64,000 bases of DNA, taken from the NCBI RefSeq assembly GCF_014207655.1, contig NZ_JACHHJ010000001.1, positions 806,001 through 870,000 of the forward strand. The letters are read 5' to 3'. Below the pieces are notes generated by a model that saw nothing but the letters and a program-made list of their open reading frames with translations, had not been told where the DNA came from and searched no databases. A program made the position numbers and the translations under genes. Source of the stretch: Geomicrobium halophilum (GTDB lineage: Bacteria; Bacillota; Bacilli; Bacillales; Marinococcaceae). This document shows positions 1 to 64,000 of this stretch, in pieces. Numbering within the stretch: position 1 is the stretch's first letter; the number at the start of each line of letters is the position of its first letter.

Positions 1-218
1 TCTGCTGTCAGTACAGAACCGTTTAGATTCCTGTAAAACGTTAAGTAGTAGCCCGTCGCCATTTAAGGTTGTGGCGGGCGATGTTCTTTTAACCCCTTTT
101 CCATGATTGCCATAGCTTTAAAAGGTCCTAAAATTTAGATATCTTCGCTTTATTTAGCCCCTGATGAATGTATTCATTTGCTATTCCCCCGCTCATCCTA
201 TCGATACATCATTGCGAT

Positions 219-254
219 CAAAAAACGAGTAAAAGGGCTTTTTCCTTTTACTCG
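219..254 (-). terminator. Rho-independent terminator after ispH
   Basis: On the minus strand an 11-bp hairpin (arms near 226-236 and 244-254) is followed by six T residues (220-225). It lies 12 bases past the ispH stop codon, so it most likely ends the ispH transcript. Bases 1-218 hold no gene I can support; a GC-rich hairpin near 51-79 followed by T-rich sequence may be the terminator of a gene outside the window. Confidence 0.75.
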
Positions 255-265
255 CTCATTTTACA

Positions 266-1225
266 TTATCGTGCACGTGATTTGGAATTTTTGCGTAAGG
301 GAGGTAAAATCTTGGTTCCTAATGCTTTTCGTTCTGTTTTCCACGTGGAAGGGTCTTCCGGGTCGTATTGGTCTAAAAAGAGAATTACTTCACGCGCGAT
401 GGCGGTTGGTGTAGATGCACCGGCCGTAACCGCTACTTTTTGAATCCCCTCAAGCCATTCCAATTTTAATTCACTGACATCGGCAATCCGATATGCATTC
501 GTATGAGCGATATCCTTAGATACTTGCGCAAGCCGGTTGGAGTTATTGCTTTTAGGGTCTCCTACAACGATGAGTAAATCTGCATCTGTTGCCTGATCCC
601 CAACAGCTTCCTGACGAACTTGAGTAGCTTGACAAATTTCATTATTAACCTCTGCATGTGGAAAGCGTTCCAACGTACGATCCATTATATCAGAAACATC
701 CCACTGACTCATCGTTGTCTGGTTGGTAACGATGACTTTGTCCCTCTTTAAATCAAGGTTTTCAACATCCTTGACGGTTTCGATAAGGTGAACATGATCG
801 GGTGCGACACCTATAGCTCCTTCTGGCTCAGGGTGGCCTCGTTTACCGATATAAACAATATCATACCCTTCTTCTTTTTTTTCAGCAATTAAATCATGGG
901 TATGTGTCACATCTGGACAGGTGGCATCAATCGTTGTTAAGCCTCTTTCGTCGGCCAATTGCCGGACTTCTGGCGATACGCCATGGGCGGTAAAAATCAC
1001 GGTTCCATTTTCTACCTGTCTAAGAATCTCAAGTCGATTAGGTCCGTCTAGAGAGATAATTCCTTCTTCTTCAAATGCATCTGTTACGTGTTTATTATGA
1101 ACGATCATTCCGAGAATGTAGATAGGCCTCGGCAATTCCTTATCTTCTGCTGCTTGGCGGGCTACGACCATAGCATCTACAACGCCATAGCAATAACCTC
1201 TAGGGGTAATTTTCTGAACTTCCAT
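266..1225 (-). CDS. ispH: 4-hydroxy-3-methylbut-2-enyl diphosphate reductase
   Basis: This 319-residue protein is IspH (LytB), the last enzyme of the MEP pathway, which reduces HMBPP to IPP and DMAPP with a [4Fe-4S] cluster in the cytosol. The three cluster cysteines are visible in GYCYG (Cys12), [10 protein letters not shown] and NEICQATQ. The length matches the Bacillus enzyme (about 314). The start at 1225 was chosen because GGAGG lies 8 bases upstream and the protein then begins [14 protein letters not shown]; an in-frame ATG at 1279 would add 18 residues with no family support. IspG of the same pathway is at 11.5-12.6 kb. The neighbour yqfQ is also on the minus strand, as in B. subtilis. 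Confidence 0.96.
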
Positions 1226-1333
1226 AGCCAAGTCCTCCAATGTTTGTAGGCTATATACAATTATACAGTCAGAGAACATTTTCGTAAATGAAAAGGGGTA
1301 AATTGCAGCCCTCCCTATCCTTTCCCCGGTTCA

Positions 1334-1813
1334 TTAGACGTAAAGTTTTGGAGGTGGTTGTTCACCCTCTTTCATCTCAAAGGTTGCCATCGGTTTGATC
1401 TTTTCAGAAAATACCTCCTCAGAAGAGCCTGATTCTAGTTTCTGCTCCTGCTCGTTCTTTGTTTCTGAAGCTGGTGCAGGAGGGAGCGCAGGCTTAGAAG
1501 CAGAGGGGCTCTTGAGCATTTTTCTCACTTGATTTGCCTTTTGTAACATGGGCGGGATTTGTTTAACCATGGGCCCATATTTTTGGATCATCGGAAGCCA
1601 CTTTGCAGAATTTTGCAGCATAGGGATTAATTGACCGACCGAACCGAGGGATGGAGCACCTTGGGCGAGCGCTGCGCCTCCACCAGCAGCAGATGGCAAT
1701 CCTCCTCCCATCATGGGTAAAGCCGCTGATCTAGCCGCCATCGGCCCAAGAGCAGATGGCACAGCTGGGGGCACCGGCATGGGCATTGGCATCATTGGGG
1801 GTGGTCCTAACAT
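1334..1813 (-). CDS. yqfQ: YqfQ/VrrA-like Pro/Met-rich protein
   Basis: A 159-residue low-complexity protein. The N-terminus is rich in Pro, Met, Ala and Gly (for example GPPPMMPMPMPVPP), the middle is a basic stretch resembling the YqfQ (VrrA) core (LPMIQKYGPMVKQIPPML), and the C-terminus is acidic and Glu/Lys rich. The position between ispH and cshB matches yqfQ in B. subtilis and vrrA in B. anthracis. The molecular role is not established; many homologues vary in repeat length. GTG at 1822 is an alternative start three codons upstream, but ATG at 1813 follows an AAGAAGTGA-type ribosome site. No signal peptide or transmembrane segment is evident. Confidence 0.7.
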   Translation of the reverse strand: MLGPPPMMPMPMPVPPAVPSALGPMAARSAALPMMGGGLPSAAGGGAALAQGAPSLGSVGQLIPMLQNSAKWLPMIQKYGPMVKQIPPMLQKANQVRKMLKSPSASKPALPPAPASETKNEQEQKLESGSSEEVFSEKIKPMATFEMKEGEQPPPKLYV

Positions 1814-1822
1814 CTCAATCAC

Positions 1823-2528
1823 TTCTTTCTGTACTCAAAATATTATTTCAAAATTAAAGTAACCTGCTAAAGACCTTCCGTTAAATATTGCCATGTTCTG
1901 TGAAGTGGAAGTTGTCACCTCCTATGAAAACAAAGGCTAACGAGCTATTTATGAACGATGATTAGATGGTAAGGGATAAACGTTATAATGAACATGCCAT
2001 TCATTGTTATTTTGCGTGAAAACAGTAATTTTGAGCCAATTTAACTTTTATCCGGTATGGGTATAGGTGTCTAATATCATTTTTATGTCAGCATGCCTGA
2101 AACGTTCCTATTCATCTTGATATTATAGGCCTGCTTCCGTTTTCTTTATCTGAAGCTCTCTTGTGTTTTTTAGCTAGTAGAAACGAAAAATTAAATCATT
2201 CTTTTTCTTATATATGTGCTAGCCAAAAAGGGGAATAGACATAAAAGGAGATGAAAGTACGAAGGGAGGATGATGTATATTATGGGAACTTCCTAGCGGC
2301 GAGTTGACTCCTTTTGCTTCCTGTTTTTCGCACGCCCATAGAGGCGTATTTTTTGACGAGAATGATGGATGGCATGGGGCTATATTCTATGCCTTGAATT
2401 TCGAAAAAATAGCGTTTTTGTGATTTATGACCTTTTCGATTTCTATCGGGTAATATATTATGATAAAATGTGTCAATGTGTACTTGCCCGTTCATTTGGT
2501 CAAGCAGCAGTTTAAGAGGAGTGTTAAA
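1823..2528. other. Long intergenic region upstream of cshB
   Basis: About 700 bases of AT-rich sequence between divergent yqfQ and cshB. A short hairpin with a T run (near 2332-2353, stem ACGCC/GGCGT) could act as an attenuator in the cshB leader, but it is weak. A long 5' leader with cold-regulated folding is typical of RNA helicase genes (family knowledge); nothing here proves it. I see no convincing coding region on either strand. Confidence 0.4.
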
Positions 2529-3824
2529 ATGTCAGGTTTTCAACGTTTAGAGATCGATGACCGCTTAACAAGACATTTACAAATAAAAAAAATTGAACGG
2601 CCGACAGAAATACAAGAACGTATCATCCCAGCGATTTTAAGAGGAAAAGATGTGATTGGCCAATCACAAACGGGCACCGGGAAGACGCTTGCTTTCGTAC
2701 TGCCGATATTGACCAATATTAACACGGAGAGTCATAAGGTCCAGGCAGTGGTTACAGCTCCGACGCGTGAACTGGCCGAACAACTGTATCAAACGTTTCA
2801 GATGTTTATAAATGATGGGGAACTCCCTATGGAAAATGTGCGAATTCGCCGTGTAATCGGAGGAACGGACAAGGAACGAAATATCGCGGACTTGAAAAAA
2901 CCACCCCACATTGTCATCGCGACACCGGGAAGATTGCACGATCTCGTAACGAAGTCAAACGTGCTTGACGTGCATCAGGTAGAAACGTTCGTCATAGATG
3001 AAGCCGATCAAATGCTGGACATGGGGTTCATTGAACCGCTAGATCAAGTAGCAAGCCGTATGCCCGATGACTTGCAAATGCTGGTTTTTTCTGCAAGCAT
3101 TCCAAAAAGTTTACGACCTTTCCTGAAAAAATACATGAATCAACCGCGTCATGTGCACGTAAAGCCTGAGGAGCCCTCTCCTCAAAAATTAACCCACTAT
3201 CTGGTTCCTCTTAAGAGCCGAGGCCGGGAGCAATTAACATTAGAGATGGCTTCTCTTTTACGACCATACCTATGTTTGGTTTTTGTGAATACGAAGGTAG
3301 AGGCCGAATCACTTACGGATTTATTCATTGCAAACGGCATTGAAACCGAATGCATTCATGGTGGGCTATCATCACGGGCACGAAAACAGGCAATGCGCAG
3401 TATTGAGCGAGCCAAAACTCCGTTCGTCATTTGTACGGATCTCGCTGCAAGGGGGATGGATATTAAGGGGATTTCCCACATTATCAATGTGCAATTGCCG
3501 AGTGATTTACAGTATTATTTGCATCGGGCTGGACGAACAGCACGAGCAGGTGCTTCAGGAGAAGTGTATACGATTGTAGAAAAAGACGATTACCCTGCCC
3601 TTCATCAACTACAGAAACAACGTTTTTTCTTTCATTATCTGGATATCAAAAAAGGGGAATGGCGTGAAATTGAACAATTGGGTAGCGGATATGCTCCTGG
3701 GAGAGATCGCTTTCGAAAACAAGCACCTTCCTCTTCGAGTGGTAAGCCAAAAAAAGTAAAACCAGGTTATAAAAAGAAAATGAAAAAGGCAGCTAGAGGC
3801 AATCAGAGGAGGAACAAATCATGA
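2529..3824 (+). CDS. cshB: DEAD-box ATP-dependent RNA helicase CshB
   Basis: A 431-residue RNA helicase with the standard two RecA-like domains. Visible motifs are the Q-motif region ([12 protein letters not shown]), motif I SQTGTGKT, Ia PTREL, motif II DEADQML, motif III as SAS instead of SAT, motif [10 protein letters not shown] and motif [12 protein letters not shown]. The tail is basic (Lys/Arg rich), which suits nonspecific RNA binding. CshB proteins unwind mRNA and rRNA structure, especially in the cold. The start at 2529 follows AGAGGAG; an upstream in-frame ATG at 2460 would add 23 unsupported residues. The stop overlaps the nfo start (ATGA), so the two are translationally coupled. 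Confidence 0.95.
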
Positions 3825-4732
3825 GCAAACACGACACCCCGCTTTATCTTGGCTCTCACGTATCGATGAGTGGAAAAAAAATGCTGCTCGCCTCAAGTGA
3901 GGAAGCAGCTGGATATGATGGGACGGCGTTAATGATTTATACCGGCGCCCCGCAGAACACTCGCAGGAAAGCGATTGAGGATTTGAATATTGAGGCCGGC
4001 AACACTCATATGAAAGAGAACGGGATTGAAAAAGTTGTTGTGCACGCGCCGTATATCATTAATATCGCGAACACACAAAAGCCGGAAACATTTGACCTGG
4101 GCGTTCGTTTTTTACGTTCCGAAATTGAACGTACAGAAGCGATTGGTGCGACGCAAATTGTTCTTCACCCCGGTTCCCACGTTGGAGAGGGGGCAGACAA
4201 AGGAATCGCGAAGATCATCGAAGGACTGAACGAAGTCATCGCAAAAGAACAAAATGTTCAAATTGCGTTAGAAACAATGGCTGGGAAAGGCTCTGAATGT
4301 GGCCGTTCCTTTGACGAGCTGGCACAAATCATTGATGGTGTAACCCATAATGAAAAGCTATCGGTTTGTTTTGATACTTGCCACATTCATGATGCTGGAT
4401 ATGATATCGTCGATGACTTTGATGGAGTAATGAAGACATTTGACGATATCGTTGGTCTTGAGCGATTAAAAGTGTTACATCTGAATGATAGCAAAAATCC
4501 CCAAGGAGCCAGAAAAGACCGCCACGAAAACATCGGTTTTGGACATATTGGGTTTGATGCTCTTAATAAAATCGTTCATCATGAAACGGTTGCCCACTTA
4601 CCAAAAATTTTAGAGACCCCGTATGTTGGAGAAGACAAGAAGAATAAGAAACCTCCGTACAAACGTGAAATCGCTATGTTACGCGAAGGGACCCACGACG
4701 CACAAATGAAAGATAAGTTAATGCAAGCTTAA
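3821..4732 (+). CDS. nfo: Endonuclease IV (AP endonuclease)
   Basis: A 303-residue class II AP endonuclease of the Nfo family, which cleaves DNA 5' to abasic sites during base excision repair using a trinuclear Zn centre. The TIM-barrel metal motifs are present: [28 protein letters not shown] and [16 protein letters not shown]. Length is as in B. subtilis Nfo (297). It overlaps cshB by four bases and has a strong AGAGGAGG ribosome site inside the cshB end. The cshB-nfo order is conserved in Bacillaceae. Confidence 0.96.
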
Positions 4733-4741
4733 TATCAGAGG

Positions 4742-4864
4742 TCGTTTAAAGAGCCTTTTAAAAGTACCGATTCGATTTCCTTCTGCGCTTCGCACGTAGG
4801 AGCGTGGGATTGTTTAGAAATCGTTGCACCCGCTTTCTCGAAGGTTCCATCTTTTGAACGAATG
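4742..4864. repeat. Possible degenerate copy of the MITE-like repeat
   Basis: The segment between nfo and yqfT starts with TCGTTTAAAGAGCC and ends with TCTTTTGAACGA, which are imperfect inverted ends resembling those of the repeats at 8495-8692 and 37331-37595. It also shares a 'cttctgc...cgcacg' patch with the copy at 37.4 kb. The resemblance is partial, so this is a tentative call. Confidence 0.3.
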
Positions 4865-4872
4865 GCCTGCTA

Positions 4873-5127
4873 TTATAAGAACCCTCCGTATTGCGCATAC
4901 AAATCATGAAGCAACATCGCGTGTTCCTTTGATGTTGCTTTTTCAACTTTGTTAATGAATGCATACACGGAGGCCTGATCGGAAACATCAACATGCTCGG
5001 TTTTCACAAGATAAATGAGTGTTCGCACTTCTTCTTGAGTAAGAAATACGCCTTTGCTGTAGGCAAGGGATTGTAATTGTTCAGGAGTCATGCTATTGAT
5101 ATACTGTTGGATCATTCCATAAAACAT
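4873..5127 (-). CDS. yqfT: YqfT-like DUF2624 protein
   Basis: An 84-residue, probably all-helical soluble protein of the DUF2624 (YqfT) type, recognised from INSMTPEQLQSLAYSKGV-like sequence and from position next to nfo as in B. subtilis. Function is unknown. An AAAGGAAGTGATGG ribosome site lies upstream of ATG 5127. It is oriented opposite to cshB-nfo and converges with nfo. Confidence 0.75.
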   Translation of the reverse strand: MFYGMIQQYINSMTPEQLQSLAYSKGVFLTQEEVRTLIYLVKTEHVDVSDQASVYAFINKVEKATSKEHAMLLHDLYAQYGGFL

Positions 5128-5188
5128 TAACCATCACTTCCTTTGAAAGATGTTCAGAAACTTCAGGGAACATAGTGGTCTGTAGTAC

Positions 5189-5272
5189 TTGCGGACTTCG
5201 ATTAAGCCGCCGAAGGGACCATGCGCAGAAGCCTGTCGACCTGTAAGCGTGAGGGAGCTAGATGTCACGCTG
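5189..5272 (+). mobile_element. Possible right-end scar of an IS200/IS605 (tnpB) element
   Basis: The sequence contains CAGAAGCCTGTCGACCTGTA followed by AGCGTGAGGGAGCTAGATG and TCACG. This pattern (AGAAGCC - short hairpin - GGGAGC - TGTCAC) strongly resembles the 3' ends of tnpB-bearing IS200/IS605 family elements, where the omega/reRNA scaffold lies. No intact tnpB reading frame precedes it, so it would be a decayed remnant. The rest of 5128-5515 shows no gene I can support. Confidence 0.38.
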
Positions 5273-5515
5273 AAGTTAATTCCTACTGCCCGTCTTCTCA
5301 CAAATGTAAACATCTATGTCCTCTGTCAGTGGAGGGGTTCTTACATCGTAACAGGGCCTTTGCTACACTCTGCACCTTCTCATTCGATATGCTTAGCTTA
5401 TGCAAGTATGGGGTTGCATTGTTCCTAAGTGATTAAACAGTACTAGGAATAACAAAAGGATTTTAGTATAATAAGCACAAACGAAAAAGATATGAGCAGG
5501 AAATGGGGATTTTAT

Positions 5516-6874
5516 ATGAATGTTCCAATTCCAGATCATCGATATGAGCATTTCTCCATATTTGATGACCTTAGCCAGGAATTACGTTTGGTAGCGATGT
5601 GTAACGGGAAAATCTTGAGTAAGAACGAAGAAGCCACTCAGTTTCTAGGGGATAACAATCAATTCTTTCAAACGTTACACAGGTCTGAAAAGGAAAGGGC
5701 TAAGACTTTTTTTAACCAGATGTATGACACCGGTGAACGGTGCTGCTTGTCGATTACCCACCATGTATATGGGTTGAGGAAGCAAATCCTTTATCACGGT
5801 TGTTATCATAAAGGTTATATCTATTTAAGCGGAAAAGTCCAGTTAAAAGAAGAGTGGAAAAACATAGAGGAGCTCTTTAAAAGTCTTCCTTGCGGTTATG
5901 TCCGAGTAAATCATGAATTAGAAATTGTTGAAAATAATCGAATGTTCTTTGAATTTGTTTTTCCTAAACTAACGAATCCTGATTCAAGTCTGGGGTTTGA
6001 GCGTCTTCGCCTTGAATCATTGCCGGGAGCCTGTATTTATGAGACTGTTATGGAAGCGCTTATTAAAAGATCGTCGAGTGAACGAGTAACAGGAGATGAA
6101 GAAGAGGCCAGCATGCGTTTAAGAGCGATTGCGCTTTACGTTCCCCAATGTCAGGAAGTCATTGGTTTACTATTCGACGAAAGTTCACAAATGAAGTATG
6201 AACATTTACTTGCATACAAACAGCAAATGGAGTCAGTCTCCCATCTGGCTGCTGGTGTTGCTCATGAATTGAGAAATCCCTTATCTGTGATTCGGGGCTT
6301 TTTACAATTGTCGGAACTGACGAATAGCTTTCATAAATATTCACAAACCATTTTCGGTGAGGTTGATCGCATGAATGTGATCATTGAAAATTTTTTGTCT
6401 ATTTCCCGAAAAAGGTTTGAGATACAAGCGCAAAATCCAATGGGAGTCATTCGATCCGTCGAGGATATTATTCGCTCTGAATGTTTGTTAAATGATGTCC
6501 ACTTCGAAGCGAGCTTATCCGAAACGAATCGAACGATTCAAATGAATGATACGATGATCAAACAAGTCATCTTAAATTTACTTAGAAACTCTATGGAGGC
6601 CTATCCTGAAGGGATGAGCTATAAATTATTCTCTTTAATCACTAAAGAATTTGAGAAAGATTATGAAATCACGGTTAAAGATAATGGGGAAGGAATACCT
6701 GAAGAAATTTTGGATAAACTTGGAGAACCGTTTACGACGACGAAAGAGAAGGGGACCGGTATCGGGATTTCCTTATCAAAGAAAATTATCGAAGACCATG
6801 GAGGGAGCTTTCGGATTGAAAGTGAAAAAGGGAAAGGCACAGCTACGATTATGACTCTCCCTTTTGAGGATTAA
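5516..6874 (+). CDS. Soluble sensor histidine kinase, possible sporulation (phosphorelay) kinase
   Basis: A 452-residue cytoplasmic histidine kinase. The N-terminal 230 residues look like two PAS-type sensor folds (weakly conserved), followed by a HisKA dimerisation domain with phosphoacceptor His250 in VAHELRNPLSVI and a HATPase_c domain with N box NLLRNSMEA, G1 DNGEGIP, F box PFTTTKEKGTGIG and G2. There are no transmembrane segments. No response regulator is adjacent. An orphan, soluble PAS kinase in a spore former fits the Kin family feeding Spo0F (inference), but other targets are possible. ATG 5516 is preceded by GGAAATGGGGA; ATG 5492 is an alternative with a poorer site. Confidence 0.85.
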   Translation: MNVPIPDHRYEHFSIFDDLSQELRLVAMCNGKILSKNEEATQFLGDNNQFFQTLHRSEKERAKTFFNQMYDTGERCCLSITHHVYGLRKQILYHGCYHKGYIYLSGKVQLKEEWKNIEELFKSLPCGYVRVNHELEIVENNRMFFEFVFPKLTNPDSSLGFERLRLESLPGACIYETVMEALIKRSSSERVTGDEEEASMRLRAIALYVPQCQEVIGLLFDESSQMKYEHLLAYKQQMESVSHLAAGVAHELRNPLSVIRGFLQLSELTNSFHKYSQTIFGEVDRMNVIIENFLSISRKRFEIQAQNPMGVIRSVEDIIRSECLLNDVHFEASLSETNRTIQMNDTMIKQVILNLLRNSMEAYPEGMSYKLFSLITKEFEKDYEITVKDNGEGIPEEILDKLGEPFTTTKEKGTGIGISLSKKIIEDHGGSFRIESEKGKGTATIMTLPFED

Positions 6875-6876
6875 TA

Positions 6877-8403
6877 TTATTTAAAAATGAGCGTAAAACG
6901 AGTGTGCAAGGCTTTTTCTAATTGCCCAATGTCCTTTGAAGCCTGTATTTCTTCAAAGTATTTGCCTTTCCCTTTTGTATAAATGAATATCTTATTTTTA
7001 CGTCCACGTGTAGATGATTGGATTTTGATGTTATCGACAATGGAACGACCAGTGGTAAATAGCCCATTTGAAAAGCGTAGAATAGCTCCGAGCTGCTCAT
7101 AGTTCTTTAATACCTTTCCATTTAATAGTCGTTGGAATTGGGAAGCTTTTTTACGTAATTGTTTACAAGTAGTAAAAGAAGCGATGAGTGCAATCGCTAT
7201 TTGTTGTTCGTGTGTAAATCCATCCAGCGAACGATTGGTAAGTACAGAGAACGTATGCTCATGGGATTGCTCCTCATCGATATAGGCACCAAGCCCTTTT
7301 AAGTGAGCACTGTAGAAAAGGAGCATCTGATCACGAGCGTTGTCGGCGCTATTAGGCTTTGGATGTAATGCCTGATACAGCTTGGTCGCAACCCTGTACA
7401 CTCCAGTTCCAAATGGTTCATAAAGGTTATATTCCTTACGCAATTGCAGAAGTGTTTCCTCTTTGACAGTAGGAAGCGTTTGGTGCTTTTTTCGCATGGA
7501 TTCAAAAAGCAATCCATCCCTGATCCCTTTTTGACTAATAATAAGACTTGTGGCTTGTATATGCCGTAGCAATTCAGCAATAAAAAGGCCGGCAGGGACG
7601 ATATAATCGGCCCGGTCTTTGGATAGGCTTGGAACTTTTCCCCGTTTCGCTAAAGGGATTTTACGCAAATAGTGGTACGTATCCCTGAGTTCAGCTGAAG
7701 TCATCTCATATTGGTGGAGTCCTAGAAATGGGTCATTTCTTCGATGCTGATGAACCGCAGCAAGTTGGCGTACACTCCCGCCTACGCCGATCGCCGGCAC
7801 TTTCATATTTTTTAGCCAAGGTTGGCTGCTGAACATTTTCGCGGCTAGCTTTTTAATTCTTTTTGTCGAGGCATTGACTGCGTTTTCATCCCAAAGTTGC
7901 AAGAGCGTTAACGTACCGATTGGAAAGCTGTAGGCATGGGTTAACCTCTTACTTTTCATCGCAGCAACCTCCGTACTCGACCCTCCCATATCAAAAATCA
8001 GCCCATCTTCAATATCGATCGAGTGAATGGTAGCAAGATAGCTATAGTAGGCTTCTTCTTGTCCTAATAAAACTTGGAGTTCAATACCAGTCTTTTCCCA
8101 AACATAGGAAAGAATCTGTTCGCGATTTTTCGCTTTACGAACAGCTGCAGTTGCAACCGCTCGGACTTCTTGAACTTGATGAGCTTCTAATACGGCTTTA
8201 AAATGAGAAAAAATTTCTTCTAAAACTGCAAAACCTTTAGCGGTTAGAAGTTGTGTTTCTTCATCGAGATATTGGCTTAATCGGGCGGCTACTTTTAAAT
8301 TAAAAAGAGAGCGGTAGCGTCGGTGTTTCCCAACTGTATAAATGACAAGGCGAATTGAATTTGAACCGAGGTCAATAACTCCGATCCGTTCCGTTTCATG
8401 CAT
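6877..8403 (-). CDS. ppx: Ppx/GppA family exopolyphosphatase
   Basis: A 508-residue phosphatase of the ASKHA fold. Motifs seen: GVIDLGSNSIRLV near the N-terminus (phosphate 1 loop), ATAAVRKAKN, FDMGGSSTEVA and GVGGSVRQLA, followed by a C-terminal helical HD-like domain of about 190 residues. The family hydrolyses terminal phosphates of inorganic polyphosphate or the 5'-phosphate of pppGpp; sequence alone does not separate the two. ATG 8403 was chosen because GGGGG lies just upstream; an ATG at 8418 falls on the ribosome site itself. It ends two bases from the kinase stop (convergent), and its promoter region is shared with znuC. Confidence 0.88.
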   Translation of the reverse strand: MHETERIGVIDLGSNSIRLVIYTVGKHRRYRSLFNLKVAARLSQYLDEETQLLTAKGFAVLEEIFSHFKAVLEAHQVQEVRAVATAAVRKAKNREQILSYVWEKTGIELQVLLGQEEAYYSYLATIHSIDIEDGLIFDMGGSSTEVAAMKSKRLTHAYSFPIGTLTLLQLWDENAVNASTKRIKKLAAKMFSSQPWLKNMKVPAIGVGGSVRQLAAVHQHRRNDPFLGLHQYEMTSAELRDTYHYLRKIPLAKRGKVPSLSKDRADYIVPAGLFIAELLRHIQATSLIISQKGIRDGLLFESMRKKHQTLPTVKEETLLQLRKEYNLYEPFGTGVYRVATKLYQALHPKPNSADNARDQMLLFYSAHLKGLGAYIDEEQSHEHTFSVLTNRSLDGFTHEQQIAIALIASFTTCKQLRKKASQFQRLLNGKVLKNYEQLGAILRFSNGLFTTGRSIVDNIKIQSSTRGRKNKIFIYTKGKGKYFEEIQASKDIGQLEKALHTRFTLIFK

Positions 8404-8428
8404 AAATATAACCCCCATTTACCGATCA

Positions 8429-8457
8429 TTTACAAAAGGAGTACGATACGTTATACT
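8429..8457 (+). promoter_or_regulatory. Sigma-A promoter of the znuCB-zur operon
   Basis: TTTACA (8429-8434) and TATACT (8452-8457) are separated by exactly 17 bases, which is close to consensus. The predicted transcript starts near 8464, about 270 bases before znuC, so the mRNA carries a long leader. Confidence 0.65.
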
Positions 8458-8466
8458 ACAAAGGTC

Positions 8467-8486
8467 AAATCGTAATCATTCTGTTT
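8467..8486 (+). promoter_or_regulatory. Zur-box-like operator
   Basis: AAATCGTAATCATTCTGTTT closely matches the Bacillus Zur box (AAATCGTAATnATTACGATTT); the left half is perfect and the right half is degenerate. It lies right after the predicted transcription start, where bound Zur would block initiation. Zur itself is the third gene of the operon, giving a zinc-dependent feedback loop (inference). Confidence 0.65.
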
Positions 8487-8494
8487 AAGGAGCT

Positions 8495-8692
8495 TGTTCA
8501 AAAAGCCCGGGAAAACTTCCTCGAAAAGGAACCCGCTTTTCCTTCGTGAGAAGTGAATGCTTTCATGGTCAAGCAGGATGCTCGAGACGGGCTTTCTTGC
8601 ACTCCAGAGCATAAGAGAATCTAGACTCGTCATTTTGGTGATAAGCTAACATTTTCTAAAACTTCTCGGCTTTTTGTTCTCCTTTTTGAACA
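8495..8692. repeat. MITE-like dispersed repeat, copy A
   Basis: A 198-bp non-coding element with inverted ends: TGTTCAAAAAG on the left and CTTTTTGAACA on the right. Its interior shares about 60 bases (8514-8576) at high identity with 37483-37548, including TTCCTTCGTGAGAAGTGAAT and AAGCAGGATGCTCG. It has no coding potential. It lies in the predicted 5' leader between the Zur box and znuC. Confidence 0.7.
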
Positions 8693-8733
8693 CGTGATGG
8701 TCACGGATTCGTCTCCAAATGGGAGGTCCTTGT

Positions 8734-9507
8734 ATGTATAAAAAAAGCGAAGCTGTTATTGATATTCAACAGATATCATATCAATACGAGAATTCACCTG
8801 TCTTAAATCGTGTTAGCCTAAATGTTCAACCAGGATCATTTCTTGGACTCGTAGGACCAAATGGATCTGGGAAATCTACACTCATTAAGTGTATACTCGG
8901 GCTCTTAAAACCGCAAGCGGGAACGATTCATTTATTCGGCACCGACGTAAATCATTTTACAAAGTGGGGAAAAGTCGGTTACGTTTCACAACGAGCGAAT
9001 CGTTTTAACGCCGGTTTTCCTGCGACGGTTTTCGAGGTCGTTTCGATGGGGTTGTTTGGTCAACTTGGCTTATTCCGTTTTCCTAAGAAAAAAGATCATC
9101 ATCGCGTTTATGAGGCGCTTGAAACTGTGGGGATGAGTGCCTACGCCAAACAGTCGATCGGGCGCCTGTCAGGTGGCCAGCAGCAACGGGTATTCATCGC
9201 GCGCGCGCTTGTGAGCGAGCCAGAATTACTTATTCTTGATGAGCCGACGGTTGGTGTTGACGCTAACTCAGCGAGACATTTCTATGATCTATTGGGAAAT
9301 CTAAACCAATTTCATGGTCTTACGCTCTTACTTGTGAGCCATGATGTCGGGACAATGACACGATACGTTTCCGACGTTGCCTGTTTAAATCAAACGTTGC
9401 ATTTTCATGGAAGTACCCGCGATTTTGAAGCGAATAAAGATTTGTCTGCGCTTTATGGTTATGATGTCCAACATGTCATTCATGAACACGAGGAAATGGC
9501 ACGATGA
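8734..9507 (+). CDS. znuC: Zinc ABC transporter ATP-binding protein
   Basis: A 257-residue ABC ATPase that powers zinc import. Walker A GPNGSGKST, Q-loop region, signature LSGGQQQRV, Walker B LLILDEPTVGVD and the switch His in VSHDVGTMT are all present. It belongs to the metal-type (ZnuC/AdcC) subfamily, judged from the cognate ZnuB permease and Zur repressor that follow. ATG 8734 is used because GGGAGG lies just upstream; the ATG at 8719 overlaps that site. The C-terminus overlaps znuB by four bases. No solute-binding protein (ZnuA) gene is in this cluster, so it must be elsewhere. Confidence 0.92.
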   Translation: MYKKSEAVIDIQQISYQYENSPVLNRVSLNVQPGSFLGLVGPNGSGKSTLIKCILGLLKPQAGTIHLFGTDVNHFTKWGKVGYVSQRANRFNAGFPATVFEVVSMGLFGQLGLFRFPKKKDHHRVYEALETVGMSAYAKQSIGRLSGGQQQRVFIARALVSEPELLILDEPTVGVDANSARHFYDLLGNLNQFHGLTLLLVSHDVGTMTRYVSDVACLNQTLHFHGSTRDFEANKDLSALYGYDVQHVIHEHEEMAR

Positions 9508-10373
9508 TTGACGTTTTTTTTCAATATGATTTTCTGCGAAATGCTTTGTTCTCAGGAATGTTGATTGGACTTGTCGCCCCGTTGCTGGGCGTATTTCTCG
9601 TAGTGAAACGGATGTCACTTGTCGCGGATGCCTTGTCCCATATTACCCTTACAGGTATTGCTTTCCACTTTCTGCTTGCGACGGTTTTCGTCGGGCTTGC
9701 CGGTGTTGATCCTTTATACATGGGGATGGCCTTTGCCATTATCGGTGCGTTATTTATTGATCAACTGAGAAAAATTTACAGCCACTTCAAAGAATTAGCG
9801 ATCCCCATTATTTTATCCGCCGGTGTCGGTCTTGGTGTTGTGTTTATCTCCATTGCTGATGGTTTTAATACGGATTTATTTGCATATCTGTTTGGAAGTG
9901 TAGCCGCTGTCGGGCAGACGGATTTCTATATGATCACCATCGTTTCCTTGCTTGTAGGTGCTCTGCTGATTCTTTTTTATAAAGAATGGTTCTTCCTCTC
10001 TTTCGATGAAGAACAAGCAAAAGTCTCCGGTTTGTCAGGGAAGTGGCTTGACTTAATTTTTACGGTGCTTGTAGCTCTTGTCATTGCTGCCGCGATGAGA
10101 ATCGTAGGGATTTTACTCGTGTCAGCGCTAATGGCACTTCCGGTTGCCGCCGCGATGCAATGGGCAAAAAGTTTTAAACAGATGTTTTTTTATTCCGCTG
10201 TTTTTGGAGAAATTGCTGTCCTTGCCGGCATCATTTTGGGCTTTTATTTAGATTTGGCTCCAGGTGGTGTCATTGTGGTCGCTGCAGTGTTGATTTTACT
10301 CTTGAGCATCTTTTTGCAAAAGTTAAATCGGAAATCATTTCAGACTAAATATGCAGAACCTGACGCTGGATAG
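9504..10373 (+). CDS. znuB: Zinc ABC transporter permease
   Basis: A 289-residue polytopic membrane protein of the ABC-3 family with about eight hydrophobic segments. The family signature region LVADALSHITLTGIA follows the first membrane helix, and a second conserved stretch RIVGILLVSALMALPVAAA is near residues 192-212. It forms the membrane channel for ZnuC. It is coupled to znuC by an ATGA overlap and is followed by zur after 55 bases. Confidence 0.92.
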   Translation: MIDVFFQYDFLRNALFSGMLIGLVAPLLGVFLVVKRMSLVADALSHITLTGIAFHFLLATVFVGLAGVDPLYMGMAFAIIGALFIDQLRKIYSHFKELAIPIILSAGVGLGVVFISIADGFNTDLFAYLFGSVAAVGQTDFYMITIVSLLVGALLILFYKEWFFLSFDEEQAKVSGLSGKWLDLIFTVLVALVIAAAMRIVGILLVSALMALPVAAAMQWAKSFKQMFFYSAVFGEIAVLAGIILGFYLDLAPGGVIVVAAVLILLLSIFLQKLNRKSFQTKYAEPDAG

Positions 10374-10392
10374 TTTTTTTTGATACAATGAC

Positions 10393-10404
10393 GACGGATC
10401 CGTC
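10393..10404. promoter_or_regulatory. 12-bp perfect palindrome before zur
   Basis: GACGGATCCGTC lies between znuB and zur, 25 bases before the zur start, just after a TACAAT hexamer that could be a -10 box. It could be an operator or a chance palindrome; it does not match the Zur box. Confidence 0.3.
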
Positions 10405-10428
10405 AAAGAAAACGGAGGGAATCCAATC

Positions 10429-10863
10429 ATGGATGTTCATACGGCTATGTCCAGGTTAAAAGATAAAGGGTATAAATACACGGATAAAAGACAGGAAATT
10501 CTCGAATATTTAGACAAGCAAAATGGGTACGTGCCGGCAAAACAAGTGCTGGCGTTTATGCAGAAGCAATATGATGGGCTGAGTTATGACACCGTGTACC
10601 GAAACCTTTCCTTATTTGCTGAAATAGGCATCTTGGAAGCAAGCGAATGGGAAGGTGAGAAGCGGTTTCGTCTCAGCTGTGCAGGAAGTCACCATCATCA
10701 TATGATTTGTTTGGCATGTGGAACAACGAAGCATATTCCTGCTTGTCCTATGGAAGAATTAAATTTAGGAGAAGATGATTTTAAAGTAACGAGCCATAAG
10801 TTTGAAATTTTTGGTTACTGCCCTCCTTGTCACCAAGAGCAAGAGGAGACTGCTTTAAGCTAA
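10429..10863 (+). CDS. zur: Zinc-responsive Fur-family repressor Zur
   Basis: A 144-residue Fur-family regulator: winged helix (about residues 1-85) followed by the metal-binding dimerisation domain. The His-rich segment SHHHHMICLACGTTKHI and the structural zinc cysteines (CLAC and YCPPC) are present. The location after znuCB identifies it as the zinc sensor rather than Fur or PerR (inference from context). It follows a GGAGGGAATCC ribosome site. A strong terminator follows directly. Confidence 0.9.
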   Translation: MDVHTAMSRLKDKGYKYTDKRQEILEYLDKQNGYVPAKQVLAFMQKQYDGLSYDTVYRNLSLFAEIGILEASEWEGEKRFRLSCAGSHHHHMICLACGTTKHIPACPMEELNLGEDDFKVTSHKFEIFGYCPPCHQEQEETALS

Positions 10864-10899
10864 AAACCGTACCTGGTCAAGGGTACGGTTTTCATTTTT
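10863..10899 (+). terminator. Terminator of the znuCB-zur operon
   Basis: AAAACCGTACC and GGTACGGTTTT form a hairpin, followed by a T-rich tail, starting at the zur stop codon. Confidence 0.85.
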
Positions 10900-11007
10900 A
10901 TAACCAGTTCATGGAGATACATACAATAGTTGTAACCGATAATTGGGCGTGTATCCAGCCAAACTAGAAATACCCGGGGATAAACCGGGCAAGGGGGGAG
11001 ATCAGGT

Positions 11008-11451
11008 TTGGCGGATCAATATCGTAGCGATCAAAAGAATGGTCAGCAATCGGAAGAGAACACTCAACCAGAAGAACGCCCAGTCATGGTTGATCCACTG
11101 ATTGATAGCTACAATGGGAAGTATATGGAAGAAACCTCAACAGAAGTTGCTTCCCCAGGTGTTACGGGACAAGGTCAAGATCCCTCACGGGATGACCTAA
11201 ATGAATCTGATGAACCTATGCAAGGGGAAGATCCTGCGGTTAATGATGATTCCCTGGGAATGGGACTTGGAACGGCTGCGATTATCATGTCGCTTGTATC
11301 GCTTTTTTTCTTGCCGGTCATACTAGGTGCAGCAGGAATTATCACAGGTTTCTTTGCACGTCAAAAAGGTGCTTCCGCCCTCGGTTGGTGGGCCATAGGT
11401 ATTGGGGCTGTTTCCATCCTCATGACCATTTTTTTCGCGCCTTTTATGTAG
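11008..11451 (+). CDS. DUF4190-type membrane protein, yqfX position
   Basis: A 147-residue protein with an acidic, disordered N-terminal half (about 80 residues rich in Asp, Glu and Gln) and two C-terminal transmembrane segments separated by a short loop with FARQKGASALGWWAIG, the pattern of DUF4190 proteins. Between zur and ispG it sits where B. subtilis has yqfX. The start is TTG at 11008, seven bases after AAGGGGGGAG; no closer ATG keeps the N-terminus. Function is unknown. Confidence 0.75.
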   Translation: MADQYRSDQKNGQQSEENTQPEERPVMVDPLIDSYNGKYMEETSTEVASPGVTGQGQDPSRDDLNESDEPMQGEDPAVNDDSLGMGLGTAAIIMSLVSLFFLPVILGAAGIITGFFARQKGASALGWWAIGIGAVSILMTIFFAPFM

Positions 11452-11452
11452 A

Positions 11453-11491
11453 ACAAAAAAATGCCCGCTCCACAGATGAGCGGGCATTTAC
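11453..11491. terminator. Bidirectional terminator between yqfX-like gene and ispG
   Basis: ATGCCCGCTC and GAGCGGGCAT form a 10-bp hairpin flanked by an A run on the left and T-rich sequence on the right, so it can serve both convergent transcripts. Confidence 0.85.
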
Positions 11492-11509
11492 TTATGAGAG
11501 GCCATAAGT

Positions 11510-12622
11510 TTATTGGGTAGTTTCAGCTTTCTCTTCCTCTAGTTTGGCAAAATGTTCCTCAGCAAGCTTATCGACTTCTTTTTTCAGTTCATCCACCATT
11601 GTCTCTTCTGGAACTTTACGGATAATTTCTCCGTGTCTAAAGAGGAGACCTTCCCCTTTAGCACCAGCAATCCCAATATCTGCTTCACGTGCTTCCCCAG
11701 GGCCGTTAACAGCGCAACCGAGGACAGCTACTTTGAGGGGAGCTTTAACTTCGGAAATATATTCTTCGACGTCATTAGCGATGCTGATCAGATCAATTTC
11801 GATTCGTCCACAAGTCGGACAGGCAATTAATGTAGCGGCATCTGAAGCAAGGCCAAAGGTTTTCGTGAGTTCACGAGCAACTTTTACTTCTTCAACCGGG
11901 TCGGCACTTAGTGAGATACGCATTGTATTTCCAATGCCTTTTTCCAAAATCGCTCCGAGACCAGCAGAACTTTTAACGGTACCGGCAAATAAGGTTCCGG
12001 ACTCCGTAATTCCTAAATGGAGAGGGTAACTAAATGCTTCTGCCGCTTTTGTATAAGCTTCAACAGCAAGGTTAACATCGGATGCCTTCATGGAGACGAT
12101 AATGTCATGGAAATCTAGCTCTTCAAGAATAGCGATATGGTGCAGAGCACTTTCGACCATCGCATCTGCCGTTGGGTATCCATACTTTTCAAGGAGATGT
12201 CGTTCAAGGGATCCAGCATTTACACCAATCCGAATGGGTACCCCTTTTTCTTTGGCAGCTTTAACGACCATTTCCACCTTTTCACGAGAACCAATATTTC
12301 CTGGGTTAATACGAATTTTATCCGCACCGGCTTCAATCGCTTTTAAAGCAAGTTTATAGTTGAAATGAATATCGACGACGAGTGGGATATTGATACGCGA
12401 TTTAATTTCAGGAAGTGCATCGGCAGCTTTCTCATTTGGGCAGGCTACCCGTACGATATGACAACCGGCTTCTTCCAAACGTGAAATTTCTTCGACAGTT
12501 GCTTCGACATCCTCGGTTTTTGTAGTTGTCATACTTTGAATGATAACTTCATCGTTACCGCCAATGACAAGGTTGCCAACGCGAACTCGTCTTGTGTTTT
12601 TGCGATGGGTAATTTCGCTCAT
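11510..12622 (-). CDS. ispG: 4-hydroxy-3-methylbut-2-enyl-diphosphate synthase
   Basis: A 370-residue IspG (GcpE), which converts MEcPP to HMBPP, the step before IspH, using a [4Fe-4S] cluster. The TIM-barrel N-terminus ([19 protein letters not shown]) and the cluster motifs CPTCGR and [11 protein letters not shown] near the C-terminus are clear. The start at 12622 follows AAAGGGG. Clustered near zur and yqfZ as in B. subtilis. Confidence 0.96.
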
Positions 12623-12767
12623 CTGTATTTTTCCGCCCCTTTACATGACGCTGATTATGACCATACGTATGCGTTTATTATTCAAAAAAGTCGTATCACA
12701 TACTGATCTTATTGTAGCAACGGGGTTGTAAAATTGGCAAGTCATTGGGGTTTGTTTCAACAGATGG

Positions 12768-13106
12768 TCAAGATTCATACAAGGGGAATGTATAGACTTG
12801 TCCATGTTCAAGCTGTTCAGGCGGCTGCCCCTCATTTAAATGTATAAAATCTTCCTTAATGGTTTCAATGGCAACGGGAGTTCCTGTTTCATGGAGTTCT
12901 TCGACGACGGTTAATAAAGATTGGCCGGGTTCGATTTCAATATCAACAGTTCGATCATATGCTAATGAACCATTGGTCTCCTCGACCTGTAGATCATCTG
13001 TTACCTCTGACGATACATCCATCATTGGAAGGGTACCACGTGAAACATCATAATATATAGCAAAGCCAACGGTAGCAATGGCGAGAATCCATATCCATTT
13101 TTTCAT
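12768..13106 (-). CDS. yqfZ: YqfZ-like membrane-anchored LysM-type protein
   Basis: A 112-residue protein with an N-terminal membrane segment (MKKWIWILAIATVGFAIYY) and a short extracellular part that ends with a LysM-like pattern (PGQSLLTVVEELHET... LEHGQVYTFPLY). The position beside ispG matches yqfZ of B. subtilis. A role at the cell wall is inferred. The start at 13106 follows AAAGGAG; the open frame continues upstream to 13526, but that part is antisense to ypuA and is not coding. Confidence 0.7.
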   Translation of the reverse strand: MKKWIWILAIATVGFAIYYDVSRGTLPMMDVSSEVTDDLQVEETNGSLAYDRTVDIEIEPGQSLLTVVEELHETGTPVAIETIKEDFIHLNEGQPPEQLEHGQVYTFPLYES

Positions 13107-13245
13107 GTTATCTGCTCCTTTCCCTACATGGTATGCTTGTCCTGTAAAAAAATGCTTATAAAATAACAAAAACTCTATAATGTTCTTTTCTTTTACAGCT
13201 TCGTATGGTAAGAAATAAGGGGAAAGTAAAAGAGGAGGAGTCCAA

Positions 13246-14148
13246 ATGAAAAAAATGGGTGCATGGATCGCAGCCACAGCATTGGTTAGTGCAAGCTTTG
13301 CTTTTTTACCACTCAAAGCAGATGCTGATGCTGCCCCAGGGGATGTCATTATTACCCTTGGCGAGGATTTAAGCGCTGACGAGCGGGAAATGATCTTATC
13401 TGAAATGGATAGCGATGAAAATAACACGATTATAGAAGTAAGCAATGAGGAAGAGCATGAATATTTGGCAGAGTTTATACCTGCAGGAAAAATTGGGAGT
13501 AATGCCATTTCATCTTCAAAAATCACGATAAAAGAGCAAGATACAGGTCTTGATGTGGAGACGAATAATATTGATTACGTCTCCGAAGGAATGTACGCCA
13601 ACGCACTCATTACCGCAGGTGTAGAGGATGCCGACATCTATGTAACTGCGCCGACAACTGTCTCCGGTACCGGGGCATTGACAGGGTTGCTCAAAGCTTA
13701 TGAAACGGAAGCGGATGTTGATATTTCCGAGGAGCAAAAACGAGTAGCCAACGAAGAGATGGTACAAACAGCGGATTTGAGTGAAAGAATCGGTACAGAA
13801 GAGGCCACGGAGTTAATGGCGAGTATTAAAGAAGCGATCGCTGAAGAGAATGTGGAAACGGAAGAAGATTTACGCGCTTTGATCGAGCGCATTGCTGATG
13901 AAATAGGGGTAACGTTAAGCGAGGAAGAGATGGATGGTCTTGTATCTCTCTTTGAACGTATGCAAAACTTGAATATCGACTGGGGGCAAGTCCAAAACCA
14001 GATTGATCATATTCGCGATAATTTTGACGATTGGATCAACCGAGAAGATACGCAAAACTTCCTCCAATCTGTACTTGACTTCTTTAGCGAATTGATCGAC
14101 AGTGCCCAAGGCTGGTTCGATGGCGGTACGGAGTCTGAATCATCCTAA
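13246..14148 (+). CDS. ypuA: YpuA-like DUF1002 secreted protein
   Basis: A 300-residue exported protein of the DUF1002 (YpuA) family. A signal peptide (MKKMGAWIAATALVSASFAF, cleavage near AADA) precedes a core with YVTAPTTVSGTGALTGLLKA, typical of the family. The mature protein is very acidic. YpuA has been linked to envelope stress and cell surface functions, but its biochemical role is unknown. An AGAGGAGGAG site precedes ATG 13246. It is divergent from yqfZ. Confidence 0.85.
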   Translation: MKKMGAWIAATALVSASFAFLPLKADADAAPGDVIITLGEDLSADEREMILSEMDSDENNTIIEVSNEEEHEYLAEFIPAGKIGSNAISSSKITIKEQDTGLDVETNNIDYVSEGMYANALITAGVEDADIYVTAPTTVSGTGALTGLLKAYETEADVDISEEQKRVANEEMVQTADLSERIGTEEATELMASIKEAIAEENVETEEDLRALIERIADEIGVTLSEEEMDGLVSLFERMQNLNIDWGQVQNQIDHIRDNFDDWINREDTQNFLQSVLDFFSELIDSAQGWFDGGTESESS

Positions 14149-14157
14149 CGTTCGTTT

Positions 14158-14196
14158 GAAACTCACGATGGAACTTCACATCGTGAGTTTCTTTTG
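14158..14196 (+). terminator. Terminator after ypuA
   Basis: ACTCACGATG pairs with CATCGTGAGT, followed by a T-rich tail, ten bases after the ypuA stop. Confidence 0.85.
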
Positions 14197-14347
14197 TGTG
14201 TCGTGGTCAAATAAGCTTAAGTATCAAAGCGTGTGGATTTATTGATTTTAAAACTTTTGCTACAATGAACATAGATAGATATGAAACCGTTACGATCGTT
14301 TGTACGTAAAGATTAAGAGGCGGATGATGGGAAGGGGTGCGATTAAC

Positions 14348-14974
14348 ATGGAATGGTTAGACATTAGCATGTTTGGTTTTCTTGTCGTATTCTTGGCTAC
14401 GATGTTTTTTATTGGGGAGTTGGTTGTTAAGGCAAAGGGCATTTTCGGGATTATCGGTTTTTCGTTAATTACATTATACTTCGCTCACCAGATTGGAGAT
14501 ACATCTGGTTTATGGGTAATTATCCTTTACGTAGCTGGGTTGTTATTGATTTTAACCGACGGCAAATTGCTAGGAGACGGTCTTCTTTCGTTCTTTGGTG
14601 TCCTTTTGATGATCGTTGGTATTGCTGTGCCCGCTCCCAATCTTATATACGCGGTGATGGTTGGTAGCGCGGTGATCTTTGGAGGATTCGCGGCCTTACT
14701 CTTTATGAAAGTCTTCCCGCGCCGGGATTTATGGTCGAAAATGACTCTTACCGAGAGTATGACAAGTGAAGAAGGGTATAACTCCATGAATGAAAGCTAT
14801 GGAGAGCTTTTAGGTAAAGAAGGGAAGACACTTACGGACTTCAGGCCGATTGGTACTGTGGAGATTGAAGGTAAAACGTACAGCGCAACAACAGGAGCTG
14901 TATGGCTTGAAAAAGATACAGATATTAAAGTAACGTCTGTGGATGGCACCCGTATTGTCGTTACTCCACGGTAA
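14348..14974 (+). CDS. NfeD-family membrane protein
   Basis: A 208-residue NfeD-like protein: four or five membrane helices in the first 130 residues, then an NfeD OB-fold domain (LLGKEGKTLTDFRPIGTVEI ... GAVWLEKDTDIKVTSVDG). It lacks the ClpP-like protease domain of long NfeD proteins. NfeD proteins normally pair with flotillins (FloA/FloT), but no flotillin gene is adjacent here. ATG 14348 follows GGGAAGGGGTG; upstream starts add 16 basic residues without support. Confidence 0.82.
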   Translation: MEWLDISMFGFLVVFLATMFFIGELVVKAKGIFGIIGFSLITLYFAHQIGDTSGLWVIILYVAGLLLILTDGKLLGDGLLSFFGVLLMIVGIAVPAPNLIYAVMVGSAVIFGGFAALLFMKVFPRRDLWSKMTLTESMTSEEGYNSMNESYGELLGKEGKTLTDFRPIGTVEIEGKTYSATTGAVWLEKDTDIKVTSVDGTRIVVTPR

Positions 14975-15005
14975 AAAGCGCCCTTTTGTTTAGGGCGCTT
15001 TTTCT
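14973..15005. terminator. Bidirectional terminator nfeD/DUF1189
   Basis: AAAAAGCGCCCT and AGGGCGCTTTTT form a symmetrical hairpin with A and T tails; it serves both convergent genes. Confidence 0.85.
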
Positions 15006-15789
15006 ATTGATGAGGTTTTTGCTTCGGAAGTGTGCGTAGAACAAGAATAAAAATCACAAGGACCATGAGCCAATACAGGATAAAAGAGAAATCGTTAAAA
15101 AGCCAAGTATCGATTTCGGGAATGAACGTATCGAGTAAGGCACCAACAACGGTTGGCAAGGTGGCGATATAAGCGCTCATTACCCAAATATGCCGATATT
15201 GCAAGCGGGTGGGTCTGATTTTTTTTAGCAGTAACCCAATGCCTGAAATCGCGAACACACCTAAAAATTTCACCCCTGATGCTAATAAGTATAGGAGGAG
15301 CAAAGCTAATGCAGTATAAGCAGGGAGAAGTTCCAGAAAGCTGGCTGTTGCTTCTTGTAGTTCCTCTTTGGTAAAACTAAATTCTCCATACGCAAACTCG
15401 TTTTGTTCACCTTCATCCATCACGAGGACACGATCATCAAGAAGTGCAGTGACATCTGTTTCCCCAGCTACATCGTCAGGAGTCACTTCCCCAGTATCAT
15501 CCAGAATGATGACTGTACCGTCTGTTTGTGTCATATAAGGGGAAGAGCCCTCCTCGACTGAAATTGAACCTGAACCAATACTATAATCAGGGATTTCATC
15601 TGAAAGCACTAGCTCCAACCGTTCTCCAGCCATATTAATGGTAGAGCTGATTGAAATGGCTGCGGGAATACTCGTAATCAGCACGAGTAGGAAAATATAT
15701 AAAATCGTTCTCCCGATTTTCTGCATACGAAAACGACCGATCATGGTTGGTGAATATAAGCTATAAAAAAAAGATTTCCAAATACTCAC
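15004..15789 (-). CDS. DUF1189 family membrane protein
   Basis: A 261-residue membrane protein of the DUF1189 type, recognised by the start MSIWKSFFYSLYSPTMIGRF. One helix near residues 30-48, a large extracytoplasmic acidic loop (about 60-150) and four C-terminal helices follow. Some relatives sit in maltodextrin operons, but there is no such context here. Function is unknown. The stop codon overlaps the terminator shared with nfeD. Confidence 0.8.
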   Translation of the reverse strand: MSIWKSFFYSLYSPTMIGRFRMQKIGRTILYIFLLVLITSIPAAISISSTINMAGERLELVLSDEIPDYSIGSGSISVEEGSSPYMTQTDGTVIILDDTGEVTPDDVAGETDVTALLDDRVLVMDEGEQNEFAYGEFSFTKEELQEATASFLELLPAYTALALLLLYLLASGVKFLGVFAISGIGLLLKKIRPTRLQYRHIWVMSAYIATLPTVVGALLDTFIPEIDTWLFNDFSFILYWLMVLVIFILVLRTLPKQKPHQ

Positions 15790-15989
15790 AGTGACTACGC
15801 TCCTCTATTATGTTAGGTTATTTACGGTACGTGTTGATGCGAGAAACAAACACACATGCATCCGACACTTTGTCGATTATAACAGAAAAATCGCTACATA
15901 TTCTTTACAAACCATTGAGCTTCGTGAATAATAGACAAGGGTAATCTATCATCATTAATATTGTTATTATTACTTTTCGAAGGGATGAG

Positions 15990-17618
15990 TTGACTTTGGA
16001 CTTGCAAGAGCTCCTGTTTGCGTTTTTCGGGGGTCTGGGGATTTTTTTGTTTGGCCTCAAATTTATGAGTGACGGCCTTACGAAAATTGCCGGTGATCGT
16101 TTACGTGAATTGCTTGATCGCTTTACCTCTAATCCAATTAAAGGTGTGATTGTAGGGATTGTGGTAACGGTCTTGTTACAGTCAAGTACAAGCACGACTG
16201 TATTAACGATTGGCCTTGTAAATGCCGGCTTTATGACATTGCGTCAGGCTATCGGGGTCATTATGGGCGCAAATGTAGGAACGACCGCCACCGCGTTTAT
16301 TATTGGAATTGACATTACGGATTACGCCTTGCCGATTATATTCATTGGGACATTCTTAATTTTTTTCTTTAAAAATAGGCAGGCGAACAATTTCGGGCAA
16401 GTGATATTTGGGTTTGGGGCCTTGTTTCTTGGTTTAAGTATTATGGGAGACGGGGTAGCCCCGTTAGCGGATAGCCCTGTGTTTGAGGAGCTTACCGTCA
16501 GCATGAGTGATAACCCGATTTTAGGAGTAGTGATTGGAACTGCCTTTACAGTCATTGTACAAAGTTCCACAGCAGCGATTGGTTTATTACAACAACTTTA
16601 TGATGCAGGGGCTATCGATTTAAATGCTGCTCTTCCTGTATTATTCGGTGACAATATCGGAACAACGATAACCGCGGTGTTAGCTTCGATCGGTGCATCT
16701 GTCGCCGCCAAACGAGCTGCACTCAGTCACGTTATTTTTAACTTAATAGGGGCGGTCATTATCCTGATTTTATTACAGCCATTTACGGCTTTGATGATGA
16801 TGATTGAAGAGAATTTTAATCTCGTTCCACCGATGACTATTGCTGTTTCCCATGGTTCTTATAACCTCGCAAACCTACTCATGCAAGTATCATTTATTGG
16901 GGTATTGGCAGCCATTGTTACTAAGCTTATCCCCGGAAAGAACGATGAAATTGAGCACAAAGCAAAACACCTTGATCCTTCCTTCATTCAACGGGCACCG
17001 GCGATTGCTTTAGGTCAGGCGCGCGCTGAAGTTTTACGAATGGGAGAATTTGCGAAAAATGGTCTGAAGGAAGTGAATGAATATAGGGACAATCGCCATC
17101 GAAGAACTGCAGAACGGATCGTTCAATATGAAGAGGCCATTAATAATTTGGATCGTACGATCACAGATTATTTAATGCAACTCTCCAACCGGTCTTTATC
17201 AAATGAAAATTCCTATTTGCATACGATGCTCTTTGATACGGTACGTGATATCGAACGGATTGGGGATCATATGGAAAACATCATGGAACTCATCGACTAC
17301 CAGATGAAAAACAAGGTCGTGATCTCTGAGGAAGCAAATCAAGATCTTGATGAAATGTTTTCATTAACGCTTCATACGTTGCAAGATGCCATTTATGCAC
17401 TCGAACATCATGATTTAGATGCAGCCCGCGCAACCGAACAACAAGAAGACGAGATCGATAAAATGGAAAGGAAAATGCGCCGCAAGCATATTTTGCGTAT
17501 GAATGAGGGGCGCTGCTCAGGATCTGCTGGTGTCGTCTTTGTTGATATCGTAAGTAATCTTGAACGTATTGGTGATCATTCTGTAAATATTGCAGAAGCG
17601 GTTTTAAACGAAAAATAA
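15990..17618 (+). CDS. Na/Pi cotransporter II-related protein (YqeW-like)
   Basis: A 542-residue protein. The first 320 residues are a Na/Pi cotransporter membrane domain with the duplicated QSSTS/QSSTA signatures (VLLQSSTSTTVLTIG and VIVQSSTAAIGLL) and the GANVGTT/GDNIGTT loops; the remainder is a PhoU-like helical domain with two repeats (DTVRDIERIGDHMENI and DIVSNLERIGDHSVNI). It likely moves phosphate with sodium or senses phosphate. The start is TTG at 15990, as ATG 15985 runs into a stop at once. Sodium coupling suits a salt-rich habitat (inference). Confidence 0.88.
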   Translation: MTLDLQELLFAFFGGLGIFLFGLKFMSDGLTKIAGDRLRELLDRFTSNPIKGVIVGIVVTVLLQSSTSTTVLTIGLVNAGFMTLRQAIGVIMGANVGTTATAFIIGIDITDYALPIIFIGTFLIFFFKNRQANNFGQVIFGFGALFLGLSIMGDGVAPLADSPVFEELTVSMSDNPILGVVIGTAFTVIVQSSTAAIGLLQQLYDAGAIDLNAALPVLFGDNIGTTITAVLASIGASVAAKRAALSHVIFNLIGAVIILILLQPFTALMMMIEENFNLVPPMTIAVSHGSYNLANLLMQVSFIGVLAAIVTKLIPGKNDEIEHKAKHLDPSFIQRAPAIALGQARAEVLRMGEFAKNGLKEVNEYRDNRHRRTAERIVQYEEAINNLDRTITDYLMQLSNRSLSNENSYLHTMLFDTVRDIERIGDHMENIMELIDYQMKNKVVISEEANQDLDEMFSLTLHTLQDAIYALEHHDLDAARATEQQEDEIDKMERKMRRKHILRMNEGRCSGSAGVVFVDIVSNLERIGDHSVNIAEAVLNEK

Positions 17619-17681
17619 CTGCCAAGGACCGCAGATGCATGAAAATGTGCGTCTGCGGGTTGCCAGGGGGGGTCTATACTC

Positions 17682-18167
17682 GTGGATGTCATATGGATCG
17701 GCTTAGCATTTATTGCTTTTGCTCTTGCCATTATTGGAGCGGTTTACCCCATTGTCCCGAGCGGACCTATGTATATTCTTTCGATTGTCTTTTTTGGATT
17801 ATATATAGGGTTTGGGACCTTTGGGATAGGTTTCTGGATCGGGCAGCTGTTGATCGTTATCCTCTTGTTTGTCGTTGACTTTTTAACAAGTTATTTCGGG
17901 ATCACACGTATTGGCGGTTCTAAAGCAGCTGTATGGGGAAGTGTCATCGGACTTGTCATTGGTCCGTTTATCATCCCTGTTCTAGGGATCATTATAGGAG
18001 CGATAGCTGGTGCAATTATTGGAGAATTGATCGCTGGAGGGAGAACCGTTAAGTCGCTTGCTAAAATTGGCGTAGGTTCCCTACTCGGCTTTTTGGCCGG
18101 AGTCGTATGTAAGTTCATCTTGCTGTTCATCGGTCTTTTAATGATAGGATTTAGTTGGTGGTTTTAA
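17682..18167 (+). CDS. yqgC: DUF456 membrane protein (YqgC-like)
   Basis: A 161-residue hydrophobic protein with glycine-rich helices of the DUF456 family (AVWGSVIGLVIGPFIIPVLG then IGAIAGAIIGELIAGG), equivalent to YqgC, which lies just before sodA in B. subtilis. The start is GTG at 17682 after a CAGGGGGGG site. Function is unknown. Confidence 0.82.
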   Translation: MDVIWIGLAFIAFALAIIGAVYPIVPSGPMYILSIVFFGLYIGFGTFGIGFWIGQLLIVILLFVVDFLTSYFGITRIGGSKAAVWGSVIGLVIGPFIIPVLGIIIGAIAGAIIGELIAGGRTVKSLAKIGVGSLLGFLAGVVCKFILLFIGLLMIGFSWWF

Positions 18168-18187
18168 CGTAAAATGAAAGAAAATGG

Positions 18188-18216
18188 TTGCTGTCCGATT
18201 TGTTATATGGTATATT
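18188..18216 (+). promoter_or_regulatory. Promoter of the three-tRNA cluster
   Basis: TTGCTG (18188-18193) and TATATT (18211-18216) are 17 bases apart and 22 bases upstream of the first tRNA. Confidence 0.65.
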
Positions 18217-18237
18217 ATCCATTGTCGCAGCACTGAT

Positions 18238-18314
18238 GGCGGTGTAGCTCAGCTGGCTAGAGCGTACGGTTCATACCCGTAAGGTCGGGGGTTCGATTCC
18301 CTCCGCCGCTACCA
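18238..18314 (+). tRNA. tRNA-Met (CAU), elongator
   Basis: A full cloverleaf with encoded CCA. Acceptor GGCGGTG pairs with CGCCGCT with two G-U pairs; anticodon loop TTCATAC is closed by TACGG/CCGTA. The anticodon stem lacks the three G-C pairs typical of initiators, and the 1-72 pair is not the mismatch of fMet tRNA, so it is an elongator. Confidence 0.93.
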
Positions 18315-18331
18315 TGATTAATAGAGAATGT

Positions 18332-18408
18332 GGCGGTTGTGGCGAAGTGGTTAACGCACCGGATTGTGGTTCCGGCATTCGTGGGTTCAATTCCCATCAA
18401 CCGCCCCA
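18332..18408 (+). tRNA. tRNA-His (GUG)
   Basis: Cloverleaf with anticodon loop TTGTGGT (GTG). The extra G at -1 (18332) opposite C73, the identity mark of tRNA-His, is encoded, and the CCA end is encoded. Confidence 0.95.
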
Positions 18409-18411
18409 TAA

Positions 18412-18488
18412 GGACCCTTAGCTCAGTTGGTCAGAGCAGACGGCTCATAACCGTCCGGTCGTAGGTTCGAATCCTACAGGGTCCACCA
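18412..18488 (+). tRNA. tRNA with CAU anticodon, probably tRNA-Ile2 (lysidine)
   Basis: Cloverleaf with anticodon loop CTCATAA and encoded CCA. Acceptor stem GGACCCT/AGGGTCC has C4-G69 and C5-G68 pairs, the determinants recognised by TilS in known tRNA-Ile2, unlike the Met tRNA at 18238. Automatic tools may call it Met; Ile2 is my preferred reading. Confidence 0.8.
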
Positions 18489-18503
18489 TATCATCCGTTA
18501 TAA

Positions 18504-18527
18504 CGCACCCAATGGGGTGTTTTTTTA
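18504..18527 (+). terminator. Terminator of the tRNA cluster
   Basis: GCACCC AATG GGGTGT followed by seven T residues. The remaining stretch to sodA (18528-18816) shows an A/T-rich imperfect hairpin near 18564-18599 and no gene. Confidence 0.75.
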
Positions 18528-18816
18528 TATTATAATAATCTCTAATTATCGGATTGTCGCATAAAAAAACGATGGCTGTGCAGTAGAAACGTTTTTTCAA
18601 ACATCGTAAATGATGAGCTACAAGTATAGACAGATGGCAGATCCCCATATATCCTCGGAATTTACTATTCTTTTTTCAATAAAAATCTATATAAATTATA
18701 AAAAAGAGGTTTAAAGTCTATAACACGCGGGAACACCTAAACATAGAGAGGTTGATTACCTTTAAAAGCAGCATACAAATCCAATCAAAATTACACCCAC
18801 ATAGGAGGCGGTTTAT

Positions 18817-19425
18817 ATGGCTAACTATCAACTTCCTGATCTTCCATATCCAACAGATGCATTGGAACCACACATTGATGAGGAAACGATGAAAATCCAT
18901 CATGGCAAGCACCATAATACGTATGTAACAAAACTAAATGATGCGCTTTCTGGTCATGACAGTCTTGCAAAGCAAAGTGTTGAAGATCTCGTCACGAATT
19001 TAGAATCAGTACCTGAAGATATCCGTACCGCGGTTCGTAATAATGGCGGCGGTCACGCCAATCACTCGCTTTTTTGGCAAATTCTTAGTCCAGACGGTGG
19101 CGGAAAACCATCTGGTGATTTGCTTTCAGCGATTGAGAAGAAATGGGGAAGCTTTGACCAATTCCAGGAAGAATTTACAAACGCGGCACTTGGACGTTTC
19201 GGATCAGGATGGGCTTGGCTCGTCGTTAATAATGGTGATCTAGAGATCCAAGATACACTCAACCAAGATTCTCCACTCACAGAAGGAAAAACACCGGTTC
19301 TTGGCATTGATGTTTGGGAGCATGCTTACTATCTTAAATATCAAAACCGTCGTCCAGAATATGTAAAAGCATTCTGGAACGTCGTAAACTGGCCAGAAGT
19401 AGAAAGACGTTATAAAGAAGCGTAA
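18817..19425 (+). CDS. sodA: Manganese superoxide dismutase
   Basis: A 202-residue cytosolic SOD of the Fe/Mn family. The metal ligands are in place: His28 in [10 protein letters not shown], the His in [11 protein letters not shown], and Asp/His in [13 protein letters not shown]. Residues GGHANH and the C-terminal signature DVWEHAYY point to the Mn type. A TAGGAGG site precedes ATG 18817. The yqgC-sodA-yqgE-pbpA order is that of B. subtilis. Confidence 0.96.
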
Positions 19426-19433
19426 GAGATTTT

Positions 19434-19468
19434 ACCCTCAGAAGGATGCATCCTTCTGAGGGTTTTTT
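19434..19468 (+). terminator. Terminator after sodA
   Basis: A perfect 15-bp palindrome (ACCCTCAGAAGGATG and its complement) followed by six T residues. Confidence 0.9.
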
Positions 19469-19729
19469 AATGAATGCCCTCAAAGGACAGGGGTGCTTGC
19501 GTACTGCGCTAAAACTTTCATCCTTCGTGAAACGTTTATGGTTGCGAAGTGACAAACTACTCCGGCTATATTGTTCTCAAACAACTCGTTTCTTCTTTTT
19601 GTCCCCCTTCTTTAACCCCCTCTGTATAATCATCCATCTAAAAGGAATTTTTTTCTAAGGGAACGGATATTAACGAATAGAAGGAGAGTAATTGCACACG
19701 CTAATCCCAAGGCAAGGGTGGTGTGTGCG

Positions 19730-21013
19730 ATGTTATCTGCGTTGTTGAAGCGGTTATTGCCAGAGAATGTTGAGGCAACGAAGGACTTCAAGCTTTTATT
19801 ATTGATTGGTGGCTTATATGCGCTAAGTACGGCGCTTTCAAATACATTTGTTAATGTATACATATGGAAGCAATCCGGTGAGATCACAGCGATAGCCCTG
19901 TATCACCTGATCACCGTTCTCTTTCAACCACTCGCGTTCTTTTTTGCTGGTCGTCTTGTGAAGCGAATGGATCGAACAAGTGTGTTAAGAATTGGTGTTA
20001 TTTTGCTGGCACTTTTTTATTTTGCCGTACTTTTTGCCGGCGGGGATGTTGAAGATCTGCTGCTATTATTAGGGATGTTATTAGGGCTAGGTTTTGGTGT
20101 TTATTGGCTTGCTTTTAATGTACTTACTTTTGAAATCACATCTCCGACATCGCGAGATGCATTCAATGGTTATCTAGGTCTATTTACGTCTTTTGCCGGA
20201 ATGATTGGACCTTTGGCTGCCGGGGTTATTATTGCTTGGTTTCCAGGCTTTAGCGGCTATCAAACCATTTTTACAATTTCTCTATTGTTTTTTGCCGTCG
20301 CGGTCATACTGAGTTTCAAGTTTAAAAAAAGATCATCGTCAGGTATTTTTCGCATTAGTAAAGTATGGCAGCGCCGTCATGAAGATTTCGATTGGCGTCG
20401 AATCCTTTTTGCTCATTTTTTTCAAGGGTTACGAGAAGGTGTATTTACATTTGTGATTGTGTTATGGGTCTATACCACAACACAAAGTGAACTGGCTTTA
20501 GGGATGTATGGTCTGATTACGTCAGCGGTATCTTTTTGTTGTTATTTTATTGTTGGACGTTTTCTCCCTGTCCGCCTACGAAAACGGGTTATTCTTATTG
20601 GTTCTTTAATGTTGTATTTTGCTCTTTTCTTTATCGTTCCGGAGGCAAATTATTTACGACTGCTCTCCTATGGAATTGTTGTATCTGCCGCTTATCCGTT
20701 AATATTTGTTCCATTTGTATCCATGACCTACGATATTATTGGAAAAGCATACAAAGCAGCTTCTATGCGTGTGGAGTACTTAATTGTCAGGGAATGGTTT
20801 GTAAATGGAGGAAGGGCAGCATCAATTATCGGGTTTCTGATCGTGGTTCGCTTATTTGGAGATGAAAAAGGGATCCTCTTTACACTGTTAGTATTTGGGG
20901 CAGGTCATCTTTTCTTATATCTTGCGATACGAAATATTGAGCCTTCTGAAGGAAATCTTCCCGATGATGAATTTTCCAGTAAAAATCTAGATGAGCAGGA
21001 ACGTCAAACATAG
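19730..21013 (+). CDS. yqgE: MFS transporter (YqgE-like)
   Basis: A 427-residue major facilitator protein with about 12 membrane helices. The first half carries LSNTFVNVYIWKQSGEITAI and the second DFDWRRILFAHFFQGLREGV, as in YqgE. The substrate is unknown. ATG 19730 follows AAGGGTGG; GTG 19718 is an alternative. In the sodA-yqgE-pbpA gene order of Bacillus. The region 19469-19729 holds no gene; a leader with an imperfect GCACAC/GTGTGC hairpin (about 19693-19727) covers the start. Confidence 0.88.
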   Translation: MLSALLKRLLPENVEATKDFKLLLLIGGLYALSTALSNTFVNVYIWKQSGEITAIALYHLITVLFQPLAFFFAGRLVKRMDRTSVLRIGVILLALFYFAVLFAGGDVEDLLLLLGMLLGLGFGVYWLAFNVLTFEITSPTSRDAFNGYLGLFTSFAGMIGPLAAGVIIAWFPGFSGYQTIFTISLLFFAVAVILSFKFKKRSSSGIFRISKVWQRRHEDFDWRRILFAHFFQGLREGVFTFVIVLWVYTTTQSELALGMYGLITSAVSFCCYFIVGRFLPVRLRKRVILIGSLMLYFALFFIVPEANYLRLLSYGIVVSAAYPLIFVPFVSMTYDIIGKAYKAASMRVEYLIVREWFVNGGRAASIIGFLIVVRLFGDEKGILFTLLVFGAGHLFLYLAIRNIEPSEGNLPDDEFSSKNLDEQERQT

Positions 21014-21105
21014 TTTAAATTTTTGCTGTGTATTGTACAGAGGGCTATGCTACAATGAGATCGTATAGGAAGACTCACCGATTTCGTGGGGAGAGGAGAG
21101 ACCAT

Positions 21106-23160
21106 ATGGTGAGAGAAAAGCGGAAAAACCATATTCCGTTTCGTTTAAATGTGCTTTTTTTTGCTGTGTTTGCCCTGTTTTCTATATTGATTTTACGACT
21201 CGGTTTTATCCAAATCGTTGAGGGCGATGAATACGAAAGTATGTTAAATGATGAAGGCGAGCAAACGGCGACTGTTGATGCCCCCAGGGGATTAATGTTA
21301 GATCGGAATGGGAATACCGTCGTCGATAATGAGCTGCAATTATCGCTCACTTATACCAATCGTCCCGGTAATGAAGAAGAACGAATCGCTATTGCTGATC
21401 GTTTGTCCAGTTTTTTAGATATCACTGAAGACGATATTGACGATATTACTGAACGTGAATGGCAAGACTATTGGCTGCAAACGAGAGAAGATGAGGCTGA
21501 GCAGTTAGTTAGTGAACAAGAACAAGCTGAGTTGGAAGATGAGGAAGTTTACCAGTTGCAGCTTGATATGCTTTCACAAGATGAAATTATGGCTGATATG
21601 GACGAGGATGAAATGGAGGCAGTAGCCATTTGGACTGAAATGCTCAGTGGTTACAATTACTCTCCGAACCGTATTGCAGAGATCGAGGAGGAGACGGCTC
21701 ATGCGATTGGTGAGTTGTTACATGAATTACCAGGAACAGACATTATGCGTGATTCGGTTCGCTTTTACCCCTATGGTGAAAGCTTTTCGAGGTTTCTGGG
21801 TCAAACAGGTTCCATTCCTTCTGAAAATCTGGAGCAGTACATAGGCGAAGGATACGAACGGTCCGATACGATCGGAACTACTTTCTTGGAAAATGAATAT
21901 GAGGACGTGCTGCGTGGAGAAAAAGCCGAGATGACTACAGATGCAGACGGAAATGAAACGATGGACCCTGGAAAAAGGGGAAATGATCTCGTCTTAACGA
22001 TCGACATGGCTTTACAACAAGAATTGGACAGCATTATTCAGGGAGTCATCGATGGCGCAAGCGGGGATACATTTTTGGACGATCGAGAAGCTTATGTCGT
22101 CATGATGGAGCCAGATACGGGTGAAATTCTCTCGATGGCAAGCTATGGAGATCACCTTGGTACGGTAACAAACGCATTTGAGATCGGTTCAACAATAAAA
22201 CCTGCAACGGTACTCGCTGGTTATACCCATGATGTGATCGATCACGGAAGTACCTACAATGATCGGCCACTGACATTTCCGGGAGATGCTCGTTCGGTGT
22301 CTTCATGGCGTAATATGGGGACTGTGGATGACATCGATGCCATCAGGATGTCCTCGAACATTTATATGGCGGGAATTGCCATGGAAATGGCGGATTATGA
22401 GTATGGGGCAAGTGGCACGGACTGGTCAGGTGCCAGCACTGCTTATCGAATGTTGCGTAATCACTATCGTCAATTTGGGCTTGGTACGGAAACGGGTATT
22501 GATTTACCGTTTGAAATGACGGGAATCGAAGGAACTGAGAATCCCGAAAACCTTCTCTTTATGAGTTTTGGGCAGTTTGATACGTATACACCGCTGCAGA
22601 TGGCGCAATATACAGCGACATTGGCCAACGATGGCGATCGTATAAAACCGAAGCTTGTGAAGGAAATTCGTGAACCGGCGACAGGCAGTGAAGAGACAGG
22701 GGCTGTCGTTCGTCAATTTACCCCTGAAGTCTTAAATTCAGTGAATAATACGACTGCGGATTTTGACCGTATGCACGAGGGAATGCGGCAAGTGATGCAA
22801 ACGCCAGGGTCGAACGGAACTGGCGGGACTGCTTACAGTGATTTTAGTGGAGCTGATTATTCTCCAGCAGGGAAAACGGGTACGGCTCAGGTGACAGTTA
22901 ACGGGCAGAACGGAAACAATCAGGCAATGATTGCATATGCCCCCCATGATGATCCGGAGGTGGCTATTGCCGTGATTGTGCCTAATCTCTCCACGGGTGA
23001 TAATGCTTCAGGACTTGCAAATAACATTACGCGCCAATCCCTTGATGCATATTTCGAAATGCAAGAAGGTCAGCCTGAACCTGAGGAAGTCAAAGATGAA
23101 GATGAAATGTATCAAGATCAGCAGGGGGATGAGGAAGAAGAAATCGATATGGAAGGATAA
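21106..23160 (+). CDS. pbpA: Class B penicillin-binding protein (PBP2A-like)
   Basis: A 684-residue transpeptidase that cross-links peptidoglycan. One membrane anchor (about residues 10-32), a dimerisation domain (60-290) and the transpeptidase domain follow. Catalytic motifs: Ser362-T-I-K365, Ser416-S-N418 and Lys590-T-G-T. The location after yqgE matches pbpA, the elongation PBP of B. subtilis. The protein is unusually acidic, with a Glu/Asp-rich insertion near residues 105-175 and an acidic tail, which fits extracellular salt adaptation (inference). ATG 21106 follows GAGGAGAG. Confidence 0.92.
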   Translation: MVREKRKNHIPFRLNVLFFAVFALFSILILRLGFIQIVEGDEYESMLNDEGEQTATVDAPRGLMLDRNGNTVVDNELQLSLTYTNRPGNEEERIAIADRLSSFLDITEDDIDDITEREWQDYWLQTREDEAEQLVSEQEQAELEDEEVYQLQLDMLSQDEIMADMDEDEMEAVAIWTEMLSGYNYSPNRIAEIEEETAHAIGELLHELPGTDIMRDSVRFYPYGESFSRFLGQTGSIPSENLEQYIGEGYERSDTIGTTFLENEYEDVLRGEKAEMTTDADGNETMDPGKRGNDLVLTIDMALQQELDSIIQGVIDGASGDTFLDDREAYVVMMEPDTGEILSMASYGDHLGTVTNAFEIGSTIKPATVLAGYTHDVIDHGSTYNDRPLTFPGDARSVSSWRNMGTVDDIDAIRMSSNIYMAGIAMEMADYEYGASGTDWSGASTAYRMLRNHYRQFGLGTETGIDLPFEMTGIEGTENPENLLFMSFGQFDTYTPLQMAQYTATLANDGDRIKPKLVKEIREPATGSEETGAVVRQFTPEVLNSVNNTTADFDRMHEGMRQVMQTPGSNGTGGTAYSDFSGADYSPAGKTGTAQVTVNGQNGNNQAMIAYAPHDDPEVAIAVIVPNLSTGDNASGLANNITRQSLDAYFEMQEGQPEPEEVKDEDEMYQDQQGDEEEEIDMEG

Positions 23161-23284
23161 AAGACACGATCAAGTCATTTGCCCTTCCCTAGAATTTGGA
23201 TAAACCCCGGGATCTGTATTGATTTATACTCATAAATCTGTTAGTATAATCAGGTATGATTGCTCATGAAGAGGAGGGATAGCT

Positions 23285-23434
23285 ATGCGCGTTCAAGTAA
23301 CACTAGCGTGTACGGAGACTGGAGACCGAAACTATATTACATCTAAAAATAAACGGACGCATCCCGAACGGATGGAATTGAACAAGTTTTGCCCAAGGCT
23401 TAACCGCTATACGCTTCATCGTGAAACGAAGTAA
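23285..23434 (+). CDS. rpmG: 50S ribosomal protein L33 (zinc-ligand-depleted form)
   Basis: A 49-residue bL33: [20 protein letters not shown] ... [20 protein letters not shown] then TLHRETK. Of the four zinc-binding cysteines of the C+ form, only one of each pair remains (ACTET instead of CxxC; CPRL instead of CPxC), so it should not bind zinc, an intermediate on the way to the C- form. A GAGGAGGGATAG ribosome site precedes it. Zinc-independent L33 variants release or save zinc under Zur control in Bacillus (family knowledge); no Zur box is visible here. Confidence 0.92.
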
Positions 23435-23466
23435 GCAGCCGGATCATCCAGCTGCTTCTTTTTTAT
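23431..23466 (+). terminator. Terminator after rpmG
   Basis: AAGCAGC ... GCTGCTT hairpin overlapping the stop codon, followed by six T residues. Confidence 0.8.
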
Positions 23467-23540
23467 CAGCAAATCGCAGGCTTGAGATACTTCAGAAAAT
23501 CTAGTAAGTGTTACCGATAGCGGAATGGGGGGAGGCGGCG

Positions 23541-24092
23541 ATGAGAAAGAAAAAGGAGATTCGAACGTATATAGGTCAACATTTCCAAACGATGACTAGT
23601 GACGAAAGAGAGAAACGCGGCCGTTTATTACATGAGGAGTTATATAGTGATAAAATCTGGAAAGACGCAGGTGTGATCGCAACCACGATTGATACATACC
23701 GAGAAGTCCCTACACGAGACTTGATCGAAAGGGCATGGGCGGAGAATAAGCAAGTGGTCATACCAAAAACAGAAGTAAAATCCCATGCACTTATGTTTTA
23801 TTCACTCTCTTCTTTTTCGAAACTGAAACAGATGGGTCATGGCCTTTTGGAGCCAGATCCAGCACGATGCGCGTTTGTGCCCGAGGATGAACTTGATCTC
23901 GTTATTGTACCAGGAGTTGCCTTTAACGTTGCTGGGTATAGAATTGGGTTTGGCGGGGGCTATTATGACCGCTTTCTCGGTTGCTACAAAGGGCCAACTG
24001 TTTCTTTTGCGTTTTCCTTTCAAATGTTTTCACGCCTTCCCATTGAAAGCCACGACATTCCAGTTCAGCGAATCGTTGCGGAGAACCCATAA
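23541..24092 (+). CDS. yqgN: 5-formyltetrahydrofolate cyclo-ligase
   Basis: A 183-residue 5-FTHF cyclo-ligase (MTHFS), which uses ATP to convert 5-formyl-THF to 5,10-methenyl-THF. The signature GFGGGYYDRFL and the substrate loop DLVIVPGVAFNVAGYRIG are present. ATG 23541 follows GGGGGGAGG. The stop codon abuts the next gene (TAAATG). Location after rpmG and before gluP is as in B. subtilis. Confidence 0.93.
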   Translation: MRKKKEIRTYIGQHFQTMTSDEREKRGRLLHEELYSDKIWKDAGVIATTIDTYREVPTRDLIERAWAENKQVVIPKTEVKSHALMFYSLSSFSKLKQMGHGLLEPDPARCAFVPEDELDLVIVPGVAFNVAGYRIGFGGGYYDRFLGCYKGPTVSFAFSFQMFSRLPIESHDIPVQRIVAENP

Positions 24093-24854
24093 ATGACTAC
24101 CTTCTTAACAGTACTTGTTGCAACCGTGGCATATCTCGGTTATCGCTTACAGTCATTATCTGTCGGGGGAGCGATCACAGCTTTTGTTGTTGGTGTAGGA
24201 ATTTTAATCTCCTTTGGTTATGAAGGTTTACTAGTTCTAGCCATATTTTTTGTAAGCAGCACGTTGCTCGGGCGAGTGCCAACTCGGAAGTTTAAACGGG
24301 AACATGAGGTCCGTACAGTTGGACAGGTGTTTGCAAATGGAGGAGTGGCCACACTAGCTGCTTTATCTTCTCTTTTATTTGTTGATGATGAGCTCGCCAT
24401 GATCCTTTTTATTAGTGCATTTGCCGCTGCGAATAGTGATACTTGGGCAACTGAAGGCGGCAGGCGTTGGGGAGGAAGACCGTATCATCTAAGAAAGCGC
24501 GGTCGTGCATCGATAGGCAGATCTGGTGCAATTACTGTTGTAGGAACGCTTTTCAGCTTTGTGGGGAGTGCATTAATCGCGTTAAGTGGTAGTATACTCA
24601 TGTTAGACGGAGAATGGGCATTATTAATGACTCTTGCTGGGTTTACAGGCGCACTGGCAGATACCTTGATTGGCGCTTTTATTCAGGAAGAGCGTAAGTG
24701 CATTCATTGTCAGTCGATGACAGAAGAAAAGCGGCATTGCGGCAGCAAAACGAAAATCTCGCGAGGGGTGCTAGGAATCGATAATAATATCGTGAATACG
24801 GTAAGCACGATGGTAGCTCCTTTGCTTTCTCTTTTTATTTTCCTTCTCGTATAG
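24093..24854 (+). CDS. DUF92 membrane protein (VTE6-like)
   Basis: A 253-residue protein with about six membrane helices of the DUF92/TMEM19 family. Conserved stretch: FAAANSDTWATEGGRRWGGR and KISRGVLGIDNNIVN. Eukaryotic and cyanobacterial relatives (VTE6) phosphorylate phytyl phosphate; a polyprenyl-phosphate kinase role is possible but not shown for Bacillus. It has CIHC and CGS cysteines in a loop between helices. It begins directly at the yqgN stop, so the two are co-transcribed. Confidence 0.8.
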   Translation: MTTFLTVLVATVAYLGYRLQSLSVGGAITAFVVGVGILISFGYEGLLVLAIFFVSSTLLGRVPTRKFKREHEVRTVGQVFANGGVATLAALSSLLFVDDELAMILFISAFAAANSDTWATEGGRRWGGRPYHLRKRGRASIGRSGAITVVGTLFSFVGSALIALSGSILMLDGEWALLMTLAGFTGALADTLIGAFIQEERKCIHCQSMTEEKRHCGSKTKISRGVLGIDNNIVNTVSTMVAPLLSLFIFLLV

Positions 24855-24901
24855 CGGCTGAACCTTTCAGCCAAGCTAAGAAAAAACGGGAGGGATTTAT
24901 T

Positions 24902-25087
24902 GTGCAAAAAATATTTATGTGGATCATCATTACCCTGTTTACTCTGCTTATGTATCGTTATCGCCGTTATTTCCTGCGTCTATTTCTGAAGAATAAAACA
25001 AGCCGTCGCGTATTAATAAAAACTGTGATGGAGATCCCGCCATTAAGGCGAAGATTTTTAAGGCGTTATTCCCCTTTTGCGATGTAA
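24902..25087 (+). CDS. Small basic membrane protein (yqgO position)
   Basis: A 61-residue protein with one N-terminal membrane helix (IFMWIIITLFTLLMY) followed by an Arg/Lys-rich cytoplasmic tail (RYRRYFLRLFLKNKTSRRVL). The start is GTG 24902 after CGGGAGGG. It occupies the place of yqgO in B. subtilis. Function is unknown; the positive tail could contact lipids or nucleic acid. Confidence 0.65.
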   Translation: MQKIFMWIIITLFTLLMYRYRRYFLRLFLKNKTSRRVLIKTVMEIPPLRRRFLRRYSPFAM

Positions 25088-25215
25088 ACGTATAAGTGAT
25101 AATGATTTGGCCATCGGTAAGACCGAATTATTCGCATTTCATCACCCTTGTCGATTATCATAGAGAGTAGAAATCCTCTTGGCCGATGGCCACATGAAAA
25201 GGGAAAATCAAAAGG

Positions 25216-26793
25216 ATGAAATCGATGGAAGTTAGGGACCAGGACGTGCTGTTCTGGGAACTCGCCCATCATCTTGTGGTGGGAAACGAGTTCCGTGCAG
25301 CTCACGTCAGTAAAGATCGAAAACAACTATGGCTTGAAAAGGAAACAGATAACGAACAAATCATCATCTCTCTATCTAAAATTGATATGGCTTGGAGTCG
25401 TGGTCTTGAAAATTATATTCAAGAAAACGCCCGTCAGTTTCAATCATTTAAACGTTCGTTTACCCGTAAAGATGTTGTCTATCACAATCTGTATATTACT
25501 TCGCTGGCCCCCGTGGACGACTGGAAAAAAAAGACTGGGGAGATCATTTATACAGATGCTGCCAAGCGTAGGCCCATGCATACATGGTTGTTTGCGGCCG
25601 CCATTGGAGCCCATAAGAGTGATGATATCGTCAGATTTTTAGGTTTGTTGGGTGCAGAGGCAAATTGGCCGAGCAAAGAAGAGATGCTCATTGAGGATGA
25701 AGATTTGCGCGCACAAAAAATGACGAGGCAACGGCAGGCAGTTATAAAAAAGATTGAGGACGAACAGGAAGAAGCTATTAAGGTTTTTACATACGGAAAA
25801 CCTCGATTTACCATAGCTTTACTTGCTTCGATTTTAATTATTTTTGCCCTGATCGAAATGACAGCAAGTACAACGGATGTATTAGCACTGATTGATTTTG
25901 GAGCGAAATATAATCCAGCGATTGATGAGGGCGAATGGTGGCGCATCATTACTTCTATGTTTTTGCACATAGGGTTGTTGCATTTATTAATGAATTCTAT
26001 GGCGTTATTCTTTTTAGGGATGGCTGTAGAACGGATCTTCGGAACATCAAGATTTATTTGGATCTATTTAATTGCTGGAATTGTGGGCTCTACTGCAAGC
26101 TATGCTTTTACCGATCAAGTTTCAGCGGGAGCCTCAGGCGCAATCTTTGGCTGTTTCGGTGCTTTGGTTTACTTTGGAGTGATTCGCCGCCGACTTTTTT
26201 TCCGGACCATTGGGAAAAGTGTAATTGTGATTCTTGTGATTAACATTATTTTTGGGACGGTCGTTCCGATGGTGGATAACGGGGCCCATATGGGAGGACT
26301 GGTTGGTGGATTTCTAGCTGCTGCTACAGTAGGAATGCCGGGCCACAAATTCAAGATCAGGCAAACAAGTATTGTTGTTGCTATTGCCGCTTTAATTGCA
26401 GGTCTATATGGTTACGGATATTACGGAGAAAGTATGGGTGGGGCATCACAGCCACTCGTAGAAATTCAACTGAGCCAGGAGTTTTTGGAAGAAGATGAGT
26501 ATGATGAAGCTTACCAAACGATGGCTGAGGTGATCGATGATACCGATATGCCCGAGGCCTATTTTATGATTGGGACAGCCGAGTTAGGTCGTGAAAACTA
26601 TGAGGAAGCCGAGGGTTATTTTCTAGAAGCGATAGAAGAGAATCCAGATTTCCACGAAGCTTCTTATAATCTCGCGCTTGTCTACGCCGAGATGGGTGAA
26701 GAAGAACAAGCATATGAATACGCGGAACGAGCTGCAGAGCTCGATCCAGAGAATGAACAGTACGAGGAATTACTGGAAAATCTAAGTGAATGA
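25216..26793 (+). CDS. gluP: Rhomboid intramembrane serine protease GluP with TPR tail
   Basis: A 525-residue protein. A cytosolic N-terminal domain (about 1-190), seven membrane helices with the rhomboid catalytic Ser in GASGAIFGCFGALVYFG and His in NGAHMGGLVGGFLA, and C-terminal TPR repeats (residues 415-520, YFMIGTAELGRENYEEAEGY and the following unit). B. subtilis GluP (YqgP) cleaves the magnesium transporter MgtE under manganese stress with FtsH. ATG 25225 is an alternative start. mntR, the manganese regulator, is at 52.7 kb. Confidence 0.93.
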   Translation: MKSMEVRDQDVLFWELAHHLVVGNEFRAAHVSKDRKQLWLEKETDNEQIIISLSKIDMAWSRGLENYIQENARQFQSFKRSFTRKDVVYHNLYITSLAPVDDWKKKTGEIIYTDAAKRRPMHTWLFAAAIGAHKSDDIVRFLGLLGAEANWPSKEEMLIEDEDLRAQKMTRQRQAVIKKIEDEQEEAIKVFTYGKPRFTIALLASILIIFALIEMTASTTDVLALIDFGAKYNPAIDEGEWWRIITSMFLHIGLLHLLMNSMALFFLGMAVERIFGTSRFIWIYLIAGIVGSTASYAFTDQVSAGASGAIFGCFGALVYFGVIRRRLFFRTIGKSVIVILVINIIFGTVVPMVDNGAHMGGLVGGFLAAATVGMPGHKFKIRQTSIVVAIAALIAGLYGYGYYGESMGGASQPLVEIQLSQEFLEEDEYDEAYQTMAEVIDDTDMPEAYFMIGTAELGRENYEEAEGYFLEAIEENPDFHEASYNLALVYAEMGEEEQAYEYAERAAELDPENEQYEELLENLSE

Positions 26794-26802
26794 TAAGCGT
26801 AT

Positions 26803-26830
26803 TGCCGCCTTGATAATGATCAAGGCGGTG
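26803..26830 (+). terminator. Hairpin after gluP
   Basis: CCGCCTTGA and TCAAGGCGG form a 9-bp hairpin 12 bases after gluP, but no T run follows, so termination would be weak. The stretch 26831-27051 has no gene I can support. Confidence 0.4.
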
Positions 26831-27051
26831 AACTGTGAGCAAAAAACCTATCTAAAAGCGTTTGTTTGTTCCCGTACATGTATCGAATGTTACAATTCTT
26901 CTGGCCTTACTTTTTTCTTTATTTTGAAAATAATTTCCTTAAAACCGGTAGCAGGAAGAGTAGCATTTTTCGGTGGTTCATGGACAGCCCTTAAATTGCA
27001 TACGTTTCTTGTAAGGTTGTACCGAACGTAAAAAATAAAGGTGGGGACAAT

Positions 27052-27543
27052 ATGCTTTCTGCATTCGCCATTGCGGTAGCCATTGGGGCACTTTTGTTTC
27101 ACCAACGTGTTGTTGATCTGGAGAAGTGGATGCTGCTTTTTGCTGTGCTTTTTGCAGCGGTGGGGTATTTAGGGTTTGCCGTCAGCAATGGTCATTTGAA
27201 TTTCGTAGCAGATGGGTGGATTCAAGGATTCTGGTTTACGAGTACAGTTGCGTTCATCGCTGTGGCCATTCTGTCATATCATCCATTTTATGGTTTTTTT
27301 GGTCGCCGGGATATACGAATTTGGGTAAGCATCATCGTGATGTTTTTTTTGACCGGAGCTCTTGTAAATATATGGATATCTATCGTGTTTACCTATTTAA
27401 TTCTCGTTGTCGCTTTTGTTGCCGGTTTGTTCATTGGATTTTTAGTCCAAAGCTATTTATTTTCCTATTGTTCACGATTCCAATGGCTGCCCTACGTACC
27501 ATTATTATTTCTCGTTTTCGCCTCGACAGGAAAGTTGCTATAA
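27052..27543 (+). CDS. Unknown membrane protein
   Basis: A 163-residue hydrophobic protein with five predicted membrane helices and few polar residues; I recognise no family. An AAAGGTGGGGAC ribosome site precedes ATG 27052, and the next gene yqgQ starts 10 bases after its stop, which suggests one operon. In B. subtilis gluP, yqgQ and glcK are contiguous, so this gene is an insertion relative to that order. Confidence 0.65.
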   Translation: MLSAFAIAVAIGALLFHQRVVDLEKWMLLFAVLFAAVGYLGFAVSNGHLNFVADGWIQGFWFTSTVAFIAVAILSYHPFYGFFGRRDIRIWVSIIVMFFLTGALVNIWISIVFTYLILVVAFVAGLFIGFLVQSYLFSYCSRFQWLPYVPLLFLVFASTGKLL

Positions 27544-27552
27544 TAGTAGAGT

Positions 27553-27753
27553 ATGAATATTAAAAGTGTGCATGACGTGCGTCAGCTGTTGTTACGGTTT
27601 CACTCGGTGATTTACACGCAAGATCGTTTGACTGATTTGATTTTGATGGAAGACGAATTATCCATGTTACAGCAATCAGGGTTGCTGGAGAGGGAGGATT
27701 ATTACGCTTGTAAACGGATTTTACAAGTGGAGCAACGGAAATTAGAGAAATAA
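27553..27753 (+). CDS. yqgQ: YqgQ (DUF910) small protein
   Basis: A 66-residue helical protein of the DUF910 family (VHDVRQLLLRFHSVIYTQDR ... EREDYYACKRILQVEQRKL). It precedes glcK as in most Bacillaceae. B. subtilis YqgQ has a known fold, a three-helix bundle proposed to bind single-stranded nucleic acid; function is unproven. Confidence 0.88.
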   Translation: MNIKSVHDVRQLLLRFHSVIYTQDRLTDLILMEDELSMLQQSGLLEREDYYACKRILQVEQRKLEK

Positions 27754-27788
27754 TAGACGTACAGAAAAGTTTTGAGGGGGGTTTAGGA

Positions 27789-28745
27789 ATGGCAGAATAC
27801 ATTGTAGGCATCGATGTTGGTGGGACAACGACAAAATTTGGCATACTGACCACCACAGGAGAAAACATCGGCAAGTGGAAAATCCATACACATACGGAAA
27901 ATGACGGAAAAAATATTTGTTCCCATATTAAAAGCAGTATTCAGGAATATTGTAGAGAGAATCAAATTCCTAAATCTAAGCTGGCAGGAGTAGGTGTCGG
28001 AGTTCCTGGTTTTGTGGAAGAAGGGTCTGGTATGGTGAACAATGCCGTTAATATTGGATGGAAAGATTATCCGTTACAATCAACCCTTGAAGAATTGCTC
28101 GATTTGCCTGTGTTTATCAATAATGATGCGAACCTTGCGGCGGCAGGTGAATATTGGCAGGGAGCAGCAAAAATGGAAACGTCTACATTATGTATAACGC
28201 TTGGCACAGGTGTAGGCGGCGGCGTGATCCTTAATGGTGATGTCGTCACTGGACCAAGCGGTACAGCAGGAGAGATCGGCCACTTCCTTGTCGTACCTCA
28301 CGGTCGTATTTGTACGTGCGGACGGGAAGGCTGTTTAGAAGAGTATGTCGCTAGCAAAGGATTACGGAGGAGTTTGCTTGACCATTTGCGCAATCCTGCT
28401 GAAAGTACCCAGCTGGATAAAAGTAGTGAAGCTATAGATATATTTAAGGCAGCCGAAGAGGGGGATAGGCTTGCAAATCGGATTGTCAATGAAGCTACCT
28501 ATTATTTGGCGTATGTGTTGGCAAATACAGTGGTTCTTTTTAATCCGGAAAAGATTATTATTGGCGGCGGTATGTCAGCGGCAAAAGAAACGTTATTACA
28601 GCCGTTAGTCGCTCATTTTAAACGTTTCGTGTTAACAGAGGCTGATCAGCATTTATCCTTTGGGTTCGCCCAACTTGGAAATGATGCCGGCATTTACGGT
28701 GCATCCTGGCTTGCTGCAAAACGGCTGGGCTATATCGACGATTAA
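27789..28745 (+). CDS. glcK: ROK-family glucokinase
   Basis: A 318-residue ROK glucokinase that phosphorylates glucose with ATP. N-terminal phosphate motif IDVGGTTTKFGI, glucose loop ... GHFLVVPHGRICTCGREGCL with the ROK zinc cysteines (CTCGREGCLEEY), and GGGMSAAKE near the C-terminus. A GAGGGGGGTT site precedes ATG 27789. It follows yqgQ as in B. subtilis. Confidence 0.94.
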   Translation: MAEYIVGIDVGGTTTKFGILTTTGENIGKWKIHTHTENDGKNICSHIKSSIQEYCRENQIPKSKLAGVGVGVPGFVEEGSGMVNNAVNIGWKDYPLQSTLEELLDLPVFINNDANLAAAGEYWQGAAKMETSTLCITLGTGVGGGVILNGDVVTGPSGTAGEIGHFLVVPHGRICTCGREGCLEEYVASKGLRRSLLDHLRNPAESTQLDKSSEAIDIFKAAEEGDRLANRIVNEATYYLAYVLANTVVLFNPEKIIIGGGMSAAKETLLQPLVAHFKRFVLTEADQHLSFGFAQLGNDAGIYGASWLAAKRLGYIDD

Positions 28746-28796
28746 GTTGGGGGTATTTTTATCATCTAAGGATAAAATGGGGAGGAGTACATAATC

Positions 28797-29693
28797 GTGT
28801 TGGATAAAAAAATATCAATGGTAGGTGTACCGTTAGATTTAGGACAGAACCGTCGAGGTGTTGACATGGGGCCAAGTGCTATTCGTTATGCGGGGGCCTT
28901 CGAGCGTCTGAAATTACTTGGATACGATGTTTGTGACCATGGAGATTTAACCGTACCTGTGCCTTATGTTTCAGCATCGGAAGAGGATTTGAAATATCTA
29001 TCAGCTGTTGTGGATACGAATCGAGTCCTCGCAGCCAAAACGGATCGCATCGTAGCAGCGCAGGAATTTCCGCTCATTCTTGGAGGGGACCACAGCATTG
29101 CAATCGGTAGTCTTGCTGGTATATCCAAGCATTATGAGGAGCTAGGAGTAATTTGGTATGATGCCCACGGGGATTTGAATACGGCAGAAACTTCACTGAC
29201 CGGAAATATTCATGGTATGCCTCTTGCTGCCAGCTTAGGACTGGGCCATGAATCCTTAACAGCAATTTCTGGAGACACTCCAGCGATCAAACCAGAGAAT
29301 ATTGTCATTATTGGAGCTCGGGCACTTGATGATGCTGAAAAAATGCTCGTTCGAAAATCAAATATGAATGTATTTACGATGCATGAAGTTGACCGGCTCG
29401 GCATGAGCGAAGTGATAAGGCAAACGATTGGATACTTGAGTCATTGTGATGGTATTCATGTCAGCCTTGACTTGGACGGGCTCGACCCCATCGATGCTCC
29501 AGGCGTTGGCACACCAGTCGTTGGCGGGATCTCATACCGGGAAAGCCATTTGGCGATGGAAATGTTACATGAAGCAAATCGGATTACATCTTGCGAGTTT
29601 GTGGAGGTCAATCCAATCCTCGATGAAAAAAATAAAACAGCTGAAGCGGCCGTTGCGCTGATGGGTTCTCTTTTTGGAGAAAAATTAAAATAA
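28797..29693 (+). CDS. rocF: Arginase
   Basis: A 298-residue arginase that hydrolyses arginine to ornithine and urea with a binuclear Mn centre. Metal and substrate motifs: [19 protein letters not shown], and SLDLDGLDP; the N-terminus ([20 protein letters not shown]) is typical. The start is GTG 28797 after GGGGAGGAG. The rest of the roc pathway is not nearby; instead aspartase follows after 10 bases in the same direction. Confidence 0.93.
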
Positions 29694-29703
29694 CAGGAGA
29701 TGA

Positions 29704-31122
29704 TTGACACCTATGGAACAGCGTATAGAAAAGGATTATTTAGGAGAAAAGCAAGTGCCTGCGGACGCCTATTATGGAATCCAAACCGTGCGGGCACAAG
29801 AAAATTTCCCTATTACTGGCTATCCTCCCCATCCAGCTTTAATTCAGTCTTTCGGTTTCGTCAAGAAGGCAGCGGCCATGGCTAACCGGGACGTTGGAAA
29901 TTTAAACGAAACATTAGCAAGTGCCATCGTAAAAGCGGCAGAGGAAGTTATCGAAGGGAAGCATAACAAAGAATTCGTTGTAGACGCCATACAAGGCGGG
30001 GCAGGAACTTCTTTTAATATGAATGCAAACGAAGTCATCGCCAACCGCGCGATTGAAATTTTAGGGTATAAAAAAGGAGATTACAGTCGATTAAGTCCTA
30101 ACACCCATGTAAATATGGCCCAATCCACGAATGATACTTTTCCTACTGCGATCCATATTGCAGCCTTAAAACTTGCAAAAGGATTGCAAAATGTACTTGA
30201 TGAAACGATTGACACACTTAAAAAGAAAGAAAAATCATTTGATGAGGTTATCAAGATGGGGCGCACCCATTTGCAAGATGCTGTCCCCATTCGTCTCGGT
30301 CAGGAAATTGGGTCCTACCGCCGCATGTTAGAGCGAGATCTCGGGAGAATTGAACGGGCTCTTAATAATTTAAATGAGGTCAACATGGGTGCCACGGCTG
30401 TTGGGACCGGTTTAAATGCGGAACCAGAATATATTGAAACCGTCACAAATTATTTATCCGAGATTACAAATCTGAAGTTAACGGGGGCCGATCACTTAGT
30501 CGACGCCACACAAAATACAGATGACTATACAGAACTCTCGGCATCTTTAAAAGTACTGGCGATTAACCTGTCCAAAATGGCGAACGATTTAAGACTTATG
30601 AGCTCAGGGCCGCGAACGGGTCTCAATGAAATTAATCTTCCAGCCCGTCAACCGGGATCTTCCATTATGCCTGGAAAAGTAAATCCTGTGATGGCGGAAG
30701 TCGTTAATCAAGTTTCTTTTCAAGTCATTGGAAACGATCATACCATCAGCCTTGCTTCTGAAGCTGGGCAATTAGAGTTAAATGTGATGGGACCTGTCCT
30801 TGTTTTTAATTTATTACAATCGTTATCGATATTAGAAAACGGATTGTGTGTGTTTAGACGGCACGCCCTTGAAGGGATGACGGCCAATATCGAAAAAACG
30901 AAGGAAATGGTGCATAACAGCGTAGGAGTTGTTACTGCTATTAATCCTCACGTGGGTTACGAAGTCGCTTCACGTATCGCGAAGGAAGCTTTGAATACTG
31001 GCAATTCGGTGAAAGACATTTGTATCGAACGTGGGATTTTATCGGAAGAAGAGTTGGAGGAAATCCTTAAACCGCAAGAGATGACCAAGCCAGGCATAGC
31101 GGGATCAAGATTTTTGGAATAG
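29704..31122 (+). CDS. aspA: Aspartate ammonia-lyase (aspartase)
   Basis: A 472-residue class II fumarase/aspartase superfamily enzyme that converts aspartate to fumarate and ammonia. The signature loop GSSIMPGKVNPVMAEVVNQV with its catalytic serine, QSTNDTFPTA and GRTHLQDAVPI are clear, and the region after the loop (FQVIGNDHTISLASEAGQLE) resembles aspartases rather than fumarases. The start is TTG 29704 after CAGGAGA; ATG 29713 has poor spacing. It probably shares a transcript with rocF: nitrogen release from arginine and aspartate (inference). Confidence 0.9.
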   Translation: MTPMEQRIEKDYLGEKQVPADAYYGIQTVRAQENFPITGYPPHPALIQSFGFVKKAAAMANRDVGNLNETLASAIVKAAEEVIEGKHNKEFVVDAIQGGAGTSFNMNANEVIANRAIEILGYKKGDYSRLSPNTHVNMAQSTNDTFPTAIHIAALKLAKGLQNVLDETIDTLKKKEKSFDEVIKMGRTHLQDAVPIRLGQEIGSYRRMLERDLGRIERALNNLNEVNMGATAVGTGLNAEPEYIETVTNYLSEITNLKLTGADHLVDATQNTDDYTELSASLKVLAINLSKMANDLRLMSSGPRTGLNEINLPARQPGSSIMPGKVNPVMAEVVNQVSFQVIGNDHTISLASEAGQLELNVMGPVLVFNLLQSLSILENGLCVFRRHALEGMTANIEKTKEMVHNSVGVVTAINPHVGYEVASRIAKEALNTGNSVKDICIERGILSEEELEEILKPQEMTKPGIAGSRFLE

Positions 31123-31126
31123 GAAC

Positions 31127-31158
31127 AAGCGGCTTTTAGAATCCAGCCGCTTATTCAA
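31127..31158 (+). terminator. Terminator after aspA
   Basis: AAGCGGCT and AGCCGCTT hairpin, followed by a moderately T-rich tail. Confidence 0.65.
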
Positions 31159-31159
31159 T

Positions 31160-31599
31160 TGCTTTCCAACATGATCAAAATTCCCGAGTTTAATCTACAA
31201 AGGTTTCATTTGTACTTACAGAATAGATTTCAAATGCGTGATTCTGTAAAACAGGAAAAGGAATTGATTCATTAACATCACCACTGAAAAGTCCTCTAAA
31301 AATACCTTTCATCTTGGTTGGCGGTCAGCACTGATCGCTTAGAGACTATAATACTTCATCATAAATGAGTTTTATATTTTCCCGGCTTTTTGAACACCCT
31401 CTTCATTCCTAACTTTGACGAATATCCCTATGTAGCAGTTATCCATTTCTGTCGACCGCTTTTTAACCTCTTGTTTAAACATCATCCAGTCCTTTTATGT
31501 ATGATTTTAATATGAGCACAATTTATTTGTGTGAAATTACTAAAGGCGGTACACTGCCAATAGATAAAAGAATCGTGAATAAGTAGAGGGGGGCTCGGT
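31160..31599. other. Non-coding gap between aspA and thiE
   Basis: About 440 bases without a supported gene. CCCGGCTTTTTGAACACC (about 31380-31397) matches the right end of the MITE-like repeat family and is probably a fragment. The rest is AT-rich; I see no clear promoter for thiE and no riboswitch (no THI-box pattern recognised). Confidence 0.45.
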
Positions 31600-32235
31600 G
31601 TGTGGACATCAGGATTGTATGTTATCTCCGCGGAACATTTACATCCAGAACGAACATTGGAATCGGTAATGGAAGCAGCTTTACAGGGTGGGGCTAGTGC
31701 CATTCAACTGCGTGATAAGGAAAGCAGCAAGGAAGATTTAATTAAAAAAGGCCGAAAGTTACAGCAGCTGGCCTCACGCTTTGGCGTGCCTTTCATTATC
31801 AATGACCATTTAGATGTCGCTTTAGCGGTAGATGCGGATGGTGTACACTTTGGGCAGGGGGATTTTCCGCTCTTGGAAGCACGTACCTTATTAGGAAGGG
31901 GTAAGCTTATTGGGATTTCCACTCATACAAAAAAAGAAGCCATTGAAGCCGAGCGGGACGGGGCCGACTATATCGGTGTTGGGCCTGTCTACCAAACGCG
32001 TTCTAAGGAAGATACGGAAGAAGAGGTCGGGCTGAGTGGATTGCGAGACATTTGTGAACAGGTTTCGATTCCAACTGTTGCGATCGGAGGTATCAAATTG
32101 AACAATGCCGCGGCGGTTGCTGCTACAGGTGTGAGTGGAATTGCTGTTATTAGTGAAGTTGTCATGAGTAATGATATCGAAAAAACATGTGAACGTTTTA
32201 CAGGGATATTGAATGATAGTTACGGGGGAGAATGA
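31600..32235 (+). CDS. thiE: Thiamine phosphate synthase
   Basis: A 211-residue TIM-barrel protein that joins HMP-PP and thiazole phosphate. Conserved stretches: QLRDKESS, FIINDHLDVALAVDADGVHF, GQGDFP, GADYIGVGPVYQTRSK and TVAIGGI. ThiE is favoured over its paralogue TenI by the ND.LD.ALA.DADG stretch and the GVGPVYxTxSK loop. No other thiamine gene is adjacent. GTG 31600 follows GAGGGGGG. It overlaps the next gene by four bases. Confidence 0.85.
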   Translation: MWTSGLYVISAEHLHPERTLESVMEAALQGGASAIQLRDKESSKEDLIKKGRKLQQLASRFGVPFIINDHLDVALAVDADGVHFGQGDFPLLEARTLLGRGKLIGISTHTKKEAIEAERDGADYIGVGPVYQTRSKEDTEEEVGLSGLRDICEQVSIPTVAIGGIKLNNAAAVAATGVSGIAVISEVVMSNDIEKTCERFTGILNDSYGGE

Positions 32236-32813
32236 TGTTCAGAAGTAGTAATAAATGGATGATTATATTGCCAGGATTACTTATGATTTTTTTATTTGTA
32301 GCCGGAGGTCTTTATGTTACAGAATCCGATGAAGTTGGGCACGAAGAGCTCAAGGATCATGTGCAGCTGGATGCTGCCATAGCAAATGATCAACTTAAGG
32401 CCGAGTGGGAGTGGGCAGCCCTACCGGAAGGAGAGCTAGAAGGCGAAGATTATATCGGCATTATCGCCTATGAAAATGGAGAAGTCCTTCCCGGTTATGA
32501 ATTTGAGGAGAACGAGATACAATTATTGCAAGGTGACGAGGTCATCTATGAAGACGAAGCGATGGTCGTCGATGAAGGATTGATTTTTGAATTTCCAAAT
32601 CGAATTGAAATGAATGAAGTCTACGGCCCTATAGGGTCAGTTTCTGTGCAATTACCAGAGAAGGCTGAGGAAACAGAGGTCCATTACCTCCATACATGGC
32701 TAGCACATGCGGGGCAAGGTGGTGAAGACCCGGCATTTACTGATCCACCATTTCCGGGAATGGAAGATTATGATAACTTCTGGTGGGTCGTGAGTGAAAC
32801 AGCGAGTGAATAA
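32232..32813 (+). CDS. Unknown membrane-anchored acidic protein
   Basis: A 193-residue protein with an N-terminal membrane anchor (IILPGLLMIFLFVAGGLYV, residues 12-30) and an acidic extracytoplasmic domain, about 25% Asp/Glu. The C-terminus ends with FWWVVSETASE after a Gly/Pro stretch. I do not recognise the family. It starts inside the thiE end (ATGA), so it is co-translated with ThiE, but no functional link is apparent. Confidence 0.7.
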   Translation: MMFRSSNKWMIILPGLLMIFLFVAGGLYVTESDEVGHEELKDHVQLDAAIANDQLKAEWEWAALPEGELEGEDYIGIIAYENGEVLPGYEFEENEIQLLQGDEVIYEDEAMVVDEGLIFEFPNRIEMNEVYGPIGSVSVQLPEKAEETEVHYLHTWLAHAGQGGEDPAFTDPPFPGMEDYDNFWWVVSETASE

Positions 32814-32824
32814 TCATAACGGCT

Positions 32825-32851
32825 CTTGAGTCATTGTACTCAAGGGTTTTT
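32825..32851 (+). terminator. Terminator after the thiE operon
   Basis: CTTGAGT and ACTCAAG hairpin followed by GGTTTTTGTTT. Confidence 0.8.
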
Positions 32852-32866
32852 GTTTGATGAGGTATC

Positions 32867-32910
32867 CACATACAGACACCCGCGTCGTTTCACGCGGGTG
32901 TCTGTATGTG
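32867..32910 (-). terminator. Long hairpin after tRNA-Gln (left copy)
   Basis: CACATACAGACACCCGCGT pairs perfectly over 19 bp with its complement around a six-base loop. There is no T run, yet the position right after the tRNA CCA end (minus strand) makes it the likely 3' end or processing signal. Confidence 0.65.
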
Positions 32911-32921
32911 ATCCTATGTAA

Positions 32922-32996
32922 TGGTTGGGATGGCAGGATTCGAACCTACGCAACATGGAGTCAAAGTCCATTGCCTTACCGCTTGGCTACATCCCA
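32922..32996 (-). tRNA. tRNA-Gln (UUG), left copy
   Basis: A 75-base cloverleaf with acceptor TGGGATG/CATCCCA, anticodon loop CTTTGAC (TTG) closed by ATGGA/TCCAT, variable loop GTTGC, and encoded CCA. It is transcribed away from comG. A TATAAT box lies at 33031-33036 on the minus strand; no clear -35. Confidence 0.95.
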
Positions 32997-33062
32997 TGCT
33001 ACACCCAGTAGTATGGGCACGTAAAAAAAGATTATACTTTTTTACGAAAAAGGAAGGAAAAA

Positions 33063-33075
33063 GACAGTTACTGTC
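33063..33075. promoter_or_regulatory. 13-bp palindrome upstream of comGA
   Basis: GACAGT T ACTGTC is a perfect short palindrome 52 bases before the comGA start, outside the inverted repeat. It may be an operator or a chance pattern; it is not a ComK box. Confidence 0.25.
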
Positions 33076-33127
33076 GAATAGTAATATGTGTGAGAGAGCC
33101 CCCTTTATAAAAAAGGGAGGTGCCAAA

Positions 33128-34156
33128 TTGACCACAACACAAGAAGAATGTACAAAACTCTTCTGTTTAGCCCACGAACATCAGGCCACTGACGTTCACT
33201 TCCATCCTTACCCCGACTATACGGCAGTATTGTTTCGAACAGAAGGTGATTTAAAAGAAACTAGACGCCTTTCACGGACGTATGCCGACAAAATGATTGC
33301 CCATCTTAAATTCCAATCCGGTATGGACATTGGGGAACGACGTCTTCCGCAAAACGGTTCCTTGTCAATGATCCAAGGTGAAAAATCACTAGCAATTCGG
33401 CTGTCAACCATCCCAATTGCTGAAGGAGAACGATTAGTGGCTCGTCTCTTGCCAGCGAATGATCATCTCAAATTGTCACAATTACCACTTCTTGAAAGTT
33501 CCTCACGTAAACTTCATGATTTAGCTCAACTGGATCATGGCCTGATCATTTTTACCGGTCCTACTGGATCCGGGAAAACCACGACGATGTATGCCCTCCT
33601 CCAAGAGATATCCAGGCAAACGATTCGCCATGTCATTTCTGTTGAAGATCCAATCGAAAAACCACAGAAAGCTTTTACACAAATGCAAGTGAATGAACAG
33701 GCTGGGTTATTTTACACAGATGCATTGAAAGCCGCTCTCCGTCACGATCCGGATGTTCTTATGGTTGGAGAAATTCGTGATGAGAAGACGGCTAAAATGG
33801 CAGTGCGGGCTGCGATGACCGGGCATCTCGTCTTAACAACGATGCATACGCGCAATACGAGCGGTGCCCTTGTTCGCTTACTAGAATTTGGTGTCCCTGC
33901 CAATTATATATATGAAAGTACAGCAGCTGTAGTGGCACAGCGCCTCGTGCATGTAAGAGAAGATGACCCTGATCGTATACAAGAAAAACGAAAGGCGATT
34001 TTTGGTTTTTTGGCGGATGAGCCTTTGCAATCACTCTTGGACGACTGTGTACAAAATATTCCGCTTTCCTATGATGACGGTCTGGAAAGCCAACGTCTCG
34101 AAGGGATGGCACTTGGATATGATGCCGCTAAAGAGGAGCGCCACAGCCATGTTTAA
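33128..34156 (+). CDS. comGA: Competence pilus assembly ATPase ComGA
   Basis: A 342-residue traffic ATPase of the type II/IV secretion (GspE/PilB) family, which powers assembly of the competence pseudopilus at the membrane. Walker A GPTGSGKTTTMYALL, Asp box VEDPIE, Walker B LMVGEIRDEKTAKMAVRAAM and the His box GHLVLTTMHTRNT are present. The start is TTG 33128 with AAGGGAGGTG upstream. The open frame runs on upstream through tRNA-Gln (to 32921), which is not coding. Overlaps comGB by eight bases. Length is close to B. subtilis ComGA (356). Confidence 0.93.
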   Translation: MTTTQEECTKLFCLAHEHQATDVHFHPYPDYTAVLFRTEGDLKETRRLSRTYADKMIAHLKFQSGMDIGERRLPQNGSLSMIQGEKSLAIRLSTIPIAEGERLVARLLPANDHLKLSQLPLLESSSRKLHDLAQLDHGLIIFTGPTGSGKTTTMYALLQEISRQTIRHVISVEDPIEKPQKAFTQMQVNEQAGLFYTDALKAALRHDPDVLMVGEIRDEKTAKMAVRAAMTGHLVLTTMHTRNTSGALVRLLEFGVPANYIYESTAAVVAQRLVHVREDDPDRIQEKRKAIFGFLADEPLQSLLDDCVQNIPLSYDDGLESQRLEGMALGYDAAKEERHSHV

Positions 34157-35195
34157 TCGAAAAAAAGATAAATGGCAGGCGAAAAACAAAGCTCGCTTTT
34201 TTCTCAATGTCGGCAGGTTGTTGCAAAGAGGGTATACATTGAACCATGGAGCAAAACTGATGATGTACGGAGAGCCCCCTTATGCAAGAGATACCATTCA
34301 TTCGTGGATTGGTACCTTGCAAGATGGAAAAGCCTGGGCGGAGTCGTTAGAGCTATTGCGAATTCCTTCTGATATTCGTGCCTACCTTTATTTTTCTGAA
34401 CGTTATGGCATGCTTTCCCAAGGGTTTTATTTTGCAGGTCGTATGCTTGAACAAAGGGAACGATTGAAAGAGAAAGTACGTATTCTTGCTCGTTATCCAA
34501 TTCTCCTCATTTGGATCATTGCTACCCTTTTTCTATTCATGACGTTATTTGTTTTTCCCCAATTTGAACAGTTATTTGCCACGATGGATATTGATTATCC
34601 ATTAATCACGACCTTCACATTTTCGGTTTTTGAAGGGCTCCCCTTCGTATTTGCCGCTTTGGTGATTAGCGTCACCGCTTTGTACTTCTATTATCAGCTC
34701 TGTTTTAAACAACTGACTCCCTTTACACAAATTCAACAATTATCAAAGATACCCGGCTTACGCCGTTGGTTACATTTGTATATCACTTATACGGTGAGTC
34801 TACAGATGAGTCAATTATTAAAAGGCGGCCTCAGTGCCCACGATGCCTTACAAGTCTTTATCAAACAAGAACAGATGATGTTTTTGAAAGCGGAAGGAGA
34901 ACGGTTACAAGCACAATTAAATGAAGGGAAACAATTGGGTGCAGCAATTGAAAACGCTCCATATTATCAAAAAGAGCTACCCGATGTAGTGAGACACGGG
35001 CAAGCCGCAGGTCAGTTAGCTGAAGACCTTGCCCATTATAGTGAAATGCTTTGGGAAGAGATTAACGAAAGGGCGAAAAGAGCAACGACAAAGATTCAGC
35101 CGATTTTGTTTTTAGTCATTGGCAGTTTCATGTTGATGCTGTTTTTATCAATCTTCATGCCGATCTTTCAATTAATTTCCTCATTAGATAACTGA
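34149..35195 (+). CDS. comGB: Competence pilus platform protein ComGB
   Basis: A 348-residue inner-membrane platform protein of the T2SS F family with three membrane segments (about residues 115-137, 160-185 and 318-340) and two T2SSF domains. The conserved pattern MSQLLKGGLSAHDALQ is seen. It anchors the pseudopilus on ComGA. ATG 34149 overlaps comGA. Confidence 0.9.
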   Translation: MFNRKKDKWQAKNKARFFLNVGRLLQRGYTLNHGAKLMMYGEPPYARDTIHSWIGTLQDGKAWAESLELLRIPSDIRAYLYFSERYGMLSQGFYFAGRMLEQRERLKEKVRILARYPILLIWIIATLFLFMTLFVFPQFEQLFATMDIDYPLITTFTFSVFEGLPFVFAALVISVTALYFYYQLCFKQLTPFTQIQQLSKIPGLRRWLHLYITYTVSLQMSQLLKGGLSAHDALQVFIKQEQMMFLKAEGERLQAQLNEGKQLGAAIENAPYYQKELPDVVRHGQAAGQLAEDLAHYSEMLWEEINERAKRATTKIQPILFLVIGSFMLMLFLSIFMPIFQLISSLDN

Positions 35196-35211
35196 AATAA
35201 GGAGAAGAAAT

Positions 35212-35397
35212 ATGAAAAAGCCTGATGAACTACTAATGCTGCGCATTCAGCATCTAGAAGAAACCTTCAAAAAAATGGATTTGCGTATTGATGATCTAGA
35301 GTCTCGTGTCAAATGCCTCGAATATCAACAAAACGATGATACAAAAAAACTCGTGAAGCTTGTCTACAATCGCAATCAGAAAGGAGATATACAATGA
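35212..35397 (+). CDS. Extra small coiled-coil gene inside comG
   Basis: A 61-residue protein, highly charged, with a heptad pattern (LLMLRIQHLEETFKKMDLRI, then DDLESRVKCLEYQQ) that predicts a coiled coil; it has a single Cys. It has a strong ribosome site (AAGGAGAAG) and stops inside the comGC start (ATGA), so it is translationally coupled with comGC. The canonical Bacillus comG operon goes straight from comGB to comGC. I recognise no family. No signal peptide or membrane segment, so it should act in the cytosol, perhaps with ComGA/ComGB (inference). Confidence 0.75.
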   Translation: MKKPDELLMLRIQHLEETFKKMDLRIDDLESRVKCLEYQQNDDTKKLVKLVYNRNQKGDIQ

Positions 35398-35696
35398 AGA
35401 AAAAGGACGGGGGCTTTACACTTATTGAGATGATGATCGTACTCCTTATTATCTCCATATTATTGCTCGTTGCGATTCCTAATATGGTAGAAAATAGCGG
35501 CGTTGCCCAAAGTAAAGGGTGTGAAGCTACTGTAGACCTATTGCAAGCAGCCGTAGGGAGTTATCACGTGGAGCATGGTAGTATGCCAAGTGACTTATCC
35601 GTTTTAGAAGAGGAAGGTTATGTGGATCGTATTACCTGCCCGGATGGATCTGACTTGTCGTATAGTGAGAGCAGTGGAGAAGTCAGCCAGGAATGA
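35394..35696 (+). CDS. comGC: Major competence pseudopilin ComGC
   Basis: A 100-residue pseudopilin with the class 3 signal GGFTLIEMMIVLLIISILLL, cleaved by ComC between Gly and Phe. Two Cys residues (in SKGCEA and ITCPDG) could form the intramolecular disulfide known in ComGC. Overlaps the upstream 61-residue gene and comGD by four bases each. Confidence 0.93.
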   Translation: MKKKDGGFTLIEMMIVLLIISILLLVAIPNMVENSGVAQSKGCEATVDLLQAAVGSYHVEHGSMPSDLSVLEEEGYVDRITCPDGSDLSYSESSGEVSQE

Positions 35697-36139
35697 TGAA
35701 AAACGATAGGGGCCACACGCTGATTGAGCTTATGGTTGTTTTGCTTATTTTCTCGATTTGCTTAGCGATTCCAACCTTGTATTATGTTAATCGAGACAGC
35801 GGGCAGGATGTGAAGGCATTCATTGAAGAATTTGAGCAAGATCTTTATTACAGTCAGCAGCAAGCAATGGGGAAAACCACTAATGCAAGGATCAATATCT
35901 TTAACGGTAGGGGTTTTTATCAAGTCTCAGTAGACGGTAAGCACGAAAAGACTGTTCATTTTCCGGAGGGATTACGTTTTCAACGAGGCTCAATTGCCGT
36001 CCCGACACCGATCTTTTTTTATCCCAATGGCAATACAAACGTTGCTGGCAGATTCGCGATACAAACACCGGGAGATCTTTATTGGGTAAATTTTCGTGTA
36101 GGTTCGGGGAGGTTTTATGTTGAAAGACTTCATTCGTAA
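35693..36139 (+). CDS. comGD: Minor pseudopilin ComGD
   Basis: A 148-residue minor pseudopilin. The prepilin site reads DRGHTLIELMVVLLIFSI: a His replaces the usual Phe at +1 of the mature protein while Glu5 is kept. The C-terminal globular part carries FPEGLRFQRGSIAVPTPIFF. Overlaps comGC and comGE. Confidence 0.87.
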   Translation: MMKNDRGHTLIELMVVLLIFSICLAIPTLYYVNRDSGQDVKAFIEEFEQDLYYSQQQAMGKTTNARINIFNGRGFYQVSVDGKHEKTVHFPEGLRFQRGSIAVPTPIFFYPNGNTNVAGRFAIQTPGDLYWVNFRVGSGRFYVERLHS

Positions 36140-36440
36140 CCATCAGGGAGGATTCACTTTAGTTGAGGTCATGACGGCACTTTTGATCTTATCGATCGCA
36201 GTTGCAGGAATTATTCCCTTGCTTTCGATCTTATATACCGAAAGGGCGGAAGTTCAGGTGGAACGTGAAGCGTATCGGCACCTTGATCGGTATGGATACG
36301 AACTCATGGAGGGGGAGGTAGAAACGATACAATCTGAAGTGACCTCCTTCGTTCTACGTAATCGTAATGGAGATGTCTGTATCCATTGGGTTGGGCCTGC
36401 AGGGAGGGAGAAAGAAGTATGTCTCGTGTTTCCATCATAA
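36117..36440 (+). CDS. comGE: Minor pseudopilin ComGE
   Basis: A 107-residue minor pseudopilin with prepilin motif GGFTLVEVMTALLILSIAVA. It overlaps comGD by 23 bases and comGF by 22 bases, as in other comG operons. Identity rests on operon order and the N-terminal motif. Confidence 0.85.
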   Translation: MLKDFIRNHQGGFTLVEVMTALLILSIAVAGIIPLLSILYTERAEVQVEREAYRHLDRYGYELMEGEVETIQSEVTSFVLRNRNGDVCIHWVGPAGREKEVCLVFPS

Positions 36441-36886
36441 ACGACCGCGGCTTCACGCTTTTAGAAACTGTAATCTCCATGTTTATTTTATTTGCCGTAG
36501 TGGCAGTTCTTCCTCTCTTTTTACACAGCACAAAACCTCCGGATTCAGCCCTTTCCCACAATGAGCAAGAAATTCACATCTGGTTTCAGGAAATGGAGCG
36601 TGAGTCAAAGTATGCCCGTGATTATTCGGTAGAGCAAAATGCGCTCGTAATCACCGATATCCAGGACACTAAACGATTGTATAGAAAGGCAGGGGACCGT
36701 CTGATTTACCGTACAGTCGACGGGGGACATGTAATTGTTTTGCAAAGTATTGAAGACTTTCGTGCTCAACCTGTTGAGGACGGTGTGGTTATTACTGTCA
36801 TCGCAGATGGAAAGCAATATGAGAAAAAATTGCGTCACTCCCAGGCGCCTGAGGAGGAAGAAATTTGGATCAGAAGGGAGCTGTAA
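36419..36886 (+). CDS. comGF: Minor pseudopilin ComGF
   Basis: A 155-residue protein with prepilin-like N-terminus DRGFTLLETVISMFILFAVV and the ComGF core (IWFQEMERESKYARDY). ATG 36419 follows GGGAGGGAG inside comGE; an earlier in-frame ATG (36386) is less likely. Overlaps comGG. Confidence 0.87.
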   Translation: MSRVSIINDRGFTLLETVISMFILFAVVAVLPLFLHSTKPPDSALSHNEQEIHIWFQEMERESKYARDYSVEQNALVITDIQDTKRLYRKAGDRLIYRTVDGGHVIVLQSIEDFRAQPVEDGVVITVIADGKQYEKKLRHSQAPEEEEIWIRREL

Positions 36887-37254
36887 TGCCGTTTGTCCTA
36901 ATAATTTGTCTTATCCTCGCCGGTCTTGTCAGTCATCAGGCTTCACTATTGGTAGCTGAGCGGGAAGGTCTACAGGCTCAGCAGAGATTCCTGATAGCAA
37001 ACGTGTTGCTTGCTAAAGGAGAGGCCAATTGGTGGGAGGAATATCGAAGAGGTCGTACATCATCACATGGATCGTGGAAATTTAAAGAAGGTGAGGTGCA
37101 TTACCATACGTTACCAACCTCAAATGGATATAAATCAGTGCACCTAAAGGCTGAGACGGAAGAAGGGGGAACGCTTCAGCATTATTATTACGTAAGGAAA
37201 GCCGGAGTTGAATCAAGATCAGTAACGGCTGAAGATAAAGATAATGAAGGATGA
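36865..37254 (+). CDS. comGG: ComGG
   Basis: A 129-residue protein with an N-terminal membrane helix (KGAVMPFVLIICLILAGLVS) and a hydrophilic domain. It starts at TTG 36865, seven bases after GAGGAGG. ComGG has weak sequence conservation; the call rests on being the last comG gene and on the TM pattern. The final gene of the operon is followed by a terminator. Confidence 0.82.
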   Translation: MDQKGAVMPFVLIICLILAGLVSHQASLLVAEREGLQAQQRFLIANVLLAKGEANWWEEYRRGRTSSHGSWKFKEGEVHYHTLPTSNGYKSVHLKAETEEGGTLQHYYYVRKAGVESRSVTAEDKDNEG

Positions 37255-37287
37255 AAGAATGAGAAAGAAGAGGTGATTCTGATCGAC

Positions 37288-37324
37288 GGAGCTGACCATA
37301 TGTTGGGGTCAGCTCCCTTATTTT
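37288..37324 (+). terminator. Terminator of the comG operon
   Basis: GGAGCTGACC and GGTCAGCTCC form a 10-bp hairpin followed by CTTATTTTAG. Confidence 0.8.
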
Positions 37325-37330
37325 AGAGGA

Positions 37331-37595
37331 TGTTTAAAAAAGTCCGGGAAAATAGCGGTCGTATTTCTTCGTCGACTTGCTTCTGCACGCCTCACGTATG
37401 AAAACCATATCCTCGAAAAAGAAAACCGCTTTTTCATCGTGTGAAGGAACGCTTACGAAGCAGCCAGCTGTCGCTTTGCTCCTCGGAAAAGAACCCCCTT
37501 TTCCTTCGTGAGAAGTGAATGCTTTCGTGGTGCAAGCAGGATGCTCGCTTCATCTTCACGAAACTCCTCGGCTCTTTTTACCTCCTTTTTGAACA
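37331..37595. repeat. MITE-like dispersed repeat, copy B
   Basis: A 265-bp element with ends TGTTTAAAAAAG and CTTTTTGAACA. The right two-thirds match copy A (8495-8692); the left part holds a second, diverged version of the same core (TCCTCGAAAAAGAAAACCGC), so it may be a partial internal duplication. No coding potential. Confidence 0.7.
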
Positions 37596-37768
37596 CGAAT
37601 TTTTAGTTATTTTTTTATCACCCGCTTTATGCTAGGAAACATCAAAAGGATACAGAAACTAATCTCGAGTGTAGCCCTAGACTTCATTTGTGAGCAAAAA
37701 TTTGTCTCTACTTTTTCTGTAAAAAAAGTATAATCTTTTTTTACGTGCCCATACTACTGGGTGTAGCA

Positions 37769-37843
37769 TGGGATGTAGCCAAGCGGTAAGGCAATGGACT
37801 TTGACTCCATGATGCGTAGGTTCGAATCCTGCCATCCCAACCA
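37769..37843 (+). tRNA. tRNA-Gln (UUG), right copy
   Basis: Same cloverleaf as the left copy with variable loop GATGC instead of GTTGC; anticodon TTG and encoded CCA. Transcribed away from comG, diverging from the left copy. Confidence 0.95.
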
Positions 37844-37854
37844 TTACATAGGAT

Positions 37855-37898
37855 CACATACAGACACCCGCGTGAAACGACGCGGGTGTCTGTATGTG
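37855..37898 (+). terminator. Long hairpin after tRNA-Gln (right copy)
   Basis: The same 19-bp perfect hairpin as at 32867-32910. The stretch 37899-38181 has no gene; GGGTTTTTTGAACACAC (about 38048-38064) resembles a right end of the MITE-like repeat. Confidence 0.65.
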
Positions 37899-38181
37899 CA
37901 GGTATCTTATCAAGATTCTGATTAAAGACCGTTCATCTACAGGTTTTTCAAGTTTTACCCGAGGCGAGCAGTGATGATTCTGTCTTTGATCTGACAGGCT
38001 TCCCATATAGGATTCGCGCTTCGGAGGCAGTACTTCCTTGAACTGTTGGGTTTTTTGAACACACAGTTAAAAATATTCGTACATTTCAGATGGAGTACAT
38101 TCCTACGGAAGCAGAATAAAAAAGAAAAAGATGGGGAAGGATCTATAATAAAGATTGGTTTAGGAGGAGGCAGGTATATCC

Positions 38182-38370
38182 ATGAATCCCAATCCTTATT
38201 TCAAATATCTCATTGAATCCTTTTTACGAAAGATTGACTCGTTTGCCGCGCCTCAAGAGGTGAGCCGAAAGGAACAGCGAAGACTGAAAAAAAAACGGAG
38301 ATTACGCCTGTTTACTGTCTTCGGTATGATCCCTACGGCATTAAAAATTAGTATGCGCAAATCCAAATGA
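38182..38370 (+). CDS. yqzE: YqzE-like protein
   Basis: A 62-residue basic protein of the YqzE type: an N-terminal YFKYLIESFLRKIDSF segment, a Lys/Arg block (KEQRRLKKKRRLRLF) and a hydrophobic C-terminus (FGMIPTALKISMRK). In B. subtilis yqzE lies just after comGG. TAGGAGGAGG precedes ATG 38182. Function is unknown. Confidence 0.78.
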   Translation: MNPNPYFKYLIESFLRKIDSFAAPQEVSRKEQRRLKKKRRLRLFTVFGMIPTALKISMRKSK

Positions 38371-38479
38371 TGCTTTTGTGTTCGGCTATCATCGAAAAGT
38401 AATTTACAAGGGGTACATCCCTCATATATAATAAGGATAGCATCCCTGAGGTAGAAGCAATGGTAGAGGAGGAAAAAAA

Positions 38480-38722
38480 ATGAGTCGCATGTACCGTGTG
38501 ATGGGTTTTTGGACAGGGGTCTTCGCAGTATTATTTTTCGTAGGTGAAATGTATGAAGTATCTCTGTTGTTCTTTGCGCAAACGGCTGCGTTTGTTGGTT
38601 TAGGTTTTATGAACCTTCATGAACGAACGTATGTCTACATATTCGGTGCATATTTAACTTTGTTTATGGTTAGCTTTTCCTATTATACGATGTTTATTAT
38701 GGAACCAACCATTGGTCATTAA
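38480..38722 (+). CDS. yqgY: DUF2626 membrane protein (YqgY)
   Basis: An 80-residue protein with three membrane helices (VMGFWTGVFAVLFFVGEMYE at the start; ERTYVYIFGAYLTLFMVSFS near the end), characteristic of DUF2626 (YqgY). Function is unknown. AGAGGAGG precedes ATG 38480. Confidence 0.82.
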   Translation: MSRMYRVMGFWTGVFAVLFFVGEMYEVSLLFFAQTAAFVGLGFMNLHERTYVYIFGAYLTLFMVSFSYYTMFIMEPTIGH

Positions 38723-38726
38723 AACC

Positions 38727-38757
38727 CAGGCGGCCAATGATTAACCGCCTGTTGTAT
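38727..38757. terminator. Terminator between yqgY and yqgX
   Basis: CAGGCGG and CCGCCTG hairpin with a T-rich right side and an A run on the left; likely serves both convergent genes. Confidence 0.65.
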
Positions 38758-38758
38758 T

Positions 38759-39394
38759 CTACAACCCACTCAGAAACGGGTTTTGGTCCATTTCATTTGC
38801 AACGGTTGTTTCAGGTCCATGCCCGCAGGCAACCGTTGTGTCTTCAGGTAGTTCTAACAGTTTAAGGTGAATGCTGTCGAGCAGGGTTTTTTCGTCTCCA
38901 TAAGGGAGGTCCGTTCGTCCGATACCAGCCTGGAATAAGACGTCACCGGAGAAAACAGTACTTGTTTCTTCGTGATAGAAGGAGACACTTCCAGGTGAAT
39001 GACCCGGAGTTTCGTAAATCTGAAACTCAAATGGACCCACGCGCAAGCGATTTTCCCCTATGATTAAATGATCGGCAGGTCGGGCGGTGAAACCTTGGGG
39101 AGTCATGTTAATGGAGAGGTTTTTTGCTGGATCAGAAAGCCAGCTTTCTTCTGCTTGATGGAGATACACAGGGATGTTGAATGCATCACGAATGTGATCA
39201 ACAGCGCCAATGTGATCAAAATGGGCGTGTGTTAAAAGGATCGCTATAGGCTTTATATTTTCCCGTTGTAAAGCAGATTGAAAGGCTTCGCCATCTCCCC
39301 CCGGATCAAAGATCACTGCCTCTTTGTCTTGATTATAAAGTACATAGGCATTCGCTTGTACTGGACCTAATGGGACTTGTTTCCAATTAATCAT
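38759..39394 (-). CDS. yqgX: MBL-fold metallo-hydrolase (YqgX)
   Basis: A 211-residue metallo-beta-lactamase fold hydrolase related to glyoxalase II. Metal motif THAHFDHIGAVD, the later ligands in TPGHSPGSV, FSGDVLFQAGIGRTDLP and ACGHGPETT are all present. The substrate is not known; a hydroxyacyl-thiol hydrolase role is likely. ATG 39394 follows TAAGGAG; an upstream ATG (39415) is less likely. Confidence 0.9.
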   Translation of the reverse strand: MINWKQVPLGPVQANAYVLYNQDKEAVIFDPGGDGEAFQSALQRENIKPIAILLTHAHFDHIGAVDHIRDAFNIPVYLHQAEESWLSDPAKNLSINMTPQGFTARPADHLIIGENRLRVGPFEFQIYETPGHSPGSVSFYHEETSTVFSGDVLFQAGIGRTDLPYGDEKTLLDSIHLKLLELPEDTTVACGHGPETTVANEMDQNPFLSGL

Positions 39395-39554
39395 CGTGTT
39401 CAGCTCCTTAAACAATGTTTAGAATATATTCCCATTGTACAGGAAGTAAAAACGAAAGAAAACTCGACAAATGTGCGGCTATTTTACTATGAACAGGCAT
39501 GTAGCTATGGGCGCATAAGATTTTGAATCACCTTTTAGAAGGAGAGAAAAATTC

Positions 39555-39725
39555 ATGGCATTAGGGACAACTTTATTGGCAGTTGCAATCCTCTCAGTCA
39601 TTTCTTTTTTCCGCGAACTAAAGCGGAGGAATTTTGTCGGCGTCGGATTTTCAGTGATCAGTATTCTCGTATTTGGATTCTTTTCAGTCATGACTTTATT
39701 CGTAAGTGGTGCACCAGAAGCTTAG
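39555..39725 (+). CDS. DUF2759-like small membrane protein (yqgW position)
   Basis: A 56-residue protein with two membrane helices (LLAVAILSVISFF and FVGVGFSVISILVFGFFSVM) joined by a basic loop (RELKRRN). An AGAAGGAGAG site lies 10 bases before ATG 39555. The size, topology and position next to yqgX fit DUF2759 (YqgW). Function is unknown. Confidence 0.72.
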   Translation: MALGTTLLAVAILSVISFFRELKRRNFVGVGFSVISILVFGFFSVMTLFVSGAPEA

Positions 39726-39762
39726 AAAAACCACTCGTCATCCCTTTGGCGAGTGGTTTTTG
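39726..39762 (+). terminator. Terminator after the DUF2759-like gene
   Basis: AAAAACCACTCG and CGAGTGGTTTTT hairpin directly after the stop codon. Confidence 0.88.
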
Positions 39763-39838
39763 TTATTAGAACTCCAAGCCTGTCAACATTGGCTCAAGTC
39801 ACCAGTCATTCAGTTGGCTTTTGTCGAATTTATACGTA

Positions 39839-40624
39839 CTAAAATAAGGTTCCCCTTTCTTTACTTAGGTAAAAAAGACCGCCGTTGATGAATGTGAGCT
39901 GAATGGTTGGTTGATATTGATGTTGAATCGCTTCTTTTTCTGAGTCATAGTCAGTATCTTCCTCCTCGCGGGCTTCGTAAAAGCGGTCGAGTAATTGTAA
40001 ATCAGCGTTCATACGCTTCGTTGCTTCATCTGCCCACGTATGCTTTTGGCTCCGAATATCGTCAAGGAGGTACTTCTTGATTCTTTGCACTGCGCTTAGC
40101 GGTTTGATCAGATTTGCCATCGTAAAAGTGTAGTCGGGGATGGCGGGTACAAGCGGGAGTGGTGAGAGACGTTTCATAAAATGGTCGATGGTCTCTCCGC
40201 TGATTAATTGCACGCCGAAACTACGAATGTCATCGCGTCTACGGTGGCATGTGTAAGAGATGCGCATATTTAATCCGAGCCATGGATAGAGGGGGGTTTG
40301 GTTTTTTTGGTAAGTTTGTTCGTACAACCGAGTAACCGCACCTTTTTCAACAGCTGAGGAGAAAATTTGATGGAGGCGCGGAGAGCCGAAGTGGATCTTT
40401 TCATTCGTTTCTGAGTGCATATCCGTTGATAGGTTCATTTTCAATGGCTTGGGTTCGCCCCCGGTTTTTTCAAGATAATGCCAGTAGAAGGGACGGTTCA
40501 TGAGCTCGAGATCGAGCGTTTTATTAAGCTGTACTTCGAGATTAGGCGGCCTAGTATGTAACAGTTCTGCACCGGCGGCGTAAAAGTAGCGACGAAGATA
40601 ATTATGAACTTCTGCCTGTTCCAT
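39839..40624 (-). CDS. yqhG: YqhG family protein
   Basis: A 261-residue soluble protein of the YqhG family, always found next to the helicase YqhH. Conserved features include VHNYLRRYFYAAGAELL at the start and LMNRPFYWHYLEKTGGEP. No catalytic motif is recognised. It overlaps yqhH by 23 bases at the 5' side, so the two are co-translated and probably act together (inference). Confidence 0.88.
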   Translation of the reverse strand: MEQAEVHNYLRRYFYAAGAELLHTRPPNLEVQLNKTLDLELMNRPFYWHYLEKTGGEPKPLKMNLSTDMHSETNEKIHFGSPRLHQIFSSAVEKGAVTRLYEQTYQKNQTPLYPWLGLNMRISYTCHRRRDDIRSFGVQLISGETIDHFMKRLSPLPLVPAIPDYTFTMANLIKPLSAVQRIKKYLLDDIRSQKHTWADEATKRMNADLQLLDRFYEAREEEDTDYDSEKEAIQHQYQPTIQLTFINGGLFYLSKERGTLF

Positions 40625-42251
40625 CTTGTCCTCCCCCTTTGTTTTCTTGATTCATAAGTTCGCTCAAATGATGAAGCTTTACCCGTGTTTCCCCCTCGGT
40701 GTCCGAATCCAAGGCATCCTCGACGTATTTTTCCAATTCCTGACCGGAGTAACGCTCGAGGATATCATCCAGGCGGCCGATAACGCCTTCGAACATGGCA
40801 ATCTTATCGTACAGAAGGTTGAGAATTCGTTGTTCGACGGTATTGTCGATCGCATAGTTGGTAATGTGTACATCTTCCTTTTGGCCAAGACGGTGGATTC
40901 TACCGATTCGCTGTTCGACACGCATAGGATTCCATGGCAAATCATAGTTAATCATGTGATGACAAAACTGCAGGTTCAATCCTTCCCCCCCTGCTTCAGT
41001 TGCGATCATCACTTGCGCGTGGTCCCGGAACAACATTCGCATCCAATCTTTTTTGCTCCGTTTAAATCCACCGCGAAACGGAACGGAGCGAATCTTGTGT
41101 TGGGAAAGAAACCACTGTAAAAACAGCTGAGTGGCACGGTATTCTGTAAAAATAATCGTTTTTTCTGAGGAGGCCTGCAATTGTTTCAATACCTGCTCGG
41201 CTTTTGCATTTGTTTTTACGGCTTGCATAGCTTGAACGACAGGGGTAGCTTGTTCTTCACTTAAAATCCCTTTCTTCATCATATTGGAAAGTGTGACACC
41301 TAACGCTTCTTTGCTAGAACAAGCTTCTCGTTGAAGTGTTGTTAATGAAAATCCATGTAGCTCCTGAACCGTTTGCTTCAAATTGCAAACCGCGTCATAC
41401 ATGGCGCGTTCTTCGTCTGACATTTTTACATGATTATTTTCCACGTGCCTTTTTGTCCAATTGACATTGGTGTTATCACGGCGGTTGCGAACCATTACGT
41501 TTTGAACAAGTGCCTGAATATCTTCGTTCGATTGGTCGCCCTTATATTGATCTTTAAAACTTTTCTCATCGCCGAGATGGCCTGGCTTTAAAATCGAAAC
41601 GAGATGAAAAAGTTCCTCGATTCTATTTTGCACAGGAGTAGCGGTGAGGAGTAGGCAGAATCGTTTTTTAAGCGATTTGATGAAAGCATAGTTTTTTGTC
41701 TTTGTATTCTTTAATTTGTGAGCTTCATCGATGATGATCATATCATAGGGTTGTTCCAGTACAATATCGCGGTGGGGAGATCGTTTAGCTGCATCCATAG
41801 ACGCAACAACTACATCACACCGTTCCCAAACATACGACTTTTTTTGCGGCACAGCGGGGATATTAAATTTTTCATTCAACTCTTGCGCCCATTGATTGAC
41901 TAGAGATGCGGGGGCAAGGATAAGAGCTTTCTTGACGAGCCCCCGAATCATATATTCCTTTAACACAAGTCCTGCTTCAATCGTCTTCCCGAGTCCGACT
42001 TCATCGGCGAGAATAGCTTTGCCGTTCATATCCTCGACAACACGTCGTGCTGTCTCCCATTGATGATCATATAAGGAAAGCTGCGGCAAATGTGACGTCG
42101 CAACAAGCCCGTCAAAAGAGGGGACGGCTTTATGCTTCTCAGCTTCATAGGCGAGGCGATACATCTCCCATGAGGACCAGGGCCCCTCGTCATCTAATGC
42201 TTTTTTGAACTTTTCTTCCCAATCTGTAGAAAAATGAATATCAATGTACAT
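40602..42251 (-). CDS. yqhH: SNF2-family helicase YqhH
   Basis: A 549-residue SNF2-type ATPase (RapA-like). Motif I LADEVGLGKTIEAGLVLKEY, motif II DEAH (IIIDEAHKLKN), motif III LLLTATPVQN, motif V EAGGEGLNLQ and motif VI QRIGRIHRLGQ are intact. Such enzymes translocate on DNA to remodel protein-DNA or RNA polymerase complexes. It is divergent from gcvT, as in B. subtilis. Confidence 0.93.
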   Translation of the reverse strand: MYIDIHFSTDWEEKFKKALDDEGPWSSWEMYRLAYEAEKHKAVPSFDGLVATSHLPQLSLYDHQWETARRVVEDMNGKAILADEVGLGKTIEAGLVLKEYMIRGLVKKALILAPASLVNQWAQELNEKFNIPAVPQKKSYVWERCDVVVASMDAAKRSPHRDIVLEQPYDMIIIDEAHKLKNTKTKNYAFIKSLKKRFCLLLTATPVQNRIEELFHLVSILKPGHLGDEKSFKDQYKGDQSNEDIQALVQNVMVRNRRDNTNVNWTKRHVENNHVKMSDEERAMYDAVCNLKQTVQELHGFSLTTLQREACSSKEALGVTLSNMMKKGILSEEQATPVVQAMQAVKTNAKAEQVLKQLQASSEKTIIFTEYRATQLFLQWFLSQHKIRSVPFRGGFKRSKKDWMRMLFRDHAQVMIATEAGGEGLNLQFCHHMINYDLPWNPMRVEQRIGRIHRLGQKEDVHITNYAIDNTVEQRILNLLYDKIAMFEGVIGRLDDILERYSGQELEKYVEDALDSDTEGETRVKLHHLSELMNQENKGGGQDGTGRSS

Positions 42252-42279
42252 AATGGCTCCTTAATTTTTAAAAAAAAGA

Positions 42280-42308
42280 TTGGCAGTGAGGTTGTGTAAT
42301 GCTAAACT
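42280..42308 (+). promoter_or_regulatory. Promoter of the gcv operon
   Basis: TTGGCA (42280-42285) and TAAACT (42303-42308), 17 bases apart, upstream of the glycine riboswitch. Confidence 0.55.
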
Positions 42309-42374
42309 AGTGTTAACGCAAGGAACGTTCATAGTATGTGAATGTTGCTTTCTTTTATACAATTGCATAATGCG

Positions 42375-42545
42375 GATGATGACAGAGGGAGAGATCGTTT
42401 AAAGCGACGCCGAAGGAGCAAGCCGGTAAGGTGAATCTCTCAGGCCCAAGTACTTCTGTTTGACGCAGCTCTGGAGAGTGCCACAAGGCCACCCACGAAG
42501 ACATCCTTTGCCTACCTGGGCAAAGAGGAAACTTTCTGGTATATG
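42375..42545 (+). promoter_or_regulatory. Glycine riboswitch (tandem aptamers)
   Basis: The leader shows the two glycine aptamers in tandem. The first includes GGGAGAGATCG, GCGACGCCGAAGGAGCAAGC and GTGAATCTCTCAGGC; the second includes CTGGAGAGTGCC, CACCCACGAAG and GGGCAAAGAGGAAACTTTCT. It lies upstream of gcvT and a full intrinsic terminator, so glycine binding likely lets transcription read into the operon (known for gcvT riboswitches). Confidence 0.93.
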
Positions 42546-42591
42546 GACAGAGCTTTTCAACGTGAGATGTTGAAAAGCTCTGTCTTTTTTT
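42546..42591 (+). terminator. Riboswitch expression-platform terminator
   Basis: GACAGAGCTTTTCAAC pairs perfectly with GTTGAAAAGCTCTGTC (16 bp) and is followed by seven T residues, 33 bases before gcvT. This is the OFF-state terminator. Confidence 0.9.
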
Positions 42592-42624
42592 ACATCTAAA
42601 AAATGTAGGGAGGAAGATATTTGT

Positions 42625-43719
42625 ATGGAAAATCAACGAACCATCCTTTATGACAAGCATGTGGCATTAGGAGCAAAAATTGTGCCCTTCGGCGGATTTG
42701 AAATGCCTGTACAGTACTCGTCGATTAAAGAAGAACACCGGGCAGTTCGCGAGGCGGTTGGCCTCTTTGATGTTTCCCATATGGGGGAGGTTATTCTAGA
42801 AGGGGAGTCAGCACTTGAATCCCTTCAAGTTCTTTTGACAAATGATGCTTCCAAGCTAGAAGTTGGAAAAGCACAATATTCATTAATGTGTAATGAAAGC
42901 GGGGGAACGGTGGATGATTTCCTCGTGTATCAACTGGATGTAAACAAGTATATGGTGATTCCGAACGCTGCCAACCGGGAAAGGGATAGGAAGTGGATTG
43001 AACAGCACGTAAGACCCGGGACGACGGTTACGGATGTCTCTGATGATTACGCGCTTCTCGCATTGCAAGGTCCGAAGGCGGTGGACGTCTTACAATCTCT
43101 GACAGAGGTGGATGTTAAGTCTATAGACATGTTTCGCTTTAAAGCGGATGTGGAGATCGCAGGTGCCCATGCTATCGTGTCACGAAGCGGCTACACAGGT
43201 GAAGACGGATTTGAAATTTATTGTGACACAAAAGATGCCGGCACGATTTGGGACGCCTTACTTGAAACCGGGCAACCTGAGGGAATTTTGCCCTGCGGCT
43301 TAGGAGCTCGGGATACACTTCGTTTTGAAGCACGTTTGCCGTTGTACGGGCAGGAAATTACCGAGACAATCAGTCCGTTGGAGGCAAAATTAGGTTTTGC
43401 TGTCAAAGTGAATAAGGACACTGATTTTATTGGAAAAGAAGCCCTTGCTTCCGAAAAGGAAAATGGCCCGTCTAGGAAACTCGTCGGCATTGAAATGCTT
43501 GAAAAAGGGATCCCACGTACTGATTATCCTGTTTATAATCAAGATGAAAAGAGAATCGGACATATTACATCAGGAACGCAATCTCCGACACTCGGAAAAA
43601 ACCTTGGTCTTGCGCTTGTGGAGGCAGATTATGCCGCCCTCGGTACAGAAGTAATCGTGGGGGTTCGCAAACGAAAATTGAAAGCGAGCGTTGTTCGAAC
43701 GCCGTTTTATAAACGATAA
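42625..43719 (+). CDS. gcvT: Aminomethyltransferase, glycine cleavage T protein
   Basis: A 364-residue T protein, which transfers the aminomethyl carbon from GcvH to tetrahydrofolate, releasing ammonia. Typical stretches: VGLFDVSHMGEV, SRSGYTGEDGFEIY, GLGARDTLRFEARLPLYGQE. Operon with gcvPA and gcvPB. AGGGAGGAAG precedes ATG 42625. gcvH is not in this window, which is normal in Bacillus. Confidence 0.96.
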   Translation: MENQRTILYDKHVALGAKIVPFGGFEMPVQYSSIKEEHRAVREAVGLFDVSHMGEVILEGESALESLQVLLTNDASKLEVGKAQYSLMCNESGGTVDDFLVYQLDVNKYMVIPNAANRERDRKWIEQHVRPGTTVTDVSDDYALLALQGPKAVDVLQSLTEVDVKSIDMFRFKADVEIAGAHAIVSRSGYTGEDGFEIYCDTKDAGTIWDALLETGQPEGILPCGLGARDTLRFEARLPLYGQEITETISPLEAKLGFAVKVNKDTDFIGKEALASEKENGPSRKLVGIEMLEKGIPRTDYPVYNQDEKRIGHITSGTQSPTLGKNLGLALVEADYAALGTEVIVGVRKRKLKASVVRTPFYKR

Positions 43720-43734
43720 TTGGAGGGGATCATA

Positions 43735-45084
43735 ATGACTCATCGATATTTACCTATGACAGAAGATGATCGTCGAGAGATGCTAGAAACCGTGGGTGCT
43801 AGTGACGTTTCCGAATTATTTTCAGATATTCCGAAAAGTGTACGTCTGGACCAAGGATTAGATGTCCGGAAAGCTTTATCGGAACCTGCGCTTATCGAAT
43901 ATTTTCAAACTTTAGCAGCTAGAAATGACTCCATAAAAAAATACCCCTCTTTTCTGGGAGCAGGGGTCTATGATCACCACATTCCATCGACGGTAGACGC
44001 TGTCATTTCCCGTTCGGAATTTTATACCGCATACACCCCGTATCAACCGGAGGTTTCGCAAGGAGAATTACAGGCGGTTTATGAATTCCAGAGCATGATT
44101 GCCACGTTAACGGGTATGGAGATTGCGAATTCTTCTATGTACGATGGGCACACCTCGCTGGCTGAGGCAGCGTTAATGGCGGCTACCCAGAAGCGAATGA
44201 AGAAGCAGACCATTTTGATCTCGGAAACGGTACATCCGGAAGCGCGTGATGTCGTACAGACGTTTGTAAATGGACCAAGGCTCAATCTAGAAACCGTTCC
44301 GAGCGAAAAAGGCGTGACAGACGTTCAGGCGTTAAAAGAGATGATAAGTAGTGATGTAGCCGGTGTCATCGTACAATATCCAAACTTCTACGGAACGATC
44401 GAAGACCTTACTCAGCTCCGTGAAGCCGCAGATGAGGTTGGGGCGCTTCTGATCGTGAAAAGTAATCCGCTGGCTCTTGGTGTACTCACTCCGCCGGGAG
44501 ATTTTGGAGCTGATGTCGTCGTCGGCGATACGCAGCCATTTGGGATTCAAGGCCAATACGGCGGCCCGCATTGTGGATATTTTGCCACAAAAAAAACGTT
44601 CATGAGAAAAGTACCTGGAAGACTCGTCGGAGAAACCGTTGACGAAGAAGGTCAGCGCGGATACGTATTAACGCTGCAAGCTCGGGAGCAGCATATCCGC
44701 AGGGATAAGGCAACGTCGAATATTTGCTCTAACCAGGCCTTGAATGCACTTGCGTCCTCGGTGGCTATGTCAGCTTTTGGTAAAAAAGGGGTCAAAGAAA
44801 TGGCCGTACAAAATGTACAAAAGGCCCATTATGCAAAAACATCGCTTAAGGATGCTGGCTTTACGATCGTGCATGACGGTCCGCATTTCAACGAATTTGT
44901 CGTTGACGTTGGGCGTCCGGCGGTTGAGGTGAATAAGGAGTTATTCTCCGAAGGCATTATTGGCGGTCTGGATCTCGGACGTTTTTCCCCTGAGCAAGAG
45001 CAGCATATGCTTGTCTGTGTGACCGAGCTGCGCAAAAAAGAAGAGATTGATCAGTTTGTTGCAGCGCTGAAAGCAAAGAAATAA
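43735..45084 (+). CDS. gcvPA: Glycine dehydrogenase (decarboxylating) subunit 1
   Basis: A 449-residue subunit of the two-part P protein that decarboxylates glycine with PLP; the PLP lysine is on subunit 2. Typical stretches: [29 protein letters not shown] and [23 protein letters not shown] 43735 follows TTGGAGGGG; the frame is open from 43720. Confidence 0.95.
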
Positions 45085-45125
45085 CTAAATTTTTATGCGA
45101 ACAGAAAGGAAGTGCAAGCTGCTTT

Positions 45126-46598
45126 ATGAAACGTGAAGAACAAAGGCTCATTTTTGAACTGAGCAGACCTGGGCGAAGCGGCGGATCGTTGCCGGAAAAT
45201 GATGTCCCAGAAATAAACGTCAACGAATTATTTTCATCAGATTATATTCGAAAAGATGAACCAGAGCTGCCGGAAGTATCAGAGCTTCAGCTCATTCGCC
45301 ATTATACAGCGTTGTCCAATCGCAATTTTGGCGTTGATTCTGGATTTTATCCGCTGGGATCTTGTACGATGAAGTATAATCCAAAAGTTAACGAGGGTAT
45401 TGCCCGTATGGCTGGTTTTGCGCACATTCATCCGTATCAACCGGAATCACAGGTCCAGGGTGCATTGCAAATGATGTATGAATTGCAGGATTCGCTTGCT
45501 GCCATTACAGGCATGAATACGGTCACTTTGCAATCCGCAGCCGGTGCCCAAGGTGAGTGGACCGGTCTCATGATCATCCGGGCCTTCCATGAAGCGAACG
45601 GGGATCACCAACGGACAAAGGTGATTGTTCCGGATTCCGCCCATGGAACGAACCCGGCTTCGGCGAGCGTGGCCGGATTTGATCCCGTAACGGTTAAAAC
45701 AGATGAACGGGGGCTTGTTGACCTTGAGCATTTACGGGAAGTAACGGGTCCAGATACAGCTGCACTCATGCTTACGAATCCAAATACACTTGGATTGTTC
45801 GAAGAGGATATTGTGGAGATGGCCGAGATTATTCACGATGCAGGCGGAAAACTTTATTATGATGGTGCAAATTCGAACGCGATTATGGGAAAAACAAGCC
45901 CGGGGGATATGGGCTTTGACGTTGTCCATTTGAATTTGCATAAAACGTTCACCGGCCCGCACGGGGGCGGTGGACCGGGAAGTGGACCTGTAGGAGTGAA
46001 AGAAGAGCTGGTTCCTTACTTGCCGAAACCATTACTTGTCAAAGATGGTGAAGATTACACATGGAATTATGATCGTCCGGAAGCGATTGGACGCATTAAG
46101 CCGTTCTATGGGAACTTTGGTATTAACGTACGTGCTTATGCTTACATTCGCACGATGGGACCTACAGGGTTACACCAGGTTTCCGAGAATGCGGTCTTGA
46201 ACGCGAATTATTTGATGAAGCGGTTAGAACCTTATTATGACATCCCATATCAACAGTATTGCAAGCATGAATTTGTTCTCTCAGCGAAAAGACAGAAGAA
46301 ACTCGGTGTGCGTGCTCTCGATATCGCTAAGCGCCTACTGGATTATGGTTACCATCCTCCAACCATCTACTTCCCGTTGAATGTAGAAGAGTGCATGATG
46401 ATCGAGCCAACGGAAACTGAATCAAAAGAAACACTCGATGAATTTGCAGACGCGATGATCGCGATTGCCAAAGAGGCCGAAGAGGAGCCAGATCAAGTAC
46501 TTGAAGCGCCTCATGAGACGGTGATTTCACGGCTTGATGAAACACAGGCAGCCAGAAAACCGATATTGAGATACGAAAAAGCAAAGGAAGAGCAATAA
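45126..46598 (+). CDS. gcvPB: Glycine dehydrogenase (decarboxylating) subunit 2
   Basis: A 490-residue PLP subunit of the P protein. The PLP lysine is in [20 protein letters not shown]. Other stretches: [16 protein letters not shown] and [11 protein letters not shown]. The gene follows gcvPA after 41 bases and ends the operon. Confidence 0.96.
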
Positions 46599-46602
46599 AT
46601 AA

Positions 46603-46627
46603 AGCCCCCGGAATGGGGGTTTTTTCG
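46603..46627 (+). terminator. Terminator of the gcv operon
   Basis: CCCCC GGAAT GGGGG followed by six T residues. Confidence 0.8.
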
Positions 46628-46746
46628 TATCTTATGAAGAATGCCAAAAAAACGAGTTGTTAAATACCATTTATATTAACAGTAACTTTATTATGTAAAC
46701 TTATAGGTGTAAAAACCCTCCACATAAAAGTAAAGGGTTCATTCTC

Positions 46747-47148
46747 TTATTTCTTTTTCTTCTTGATCTTCCCGGTCCATTTTTTAAATCCTTTTTTCAA
46801 ATAATGGAGACCTTTATTGCCGTTCTTTTTCTTAAGAAGACGGGCGGCTTGGCGACTGCGCATCCCGGAATTATCATAAAGATAGACGTCTTGGTCTTTA
46901 CGTACCTCCGAAAGACGGTGTTTGAGTTGAGAAAGTGGAATATTACGTGCACCTAAAATGTGACCGCCCTCATATTCCCGCTGTTCGCGCACATCGATCA
47001 ATTGTGCCTTCCGGTAGCCTTTAATAAATTCCTCTTGGGTAAGGGGTGTAAGGTATGAAGGTGTTGCCAGGCGGCGAAAAAGCATGACGAGTGCAAAGGC
47101 GATGAGTCCGCCCCAGAGAATGTATGAAATGATTGTAAGTACATCCAT
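46747..47148 (-). CDS. yqhL: Rhodanese-like membrane protein (YqhL), Cys-less
   Basis: A 133-residue protein with one N-terminal membrane helix (IISYILWGGLIAFALVMLF) and a rhodanese fold (AQLIDVREQREYEGGHILGA, then NIPLSQL). The active-site loop reads YDNSGMRSRQ, so the catalytic Cys of CxxGxRS is replaced by Asp; sulfur transfer is therefore unlikely. The tail is very basic. ATG 47148 follows AAAGGGGG. It is divergent from lipM as in B. subtilis. Confidence 0.85.
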   Translation of the reverse strand: MDVLTIISYILWGGLIAFALVMLFRRLATPSYLTPLTQEEFIKGYRKAQLIDVREQREYEGGHILGARNIPLSQLKHRLSEVRKDQDVYLYDNSGMRSRQAARLLKKKNGNKGLHYLKKGFKKWTGKIKKKKK

Positions 47149-47278
47149 TTTTATCGTTCCCCCTTTTGTGTCCACTCCATATTATAAGCAACATGTCCAG
47201 TGGACGCAAAGCAAAAATCTTTATGTTTTCTCCCAATGTAAGGTTTGATAAACTAAAAAGAGAAAGGTAGTGTCAAAC

Positions 47279-48115
47279 ATGGAAAAAGAAGAATGGCTGT
47301 TGATTGATTCAGGGGCTTGTTCACCTGCGTATAATATGGCGTTAGATGAGATGCTTTTAACCTGGCACAGCGCTGGTCTGATTCCACCGGTGATTCGCTT
47401 TTACGAATGGGAGCCAGCAACGCTATCCCTTGGTTATTTTCAAAAGGTACATAAAGAAATTGATCTGGAAGCGGTCCAACGTCACCAACTAGGACTTGTT
47501 CGCAGGCCAACGGGTGGTAGAGGGGTTTTACATGATCGAGAACTTACGTATAGCGTCATCGTTTCGGAGGAGCATCCACGGATGCCTGCGACTGTCACAG
47601 AAGCGTATCGTGTCATTTCCACGGGATTACTCGAAGGATTTAAATCTCTTGGGTTAGACGCGTATTTTTCCATTCCCTCATCAAAAAAAGAACAAGACGA
47701 GCTCAAAATGCCAAGATCCTCTGTCTGTTTTGATGCGCCCTCCTGGTATGAACTCGTCGTCGAAGGGAGAAAAATCGCCGGCAGTGCGCAAACACGTCAG
47801 AAGGGCGTGATTTTACAACATGGCTCGATCATTATTGATCTGGATACAGAACAGCTCTTCGACCTTTTTAAATATCCGAGTGAACGAGTAAGAAGACGTA
47901 TGCAACAGGCGTTTGCCAAAAAAGCAGTCCCGATTAACGATTTAACCGAAGACAAGGTAGATACGCCTCGCGTTCGTGCTGCATTTAAAGAAGGGTTTGA
48001 GCGGGGACTGGATATTCAGTTATCCCCTTACACTTTTACCCCACAACAGGAACAAAAGGTGCAGGAGCTGGCGAAATCGCGCTACGAAAATGACGAATGG
48101 ACCTATCGCCGCTAG
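47279..48115 (+). CDS. lipM: Octanoyl-[ACP]:protein N-octanoyltransferase LipM
   Basis: A 278-residue lipoyl-ligase-fold transferase that moves octanoate from ACP to GcvH for lipoate synthesis. Visible: [13 protein letters not shown] at the start, [20 protein letters not shown], the catalytic Cys in [19 protein letters not shown] and KIAGSAQTR. The order gcv-yqhL-lipM is conserved and functionally sensible. ATG 47279 is used; GTG 47270 is an alternative. Confidence 0.93.
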
Positions 48116-48146
48116 GGGGTGCTTTAGACGCATTCCCCTTTTTACA
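48112..48146 (+). terminator. Terminator after lipM
   Basis: GGGGGTGC ... GCATTCCCC imperfect hairpin followed by five T residues, beginning at the stop codon. Confidence 0.6.
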
Positions 48147-48189
48147 TAGTTCTAGATGGAGCTCGGTTCAAACAACCACAGTATCCAAG

Positions 48190-49593
48190 TTAAGAAACAC
48201 CAATAGCCACAGCGATAAGTAAAGCAATAATAGCGATGATGATCCAGGCAACGACAAGTTTCCAAATAAATTTAACCCAGCGTGTATAAGGGATACCTGC
48301 AATCGCTAAAAAAGCCAAAAGCGATGCCGAGGTAGGGTTAATGATATTCATGATGCCGTCCCCATACTGAAAAGCGAGAACCGCGACTTGACGTTGAATG
48401 TCCAGCAAGTCTGCAAGAGGAGTCATTAAGGGCATCGTCGTGGCCGCTTGTCCACTTCCAGACGGAATAAAGAAGTTAACAAAAAGCTGAAGCACAAACA
48501 TACCAACCACAGTCAGCGCACTAGGCACAGCACTAATAAAATTCGACAGCGAGTATACTAACGTGTCCATCACTTGTCCCTCTTCCATGACCACGAGAAT
48601 CGCACGAGCGAAACCGACAACAAGCGCACCGAATGCAACCATCTTCATCCCATCTGTAAAGGCTGAAAACATGCCATTCACACCAAGACCACCAAAAATC
48701 CCCGCAACAAATCCGATAATAATAAACATCGCAGCCATCTCTGTTAAGTACCAATCCCATTGAAAGACCCCGTACATATTTAGCGAAAACCCAATACCAA
48801 CGACGAGCAGTACAAGTACATGTCGGTACTCAAATACAATCTTTTCAGGAGCGCCGCTCACCCCTTTCTCATCAAGTCCATGCATATAGCTAAGCTTGGG
48901 GTTCTTTTTGACACGGTTTGCATAACGTAATAAAAAAAACATAGCGGCAGCTAAAAAAACGAGGTAGACAGCGAAACGAAAACTAATCCCGCTGAATAGC
49001 GGTACTTCGGCAATTGACTGCGCTACTCCTACCGTAAAGGGATTCATCATGCCGCCCACGAATCCAGTCATTGCACCAAGGCTCACCATTGCGGTTCCTG
49101 TAATCGTGTCATAGCCAAGTGCTTTGGCAACGGCAATTCCAATCGGTACAAAGATCATGATTTCTTCAGACATACCGATCGTAGCTCCGGGAACCGAAAA
49201 GACGATCATCATAATGGGGATCAGGAGAACCCCTTTACCTTTTAACTTGCCAACAAGACCATAAACAGAGGCGTCAATCGTCCCTGTTTTCATAATAACG
49301 CCGAACGTACCACCTACTAAGAATATATAGAAAATGATTTGTGCAGCTTCCACCATACCAAGAGGAATGGCTTGAAACATTTCAAAAGCACTGACGGGAG
49401 CTGATGCCACTTGCTGATAACTGTTTTCAACAATCTCCGTTTGCCCGTCTTGTTCTACACGTTCAAATTCGCCAGGAGTGATGAAATGTGTAGCGAGCGT
49501 CGCTAGCATAATCATCGCAAATAAAATCCCGTACGTATGCGGGACTTTTACCAATTTTGCAGGTTCTAATTCTTTTTGTTTGCCTGGTTTCAA
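48190..49593 (-). CDS. yfcC: YfcC/DcuC-family transporter
   Basis: A 467-residue transporter with about 12 membrane helices of the YfcC branch of the DcuC (C4-dicarboxylate carrier-like) family. Typical stretches: KVPHTYGILFAMIMLATLAT, VPGATIGMSEEIMIFVPIGI, and FFIPSGSGQAATTMPLMTPL. The real substrate is unknown; homologues are linked to peptides, amino acids or ornithine/arginine. It is divergent from the M20 hydrolase gene, which suggests import of a substrate for that enzyme (inference). Relative to B. subtilis it lies in an insertion between lipM and mntR. Confidence 0.85.
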   Translation of the reverse strand: MKPGKQKELEPAKLVKVPHTYGILFAMIMLATLATHFITPGEFERVEQDGQTEIVENSYQQVASAPVSAFEMFQAIPLGMVEAAQIIFYIFLVGGTFGVIMKTGTIDASVYGLVGKLKGKGVLLIPIMMIVFSVPGATIGMSEEIMIFVPIGIAVAKALGYDTITGTAMVSLGAMTGFVGGMMNPFTVGVAQSIAEVPLFSGISFRFAVYLVFLAAAMFFLLRYANRVKKNPKLSYMHGLDEKGVSGAPEKIVFEYRHVLVLLVVGIGFSLNMYGVFQWDWYLTEMAAMFIIIGFVAGIFGGLGVNGMFSAFTDGMKMVAFGALVVGFARAILVVMEEGQVMDTLVYSLSNFISAVPSALTVVGMFVLQLFVNFFIPSGSGQAATTMPLMTPLADLLDIQRQVAVLAFQYGDGIMNIINPTSASLLAFLAIAGIPYTRWVKFIWKLVVAWIIIAIIALLIAVAIGVS

Positions 49594-49725
49594 AATACTC
49601 TCTCCTTATCACAACATTAAAATGGATATTTATACATTTAAATTAATATTTATCTCCATACAAATATAAAGTATAATAAGTAAATGTCAAGGAGATTTAA
49701 GGAATTTTCGGCGGAGGGATCACAA

Positions 49726-50901
49726 ATGAAGCTTTCCATTCAACAATCGATTGACAAACGAAAAATGAATTTTTATGAGATCAGTCAGTATATTGGAAAT
49801 AACCCGGAACTTGGCCATGAAGAGTATAAAGCTTGTGAAGTTTTAACGAGGGAATTAAGAGAAAATGGGTTTACAGTTACTGTAGGGACTTGCGGACTCG
49901 AAACGGCATTTGAAGCGGTTTACGATAGTGGAAAGCCAGGGCCGAAGATCGCGTTTATGGCTGAATATGATGCACTTCCCGAACTTGGACACGCGTGTGG
50001 TCATCACTTAATCGGCACAGCCGCTGTTGCTGCAGGCATCGGTTTAGCACAGGCCTTATCTGAAGCGGGGGGCGCTGTCTACATATACGGAACACCGGCA
50101 GAAGAAACACGGGGCGGAAAAGTGACAATGGCAGAGAACGGGGTGTTCGATCATCTAGATGTGGCCATGATGGTTCACCCTTATTCCAGGTATGAAGAGA
50201 GTGGTCTTTCACTCGCAATGGACGCAATTCAATTTGATTTTCATGGAAAAGCGGCACACGCTGCAGCGAACCCGCATGAAGGAATCAATGCATTGGATGC
50301 CGTGATCCAGACGTTTAACAGCATTAACGCGTTACGGGAGCATGTGACAACCGACGTTCGTATTCATGGAATTATTGCGGAAGGTGGACAAGCGGCCAAC
50401 ATTGTTCCTGATTTTGCACGAGCGCAGTTTTATGTACGCGCAGCAACAAGAGCAGCGCTTGATCCCGTTTTGGAAAAGGTGAAAAACTGTGCGAAAGGGG
50501 CCGCAATAGCCACAGGGGCAGAGTTAGAAACGTCGTTTTATGAACTTTCGTATGACGATATGAACACCAATGAAACGCTTTCGAAAATATATATTGATAA
50601 TATGATCAAACTGGGAGTTGCAAGAGAAGAGATCCATCCAAAGCAGGGAGGGGGGTCGCTTGATATGGGAAATGTGAGTCAAGTGGTCCCTTCGATCCAT
50701 CCTTATGTGAAAATTACGGATGGGGGGCTTGCTTGTCATACACATGAATTTCGAGAAGCCGCACTAAGTGACCAGGGATTTGAAGGACTATTGGTAGGAG
50801 CCAAAACAATGGCTTTAACAGCCTATGATATTCTCACCAATGCTGATTATCTTCGTAAAATTAAAGAGGAATTTGCCGAATGGAAGCTGTATCAAGCTTG
50901 A
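49726..50901 (+). CDS. M20-family amidohydrolase/carboxypeptidase (AbgB/PM20D2-like)
   Basis: A 391-residue M20 metallohydrolase. Metal-binding motifs: AFMAEYDALPELGHACGHHL, GTPAEETRGGK, then MMVHPYS and CHTHEFREA. The central lid domain contains FHGKAAHAAANPHEGINALD. The branch includes p-aminobenzoyl-glutamate hydrolases and dipeptidases; substrate is uncertain. ATG 49726 follows GGCGGAGGG; the frame is open from 49684. Divergent from yfcC; the gap has a TATAAT box (about 49672) and two ATATTTAT elements that may be operators. Confidence 0.86.
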   Translation: MKLSIQQSIDKRKMNFYEISQYIGNNPELGHEEYKACEVLTRELRENGFTVTVGTCGLETAFEAVYDSGKPGPKIAFMAEYDALPELGHACGHHLIGTAAVAAGIGLAQALSEAGGAVYIYGTPAEETRGGKVTMAENGVFDHLDVAMMVHPYSRYEESGLSLAMDAIQFDFHGKAAHAAANPHEGINALDAVIQTFNSINALREHVTTDVRIHGIIAEGGQAANIVPDFARAQFYVRAATRAALDPVLEKVKNCAKGAAIATGAELETSFYELSYDDMNTNETLSKIYIDNMIKLGVAREEIHPKQGGGSLDMGNVSQVVPSIHPYVKITDGGLACHTHEFREAALSDQGFEGLLVGAKTMALTAYDILTNADYLRKIKEEFAEWKLYQA

Positions 50902-51567
50902 ATGAGAAGCCGCCCAGAGTTTAAGAGCTCAGGCGGCTTTGATACACCAATGATGGCTTGGCGTGAATATGATTTAAAAAATGTGTATTTACCGTTTATA
51001 GCCGGGGAAGGGATGGGAAAGTATTTCTCGGATCCTGCCTTTTGTCCACTCAAACAGTCACCAAAAGATGATCCAGCGGTAGCGATCATGCATTGGTCGC
51101 AAGTATTTGGAAATGCGAGCTTAACATGGAAAGACATTGCTTTTTTACAAGAGCATACAAGCCTCCCCATCCTATTAAAAGGAGTCTTGCACCCAGAAGA
51201 TGCAAAATTAGCATTAGAACATAGTGTTGATGGGCTTACTGTGTCGAATCACGGGGGCCGCCAAGTCGATGGTGCTTTAGGGGCTCTTGAGGCACTACCT
51301 CGACTATGTGATGTCATCCAGGAAGAAATTCCTGTGCTATTGGATAGCGGGATCAGACGTGGTTCAGATGTTCTGAAAGCTATGGCTCTTGGTGCAAATG
51401 CTGTGCTTGTGGGAAGGCCCTGCATGTATGGATTGGCTGTGGCAGGATAATAGGGGGTGTAGGAAGTTTTGCAAAACTTATTGGCCGATGTAGATTTAAC
51501 GATGGGACTTGCCGGAGAACGATCCGTGCGTGCATTAACGAAATCTATACTGATGGAATCGCAATAG
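50902..51567 (+). pseudogene. Decayed FMN-dependent lactate 2-monooxygenase/oxidase
   Basis: The C-terminal half of an FMN alpha-hydroxyacid dehydrogenase (lactate 2-monooxygenase type). Residues seen: VYLPFIAGEGMGKYF, PILLKGVLHPEDAKLAL, VSNHGGRQVDGALGALEALP (catalytic His and FMN loop) and LLDSGIRRGSDVLKAMALGA. The N-terminal part, around 180 residues, is missing. The frame is broken by stops at 51448 (TAA), 51451 (TAG) and 51460 (TAG), after which the same frame resumes family sequence (EVLQNLLADVDLTMGLAGER). It begins at the M20 stop codon (TGAATG). Confidence 0.88.
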
Positions 51568-51577
51568 AATTTAAAAC

Positions 51578-51615
51578 AAACCCCGCGCACATTCAAATGT
51601 GGCGCGGGGTTTTGT
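51578..51615. terminator. Bidirectional terminator between pseudogene and dat
   Basis: AACCCCGCGCAC pairs with GTGGCGCGGGGTT, with A/T tails on both sides. Confidence 0.85.
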
Positions 51616-51660
51616 GCTTAACCAAAGAATGATTTATGATCCTGTCTTCCCAAACTACTT

Positions 51661-52518
51661 TCATTCCCCATTTCGTGTTTTTGCAATATCTTCTCGCATC
51701 ATGTTTTGTAATTGCTTGGTAATAGGTCCGATGTTTGTCGTCCCGTGCCTTGTCCCCCGCCATTCTCGAATAGGGGTAACCTCATTGATTGTACTTGTAA
51801 TAAAGGCTTCGTCTGCTTCTAGTGCTTCATCTATAGTGAACGGAGTGTAATTAACGGAGAGTCCTTGTTCTTCAGCAAAATCGATGACAACTCTTCGGGT
51901 GATACCATTGAGGATTAGGTTGTCGGCAGGATGAGTTTGTAAATGTCCGTCTTTGACAATGAAGATATTGGAAGAGGAACCTTCCGTTACCGTTTCTCCG
52001 CGGTGAAGAATCGCTTCCTCGCAATCGTGATCTGCCGCTTGTCTTTTTGCCATGATATTGCCGAGAAGGTTGACCGTTTTTATATCACAGCGCAGCCAGC
52101 GAATGTCTTCGCTAAGGTAAACCACGGCCCCCTCATCCTGGGTTTGCTCAGGGATGGCCATTTCTTTCGTAAAGGCAAAGGAAATGGGTTCAATATTACG
52201 TTCGTAGAGATGATCGCGGACAGCAGCACCACGGGATACTTGGATATAAACGAAGCCATCTTCAACGAGTTCGTTTTCGCTCAGGAGTTCTTGGATCGCA
52301 GATTTTAACGATTGCTTCTGTGAGTTAGAGTAAGTAATGTCAAGTTCTTCAGCGCTTCTTTGCAGTCGCTGCAAATGCATTTCTAGTTTATAAGGGTAAC
52401 CGCTGTACACTCGAATGACTTCATAGACGCCATCGCCAAAGTACATACTGCGATCATCAAAAGAGAAGGAGGCTTCGTCTCGGTTGATCAATGAGTTATT
52501 CATCAGGACCTTTTCCAT
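51661..52518 (-). CDS. dat: D-amino-acid aminotransferase
   Basis: A 285-residue class IV PLP aminotransferase (Dat). Signatures: FDDRSMYFGDGVYEVIRVYS, the PLP-Lys segment DIKTVNLLGNIMAKRQA, and TEGSSSNIFIVKDGHL. It produces D-glutamate or D-alanine for wall synthesis, or degrades D-amino acids. ATG 52518 was chosen although the ribosome site is modest (TAGGGATGTAAGA). It is divergent from mntR. Confidence 0.9.
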   Translation of the reverse strand: MEKVLMNNSLINRDEASFSFDDRSMYFGDGVYEVIRVYSGYPYKLEMHLQRLQRSAEELDITYSNSQKQSLKSAIQELLSENELVEDGFVYIQVSRGAAVRDHLYERNIEPISFAFTKEMAIPEQTQDEGAVVYLSEDIRWLRCDIKTVNLLGNIMAKRQAADHDCEEAILHRGETVTEGSSSNIFIVKDGHLQTHPADNLILNGITRRVVIDFAEEQGLSVNYTPFTIDEALEADEAFITSTINEVTPIREWRGTRHGTTNIGPITKQLQNMMREDIAKTRNGE

Positions 52519-52593
52519 TATCTTACATCCCTACCTTTTTTCTAGTAATGTAACTTCTATATTAACATGTTTTTAACGTTTCAGCAGAGTTTG

Positions 52594-52622
52594 TTGTCGC
52601 TCGTGAACGATTTGTGTACAAT
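52594..52622 (+). promoter_or_regulatory. Promoter of mntR
   Basis: TTGTCG and TACAAT spaced by 17 bases, 70 bases upstream of mntR. Confidence 0.6.
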
Positions 52623-52692
52623 AATAAGTGCATAATCAACGACCTGACCGTTTGTGTCGCTCGATCGGCATGAAAAAATTGGAGGAGTTTAG

Positions 52693-53112
52693 ATGGCGGC
52701 GACGGCTAGTATGGAAGATTATCTGGAATGTATCTATCAACTGATTGAAGAGAAGGGCTATGCCCGGGTATCAGATATTGCAGACACGCTTGAAGTGCAT
52801 CCATCTTCAGTAACGAAAATGGTTCAAAAACTTGATAAAAGCGAATATCTTGTCTATGAAAAATATAGAGGTCTGGTATTAACAGCGAAAGGCAATAAAA
52901 TTGGCAAACGACTCGTCTATCGCCATGAATTGCTAGAAGAATTTTTACATATGATTGGCGTTGATGATACTTATATTTATCGCGATGTCGAAGGAATTGA
53001 ACATCACCTGAGTTGGGATGCGATTGATCGGATCGGGGATCTCGTTCAGTATTTTAATGAAGATAAGAGTCGTCTAGAAACATTACAGGAACATCATAAA
53101 ACTACAGAATAA
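52693..53112 (+). CDS. mntR: Manganese-dependent transcription regulator MntR
   Basis: A 139-residue DtxR-type regulator nearly collinear with B. subtilis MntR (142). The helix-turn-helix [19 protein letters not shown] is clear, and all manganese ligands are retained with a one-residue offset: Asp9, Glu12, His78, Glu100, Glu103 and His104. It represses Mn import when Mn is high. TTGGAGGAG precedes ATG 52693. Confidence 0.97.
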
Positions 53113-53207
53113 GCAAAATCGAGGCAGCTATCTTGTCGCTTTTTTTACAATTGTATGCCGAGACATACTGGACCTTTGCTTAAACTCAAGGGCTTCCTCA
53201 ACTTAAA

Positions 53208-53248
53208 AACAACCCGTACTCCTTAAAAGAGATACGGGTTGTTTTTTA
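53208..53248 (+). terminator. Terminator after mntR
   Basis: ACAACCCGTA and TACGGGTTGT hairpin followed by TTTTTTATT. Confidence 0.85.
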
Positions 53249-53282
53249 TTACGGACGGGATTGCATTTTCAGGAACGAAGAA

Positions 53283-53420
53283 TTAACAAAATCCTCCGCC
53301 ATAACCATATCCTCCGTGACCTCCACCGTACGCAGAGCCGACGATGATCAGAAGGATAAATAAAACCACAAGAAGCGCAAATCCTCCGCCAAAGCCATAT
53401 CCACCTTTTCCAGCTGACAT
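53283..53420 (-). CDS. YjcZ-family small sporulation protein
   Basis: A 45-residue peptide: a Gly/Tyr-rich N-terminus ([19 protein letters not shown]), one membrane helix ([17 protein letters not shown]) and a Gly/Tyr/His-rich tail ([14 protein letters not shown]), the pattern of YjcZ family proteins found in spore formers. AAAGGAGGAAG lies 8 bases before ATG 53420. The location in a sporulation cluster supports it. Confidence 0.85.
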
Positions 53421-53550
53421 GTTATCTTCCTCCTTTCATTAGTAGGGTATGCGGGGAAAAAAGATAATGTTTGGGCTTCAGGCTCAGTCGAGGCAACATA
53501 TTTCGGGGTGAAAGGCACCTATTTTCCACCCTTCCCCCTCATCTCCCCAG

Positions 53551-53578
53551 ACAAATGGTGGTGCAGGCGCATATGATA
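53551..53578 (+). promoter_or_regulatory. Candidate sigma-K promoter
   Basis: AC at 53551-53552 and CATATGATA (53570-53578) are 17 bases apart, which fits the sigma-K consensus mACm / CATAnnnTA. It would place the 53610 gene under late mother-cell control. Confidence 0.45.
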
Positions 53579-53609
53579 TGAGGAATTCTAATGGATAGGA
53601 GGAATTTCT

Positions 53610-53816
53610 ATGGAAATGCAAAATCTCATGAATCTGTTGGTGGAGCGTGTATTAGCGAAGCACAATATAACGAAGGATTCTGTGAACCTTTCAGAAGAAG
53701 AAAGCAAGCGTCTTCGTGAGATTGTCAGAAATATTGAAAAAGAGGCAAATGAGTTCCTGAATGATCAAACGACGACGGTTACAGAAGATGAAAATACGGA
53801 CTCAAATTCGGATTAA
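53610..53816 (+). CDS. Small helical protein, probable sporulation gene
   Basis: A 68-residue protein, helical in the first 50 residues (MEMQNLMNLLVERVLAKHNI) with a disordered Thr/Asp/Glu-rich tail. I recognise no family. GATAGGAGG precedes ATG 53610. A possible sigma-K promoter upstream and the nearby cotX-like gene suggest a coat-associated role (inference). Confidence 0.65.
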   Translation: MEMQNLMNLLVERVLAKHNITKDSVNLSEEESKRLREIVRNIEKEANEFLNDQTTTVTEDENTDSNSD

Positions 53817-53857
53817 AGAAAAAAAATAGGTGGAATGAGTAGCAAAAACTTGTTAGA

Positions 53858-53930
53858 GGGTGTTTACAAAGCGTGATAAACTTCCTCGAAAAAGAAAATC
53901 ACTGTTTCTTTTTCGAGGAATTGAACACCC
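53858..53930. repeat. MITE-like dispersed repeat, short copy C
   Basis: GGGTGTTTACA at the left and TTGAACACCC at the right form inverted ends. The core is a 16-bp hairpin (TTCCTCGAAAAAGAAA with its complement), which shares the TTCCTCGAAAA block with copies A and B. It may terminate transcription from 53610. Confidence 0.55.
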
Positions 53931-54034
53931 ACTTGTAATAAAAATAAACGATTTTATCATGTAACTCAGTCCACGCAAATGAGAGATGATTGTCATACAG
54001 TGTAGTAAGACAACAAAAAGGAGGTAAAAAATCA

Positions 54035-54574
54035 ATGCATTTAGGTCAAGATCGCTATTCTCGAAGAGGATTTCAAGATCAATGTTATCAAGATCAATGT
54101 TATCAAGATCAATGTTATCAAGATGATAAGCGCTGGAGTGCACTATACGATGGGAAGAACCAACATCCAATGGCGTGCTTCTCCAACGATGATGATATTA
54201 CACAACAAGCGACTCAAGCCAATAAAACCATTCAAACTTCAGAAGATTTTATGATGATTAAAGACTCTTGCGATGTAACGGTCACGTCCACCGACACCCA
54301 AGCAGCTGTCAACTTGCAATTAGCCATACAAGCAGCGATAGTCTTAGTGGTTAGAATTGCTATTGGTAGTTCATCACAAGCAGAGGATATTACTCAAGAA
54401 TTATTACAAACGTCGAAAATGAAACAAAGAACATCCCAGAAAACGATTGTGGAAAATTCCAGAAATATCGATGTCTCTTCAACTGATACGCAAATTGCGT
54501 TGAACATTCAAGTCTTGGTTCAACTGTTAGTTGCCATCGTCGTAGCCTTGGATATCCTGAGTGCGAGCGCTTAA
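54035..54574 (+). CDS. cotX: CotX-like spore coat protein
   Basis: A 179-residue protein of the CotX family: two copies of a hydrophobic repeat (VTSTDTQAAVNLQLAIQAAI and SSTDTQIALNIQVLVQLLVA), each preceded by a DxxD/IE-type spacer. The N-terminus has three tandem copies of the pentad DQCYQ before DDKRW. Cys-rich, insoluble coat proteins cross-link the spore crust and exosporium. ATG 54035 follows AAAGGAGG. Confidence 0.8.
   Translation: MHLGQDRYSRRGFQDQCYQDQCYQDQCYQDDKRWSALYDGKNQHPMACFSNDDDITQQATQANKTIQTSEDFMMIKDSCDVTVTSTDTQAAVNLQLAIQAAIVLVVRIAIGSSSQAEDITQELLQTSKMKQRTSQKTIVENSRNIDVSSTDTQIALNIQVLVQLLVAIVVALDILSASA
54074..54118 (+). repeat. Three tandem 15-bp repeats in cotX
   Basis: CAAGATCAATGTTAT occurs three times in a row without mismatch and encodes QDQCY. 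The lack of divergence implies recent slippage expansion. Confidence 0.95.
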
Positions 54575-54597
54575 TCGGAACATGTAAGACTAAATGG

Positions 54598-54637
54598 ACT
54601 ATGCCAGGCATATGGTTTGGCATAGTTTCCTTTTTAG
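54598..54637 (+). terminator. Terminator after cotX
   Basis: ACTATGCCA and TGGCATAGT hairpin followed by TTCCTTTTTAG. Confidence 0.75.
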
Positions 54638-55029
54638 TAGTGACAAAAAGCGATTATCATGCAAAATTTACTGCAAATGGGCAATGAATACTCAGGTATC
54701 GAACCCGTGGGTGGTCTTGGATATACTTAAGATATTCATAAGGGGGCTAAAGTGGAACCCTTAAATTAGAAACGATGCTAGCCCGTGAAAGGGGCTGGCA
54801 TCGTTTTGTGATGAAACGAAGGCAAACAAACGAACTTCATGAGTGAGGGATCTAGCTACAACTGGATAGAAATGTACGACATTAGGGTGATCACGTGAGT
54901 AGGCTCAGGCATGTTAAAAAAGTTTGAACCTAGATGTAAATCTGAAGAAAGCGCGACCTGTAATTACGTTGGACAACACGCAATCACTCCGCGCCTGCAT
55001 ATGGTAATGGTGTAGGAAGGTGATTAATC
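54638..55029. other. Unexplained non-coding region with strong hairpin
   Basis: About 390 bases without an open frame. A hairpin at 54770-54806 (AAACGATGCTAGCCC with its near-perfect complement) is followed by T-rich sequence. The part 54811-55029 holds several short inverted segments and a patch (TAGGCTCAGGC / GTTTGAACCTA) that could fold. It does not match a family I can name; a structured RNA or a group II intron fragment are possibilities. Confidence 0.4.
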
Positions 55030-55914
55030 GTGTTGATTGATGGCGTGTTTGCAGGTGGGGGTGTAAAAGGATTCGCTTTTATCGGCGCACTTGAAGAATT
55101 AGAGCGAAGGAATTATCATTTCTCACGCCTCGCTGGAACGAGCGCAGGTGCGCTCATGGCAGCCCTCGTACAGGCGGGGTATACGAGTGGGGAATTGAAA
55201 GAGCTTATGGATGATTTGGATCTGCAAACATTTCTAGATCCGACCCCGATGACAAAGCATTTCCCTTTATTGCTTAAATGGCTCGGTGTGTATTGGGGGC
55301 TCGGTTTGTATAAAGGGGCTCAATTGGAAGAATGGGTAGGAGAAAAATTGGCAGCCAAAGGGATCCGGACATTTAGCGACTTAAAACCGCAATCGCTTCG
55401 GATCGTAGCGTCCGATTTAACCCGGGGACAGTTACTCGTTCTCCCTGATGATTTGCATGGTTACGGTATCATTCCGGAGACGTTTCCAATCGCCCGTGCT
55501 GTTCGCATGAGCTGCAGTTTACCGTTTTTCTTTCAGCCGGTCAGACTGTTTGATAAAAACGGGGAGGGAGCACTTATCGTTGATGGCGGAATTTTAAGCA
55601 ATTTTCCAATGTGGCTGTTTCAAAAAGAAGAGCGAAGGAAACGTCCGGTGCTAGGATTTCAATTGAATCCTGAGCCTGATGAAACGAGGAATAAGATCGA
55701 TAATGCCTTAGATCTTTACAGTTCTGTATTCGGTACCATGCAAAACGGCCGTGATTCTCGTTACGTCGAAAAGCATAAGCAGGATAACGTAGTATTTATA
55801 CCTGTAGACAGGATCAAAACGACCTCTTTTTCTATTACGAATGAAGATCGGCTTAGGCTGATACGACTCGGACGACGGGCGACGGAAAGCTATTTACGAA
55901 GATGGAGCGGCTAA
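55030..55914 (+). CDS. yqhO: Patatin-like phospholipase (YqhO)
   Basis: A 294-residue patatin-fold lipid hydrolase. The oxyanion motif GGGVKG, nucleophile Ser38 in GTSAG, and catalytic Asp in VDGGILSNFP are all present. It probably hydrolyses phospholipids or acyl esters; location is cytosolic or peripheral membrane. The start is GTG 55030 after GGAAGGTG. yqhO follows mntR in B. subtilis. Confidence 0.92.
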   Translation: MLIDGVFAGGGVKGFAFIGALEELERRNYHFSRLAGTSAGALMAALVQAGYTSGELKELMDDLDLQTFLDPTPMTKHFPLLLKWLGVYWGLGLYKGAQLEEWVGEKLAAKGIRTFSDLKPQSLRIVASDLTRGQLLVLPDDLHGYGIIPETFPIARAVRMSCSLPFFFQPVRLFDKNGEGALIVDGGILSNFPMWLFQKEERRKRPVLGFQLNPEPDETRNKIDNALDLYSSVFGTMQNGRDSRYVEKHKQDNVVFIPVDRIKTTSFSITNEDRLRLIRLGRRATESYLRRWSG

Positions 55915-55922
55915 TACGAATA

Positions 55923-55966
55923 AGAAACGGGAAACGTGAAGTACACGTCGCCCGTTTCTACTTTTT
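55923..55966. terminator. Bidirectional terminator yqhO/yqhP
   Basis: AGAAACGGG ... CCCGTTTCT hairpin with a T-rich right tail, overlapping the yqhP stop region. Confidence 0.65.
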
Positions 55967-56281
55967 CTTACGGCCATCAACCACTTTTAAGTGAGACTTC
56001 CGTTTCTTTTTGTTTCGTTCCTCAGGTGCTTTTCCTTGTTGTTTCTGGCGTCCTTTACTTTGTTTTAGGGCTTTCCGGTAATTTTTGTCCATTCCGCTGC
56101 GTCTTGGCATAATCACTTTCGTCATTAAAAAGTAAAAACCGGCTGCGATGAGCGCAGCAATCATGAGTGTGAGGAAGAGTCCGCTTGGATTCGTAAATAA
56201 CTGGTAAATGACCCCAATCACTGCCAATAACAAAATGACGAGAATGACTGGGTGACGGATCGAGTTGGACAAGTCATACAC
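55958..56281 (-). CDS. yqhP: YqhP (SA1362 family) membrane protein
   Basis: A 107-residue protein with two N-terminal membrane helices (HPVILVILLLAVIGVIYQLF and LFLTLMIAALIAAGFYFLM) and a highly basic tail (RKALKQSKGRQKQQGKAP...). Equivalent to YqhP next to yqhQ. Function is unknown. Confidence 0.85.
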   Translation of the reverse strand: MYDLSNSIRHPVILVILLLAVIGVIYQLFTNPSGLFLTLMIAALIAAGFYFLMTKVIMPRRSGMDKNYRKALKQSKGRQKQQGKAPEERNKKKRKSHLKVVDGRKKK

Positions 56282-56293
56282 CTCTCTTAAAAA

Positions 56294-57247
56294 TTAAACG
56301 ATACGTCCGCCTACTTTTTCTTCGTCTTCGATCGCTTTTTCCCGTTCTAACATCTTTTCAAATGAGGAGATCGACACTTCTACTTGATCATCTTTAGGCT
56401 GTTTTGTTGTGAGCAATTGTAGCCATAAACCGGGCAATCCCAGCCATTTGAGAAATGGAATATCCCGTAGCTTGTTTGTGCCCTGCAATACTTCATAGGA
56501 GACCCCAAGGACAACAGGAATGAGCAAGAGACGATGGATGACACGCTCAATGATGTTATCAAAGGGAACGAGCAAATAAATCATCACGCCAATGATAACG
56601 GTAAAGAGCATAAAACTACTGCCGCAGCGGTAGTGAAGGCGGGAGTGTTCCTGTACATTGTCAACGGTTAATGCCTTTCCTGCTTCATAGGTGTTAATGA
56701 CCTTGTGTTCGGCTCCGTGGTATTGAAAGACCCGTTTAATCAATGGAGTTAACGAAATCAGATAAATGTATCCGACGAGAATGATAAACTTGAAAAAACC
56801 TTCAAGTAGGTTTTGTGCCACATGCCCAGGAAAAGCAAACGCGAACATTTCTGCGATAAAAACCGGAATCGCCGTAAATAGAAAATTTCCGAATAAAAAT
56901 GCGAATACGCCGACCGCGGCAACTCCGAAAAACATCGTCATTTTGGAACGATGCTCTTGCGGCTTAATCTCATCATCGTTGTCCGGATGAACGTCATAGC
57001 GATCTGAGGCGTAATTTAAATGTTTACTTCCGACTGCGGCAGCTTCGATTAAGGCAACGGTTCCACGTACAAAAGGAATTTTTTTTAGCTTTTGCAGGAT
57101 AGGGCGGTTAACCTTACGCTCTTCATAATATTCAATGTTGTTATTTTTTCTCCGGATCGCAGAAACAGTGATACGCTTCCCTGCGAACATCACTCCTTCT
57201 ATAATCGCTTGTCCGCCATACGCGGGTTTTTTGGGTTGTTCGCTCAT
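56294..57247 (-). CDS. yqhQ: YqhQ (DUF1385) membrane protein
   Basis: A 317-residue polytopic protein of DUF1385. Start PAYGGQAIIEGVMF, FHGAEHKVINTYE-like motif (YHGAEHKVINTYEAGKALTV) and HSRLHYRCGSSFMLF are hallmarks, with four or five membrane helices. Function is unknown; conserved His/Cys pairs suggest metal or catalysis. GTG 57256 is an alternative start. Confidence 0.9.
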   Translation of the reverse strand: MSEQPKKPAYGGQAIIEGVMFAGKRITVSAIRRKNNNIEYYEERKVNRPILQKLKKIPFVRGTVALIEAAAVGSKHLNYASDRYDVHPDNDDEIKPQEHRSKMTMFFGVAAVGVFAFLFGNFLFTAIPVFIAEMFAFAFPGHVAQNLLEGFFKFIILVGYIYLISLTPLIKRVFQYHGAEHKVINTYEAGKALTVDNVQEHSRLHYRCGSSFMLFTVIIGVMIYLLVPFDNIIERVIHRLLLIPVVLGVSYEVLQGTNKLRDIPFLKWLGLPGLWLQLLTTKQPKDDQVEVSISSFEKMLEREKAIEDEEKVGGRIV

Positions 57248-57387
57248 ACCTGACACCAGCCAATCTATGGTTATCCATTACCATTTTACACGAAGATACG
57301 CTGTATCTCCATCTTTTGTGTGTTGTTTCCAACATTTTTAGCATGATCGAAGTGGTAGAGGCTCATACTATCAAGCGAGGTGATCAT

Positions 57388-57864
57388 ATGGCAAGCAGAC
57401 ATAAAGAAGTAAAAGATTGGCCTTACGCTGTAAAAACGCTAGTTACAGGAATTGTCGGCGGTTTATTTTGGAGTCTCATTTGGTACTTAGCTTATTTTTT
57501 CAATTTCACAACGGTTGGGCCTGCTCTCTTTTGGATGGCTTGGTCCGTAGGGGATTGGAAAGAACAACCTGTTGGACAATGGACCGCTATAGGCATTTTA
57601 TCGCTCGTTTCAATTATCATTACCTTTCTTTATCGCTATATTCTTGCTCGTGTGAGAGGGATGTGGATGGGCATTTTCTTTGGTGCGATTTTATGGTTTT
57701 TGATTTTTTTCGTTGCCAATCCTTTCATCATTGGACTTGAACCCTTGTTTGATATGGAAGGGACAACGATTGTCACCACGCTCTGCCTATTTATTTTGTA
57801 TGGGCTCTTTATCGGCTATTCCATCTCTTATGAACACGAATTGCAACAATATGAGAGCAGTTAG
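57388..57864 (+). CDS. yqhR: YqhR membrane protein
   Basis: A 158-residue protein with four membrane helices of the YqhR family (DWPYAVKTLVTGIVGGLFWS near the start). Function is unknown. In B. subtilis aroQ follows yqhR, but here papA follows directly, so aroQ is absent from this spot. GCGAGGTG precedes ATG 57388. Confidence 0.87.
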   Translation: MASRHKEVKDWPYAVKTLVTGIVGGLFWSLIWYLAYFFNFTTVGPALFWMAWSVGDWKEQPVGQWTAIGILSLVSIIITFLYRYILARVRGMWMGIFFGAILWFLIFFVANPFIIGLEPLFDMEGTTIVTTLCLFILYGLFIGYSISYEHELQQYESS

Positions 57865-57933
57865 GGAAGCAGTGGTTGCTAAAATATGCTAAAATGAGAT
57901 AGCGTATATAGTAACAATTGGGGAGGGAAAGCT

Positions 57934-59001
57934 ATGAATCGTTTCGAGGTTATACGTACGCAGTTTGAACAAAACGGCATCGATGCACTTCTCGTTGAAA
58001 GTCCTACAAACCGGCGTTACCTGACTGATTTTACAGGAACAGCTGGGGCTGTACTTCTGACGAGCGAAGATGCCTTTTTTATTACGGATTTTCGTTATGT
58101 TGAACAGGCAAAAAGTCAGTGCGAAGGTTTTAAAGTTGTTCAGCATGGAGGGGCGATGAGTGCCGAAATTAAAAAAATACTGGACAGTCATAACGTAAAA
58201 TCCCTTGGATTTGAAAAAGCGTACACAAGTTTCCAAACGTATCAACTGTATCAGGAAACGTTTGATGCTGAGCTCGTTCCAGTTGCCGGTATCGTCGAAA
58301 ACCTGCGTCTTTTTAAGAGTGAAAGCGAGCTGAAAACGATCAAAAAGGCATCTGAAATAGCAGATGCAGCGTTTTCGCATATATTGACATACATAAAGGC
58401 AGGTGTTCGCGAACGTGAGGTTGCCCATGAACTTGAATTTTTTATGCGGGAACAGGGAGCGGAATCCTCATCATTTGATATTATTGTAGCTTCTGGAGAA
58501 CGTGGTGCACGACCTCACGGTGTGGCAAGTGATAAGAAAATCGAAAAAGGCGATCTCATCACAATGGATTTCGGCGCCTATTATAAAGGGTATTGTTCTG
58601 ATATTACACGTACAGTGGCCCTCGGGGAGCCATCGGAGGAACTACGTCATATCTATGATACGGTTTTATCCGCTCAACTCAAAGCCGTAGAACAAATAAA
58701 AGCAGGAATGACGGGAATCGAAGCAGACGAAATTGCCCGGGAGATGATCAACGGTAAAGGTTATGAAGGGCATTTCGGTCACGGTCTCGGCCATGGGTTG
58801 GGAATGGAAGTTCATGAAGAACCGCGCTTGTCGCCGAAAGGTAATTTAGTTTTGGAACCGGGGATGGTTGTCACTGTTGAGCCTGGTGTCTACATACCAG
58901 GAAAAGGCGGCGTACGCATTGAAGATGATATCGTCATTACAGAAGATGGTAACGAACGGTTAACGACGTCGGATAAGGACTTAAAAATCATTGAAGCATA
59001 A
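57934..59001 (+). CDS. papA: Xaa-Pro aminopeptidase/dipeptidase (M24)
   Basis: A 355-residue metallopeptidase of the pita-bread fold. The creatinase N-terminal domain (1-125) is followed by the catalytic domain with metal ligands in MDFGAYYKGYCSDITRT, GHGLGHGLGMEVHEEP, TVEPGVYIPGKGGVRIEDD. It removes residues next to proline, helping peptide turnover. It precedes efp, whose product rescues ribosomes at polyproline runs. GGGGAGGG precedes ATG 57934. Confidence 0.93.
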   Translation: MNRFEVIRTQFEQNGIDALLVESPTNRRYLTDFTGTAGAVLLTSEDAFFITDFRYVEQAKSQCEGFKVVQHGGAMSAEIKKILDSHNVKSLGFEKAYTSFQTYQLYQETFDAELVPVAGIVENLRLFKSESELKTIKKASEIADAAFSHILTYIKAGVREREVAHELEFFMREQGAESSSFDIIVASGERGARPHGVASDKKIEKGDLITMDFGAYYKGYCSDITRTVALGEPSEELRHIYDTVLSAQLKAVEQIKAGMTGIEADEIAREMINGKGYEGHFGHGLGHGLGMEVHEEPRLSPKGNLVLEPGMVVTVEPGVYIPGKGGVRIEDDIVITEDGNERLTTSDKDLKIIEA

Positions 59002-59017
59002 AGGGTGAGTACAAAAA

Positions 59018-59575
59018 ATGATATCGGTGAACGATTTTCGAACAGGCTTAACGATTGAAGTCGATAATGACATTTGGTCTGTTGTGGATTTCCAGCATGT
59101 CAAACCGGGAAAAGGGGCAGCCTTCGTACGTTCTAAACTACGTAGCCTGCGTACAGGAAACATTCAGGAAAAAACGTTTCGCGCTGGTGAAAAAGTGAAT
59201 AGGGCACATATCGAAAAAAATCGTATGCAGTATTTATACGCAGATGGTAATGCACACGCATTTATGAATATGGAAACCTTTGATCAAATCGAGCTTACGG
59301 GAGATCAGATCCAGTATGAGCTTAACTTTTTAAAAGAAAATATGGAAGTACAAATCATTTCCTATGGAAATGAAACGCTAGGTGTTGAGCTTCCTCATTC
59401 TGTTGAATTAGCGGTAACTAAAACAGAACCTGGTATTAAAGGGAATACAGCATCGGGCGGGACAAAACCAGCGACGCTGGAAACAGGTTATACGGTGCAG
59501 GTTCCACTTTTTGTAAATGAAGGTGATGTTCTCGTCATTGACACTAGTGAAGGAAAATATACATCTCGAGCGTAG
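59018..59575 (+). CDS. efp: Translation elongation factor P
   Basis: A 185-residue EF-P with three beta-barrel domains. The modified loop is [10 protein letters not shown] with Lys32, the residue that carries 5-aminopentanol in B. subtilis. Typical C-terminus: [19 protein letters not shown] and [18 protein letters not shown] lies upstream. It relieves stalling on polyproline. Confidence 0.96.
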
Positions 59576-59583
59576 AAAGAAGC

Positions 59584-59613
59584 AAGGCTTCGGGTTTACC
59601 GAGGTCTTTTTTT
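59584..59613 (+). terminator. Terminator after efp
   Basis: AAGGCTTCGG GTTTA CCGAGGTCTT with G-U pairs, followed by a T run. The gap 59614-59904 has no gene; yqhV, present here in B. subtilis, is not seen. Confidence 0.7.
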
Positions 59614-59827
59614 GTGCTTTCATTCCGGCAACAACACACCGACTCCGTCCATTGTCTGTTCTTTTTAAAATACACTTTTAAGTATAGGTAATTGGCCGCT
59701 TGTTAGTGATAATTAAATTTCACATACCGTAATGTAATCAAAAGTATTAAAAAACTGAAAAATACTTAGTTATCCCTTTCTTATCTTGAGAACATTTTCT
59801 ATTTGGGTTCTAAACTCCATGAGTAGA

Positions 59828-59835
59828 CATACATT
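59828..59835 (+). promoter_or_regulatory. Candidate sigma-E -10 element before spoIIIAA
   Basis: CATACATT matches the sigma-E -10 consensus CATACAnT and lies 70 bases upstream of spoIIIAA, whose operon is sigma-E dependent in B. subtilis. The -35 is not convincing. Confidence 0.4.
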
Positions 59836-59904
59836 GTACAAGCAGACCTGAATAACGGGTTTGTTATACGATTACCATCAAGGGTCCGTTGGGGTTGATG
59901 ATGT

Positions 59905-60831
59905 ATGGCCTTCACAGAAGTAAAAAAGAGTAAAGTCGTTTCAGAGCGTACGATACTCGCTCTTATTCCTCAAAGGTTTCGGGAGAAGACAAGTGAAGCC
60001 CTTGAGAAAACAGAGCTTGAAGAAATTCGCTTGCGAGTCAACCGTCCCCCTGAGTTTATTTATCAATGGGGGCATCAATTCATGAAAAGTGACCCTTTTA
60101 CTAAAAGTGAAGCCAGTTTCGTTATGAACCAGTTAAGTCAACATTCAGTGTATGCCTTTGAAGAAGAGCTTAGAAATGGTTTTCTTACGCTTTCAGGCGG
60201 TCACCGGGTGGGGTTGGGCGGTGAGACGGTCGTTGAAAAAGGACAAGTGAAGACGCTCAAGCATGTATGTTCTTTCAATATACGGATTGCCCGACAAATG
60301 AACGGGGTGGCTGAGCGATTTTTACCAGAATTGTTTCAGGAACAGTGGCGCAACGTTTTGATCGTCGGGCCTCCACAATCAGGAAAAACAACACTTTTAC
60401 GCGATATCGCACGAACAGCTAGTTATGGTCATCCAACTAAAAAAATTCCCCCGCGGAAAGTGGCCATTGCAGATGAACGCTCAGAAATCGCGGCTGCTTT
60501 TGAAGGAATACCGCAGCATGATCTTGGTCCACGTACGGATGTGCTCGACCGCTGTCCGAAGGCAGAGGGGATGATGATGCTAGTAAGAGCAATGAGTCCC
60601 GATATTCTCATTGTTGATGAAATTGGTCATGAGCGGGATAAGGCTAGTTTGAAAGAAGCAATGAATGCTGGTGTAGCAGTGATCTGCAGCGCCCATGGGC
60701 GTTCGATGGAAGATATGCAAGAACGTCAACTTTTACGAACCGCATTAGGACGTCCGCTTTTTGACCGTATTCTTCTCCTCAATGAAAACAAGCACGGAAC
60801 GCTCATCGTCCAAAGGAGTGTGCAAAAGTGA
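59905..60831 (+). CDS. spoIIIAA: Stage III sporulation protein AA (ATPase)
   Basis: A 308-residue secretion-type ATPase with Walker A GPPQSGKTTLLRDIAR and Walker B LIVDEIGHE. It energises the mother-cell SpoIIIA complex joined to SpoIIQ in the forespore. ATG 59905 is at the start; its stop overlaps spoIIIAB (GTGA). Confidence 0.95.
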   Translation: MAFTEVKKSKVVSERTILALIPQRFREKTSEALEKTELEEIRLRVNRPPEFIYQWGHQFMKSDPFTKSEASFVMNQLSQHSVYAFEEELRNGFLTLSGGHRVGLGGETVVEKGQVKTLKHVCSFNIRIARQMNGVAERFLPELFQEQWRNVLIVGPPQSGKTTLLRDIARTASYGHPTKKIPPRKVAIADERSEIAAAFEGIPQHDLGPRTDVLDRCPKAEGMMMLVRAMSPDILIVDEIGHERDKASLKEAMNAGVAVICSAHGRSMEDMQERQLLRTALGRPLFDRILLLNENKHGTLIVQRSVQK

Positions 60832-61340
60832 GATGGTTTGGCGCCATTTTCATCCTTCTTTCCATGACGGCTATTGGTTTTGAATGGGCACGCCGTCTGT
60901 CAGGACGATCACGGCAAATTCGGCAGTTAACGACGGCTTTGCAATTGCTTGAAGCTGAAGTCATGTATGGGCATACCCCTTTACCTGTGATTGCACGAAA
61001 ACTAGAGCGGACCTTTAACCAACCGCTATCACTCTTATTTTCCACTTTTGCAAGTGATTTGGAACAGGAAAGTATTGATGTGAAAGAAGCCTGGGCAAAA
61101 AGTATTGAGGCCAACTGGTCATCAACAGCTTTACGCCATAAAGAGAAAGAAGCACTACTTCAATTTGGGCAAACGCTCGGACAACATGGGCGCGATGAAC
61201 AGCAAAAATATATTCAATTGACACTGGCTCACTTACGTGCAGAAGAAGTGGAGGCCCGTGAAGAACAGCGAAAATATGAAAGGATGGCAAAATCACTCGG
61301 TTTTCTCGGAGGACTTTTGGCGATTATCGTCATCATCTGA
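60828..61340 (+). CDS. spoIIIAB: Stage III sporulation protein AB
   Basis: A 170-residue GspF-like protein with N-terminal helix (WFGAIFILLSMTAIGFEWAR) and a C-terminal helix (MAKSLGFLGGLLAIIVII). The core pattern RQLTTALQLLEAEVMYGHTPLP is typical. It starts with GTG 60828 inside spoIIIAA. Confidence 0.94.
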   Translation: MRWFGAIFILLSMTAIGFEWARRLSGRSRQIRQLTTALQLLEAEVMYGHTPLPVIARKLERTFNQPLSLLFSTFASDLEQESIDVKEAWAKSIEANWSSTALRHKEKEALLQFGQTLGQHGRDEQQKYIQLTLAHLRAEEVEAREEQRKYERMAKSLGFLGGLLAIIVII

Positions 61341-61395
61341 TAGTAACATACGATTAAGCGATTCACTGTTTGCGCTTCTGAAGGGGGGAAATGCG

Positions 61396-61602
61396 GTGGC
61401 ATATGATGTGGATACGATTTTTCAAATTGCAGGAATCGGCATCGTTGTGGCTATGATTCATACTGTTCTTAAACAGATGGGGAAAGAGGACTGGGCGCAT
61501 TGGGTAACATTGATCGGATTCGTCGTCGTTCTCTATATGGTGGCTACGATCGTCGATGATCTTTTCCAAAGAATTCGCAGCGTATTTCTCTTTATAGGGT
61601 AG
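61396..61602 (+). CDS. spoIIIAC: Stage III sporulation protein AC
   Basis: A 68-residue two-helix membrane protein, exactly the length of B. subtilis SpoIIIAC: DVDTIFQIAGIGIVVAMIHT ... ATIVDDLFQRIRSVFLF. The start is GTG 61396 after AAGGGGGGAA; a longer upstream open frame (61237) is not coding. Confidence 0.95.
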   Translation: MAYDVDTIFQIAGIGIVVAMIHTVLKQMGKEDWAHWVTLIGFVVVLYMVATIVDDLFQRIRSVFLFIG

Positions 61603-61606
61603 TCCA

Positions 61607-62002
61607 ATGTCGTTAGATATGATCCAAATCGTTGGATTTGGCTTGGTCTCTGCATTTTTAGCGATGATTGTTAAAGAACAGAAGCCGGCATTTGCTTTCC
61701 TTTTAACATTGTTTGTCGGTGCGATGATCTTTTTATTTCTTATTGACCATATCGTTACGGCTTTCCAACTGATTGAAACTTTAGCAAATCAAGCCAATAT
61801 CAACATGGTTTATTTAGAGACGATGCTTAAAATTATCGGTATTGCTTATATTGCTGAATTTGGTGCACAAATTGCACGGGATGCCGAACAGGGTGCGATT
61901 GCACAAAAAATAGAGCTCGCCGGTAAAGTACTGATTGTCGTCATGGCAATCCCGATTTTCAACGTTTTAATCGAAACCGTCATTTCCTTGATTCCAGGGT
62001 GA
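61607..62002 (+). CDS. spoIIIAD: Stage III sporulation protein AD
   Basis: A 131-residue membrane protein with four helices; GIAYIAEFGAQIARDAEQGA is the family hallmark. ATG 61607 lies four bases after spoIIIAC. Confidence 0.95.
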   Translation: MSLDMIQIVGFGLVSAFLAMIVKEQKPAFAFLLTLFVGAMIFLFLIDHIVTAFQLIETLANQANINMVYLETMLKIIGIAYIAEFGAQIARDAEQGAIAQKIELAGKVLIVVMAIPIFNVLIETVISLIPG

Positions 62003-62016
62003 AAGAGTGGGTCAAT

Positions 62017-63261
62017 ATGAAAATGCTTTGGGCAGTCTTGTGCATGAGCGTCATTTTTTTAATAGGGGGGGATCCCCCCCTTCTGTCCGCTGAAGATGGC
62101 GATGAAGGAATGGAGCAAGGGCTGCCCATCGAAAATGAAGAAACGGACGTAGAGCCATCTGCGGAGGATATGCTGGAAGAGCAAATGGACGAACAAATGG
62201 ACAGGCTTGGCTTTTCAGAGATTGAATCGTTTTGGGAAGACATCCGCGGGGAGTATGAATCGTTTTTACCTGAAAGTCAGAGAGGGCAGCTGAATGACTT
62301 TATTTCAGGAGAACGCCAATTTGACCCCGTTGAATGGGGACAGGCACTTCTCCGCTTTATTTTGCATGAGATTACAGCCAATATCACCTTACTTGGCACC
62401 TTACTGCTTCTTACCGTTTTCACAATGGTGCTTAGGGCATTACAGAATGCTTTTGAACACGCAGCCGTCAGCCGAATTGCTTACAGTGTCTCATTTACGG
62501 TTCTGATTATTATTGCAATGAATAGCTTCTACGTTGCTATGTCTTACGCACAAGAAGCGGTACAAAACATGGTTCATTTTATGATTGCGCTTTTACCCAT
62601 GTTGCTTGCTCTGCTTGCCATGACCGGCGCTGCATCTTCAGCTGCCCTGTTTCACCCGTTAATCGTCGTTCTTGTTAATACGAGTGGATTATTAATTGAA
62701 CGTCTCGTATTGCCTTTATTATTCGTCTCTGCACTGATCAGTGTCATCAGCACAATGAGCGATAAGTTTCAATTGTCGAAACTTGCGACCCTTATTCGTA
62801 ACGCGGCCATGGCTGTATTAGGCGCGTTTTTAACCGTATTTCTGGCTGCGATCTCTGTTCAGGGGGCAACGGCTGCTGTCACAGACGGGGTAACGGTAAG
62901 AACTGCCAAATATATTGCTGGCAACTTCGTACCTGTGGTCGGCCGGATGTTTACGGACGCCACTGATACGGTAATTGGTGCTTCGCTTTTATTAAAAAAT
63001 ACCGTAGGCGTTGTAGGACTTGGGATTCTTTTTACAATCATTGCCTTTCCTGCCCTCAAAATTCTAGCACTTGCGATTATCTTCCATTTATCTGCAGCCG
63101 TGATGCAGCCGTTGGGAGGAGGGCCGATCGGAACGTGCCTAAGTTTATTTGCAAAAACAGTCCTCTTCATGTTCGCAGCTGTTTCCGTCGTAAGCTTAAT
63201 GTTTTTTCTAGCGATCACAATCATTATAACTTCCGGCAATTTATCATTAATGGTGAGGTGA
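62017..63261 (+). CDS. spoIIIAE: Stage III sporulation protein AE
   Basis: A 414-residue membrane protein with a signal-like N-terminus (MKMLWAVLCMSVIFLIGG), an acidic extracytoplasmic segment and about seven membrane helices in the second half (ALLPMLLALLAMTGAASSAA, AKYIAGNFVPVVGRMFTDAT). ATG 62017 follows GAGTGGG; GTG 61999 overlapping spoIIIAD is an alternative. The signal region carries the perfect palindrome at 62065-62080. Confidence 0.94.
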   Translation: MKMLWAVLCMSVIFLIGGDPPLLSAEDGDEGMEQGLPIENEETDVEPSAEDMLEEQMDEQMDRLGFSEIESFWEDIRGEYESFLPESQRGQLNDFISGERQFDPVEWGQALLRFILHEITANITLLGTLLLLTVFTMVLRALQNAFEHAAVSRIAYSVSFTVLIIIAMNSFYVAMSYAQEAVQNMVHFMIALLPMLLALLAMTGAASSAALFHPLIVVLVNTSGLLIERLVLPLLFVSALISVISTMSDKFQLSKLATLIRNAAMAVLGAFLTVFLAAISVQGATAAVTDGVTVRTAKYIAGNFVPVVGRMFTDATDTVIGASLLLKNTVGVVGLGILFTIIAFPALKILALAIIFHLSAAVMQPLGGGPIGTCLSLFAKTVLFMFAAVSVVSLMFFLAITIIITSGNLSLMVR

Positions 63262-63267
63262 GCACTC

Positions 63268-63891
63268 ATCGATTATTTTAATGAATGGATTACGACGTTG
63301 ATTGTTTTTTTACTGATCGCCGTCATTCTTGAATTGCTGTTGCCAACAGCAACGATGAAGCGATATGCCGACCTTGTTCTTGGCTTGATTATGATGATTC
63401 TCATCTTACAGCCGGTCTTTGATTTACTGAATCGAGATCCCTCTACATGGTTTGAGTGGGACGAGATTCAGGTCACGGAGGGGGTTGATAAAATGGAATC
63501 TGAAATTGATGAAAAGAAAAGTGAAATACAAGCCAGTCAAGATGCATATATTTCTGAACAAGTAGCTGCTCGTCTCAGTAGTGAAGCTGAACCTGTGTTG
63601 GAAGAGGACTTTGATCTTTTTCTTCAGGACATTGCCGTTTCAGATACTCCGGGCTTGGAAATTTTCGTAGAAGCCGGAGAAGAACCAGAAGAGCAAGAGC
63701 ATGAGGAAGAAGAACCAAGTTCTGTACCACCTGTTGAAGAAGTTTCAACAAATACTACTGAGGCGCCAGATTCCACACGTCCTAACCAGGATAGTAGTAA
63801 TACCGAGGAGGTGCGAGAACGTCTTGCTGAAATTTGGGAGGTCGATGAAAGTATTATTGACGTCAGCCTCGAGGAGGAGGGGGCTGAATGA
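63268..63891 (+). CDS. spoIIIAF: Stage III sporulation protein AF, apparent ATC start
   Basis: A 207-residue protein if started at ATC 63268, versus 206 in B. subtilis. Its first residues then read (M)DYFNEWITTLIVFLLIAV, aligning residue by residue with the family N-terminus MSFLTEWLTTIVLF. GAGGTG lies 7 bases upstream. No ATG, GTG or TTG occurs in frame between the in-frame stop (63259) and TTG 63298, which would cut into the first membrane helix. Two membrane helices and a large acidic domain follow. SpoIIIAF is part of the SpoIIIA-SpoIIQ channel. Confidence 0.9.
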   Translation: MDYFNEWITTLIVFLLIAVILELLLPTATMKRYADLVLGLIMMILILQPVFDLLNRDPSTWFEWDEIQVTEGVDKMESEIDEKKSEIQASQDAYISEQVAARLSSEAEPVLEEDFDLFLQDIAVSDTPGLEIFVEAGEEPEEQEHEEEEPSSVPPVEEVSTNTTEAPDSTRPNQDSSNTEEVRERLAEIWEVDESIIDVSLEEEGAE

Positions 63892-64000
63892 GTGATTCGA
63901 ATACACCAGAGAAACCGCCGTTTTCCAAATGGCTGCCTTCCGGTGATGGTCCACGAAAGATTCGCTGGTACTATTTAGGAGGATTACTAGTTGTTGGCTT
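63888..64000 (+). CDS. spoIIIAG: Stage III sporulation protein AG (partial)
   Basis: The start of a ring-forming protein of the SpoIIIA complex: MSDSNTPEKPPFSKWLPSGD, then GPRKIRWYYLGGLLVVG entering the membrane helix; the gene runs off the window. It overlaps spoIIIAF (ATGA) after a GAGGAGGAGGGGG site. Confidence 0.88.
   Translation, partial: MSDSNTPEKPPFSKWLPSGDGPRKIRWYYLGGLLVVG

Follow-up and report, generated by a model that had tools for sequence, protein, structure and literature searches.

The znuC gene of Geomicrobium halophilum lies downstream of about 200 bp of repeat DNA, which itself follows a predicted promoter and Zur box. What is this repeat, and does it change how the zinc-uptake genes are expressed? 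An earlier note on this DNA had called it a MITE-like element in an unusually long leader and had suggested that it could affect expression or transcript stability. We analyzed the element within a window of 64,000 nucleotides (positions 806001-870000 of contig C1), taken from a 3.5-Mb genome that is the sole representative of its genus in our comparison. The features of the locus are collected in Table 1.

Table 1. Features of the znuC locus, in window coordinates
Feature	Position	Strand	Remarks
ppx, exopolyphosphatase	6877..8418	-	PF02541; divergent neighbor of znuC
znuC promoter, sigma-A type	8429..8457	+	TTTACA-17-TATACT; predicted; sole promoter-like site in 8300-8800
Zur operator	8467..8486	+	15-nt core 8470-8484; directly 3' of promoter; intact
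MITE-like mosaic hairpin element	8490..8697	+	core TGTTC...GAACA 8495-8692; whole-length match to model R1
Left terminal inverted repeat	8490..8505	+	GAGCTTGTTCAAAAAG
Right terminal inverted repeat	8682..8697	+	CTTTTTGAACACGTGA; last bases diverged
znuC ribosome-binding site	8721..8726	+	GGGAGG; inside predicted hairpin 8711-8727, element not involved
znuC, metal (zinc) ABC transporter ATP-binding protein	8734..9507	+	ORF; PF00005; start codon 8734 picked by ribosome-binding site
znuB, metal (zinc) ABC transporter permease	9504..10373	+	PF00950; best NCBIfam match zinc AztB, under cut-off
Fur-family regulator	10429..10863	+	PF01475; NCBIfam matches under cut-off, best Fur, PerR

The best NCBIfam match of znuC is zinc AztA, and all NCBIfam matches shown fall under the curated cut-offs. 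From its position and the Zur box, the Fur-family regulator is presumably Zur. Among the ZnuB proteins found, the nearest named relative is that of Natribacillus halophilus (84% identity); it is followed by Geomicrobium and a single Bacillaceae isolate (73-74%), Alkalihalobacillus trypoxylicola (68%) and Salsuginibacillus kocurii (66%). Elsewhere in the window, a glycine riboswitch aptamer was matched at 42376-42465 (69.9 bits).

The repeat itself is real. The string TGTTCAAAAAG occupies 8495-8505 and its inverted partner 8682-8692, and blastn returned at least 60 matches to this copy in its own genome, counting itself and separate pieces of single copies (40 of 157 candidates scored). The previously given length of 198 bp is right for the stretch between these ends; five extra bases at each end extend the element to 8490-8697. 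A covariance model (R1), made from compact copies of the element with their structure included (alignment A3, described below), matches the znuC copy over its full length, with a score of 40.1 bits (E = 2.9e-10 for the window). The copy is a diverged mosaic, in which the two ends of the compact element enclose other hairpin stretches. These internal stretches are common to at least 14 other copies in alignment A1, which holds 15 of 30 own-genome loci, the znuC copy included, and from which the left 24 nt of the element are absent. One piece of the mosaic, CTCTTATGCTCTGGAGTGTCAAG, was also seen in another genus of the family (L067, L075, genome G025), inside a seemingly different repeat. The znuC copy gave no Rfam match.

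The family to which this copy belongs has inverted ends of the form G(A/T)GNNTGTTCAAAAAG, 16-bp terminal inverted repeats and 5-bp A/T-rich target duplications. A script that located ends in genome stretches around matches yielded 49 paired elements of 92-372 bp, short, non-coding, dispersed and too small to hold a transposase gene. Their 5-bp flanks, taken with a 5-nt spacer outside TGTTC...GAACA, were identical in 20 of 49 cases (3.3 by shuffled pairing) and one base apart in another 12 (9.1 by shuffled pairing); the duplications are TTATA, TTTAA, TATAA and similar. Exact duplications were also found at 8 of 24 elements in other genomes, against 1.8 by shuffling, one locus that gave no flank being scored as a miss. 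Family ends, duplications and dispersed copies together bear out the MITE-like nature that had been proposed. Across the genome, the end pattern had 85 + 86 matches versus 16 + 19 for a reversed control, a longer version of the pattern being less specific, and R1, with 150 of 1790 candidates scored, matched at least 74 places at E <= 0.001, one of which is the znuC copy. The window holds a second copy at 37331-37595 on the + strand, which is 265 bp long and has TTTTA exactly duplicated at its flanks, and a solitary left end at 31375-31395 (- strand), for which no partner was accepted within 700 bp in its stretch. ORFs beside 10 unpaired ends showed no transposase family in Pfam; they matched a sigma factor, a DeoR regulator, transporters, enzymes and similar proteins, and one had no family.

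The znuC copy is flanked by TTAAG and TGGTC, identical at 1/5 positions, and thus shows no target duplication; given this poor agreement, its right junction has probably decayed. Since a matching duplication is missing here, we infer the insertion from the family and from relatives rather than from an empty site in the same genus. Its placement is not special, because 19 of 80 classified sites lie between divergent genes (89 sites were found and 9 at stretch edges dropped; the gene calls behind the classification are heuristic).

The relatives provide the comparison needed for the leader. A ZnuB search gave 17 loci, in 16 of which znuC was located (a scan found none in L093), with start codons picked by a heuristic script. 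Upstream of znuC, TTTACA-17-TATACT is present in 14 of these 16 and near-variants in the remaining 2, and in all 16 a Zur core with 11-14 of 15 matches follows the -10 box by 12-16 nt; the spacing in the window is 12 nt. The window core, TCGTAATCATTCTGT, agrees at 12/15 positions, as scored, with TCGTAATNATTACGA, which we take to be the Zur box consensus. The promoter and Zur box that had been predicted upstream of the repeat thus have counterparts in 16/16 relatives, with the conserved spacing of a Zur-regulated znu promoter. What differs is the distance from the Zur core to the znuC start codon, which is 15-102 nt in the 16 relatives and 249 nt in the window; N. halophilus, whose Zur core is identical, has a gap of 36 nt. 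The expectation that a znu leader is usually much shorter therefore held, and the 249-nt gap arises because 208 bp of it (8490-8697) are a mobile element. R1 found no match at 16 of the 17 relative loci, and at the remaining one only 44-nt hairpins outside the leader. At that locus, in Evansella caseinilytica (L096, 3610-4048), four successive hairpins starting with TGTTCAAAAAGATAAAAAGCGATCTTT and spaced 130-140 nt lie just 5' of the znuC promoter. The final one (4005-4048) carries the two ends and gives a weak R1 match (24.8 bits). Their ends are similar to those of the element, and otherwise this is a different repeat.

If transcription starts at 8464, as we assume, the znuC leader measures about 270 nt, or 61 nt with 8489-8697 removed. 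The leader is thus probably some 270 nt long and mostly element, with the predicted transcript running through it. The least credible alternative, a znuC start inside or after the element with a leader free of it, might draw on the fact that the element fills most of the gap between Zur core and znuC, but a simple consensus scan found no promoter-like site within 8458-8734, and the upstream promoter and Zur core are conserved in 16/16 relatives. No outward promoter was found inside the element either.

How much the added RNA matters was judged from predicted folding. Across the ribosome-binding site and start codon, the probability of being unpaired changes by no more than 0.08 when 8489-8697 is removed from the leader. 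Start-site accessibility is predicted to be unchanged because a small separate hairpin encloses the ribosome-binding site. By eye, a CTCC...GGAG pairing akin to this hairpin can also be seen in the leader of N. halophilus, so the hairpin around the znuC ribosome-binding site is possibly a conserved feature of the two.

The history that we consider likely is that a MITE-like element landed in the gap that separates the Zur operator from the znuC ribosome-binding site, sparing promoter and operator, and that it added about 208 nt to the leader with nearly neutral effect. The element would be non-autonomous, creating a 5-bp A/T-rich duplication upon insertion, and would be moved by a transposase acting in trans. 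With promoter and operator intact, Zur should still control initiation. Transcription would proceed through the element, lengthening the leader by about 208 nt. In the predicted fold, the element RNA makes up a long hairpin by itself and pairing in the start region stays what it was; such a hairpin could serve as an RNase III substrate. Because the element appears to fold alone and the start region to stay unaltered, the insertion was most likely tolerated and roughly neutral.

RNase III processing is the leading alternative to neutrality: the co-transcribed hairpin would be functional in the znuC leader, its cleavage altering the stability or translation of znu mRNA. The predicted fold of the znuC copy is more stable than those of shuffled sequences (z = -3.2). 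According to excerpts of PMC10969869 and PMC2229807, RNase III cleaves Correia elements in several transcripts, mtrCDE among them. In Bacillus cereus, according to excerpts of PMC3446304, the mRNAs of two strains contain 84 of 165 and 62 of 155 copies of bcr repeats (all 18 families), and bcr3 goes with a longer mRNA half-life, although the authors call the numbers small; the idea of a role in the leader was therefore reasonable. In tandem contexts, 32 copies of our family are oriented with the flanking genes and 16 against (p = 0.03), an excess that could reflect some influence on transcripts. Copy orientation, however, also agrees with local GC skew in 51 of 80 cases (p = 0.02), so this excess is confounded by replication direction. 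Against a functional hairpin, A1 contains no covariation (term -0.12; both-sided change in 1 of 22 pairs), a weak fold due in part to the missing left 24 nt; start-site accessibility is predicted to be the same with and without the element; the element was not found in the znuC leaders of the 16 relatives; and among bcr1, bcr2 and bcr3, only bcr3 is described as correlated with decay in the excerpted text of PMC3446304. The regulatory or stabilizing role suggested earlier thus did not find support, the prediction being that the element folds independently and leaves ribosome-binding-site pairing unchanged, and we regard a functional hairpin as unlikely.

Attenuation, in which a terminator within the element would halt some transcripts before znuC, is more doubtful by far. 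Two terminator-like sites occur in 8300-8800, where 0.4 are expected, and one of them (8580-8592, followed by TTTCTT) is inside the element. However, its stem is weak, with 5 pairs and no clean T-run, the second site is the ribosome-binding-site hairpin outside the element, and the T-runs near the right end of the element fall in the predicted long stem. Taken by itself, the znuC case is an ordinary MITE insertion. It nonetheless serves as a natural test of the tolerance of a Zur-controlled transcript for a long hairpin that separates its operator from the start codon. Of greater weight is the wider family, one mobile hairpin detected with high confidence across many genera of a single order.

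As plain DNA, the znuC copy matches 9 of 101 genomes, its own included, and besides its own only G009 (75%) matches over most of the length. The left-end motif AGAGGNTGTTCAAAAAGTCNGNNAA, with up to 1 mismatch, reaches further: it was found in 50 of 397 genomes of the order, representing 28 of 136 genera (control, 0), with 182 places in G248 alone, and in a sample of the class in 9 of 398 genomes, six of them outside the order. In G248, three copies of the compact element stand in tandem, 156 bp apart (contig C8, 65412-65877). Copies of the compact element from other genera, 143-147 bp long, align with own-genome copies of 143-144 bp (alignment A3; 16 sequences, 86% mean identity, comprising 12 of 30 end-motif loci and 4 own copies, chosen for length). 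R1, built from A3, matches 178 of 397 genomes at E <= 0.001, of which the weak ones may in part be terminators or short hairpins that have similar ends, as at L096; 68 genomes match at E <= 1e-20 by hand count.

Plasmid or phage carriage was rejected, since searches with the znuC copy and with the compact element gave no match (72,556 plasmid records for the compact element), and two exact end strings were absent from viral contigs. A 60-nt left-end query gave weak matches in two plasmid records (5 places). At the one place read in each, the Paenibacillus cellulosilyticus record has a 57-bp copy with TTATA on either side and the Radiobacillus kanasensis record a short copy with TTCTA on either side. 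Right-end queries gave chance-level matches or none among plasmids. In open-access text, six longer end strings were not found, and among the matches listed for TGTTCAAAAAG no title concerned Bacillus-type bacteria. Within Rfam and open-access text, the family appears undescribed.

Each compact copy of 145 bp, in many genera, folds into a single long hairpin, and its two arms change in concert. A3 folds as a single hairpin of 39 pairs, 13 of which changed on both sides; shuffles gave a mean of 6.7, and 0 of 500 reached 13. Counted by alignment cell, there were 40 both-sided changes versus 5 G-T intermediates. A second set (A4) of 24 copies, left after 6 of 30 loci were dropped as the same places, was aligned without structure; it leans toward structure all the same, its members having been picked as top matches to the structure-bearing R1, and several of its genomes are shared with A3. 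In A4, 98.9% of cells pair, sliding the partners lowers pairing to 37-55%, and 15 of 39 pairs have both-sided changes (76 both-sided cells versus 2 one-sided). The number of further standard pair types was no higher than in shuffles (438 of 500 were as high for A3 and 311 of 500 for A4), unlike the other four covariation measures, which exceeded them. A tree of all 40 copies, built on 82 unpaired columns and giving rough event counts, had 58 both-sided events, compared with 8 that began or ended in G-T and 30 that began or ended in an unpaired state.

Reading RNA constraint straight from this covariation was rejected, since both-sided changes far exceed G-T intermediates, which fits DNA-level causes better. 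RNA constraint should often pass via G-U, yet such steps are nearly absent. The joint changes of the arms may point instead to constraint on DNA pairing or to joint repair of both arms. If this is confirmed, the family offers an example in which compensatory changes, usually taken as proof of RNA function, may stem from DNA-level selection or repair.

Some copies of the element carry another repeat. Within 20 chosen related-element loci (19 of the 30 end-motif loci and L062), the Bacillaceae-1 RNA (RF01690) had 7 matches, all 7 between the ends of 6 copies from other genomes. Like the element, Bacillaceae-1 is multi-copy in many genomes of the order; it is present in 55 of 101 genomes, with one match in the genome of the window. 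It is absent from the window at the gathering threshold and from the znuC locus at E <= 1: nested in some element copies elsewhere, it is not in the znuC copy. Thirty RF01690 loci were collected, 27 of them testable for element ends and 3 cut by contig ends. Both ends occurred within 1 mismatch at 0 of 27, so the idea that Bacillaceae-1 is simply the element family was rejected. Within 2 mismatches, both ends occurred at 4 of 27 (L220, L226, L236, L240) and at none in a shifted control, although 12 of 27 control positions had one end by chance, which is no less often than at the loci themselves. Bacillaceae-1 would thus be mostly a separate repeat that is sometimes a passenger in the element. 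If confirmed, this means that an Rfam RNA whose function is unknown has a mobile context in part of the genomes.

We tentatively propose, as a possibility rather than as the expected outcome, that the element is one of a family of mobile hairpins, found across the order, that stay palindromic at the DNA level over their whole length and not just at the ends. A hairpin or cruciform would be recognized or copied in transposition, with the arms corrected jointly, and structured repeats such as the Bacillaceae-1 RNA would be ferried to leaders and intergenic regions, so that RNA domains land between regulated promoters and genes like znuC.

Among known systems, the nearest in description are bcr1-bcr3 of the Bacillus cereus group, intergenic multi-copy repeats of 100-400 bp that excerpts of PMC3446304 and PMC6542083 term MITE-like and place often in UTRs and operon gaps. 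They resemble our family in being short, intergenic, multi-copy and MITE-like. According to the same excerpts, the first bcr element is limited to the B. cereus group and its mobility is tied to a TTTAT motif, whereas our family, compared by description, has variable A/T-rich 5-mers and occurs in many genera. Some bcr1 copies lie on plasmids (excerpts of PMC6542083), and the absence of the compact element from the plasmid records argues weakly against identity with bcr1. Correia/NEMIS, ERIC and RUP elements are short, with terminal inverted repeats, target duplications, long RNA stem-loops, co-transcription and effects on mRNA (excerpts of PMC10969869 and PMC2229807); short length, terminal inverted repeats, target duplications and folding into long stem-loops are shared with our family. 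The lengths listed there for their terminal inverted repeats are 24, 7 and 9 bp, and the termini carry TA. By description, our family differs from them in its 16-bp terminal inverted repeats, its 5-bp duplication and a pairing that is kept through the whole 145 bp across genera.
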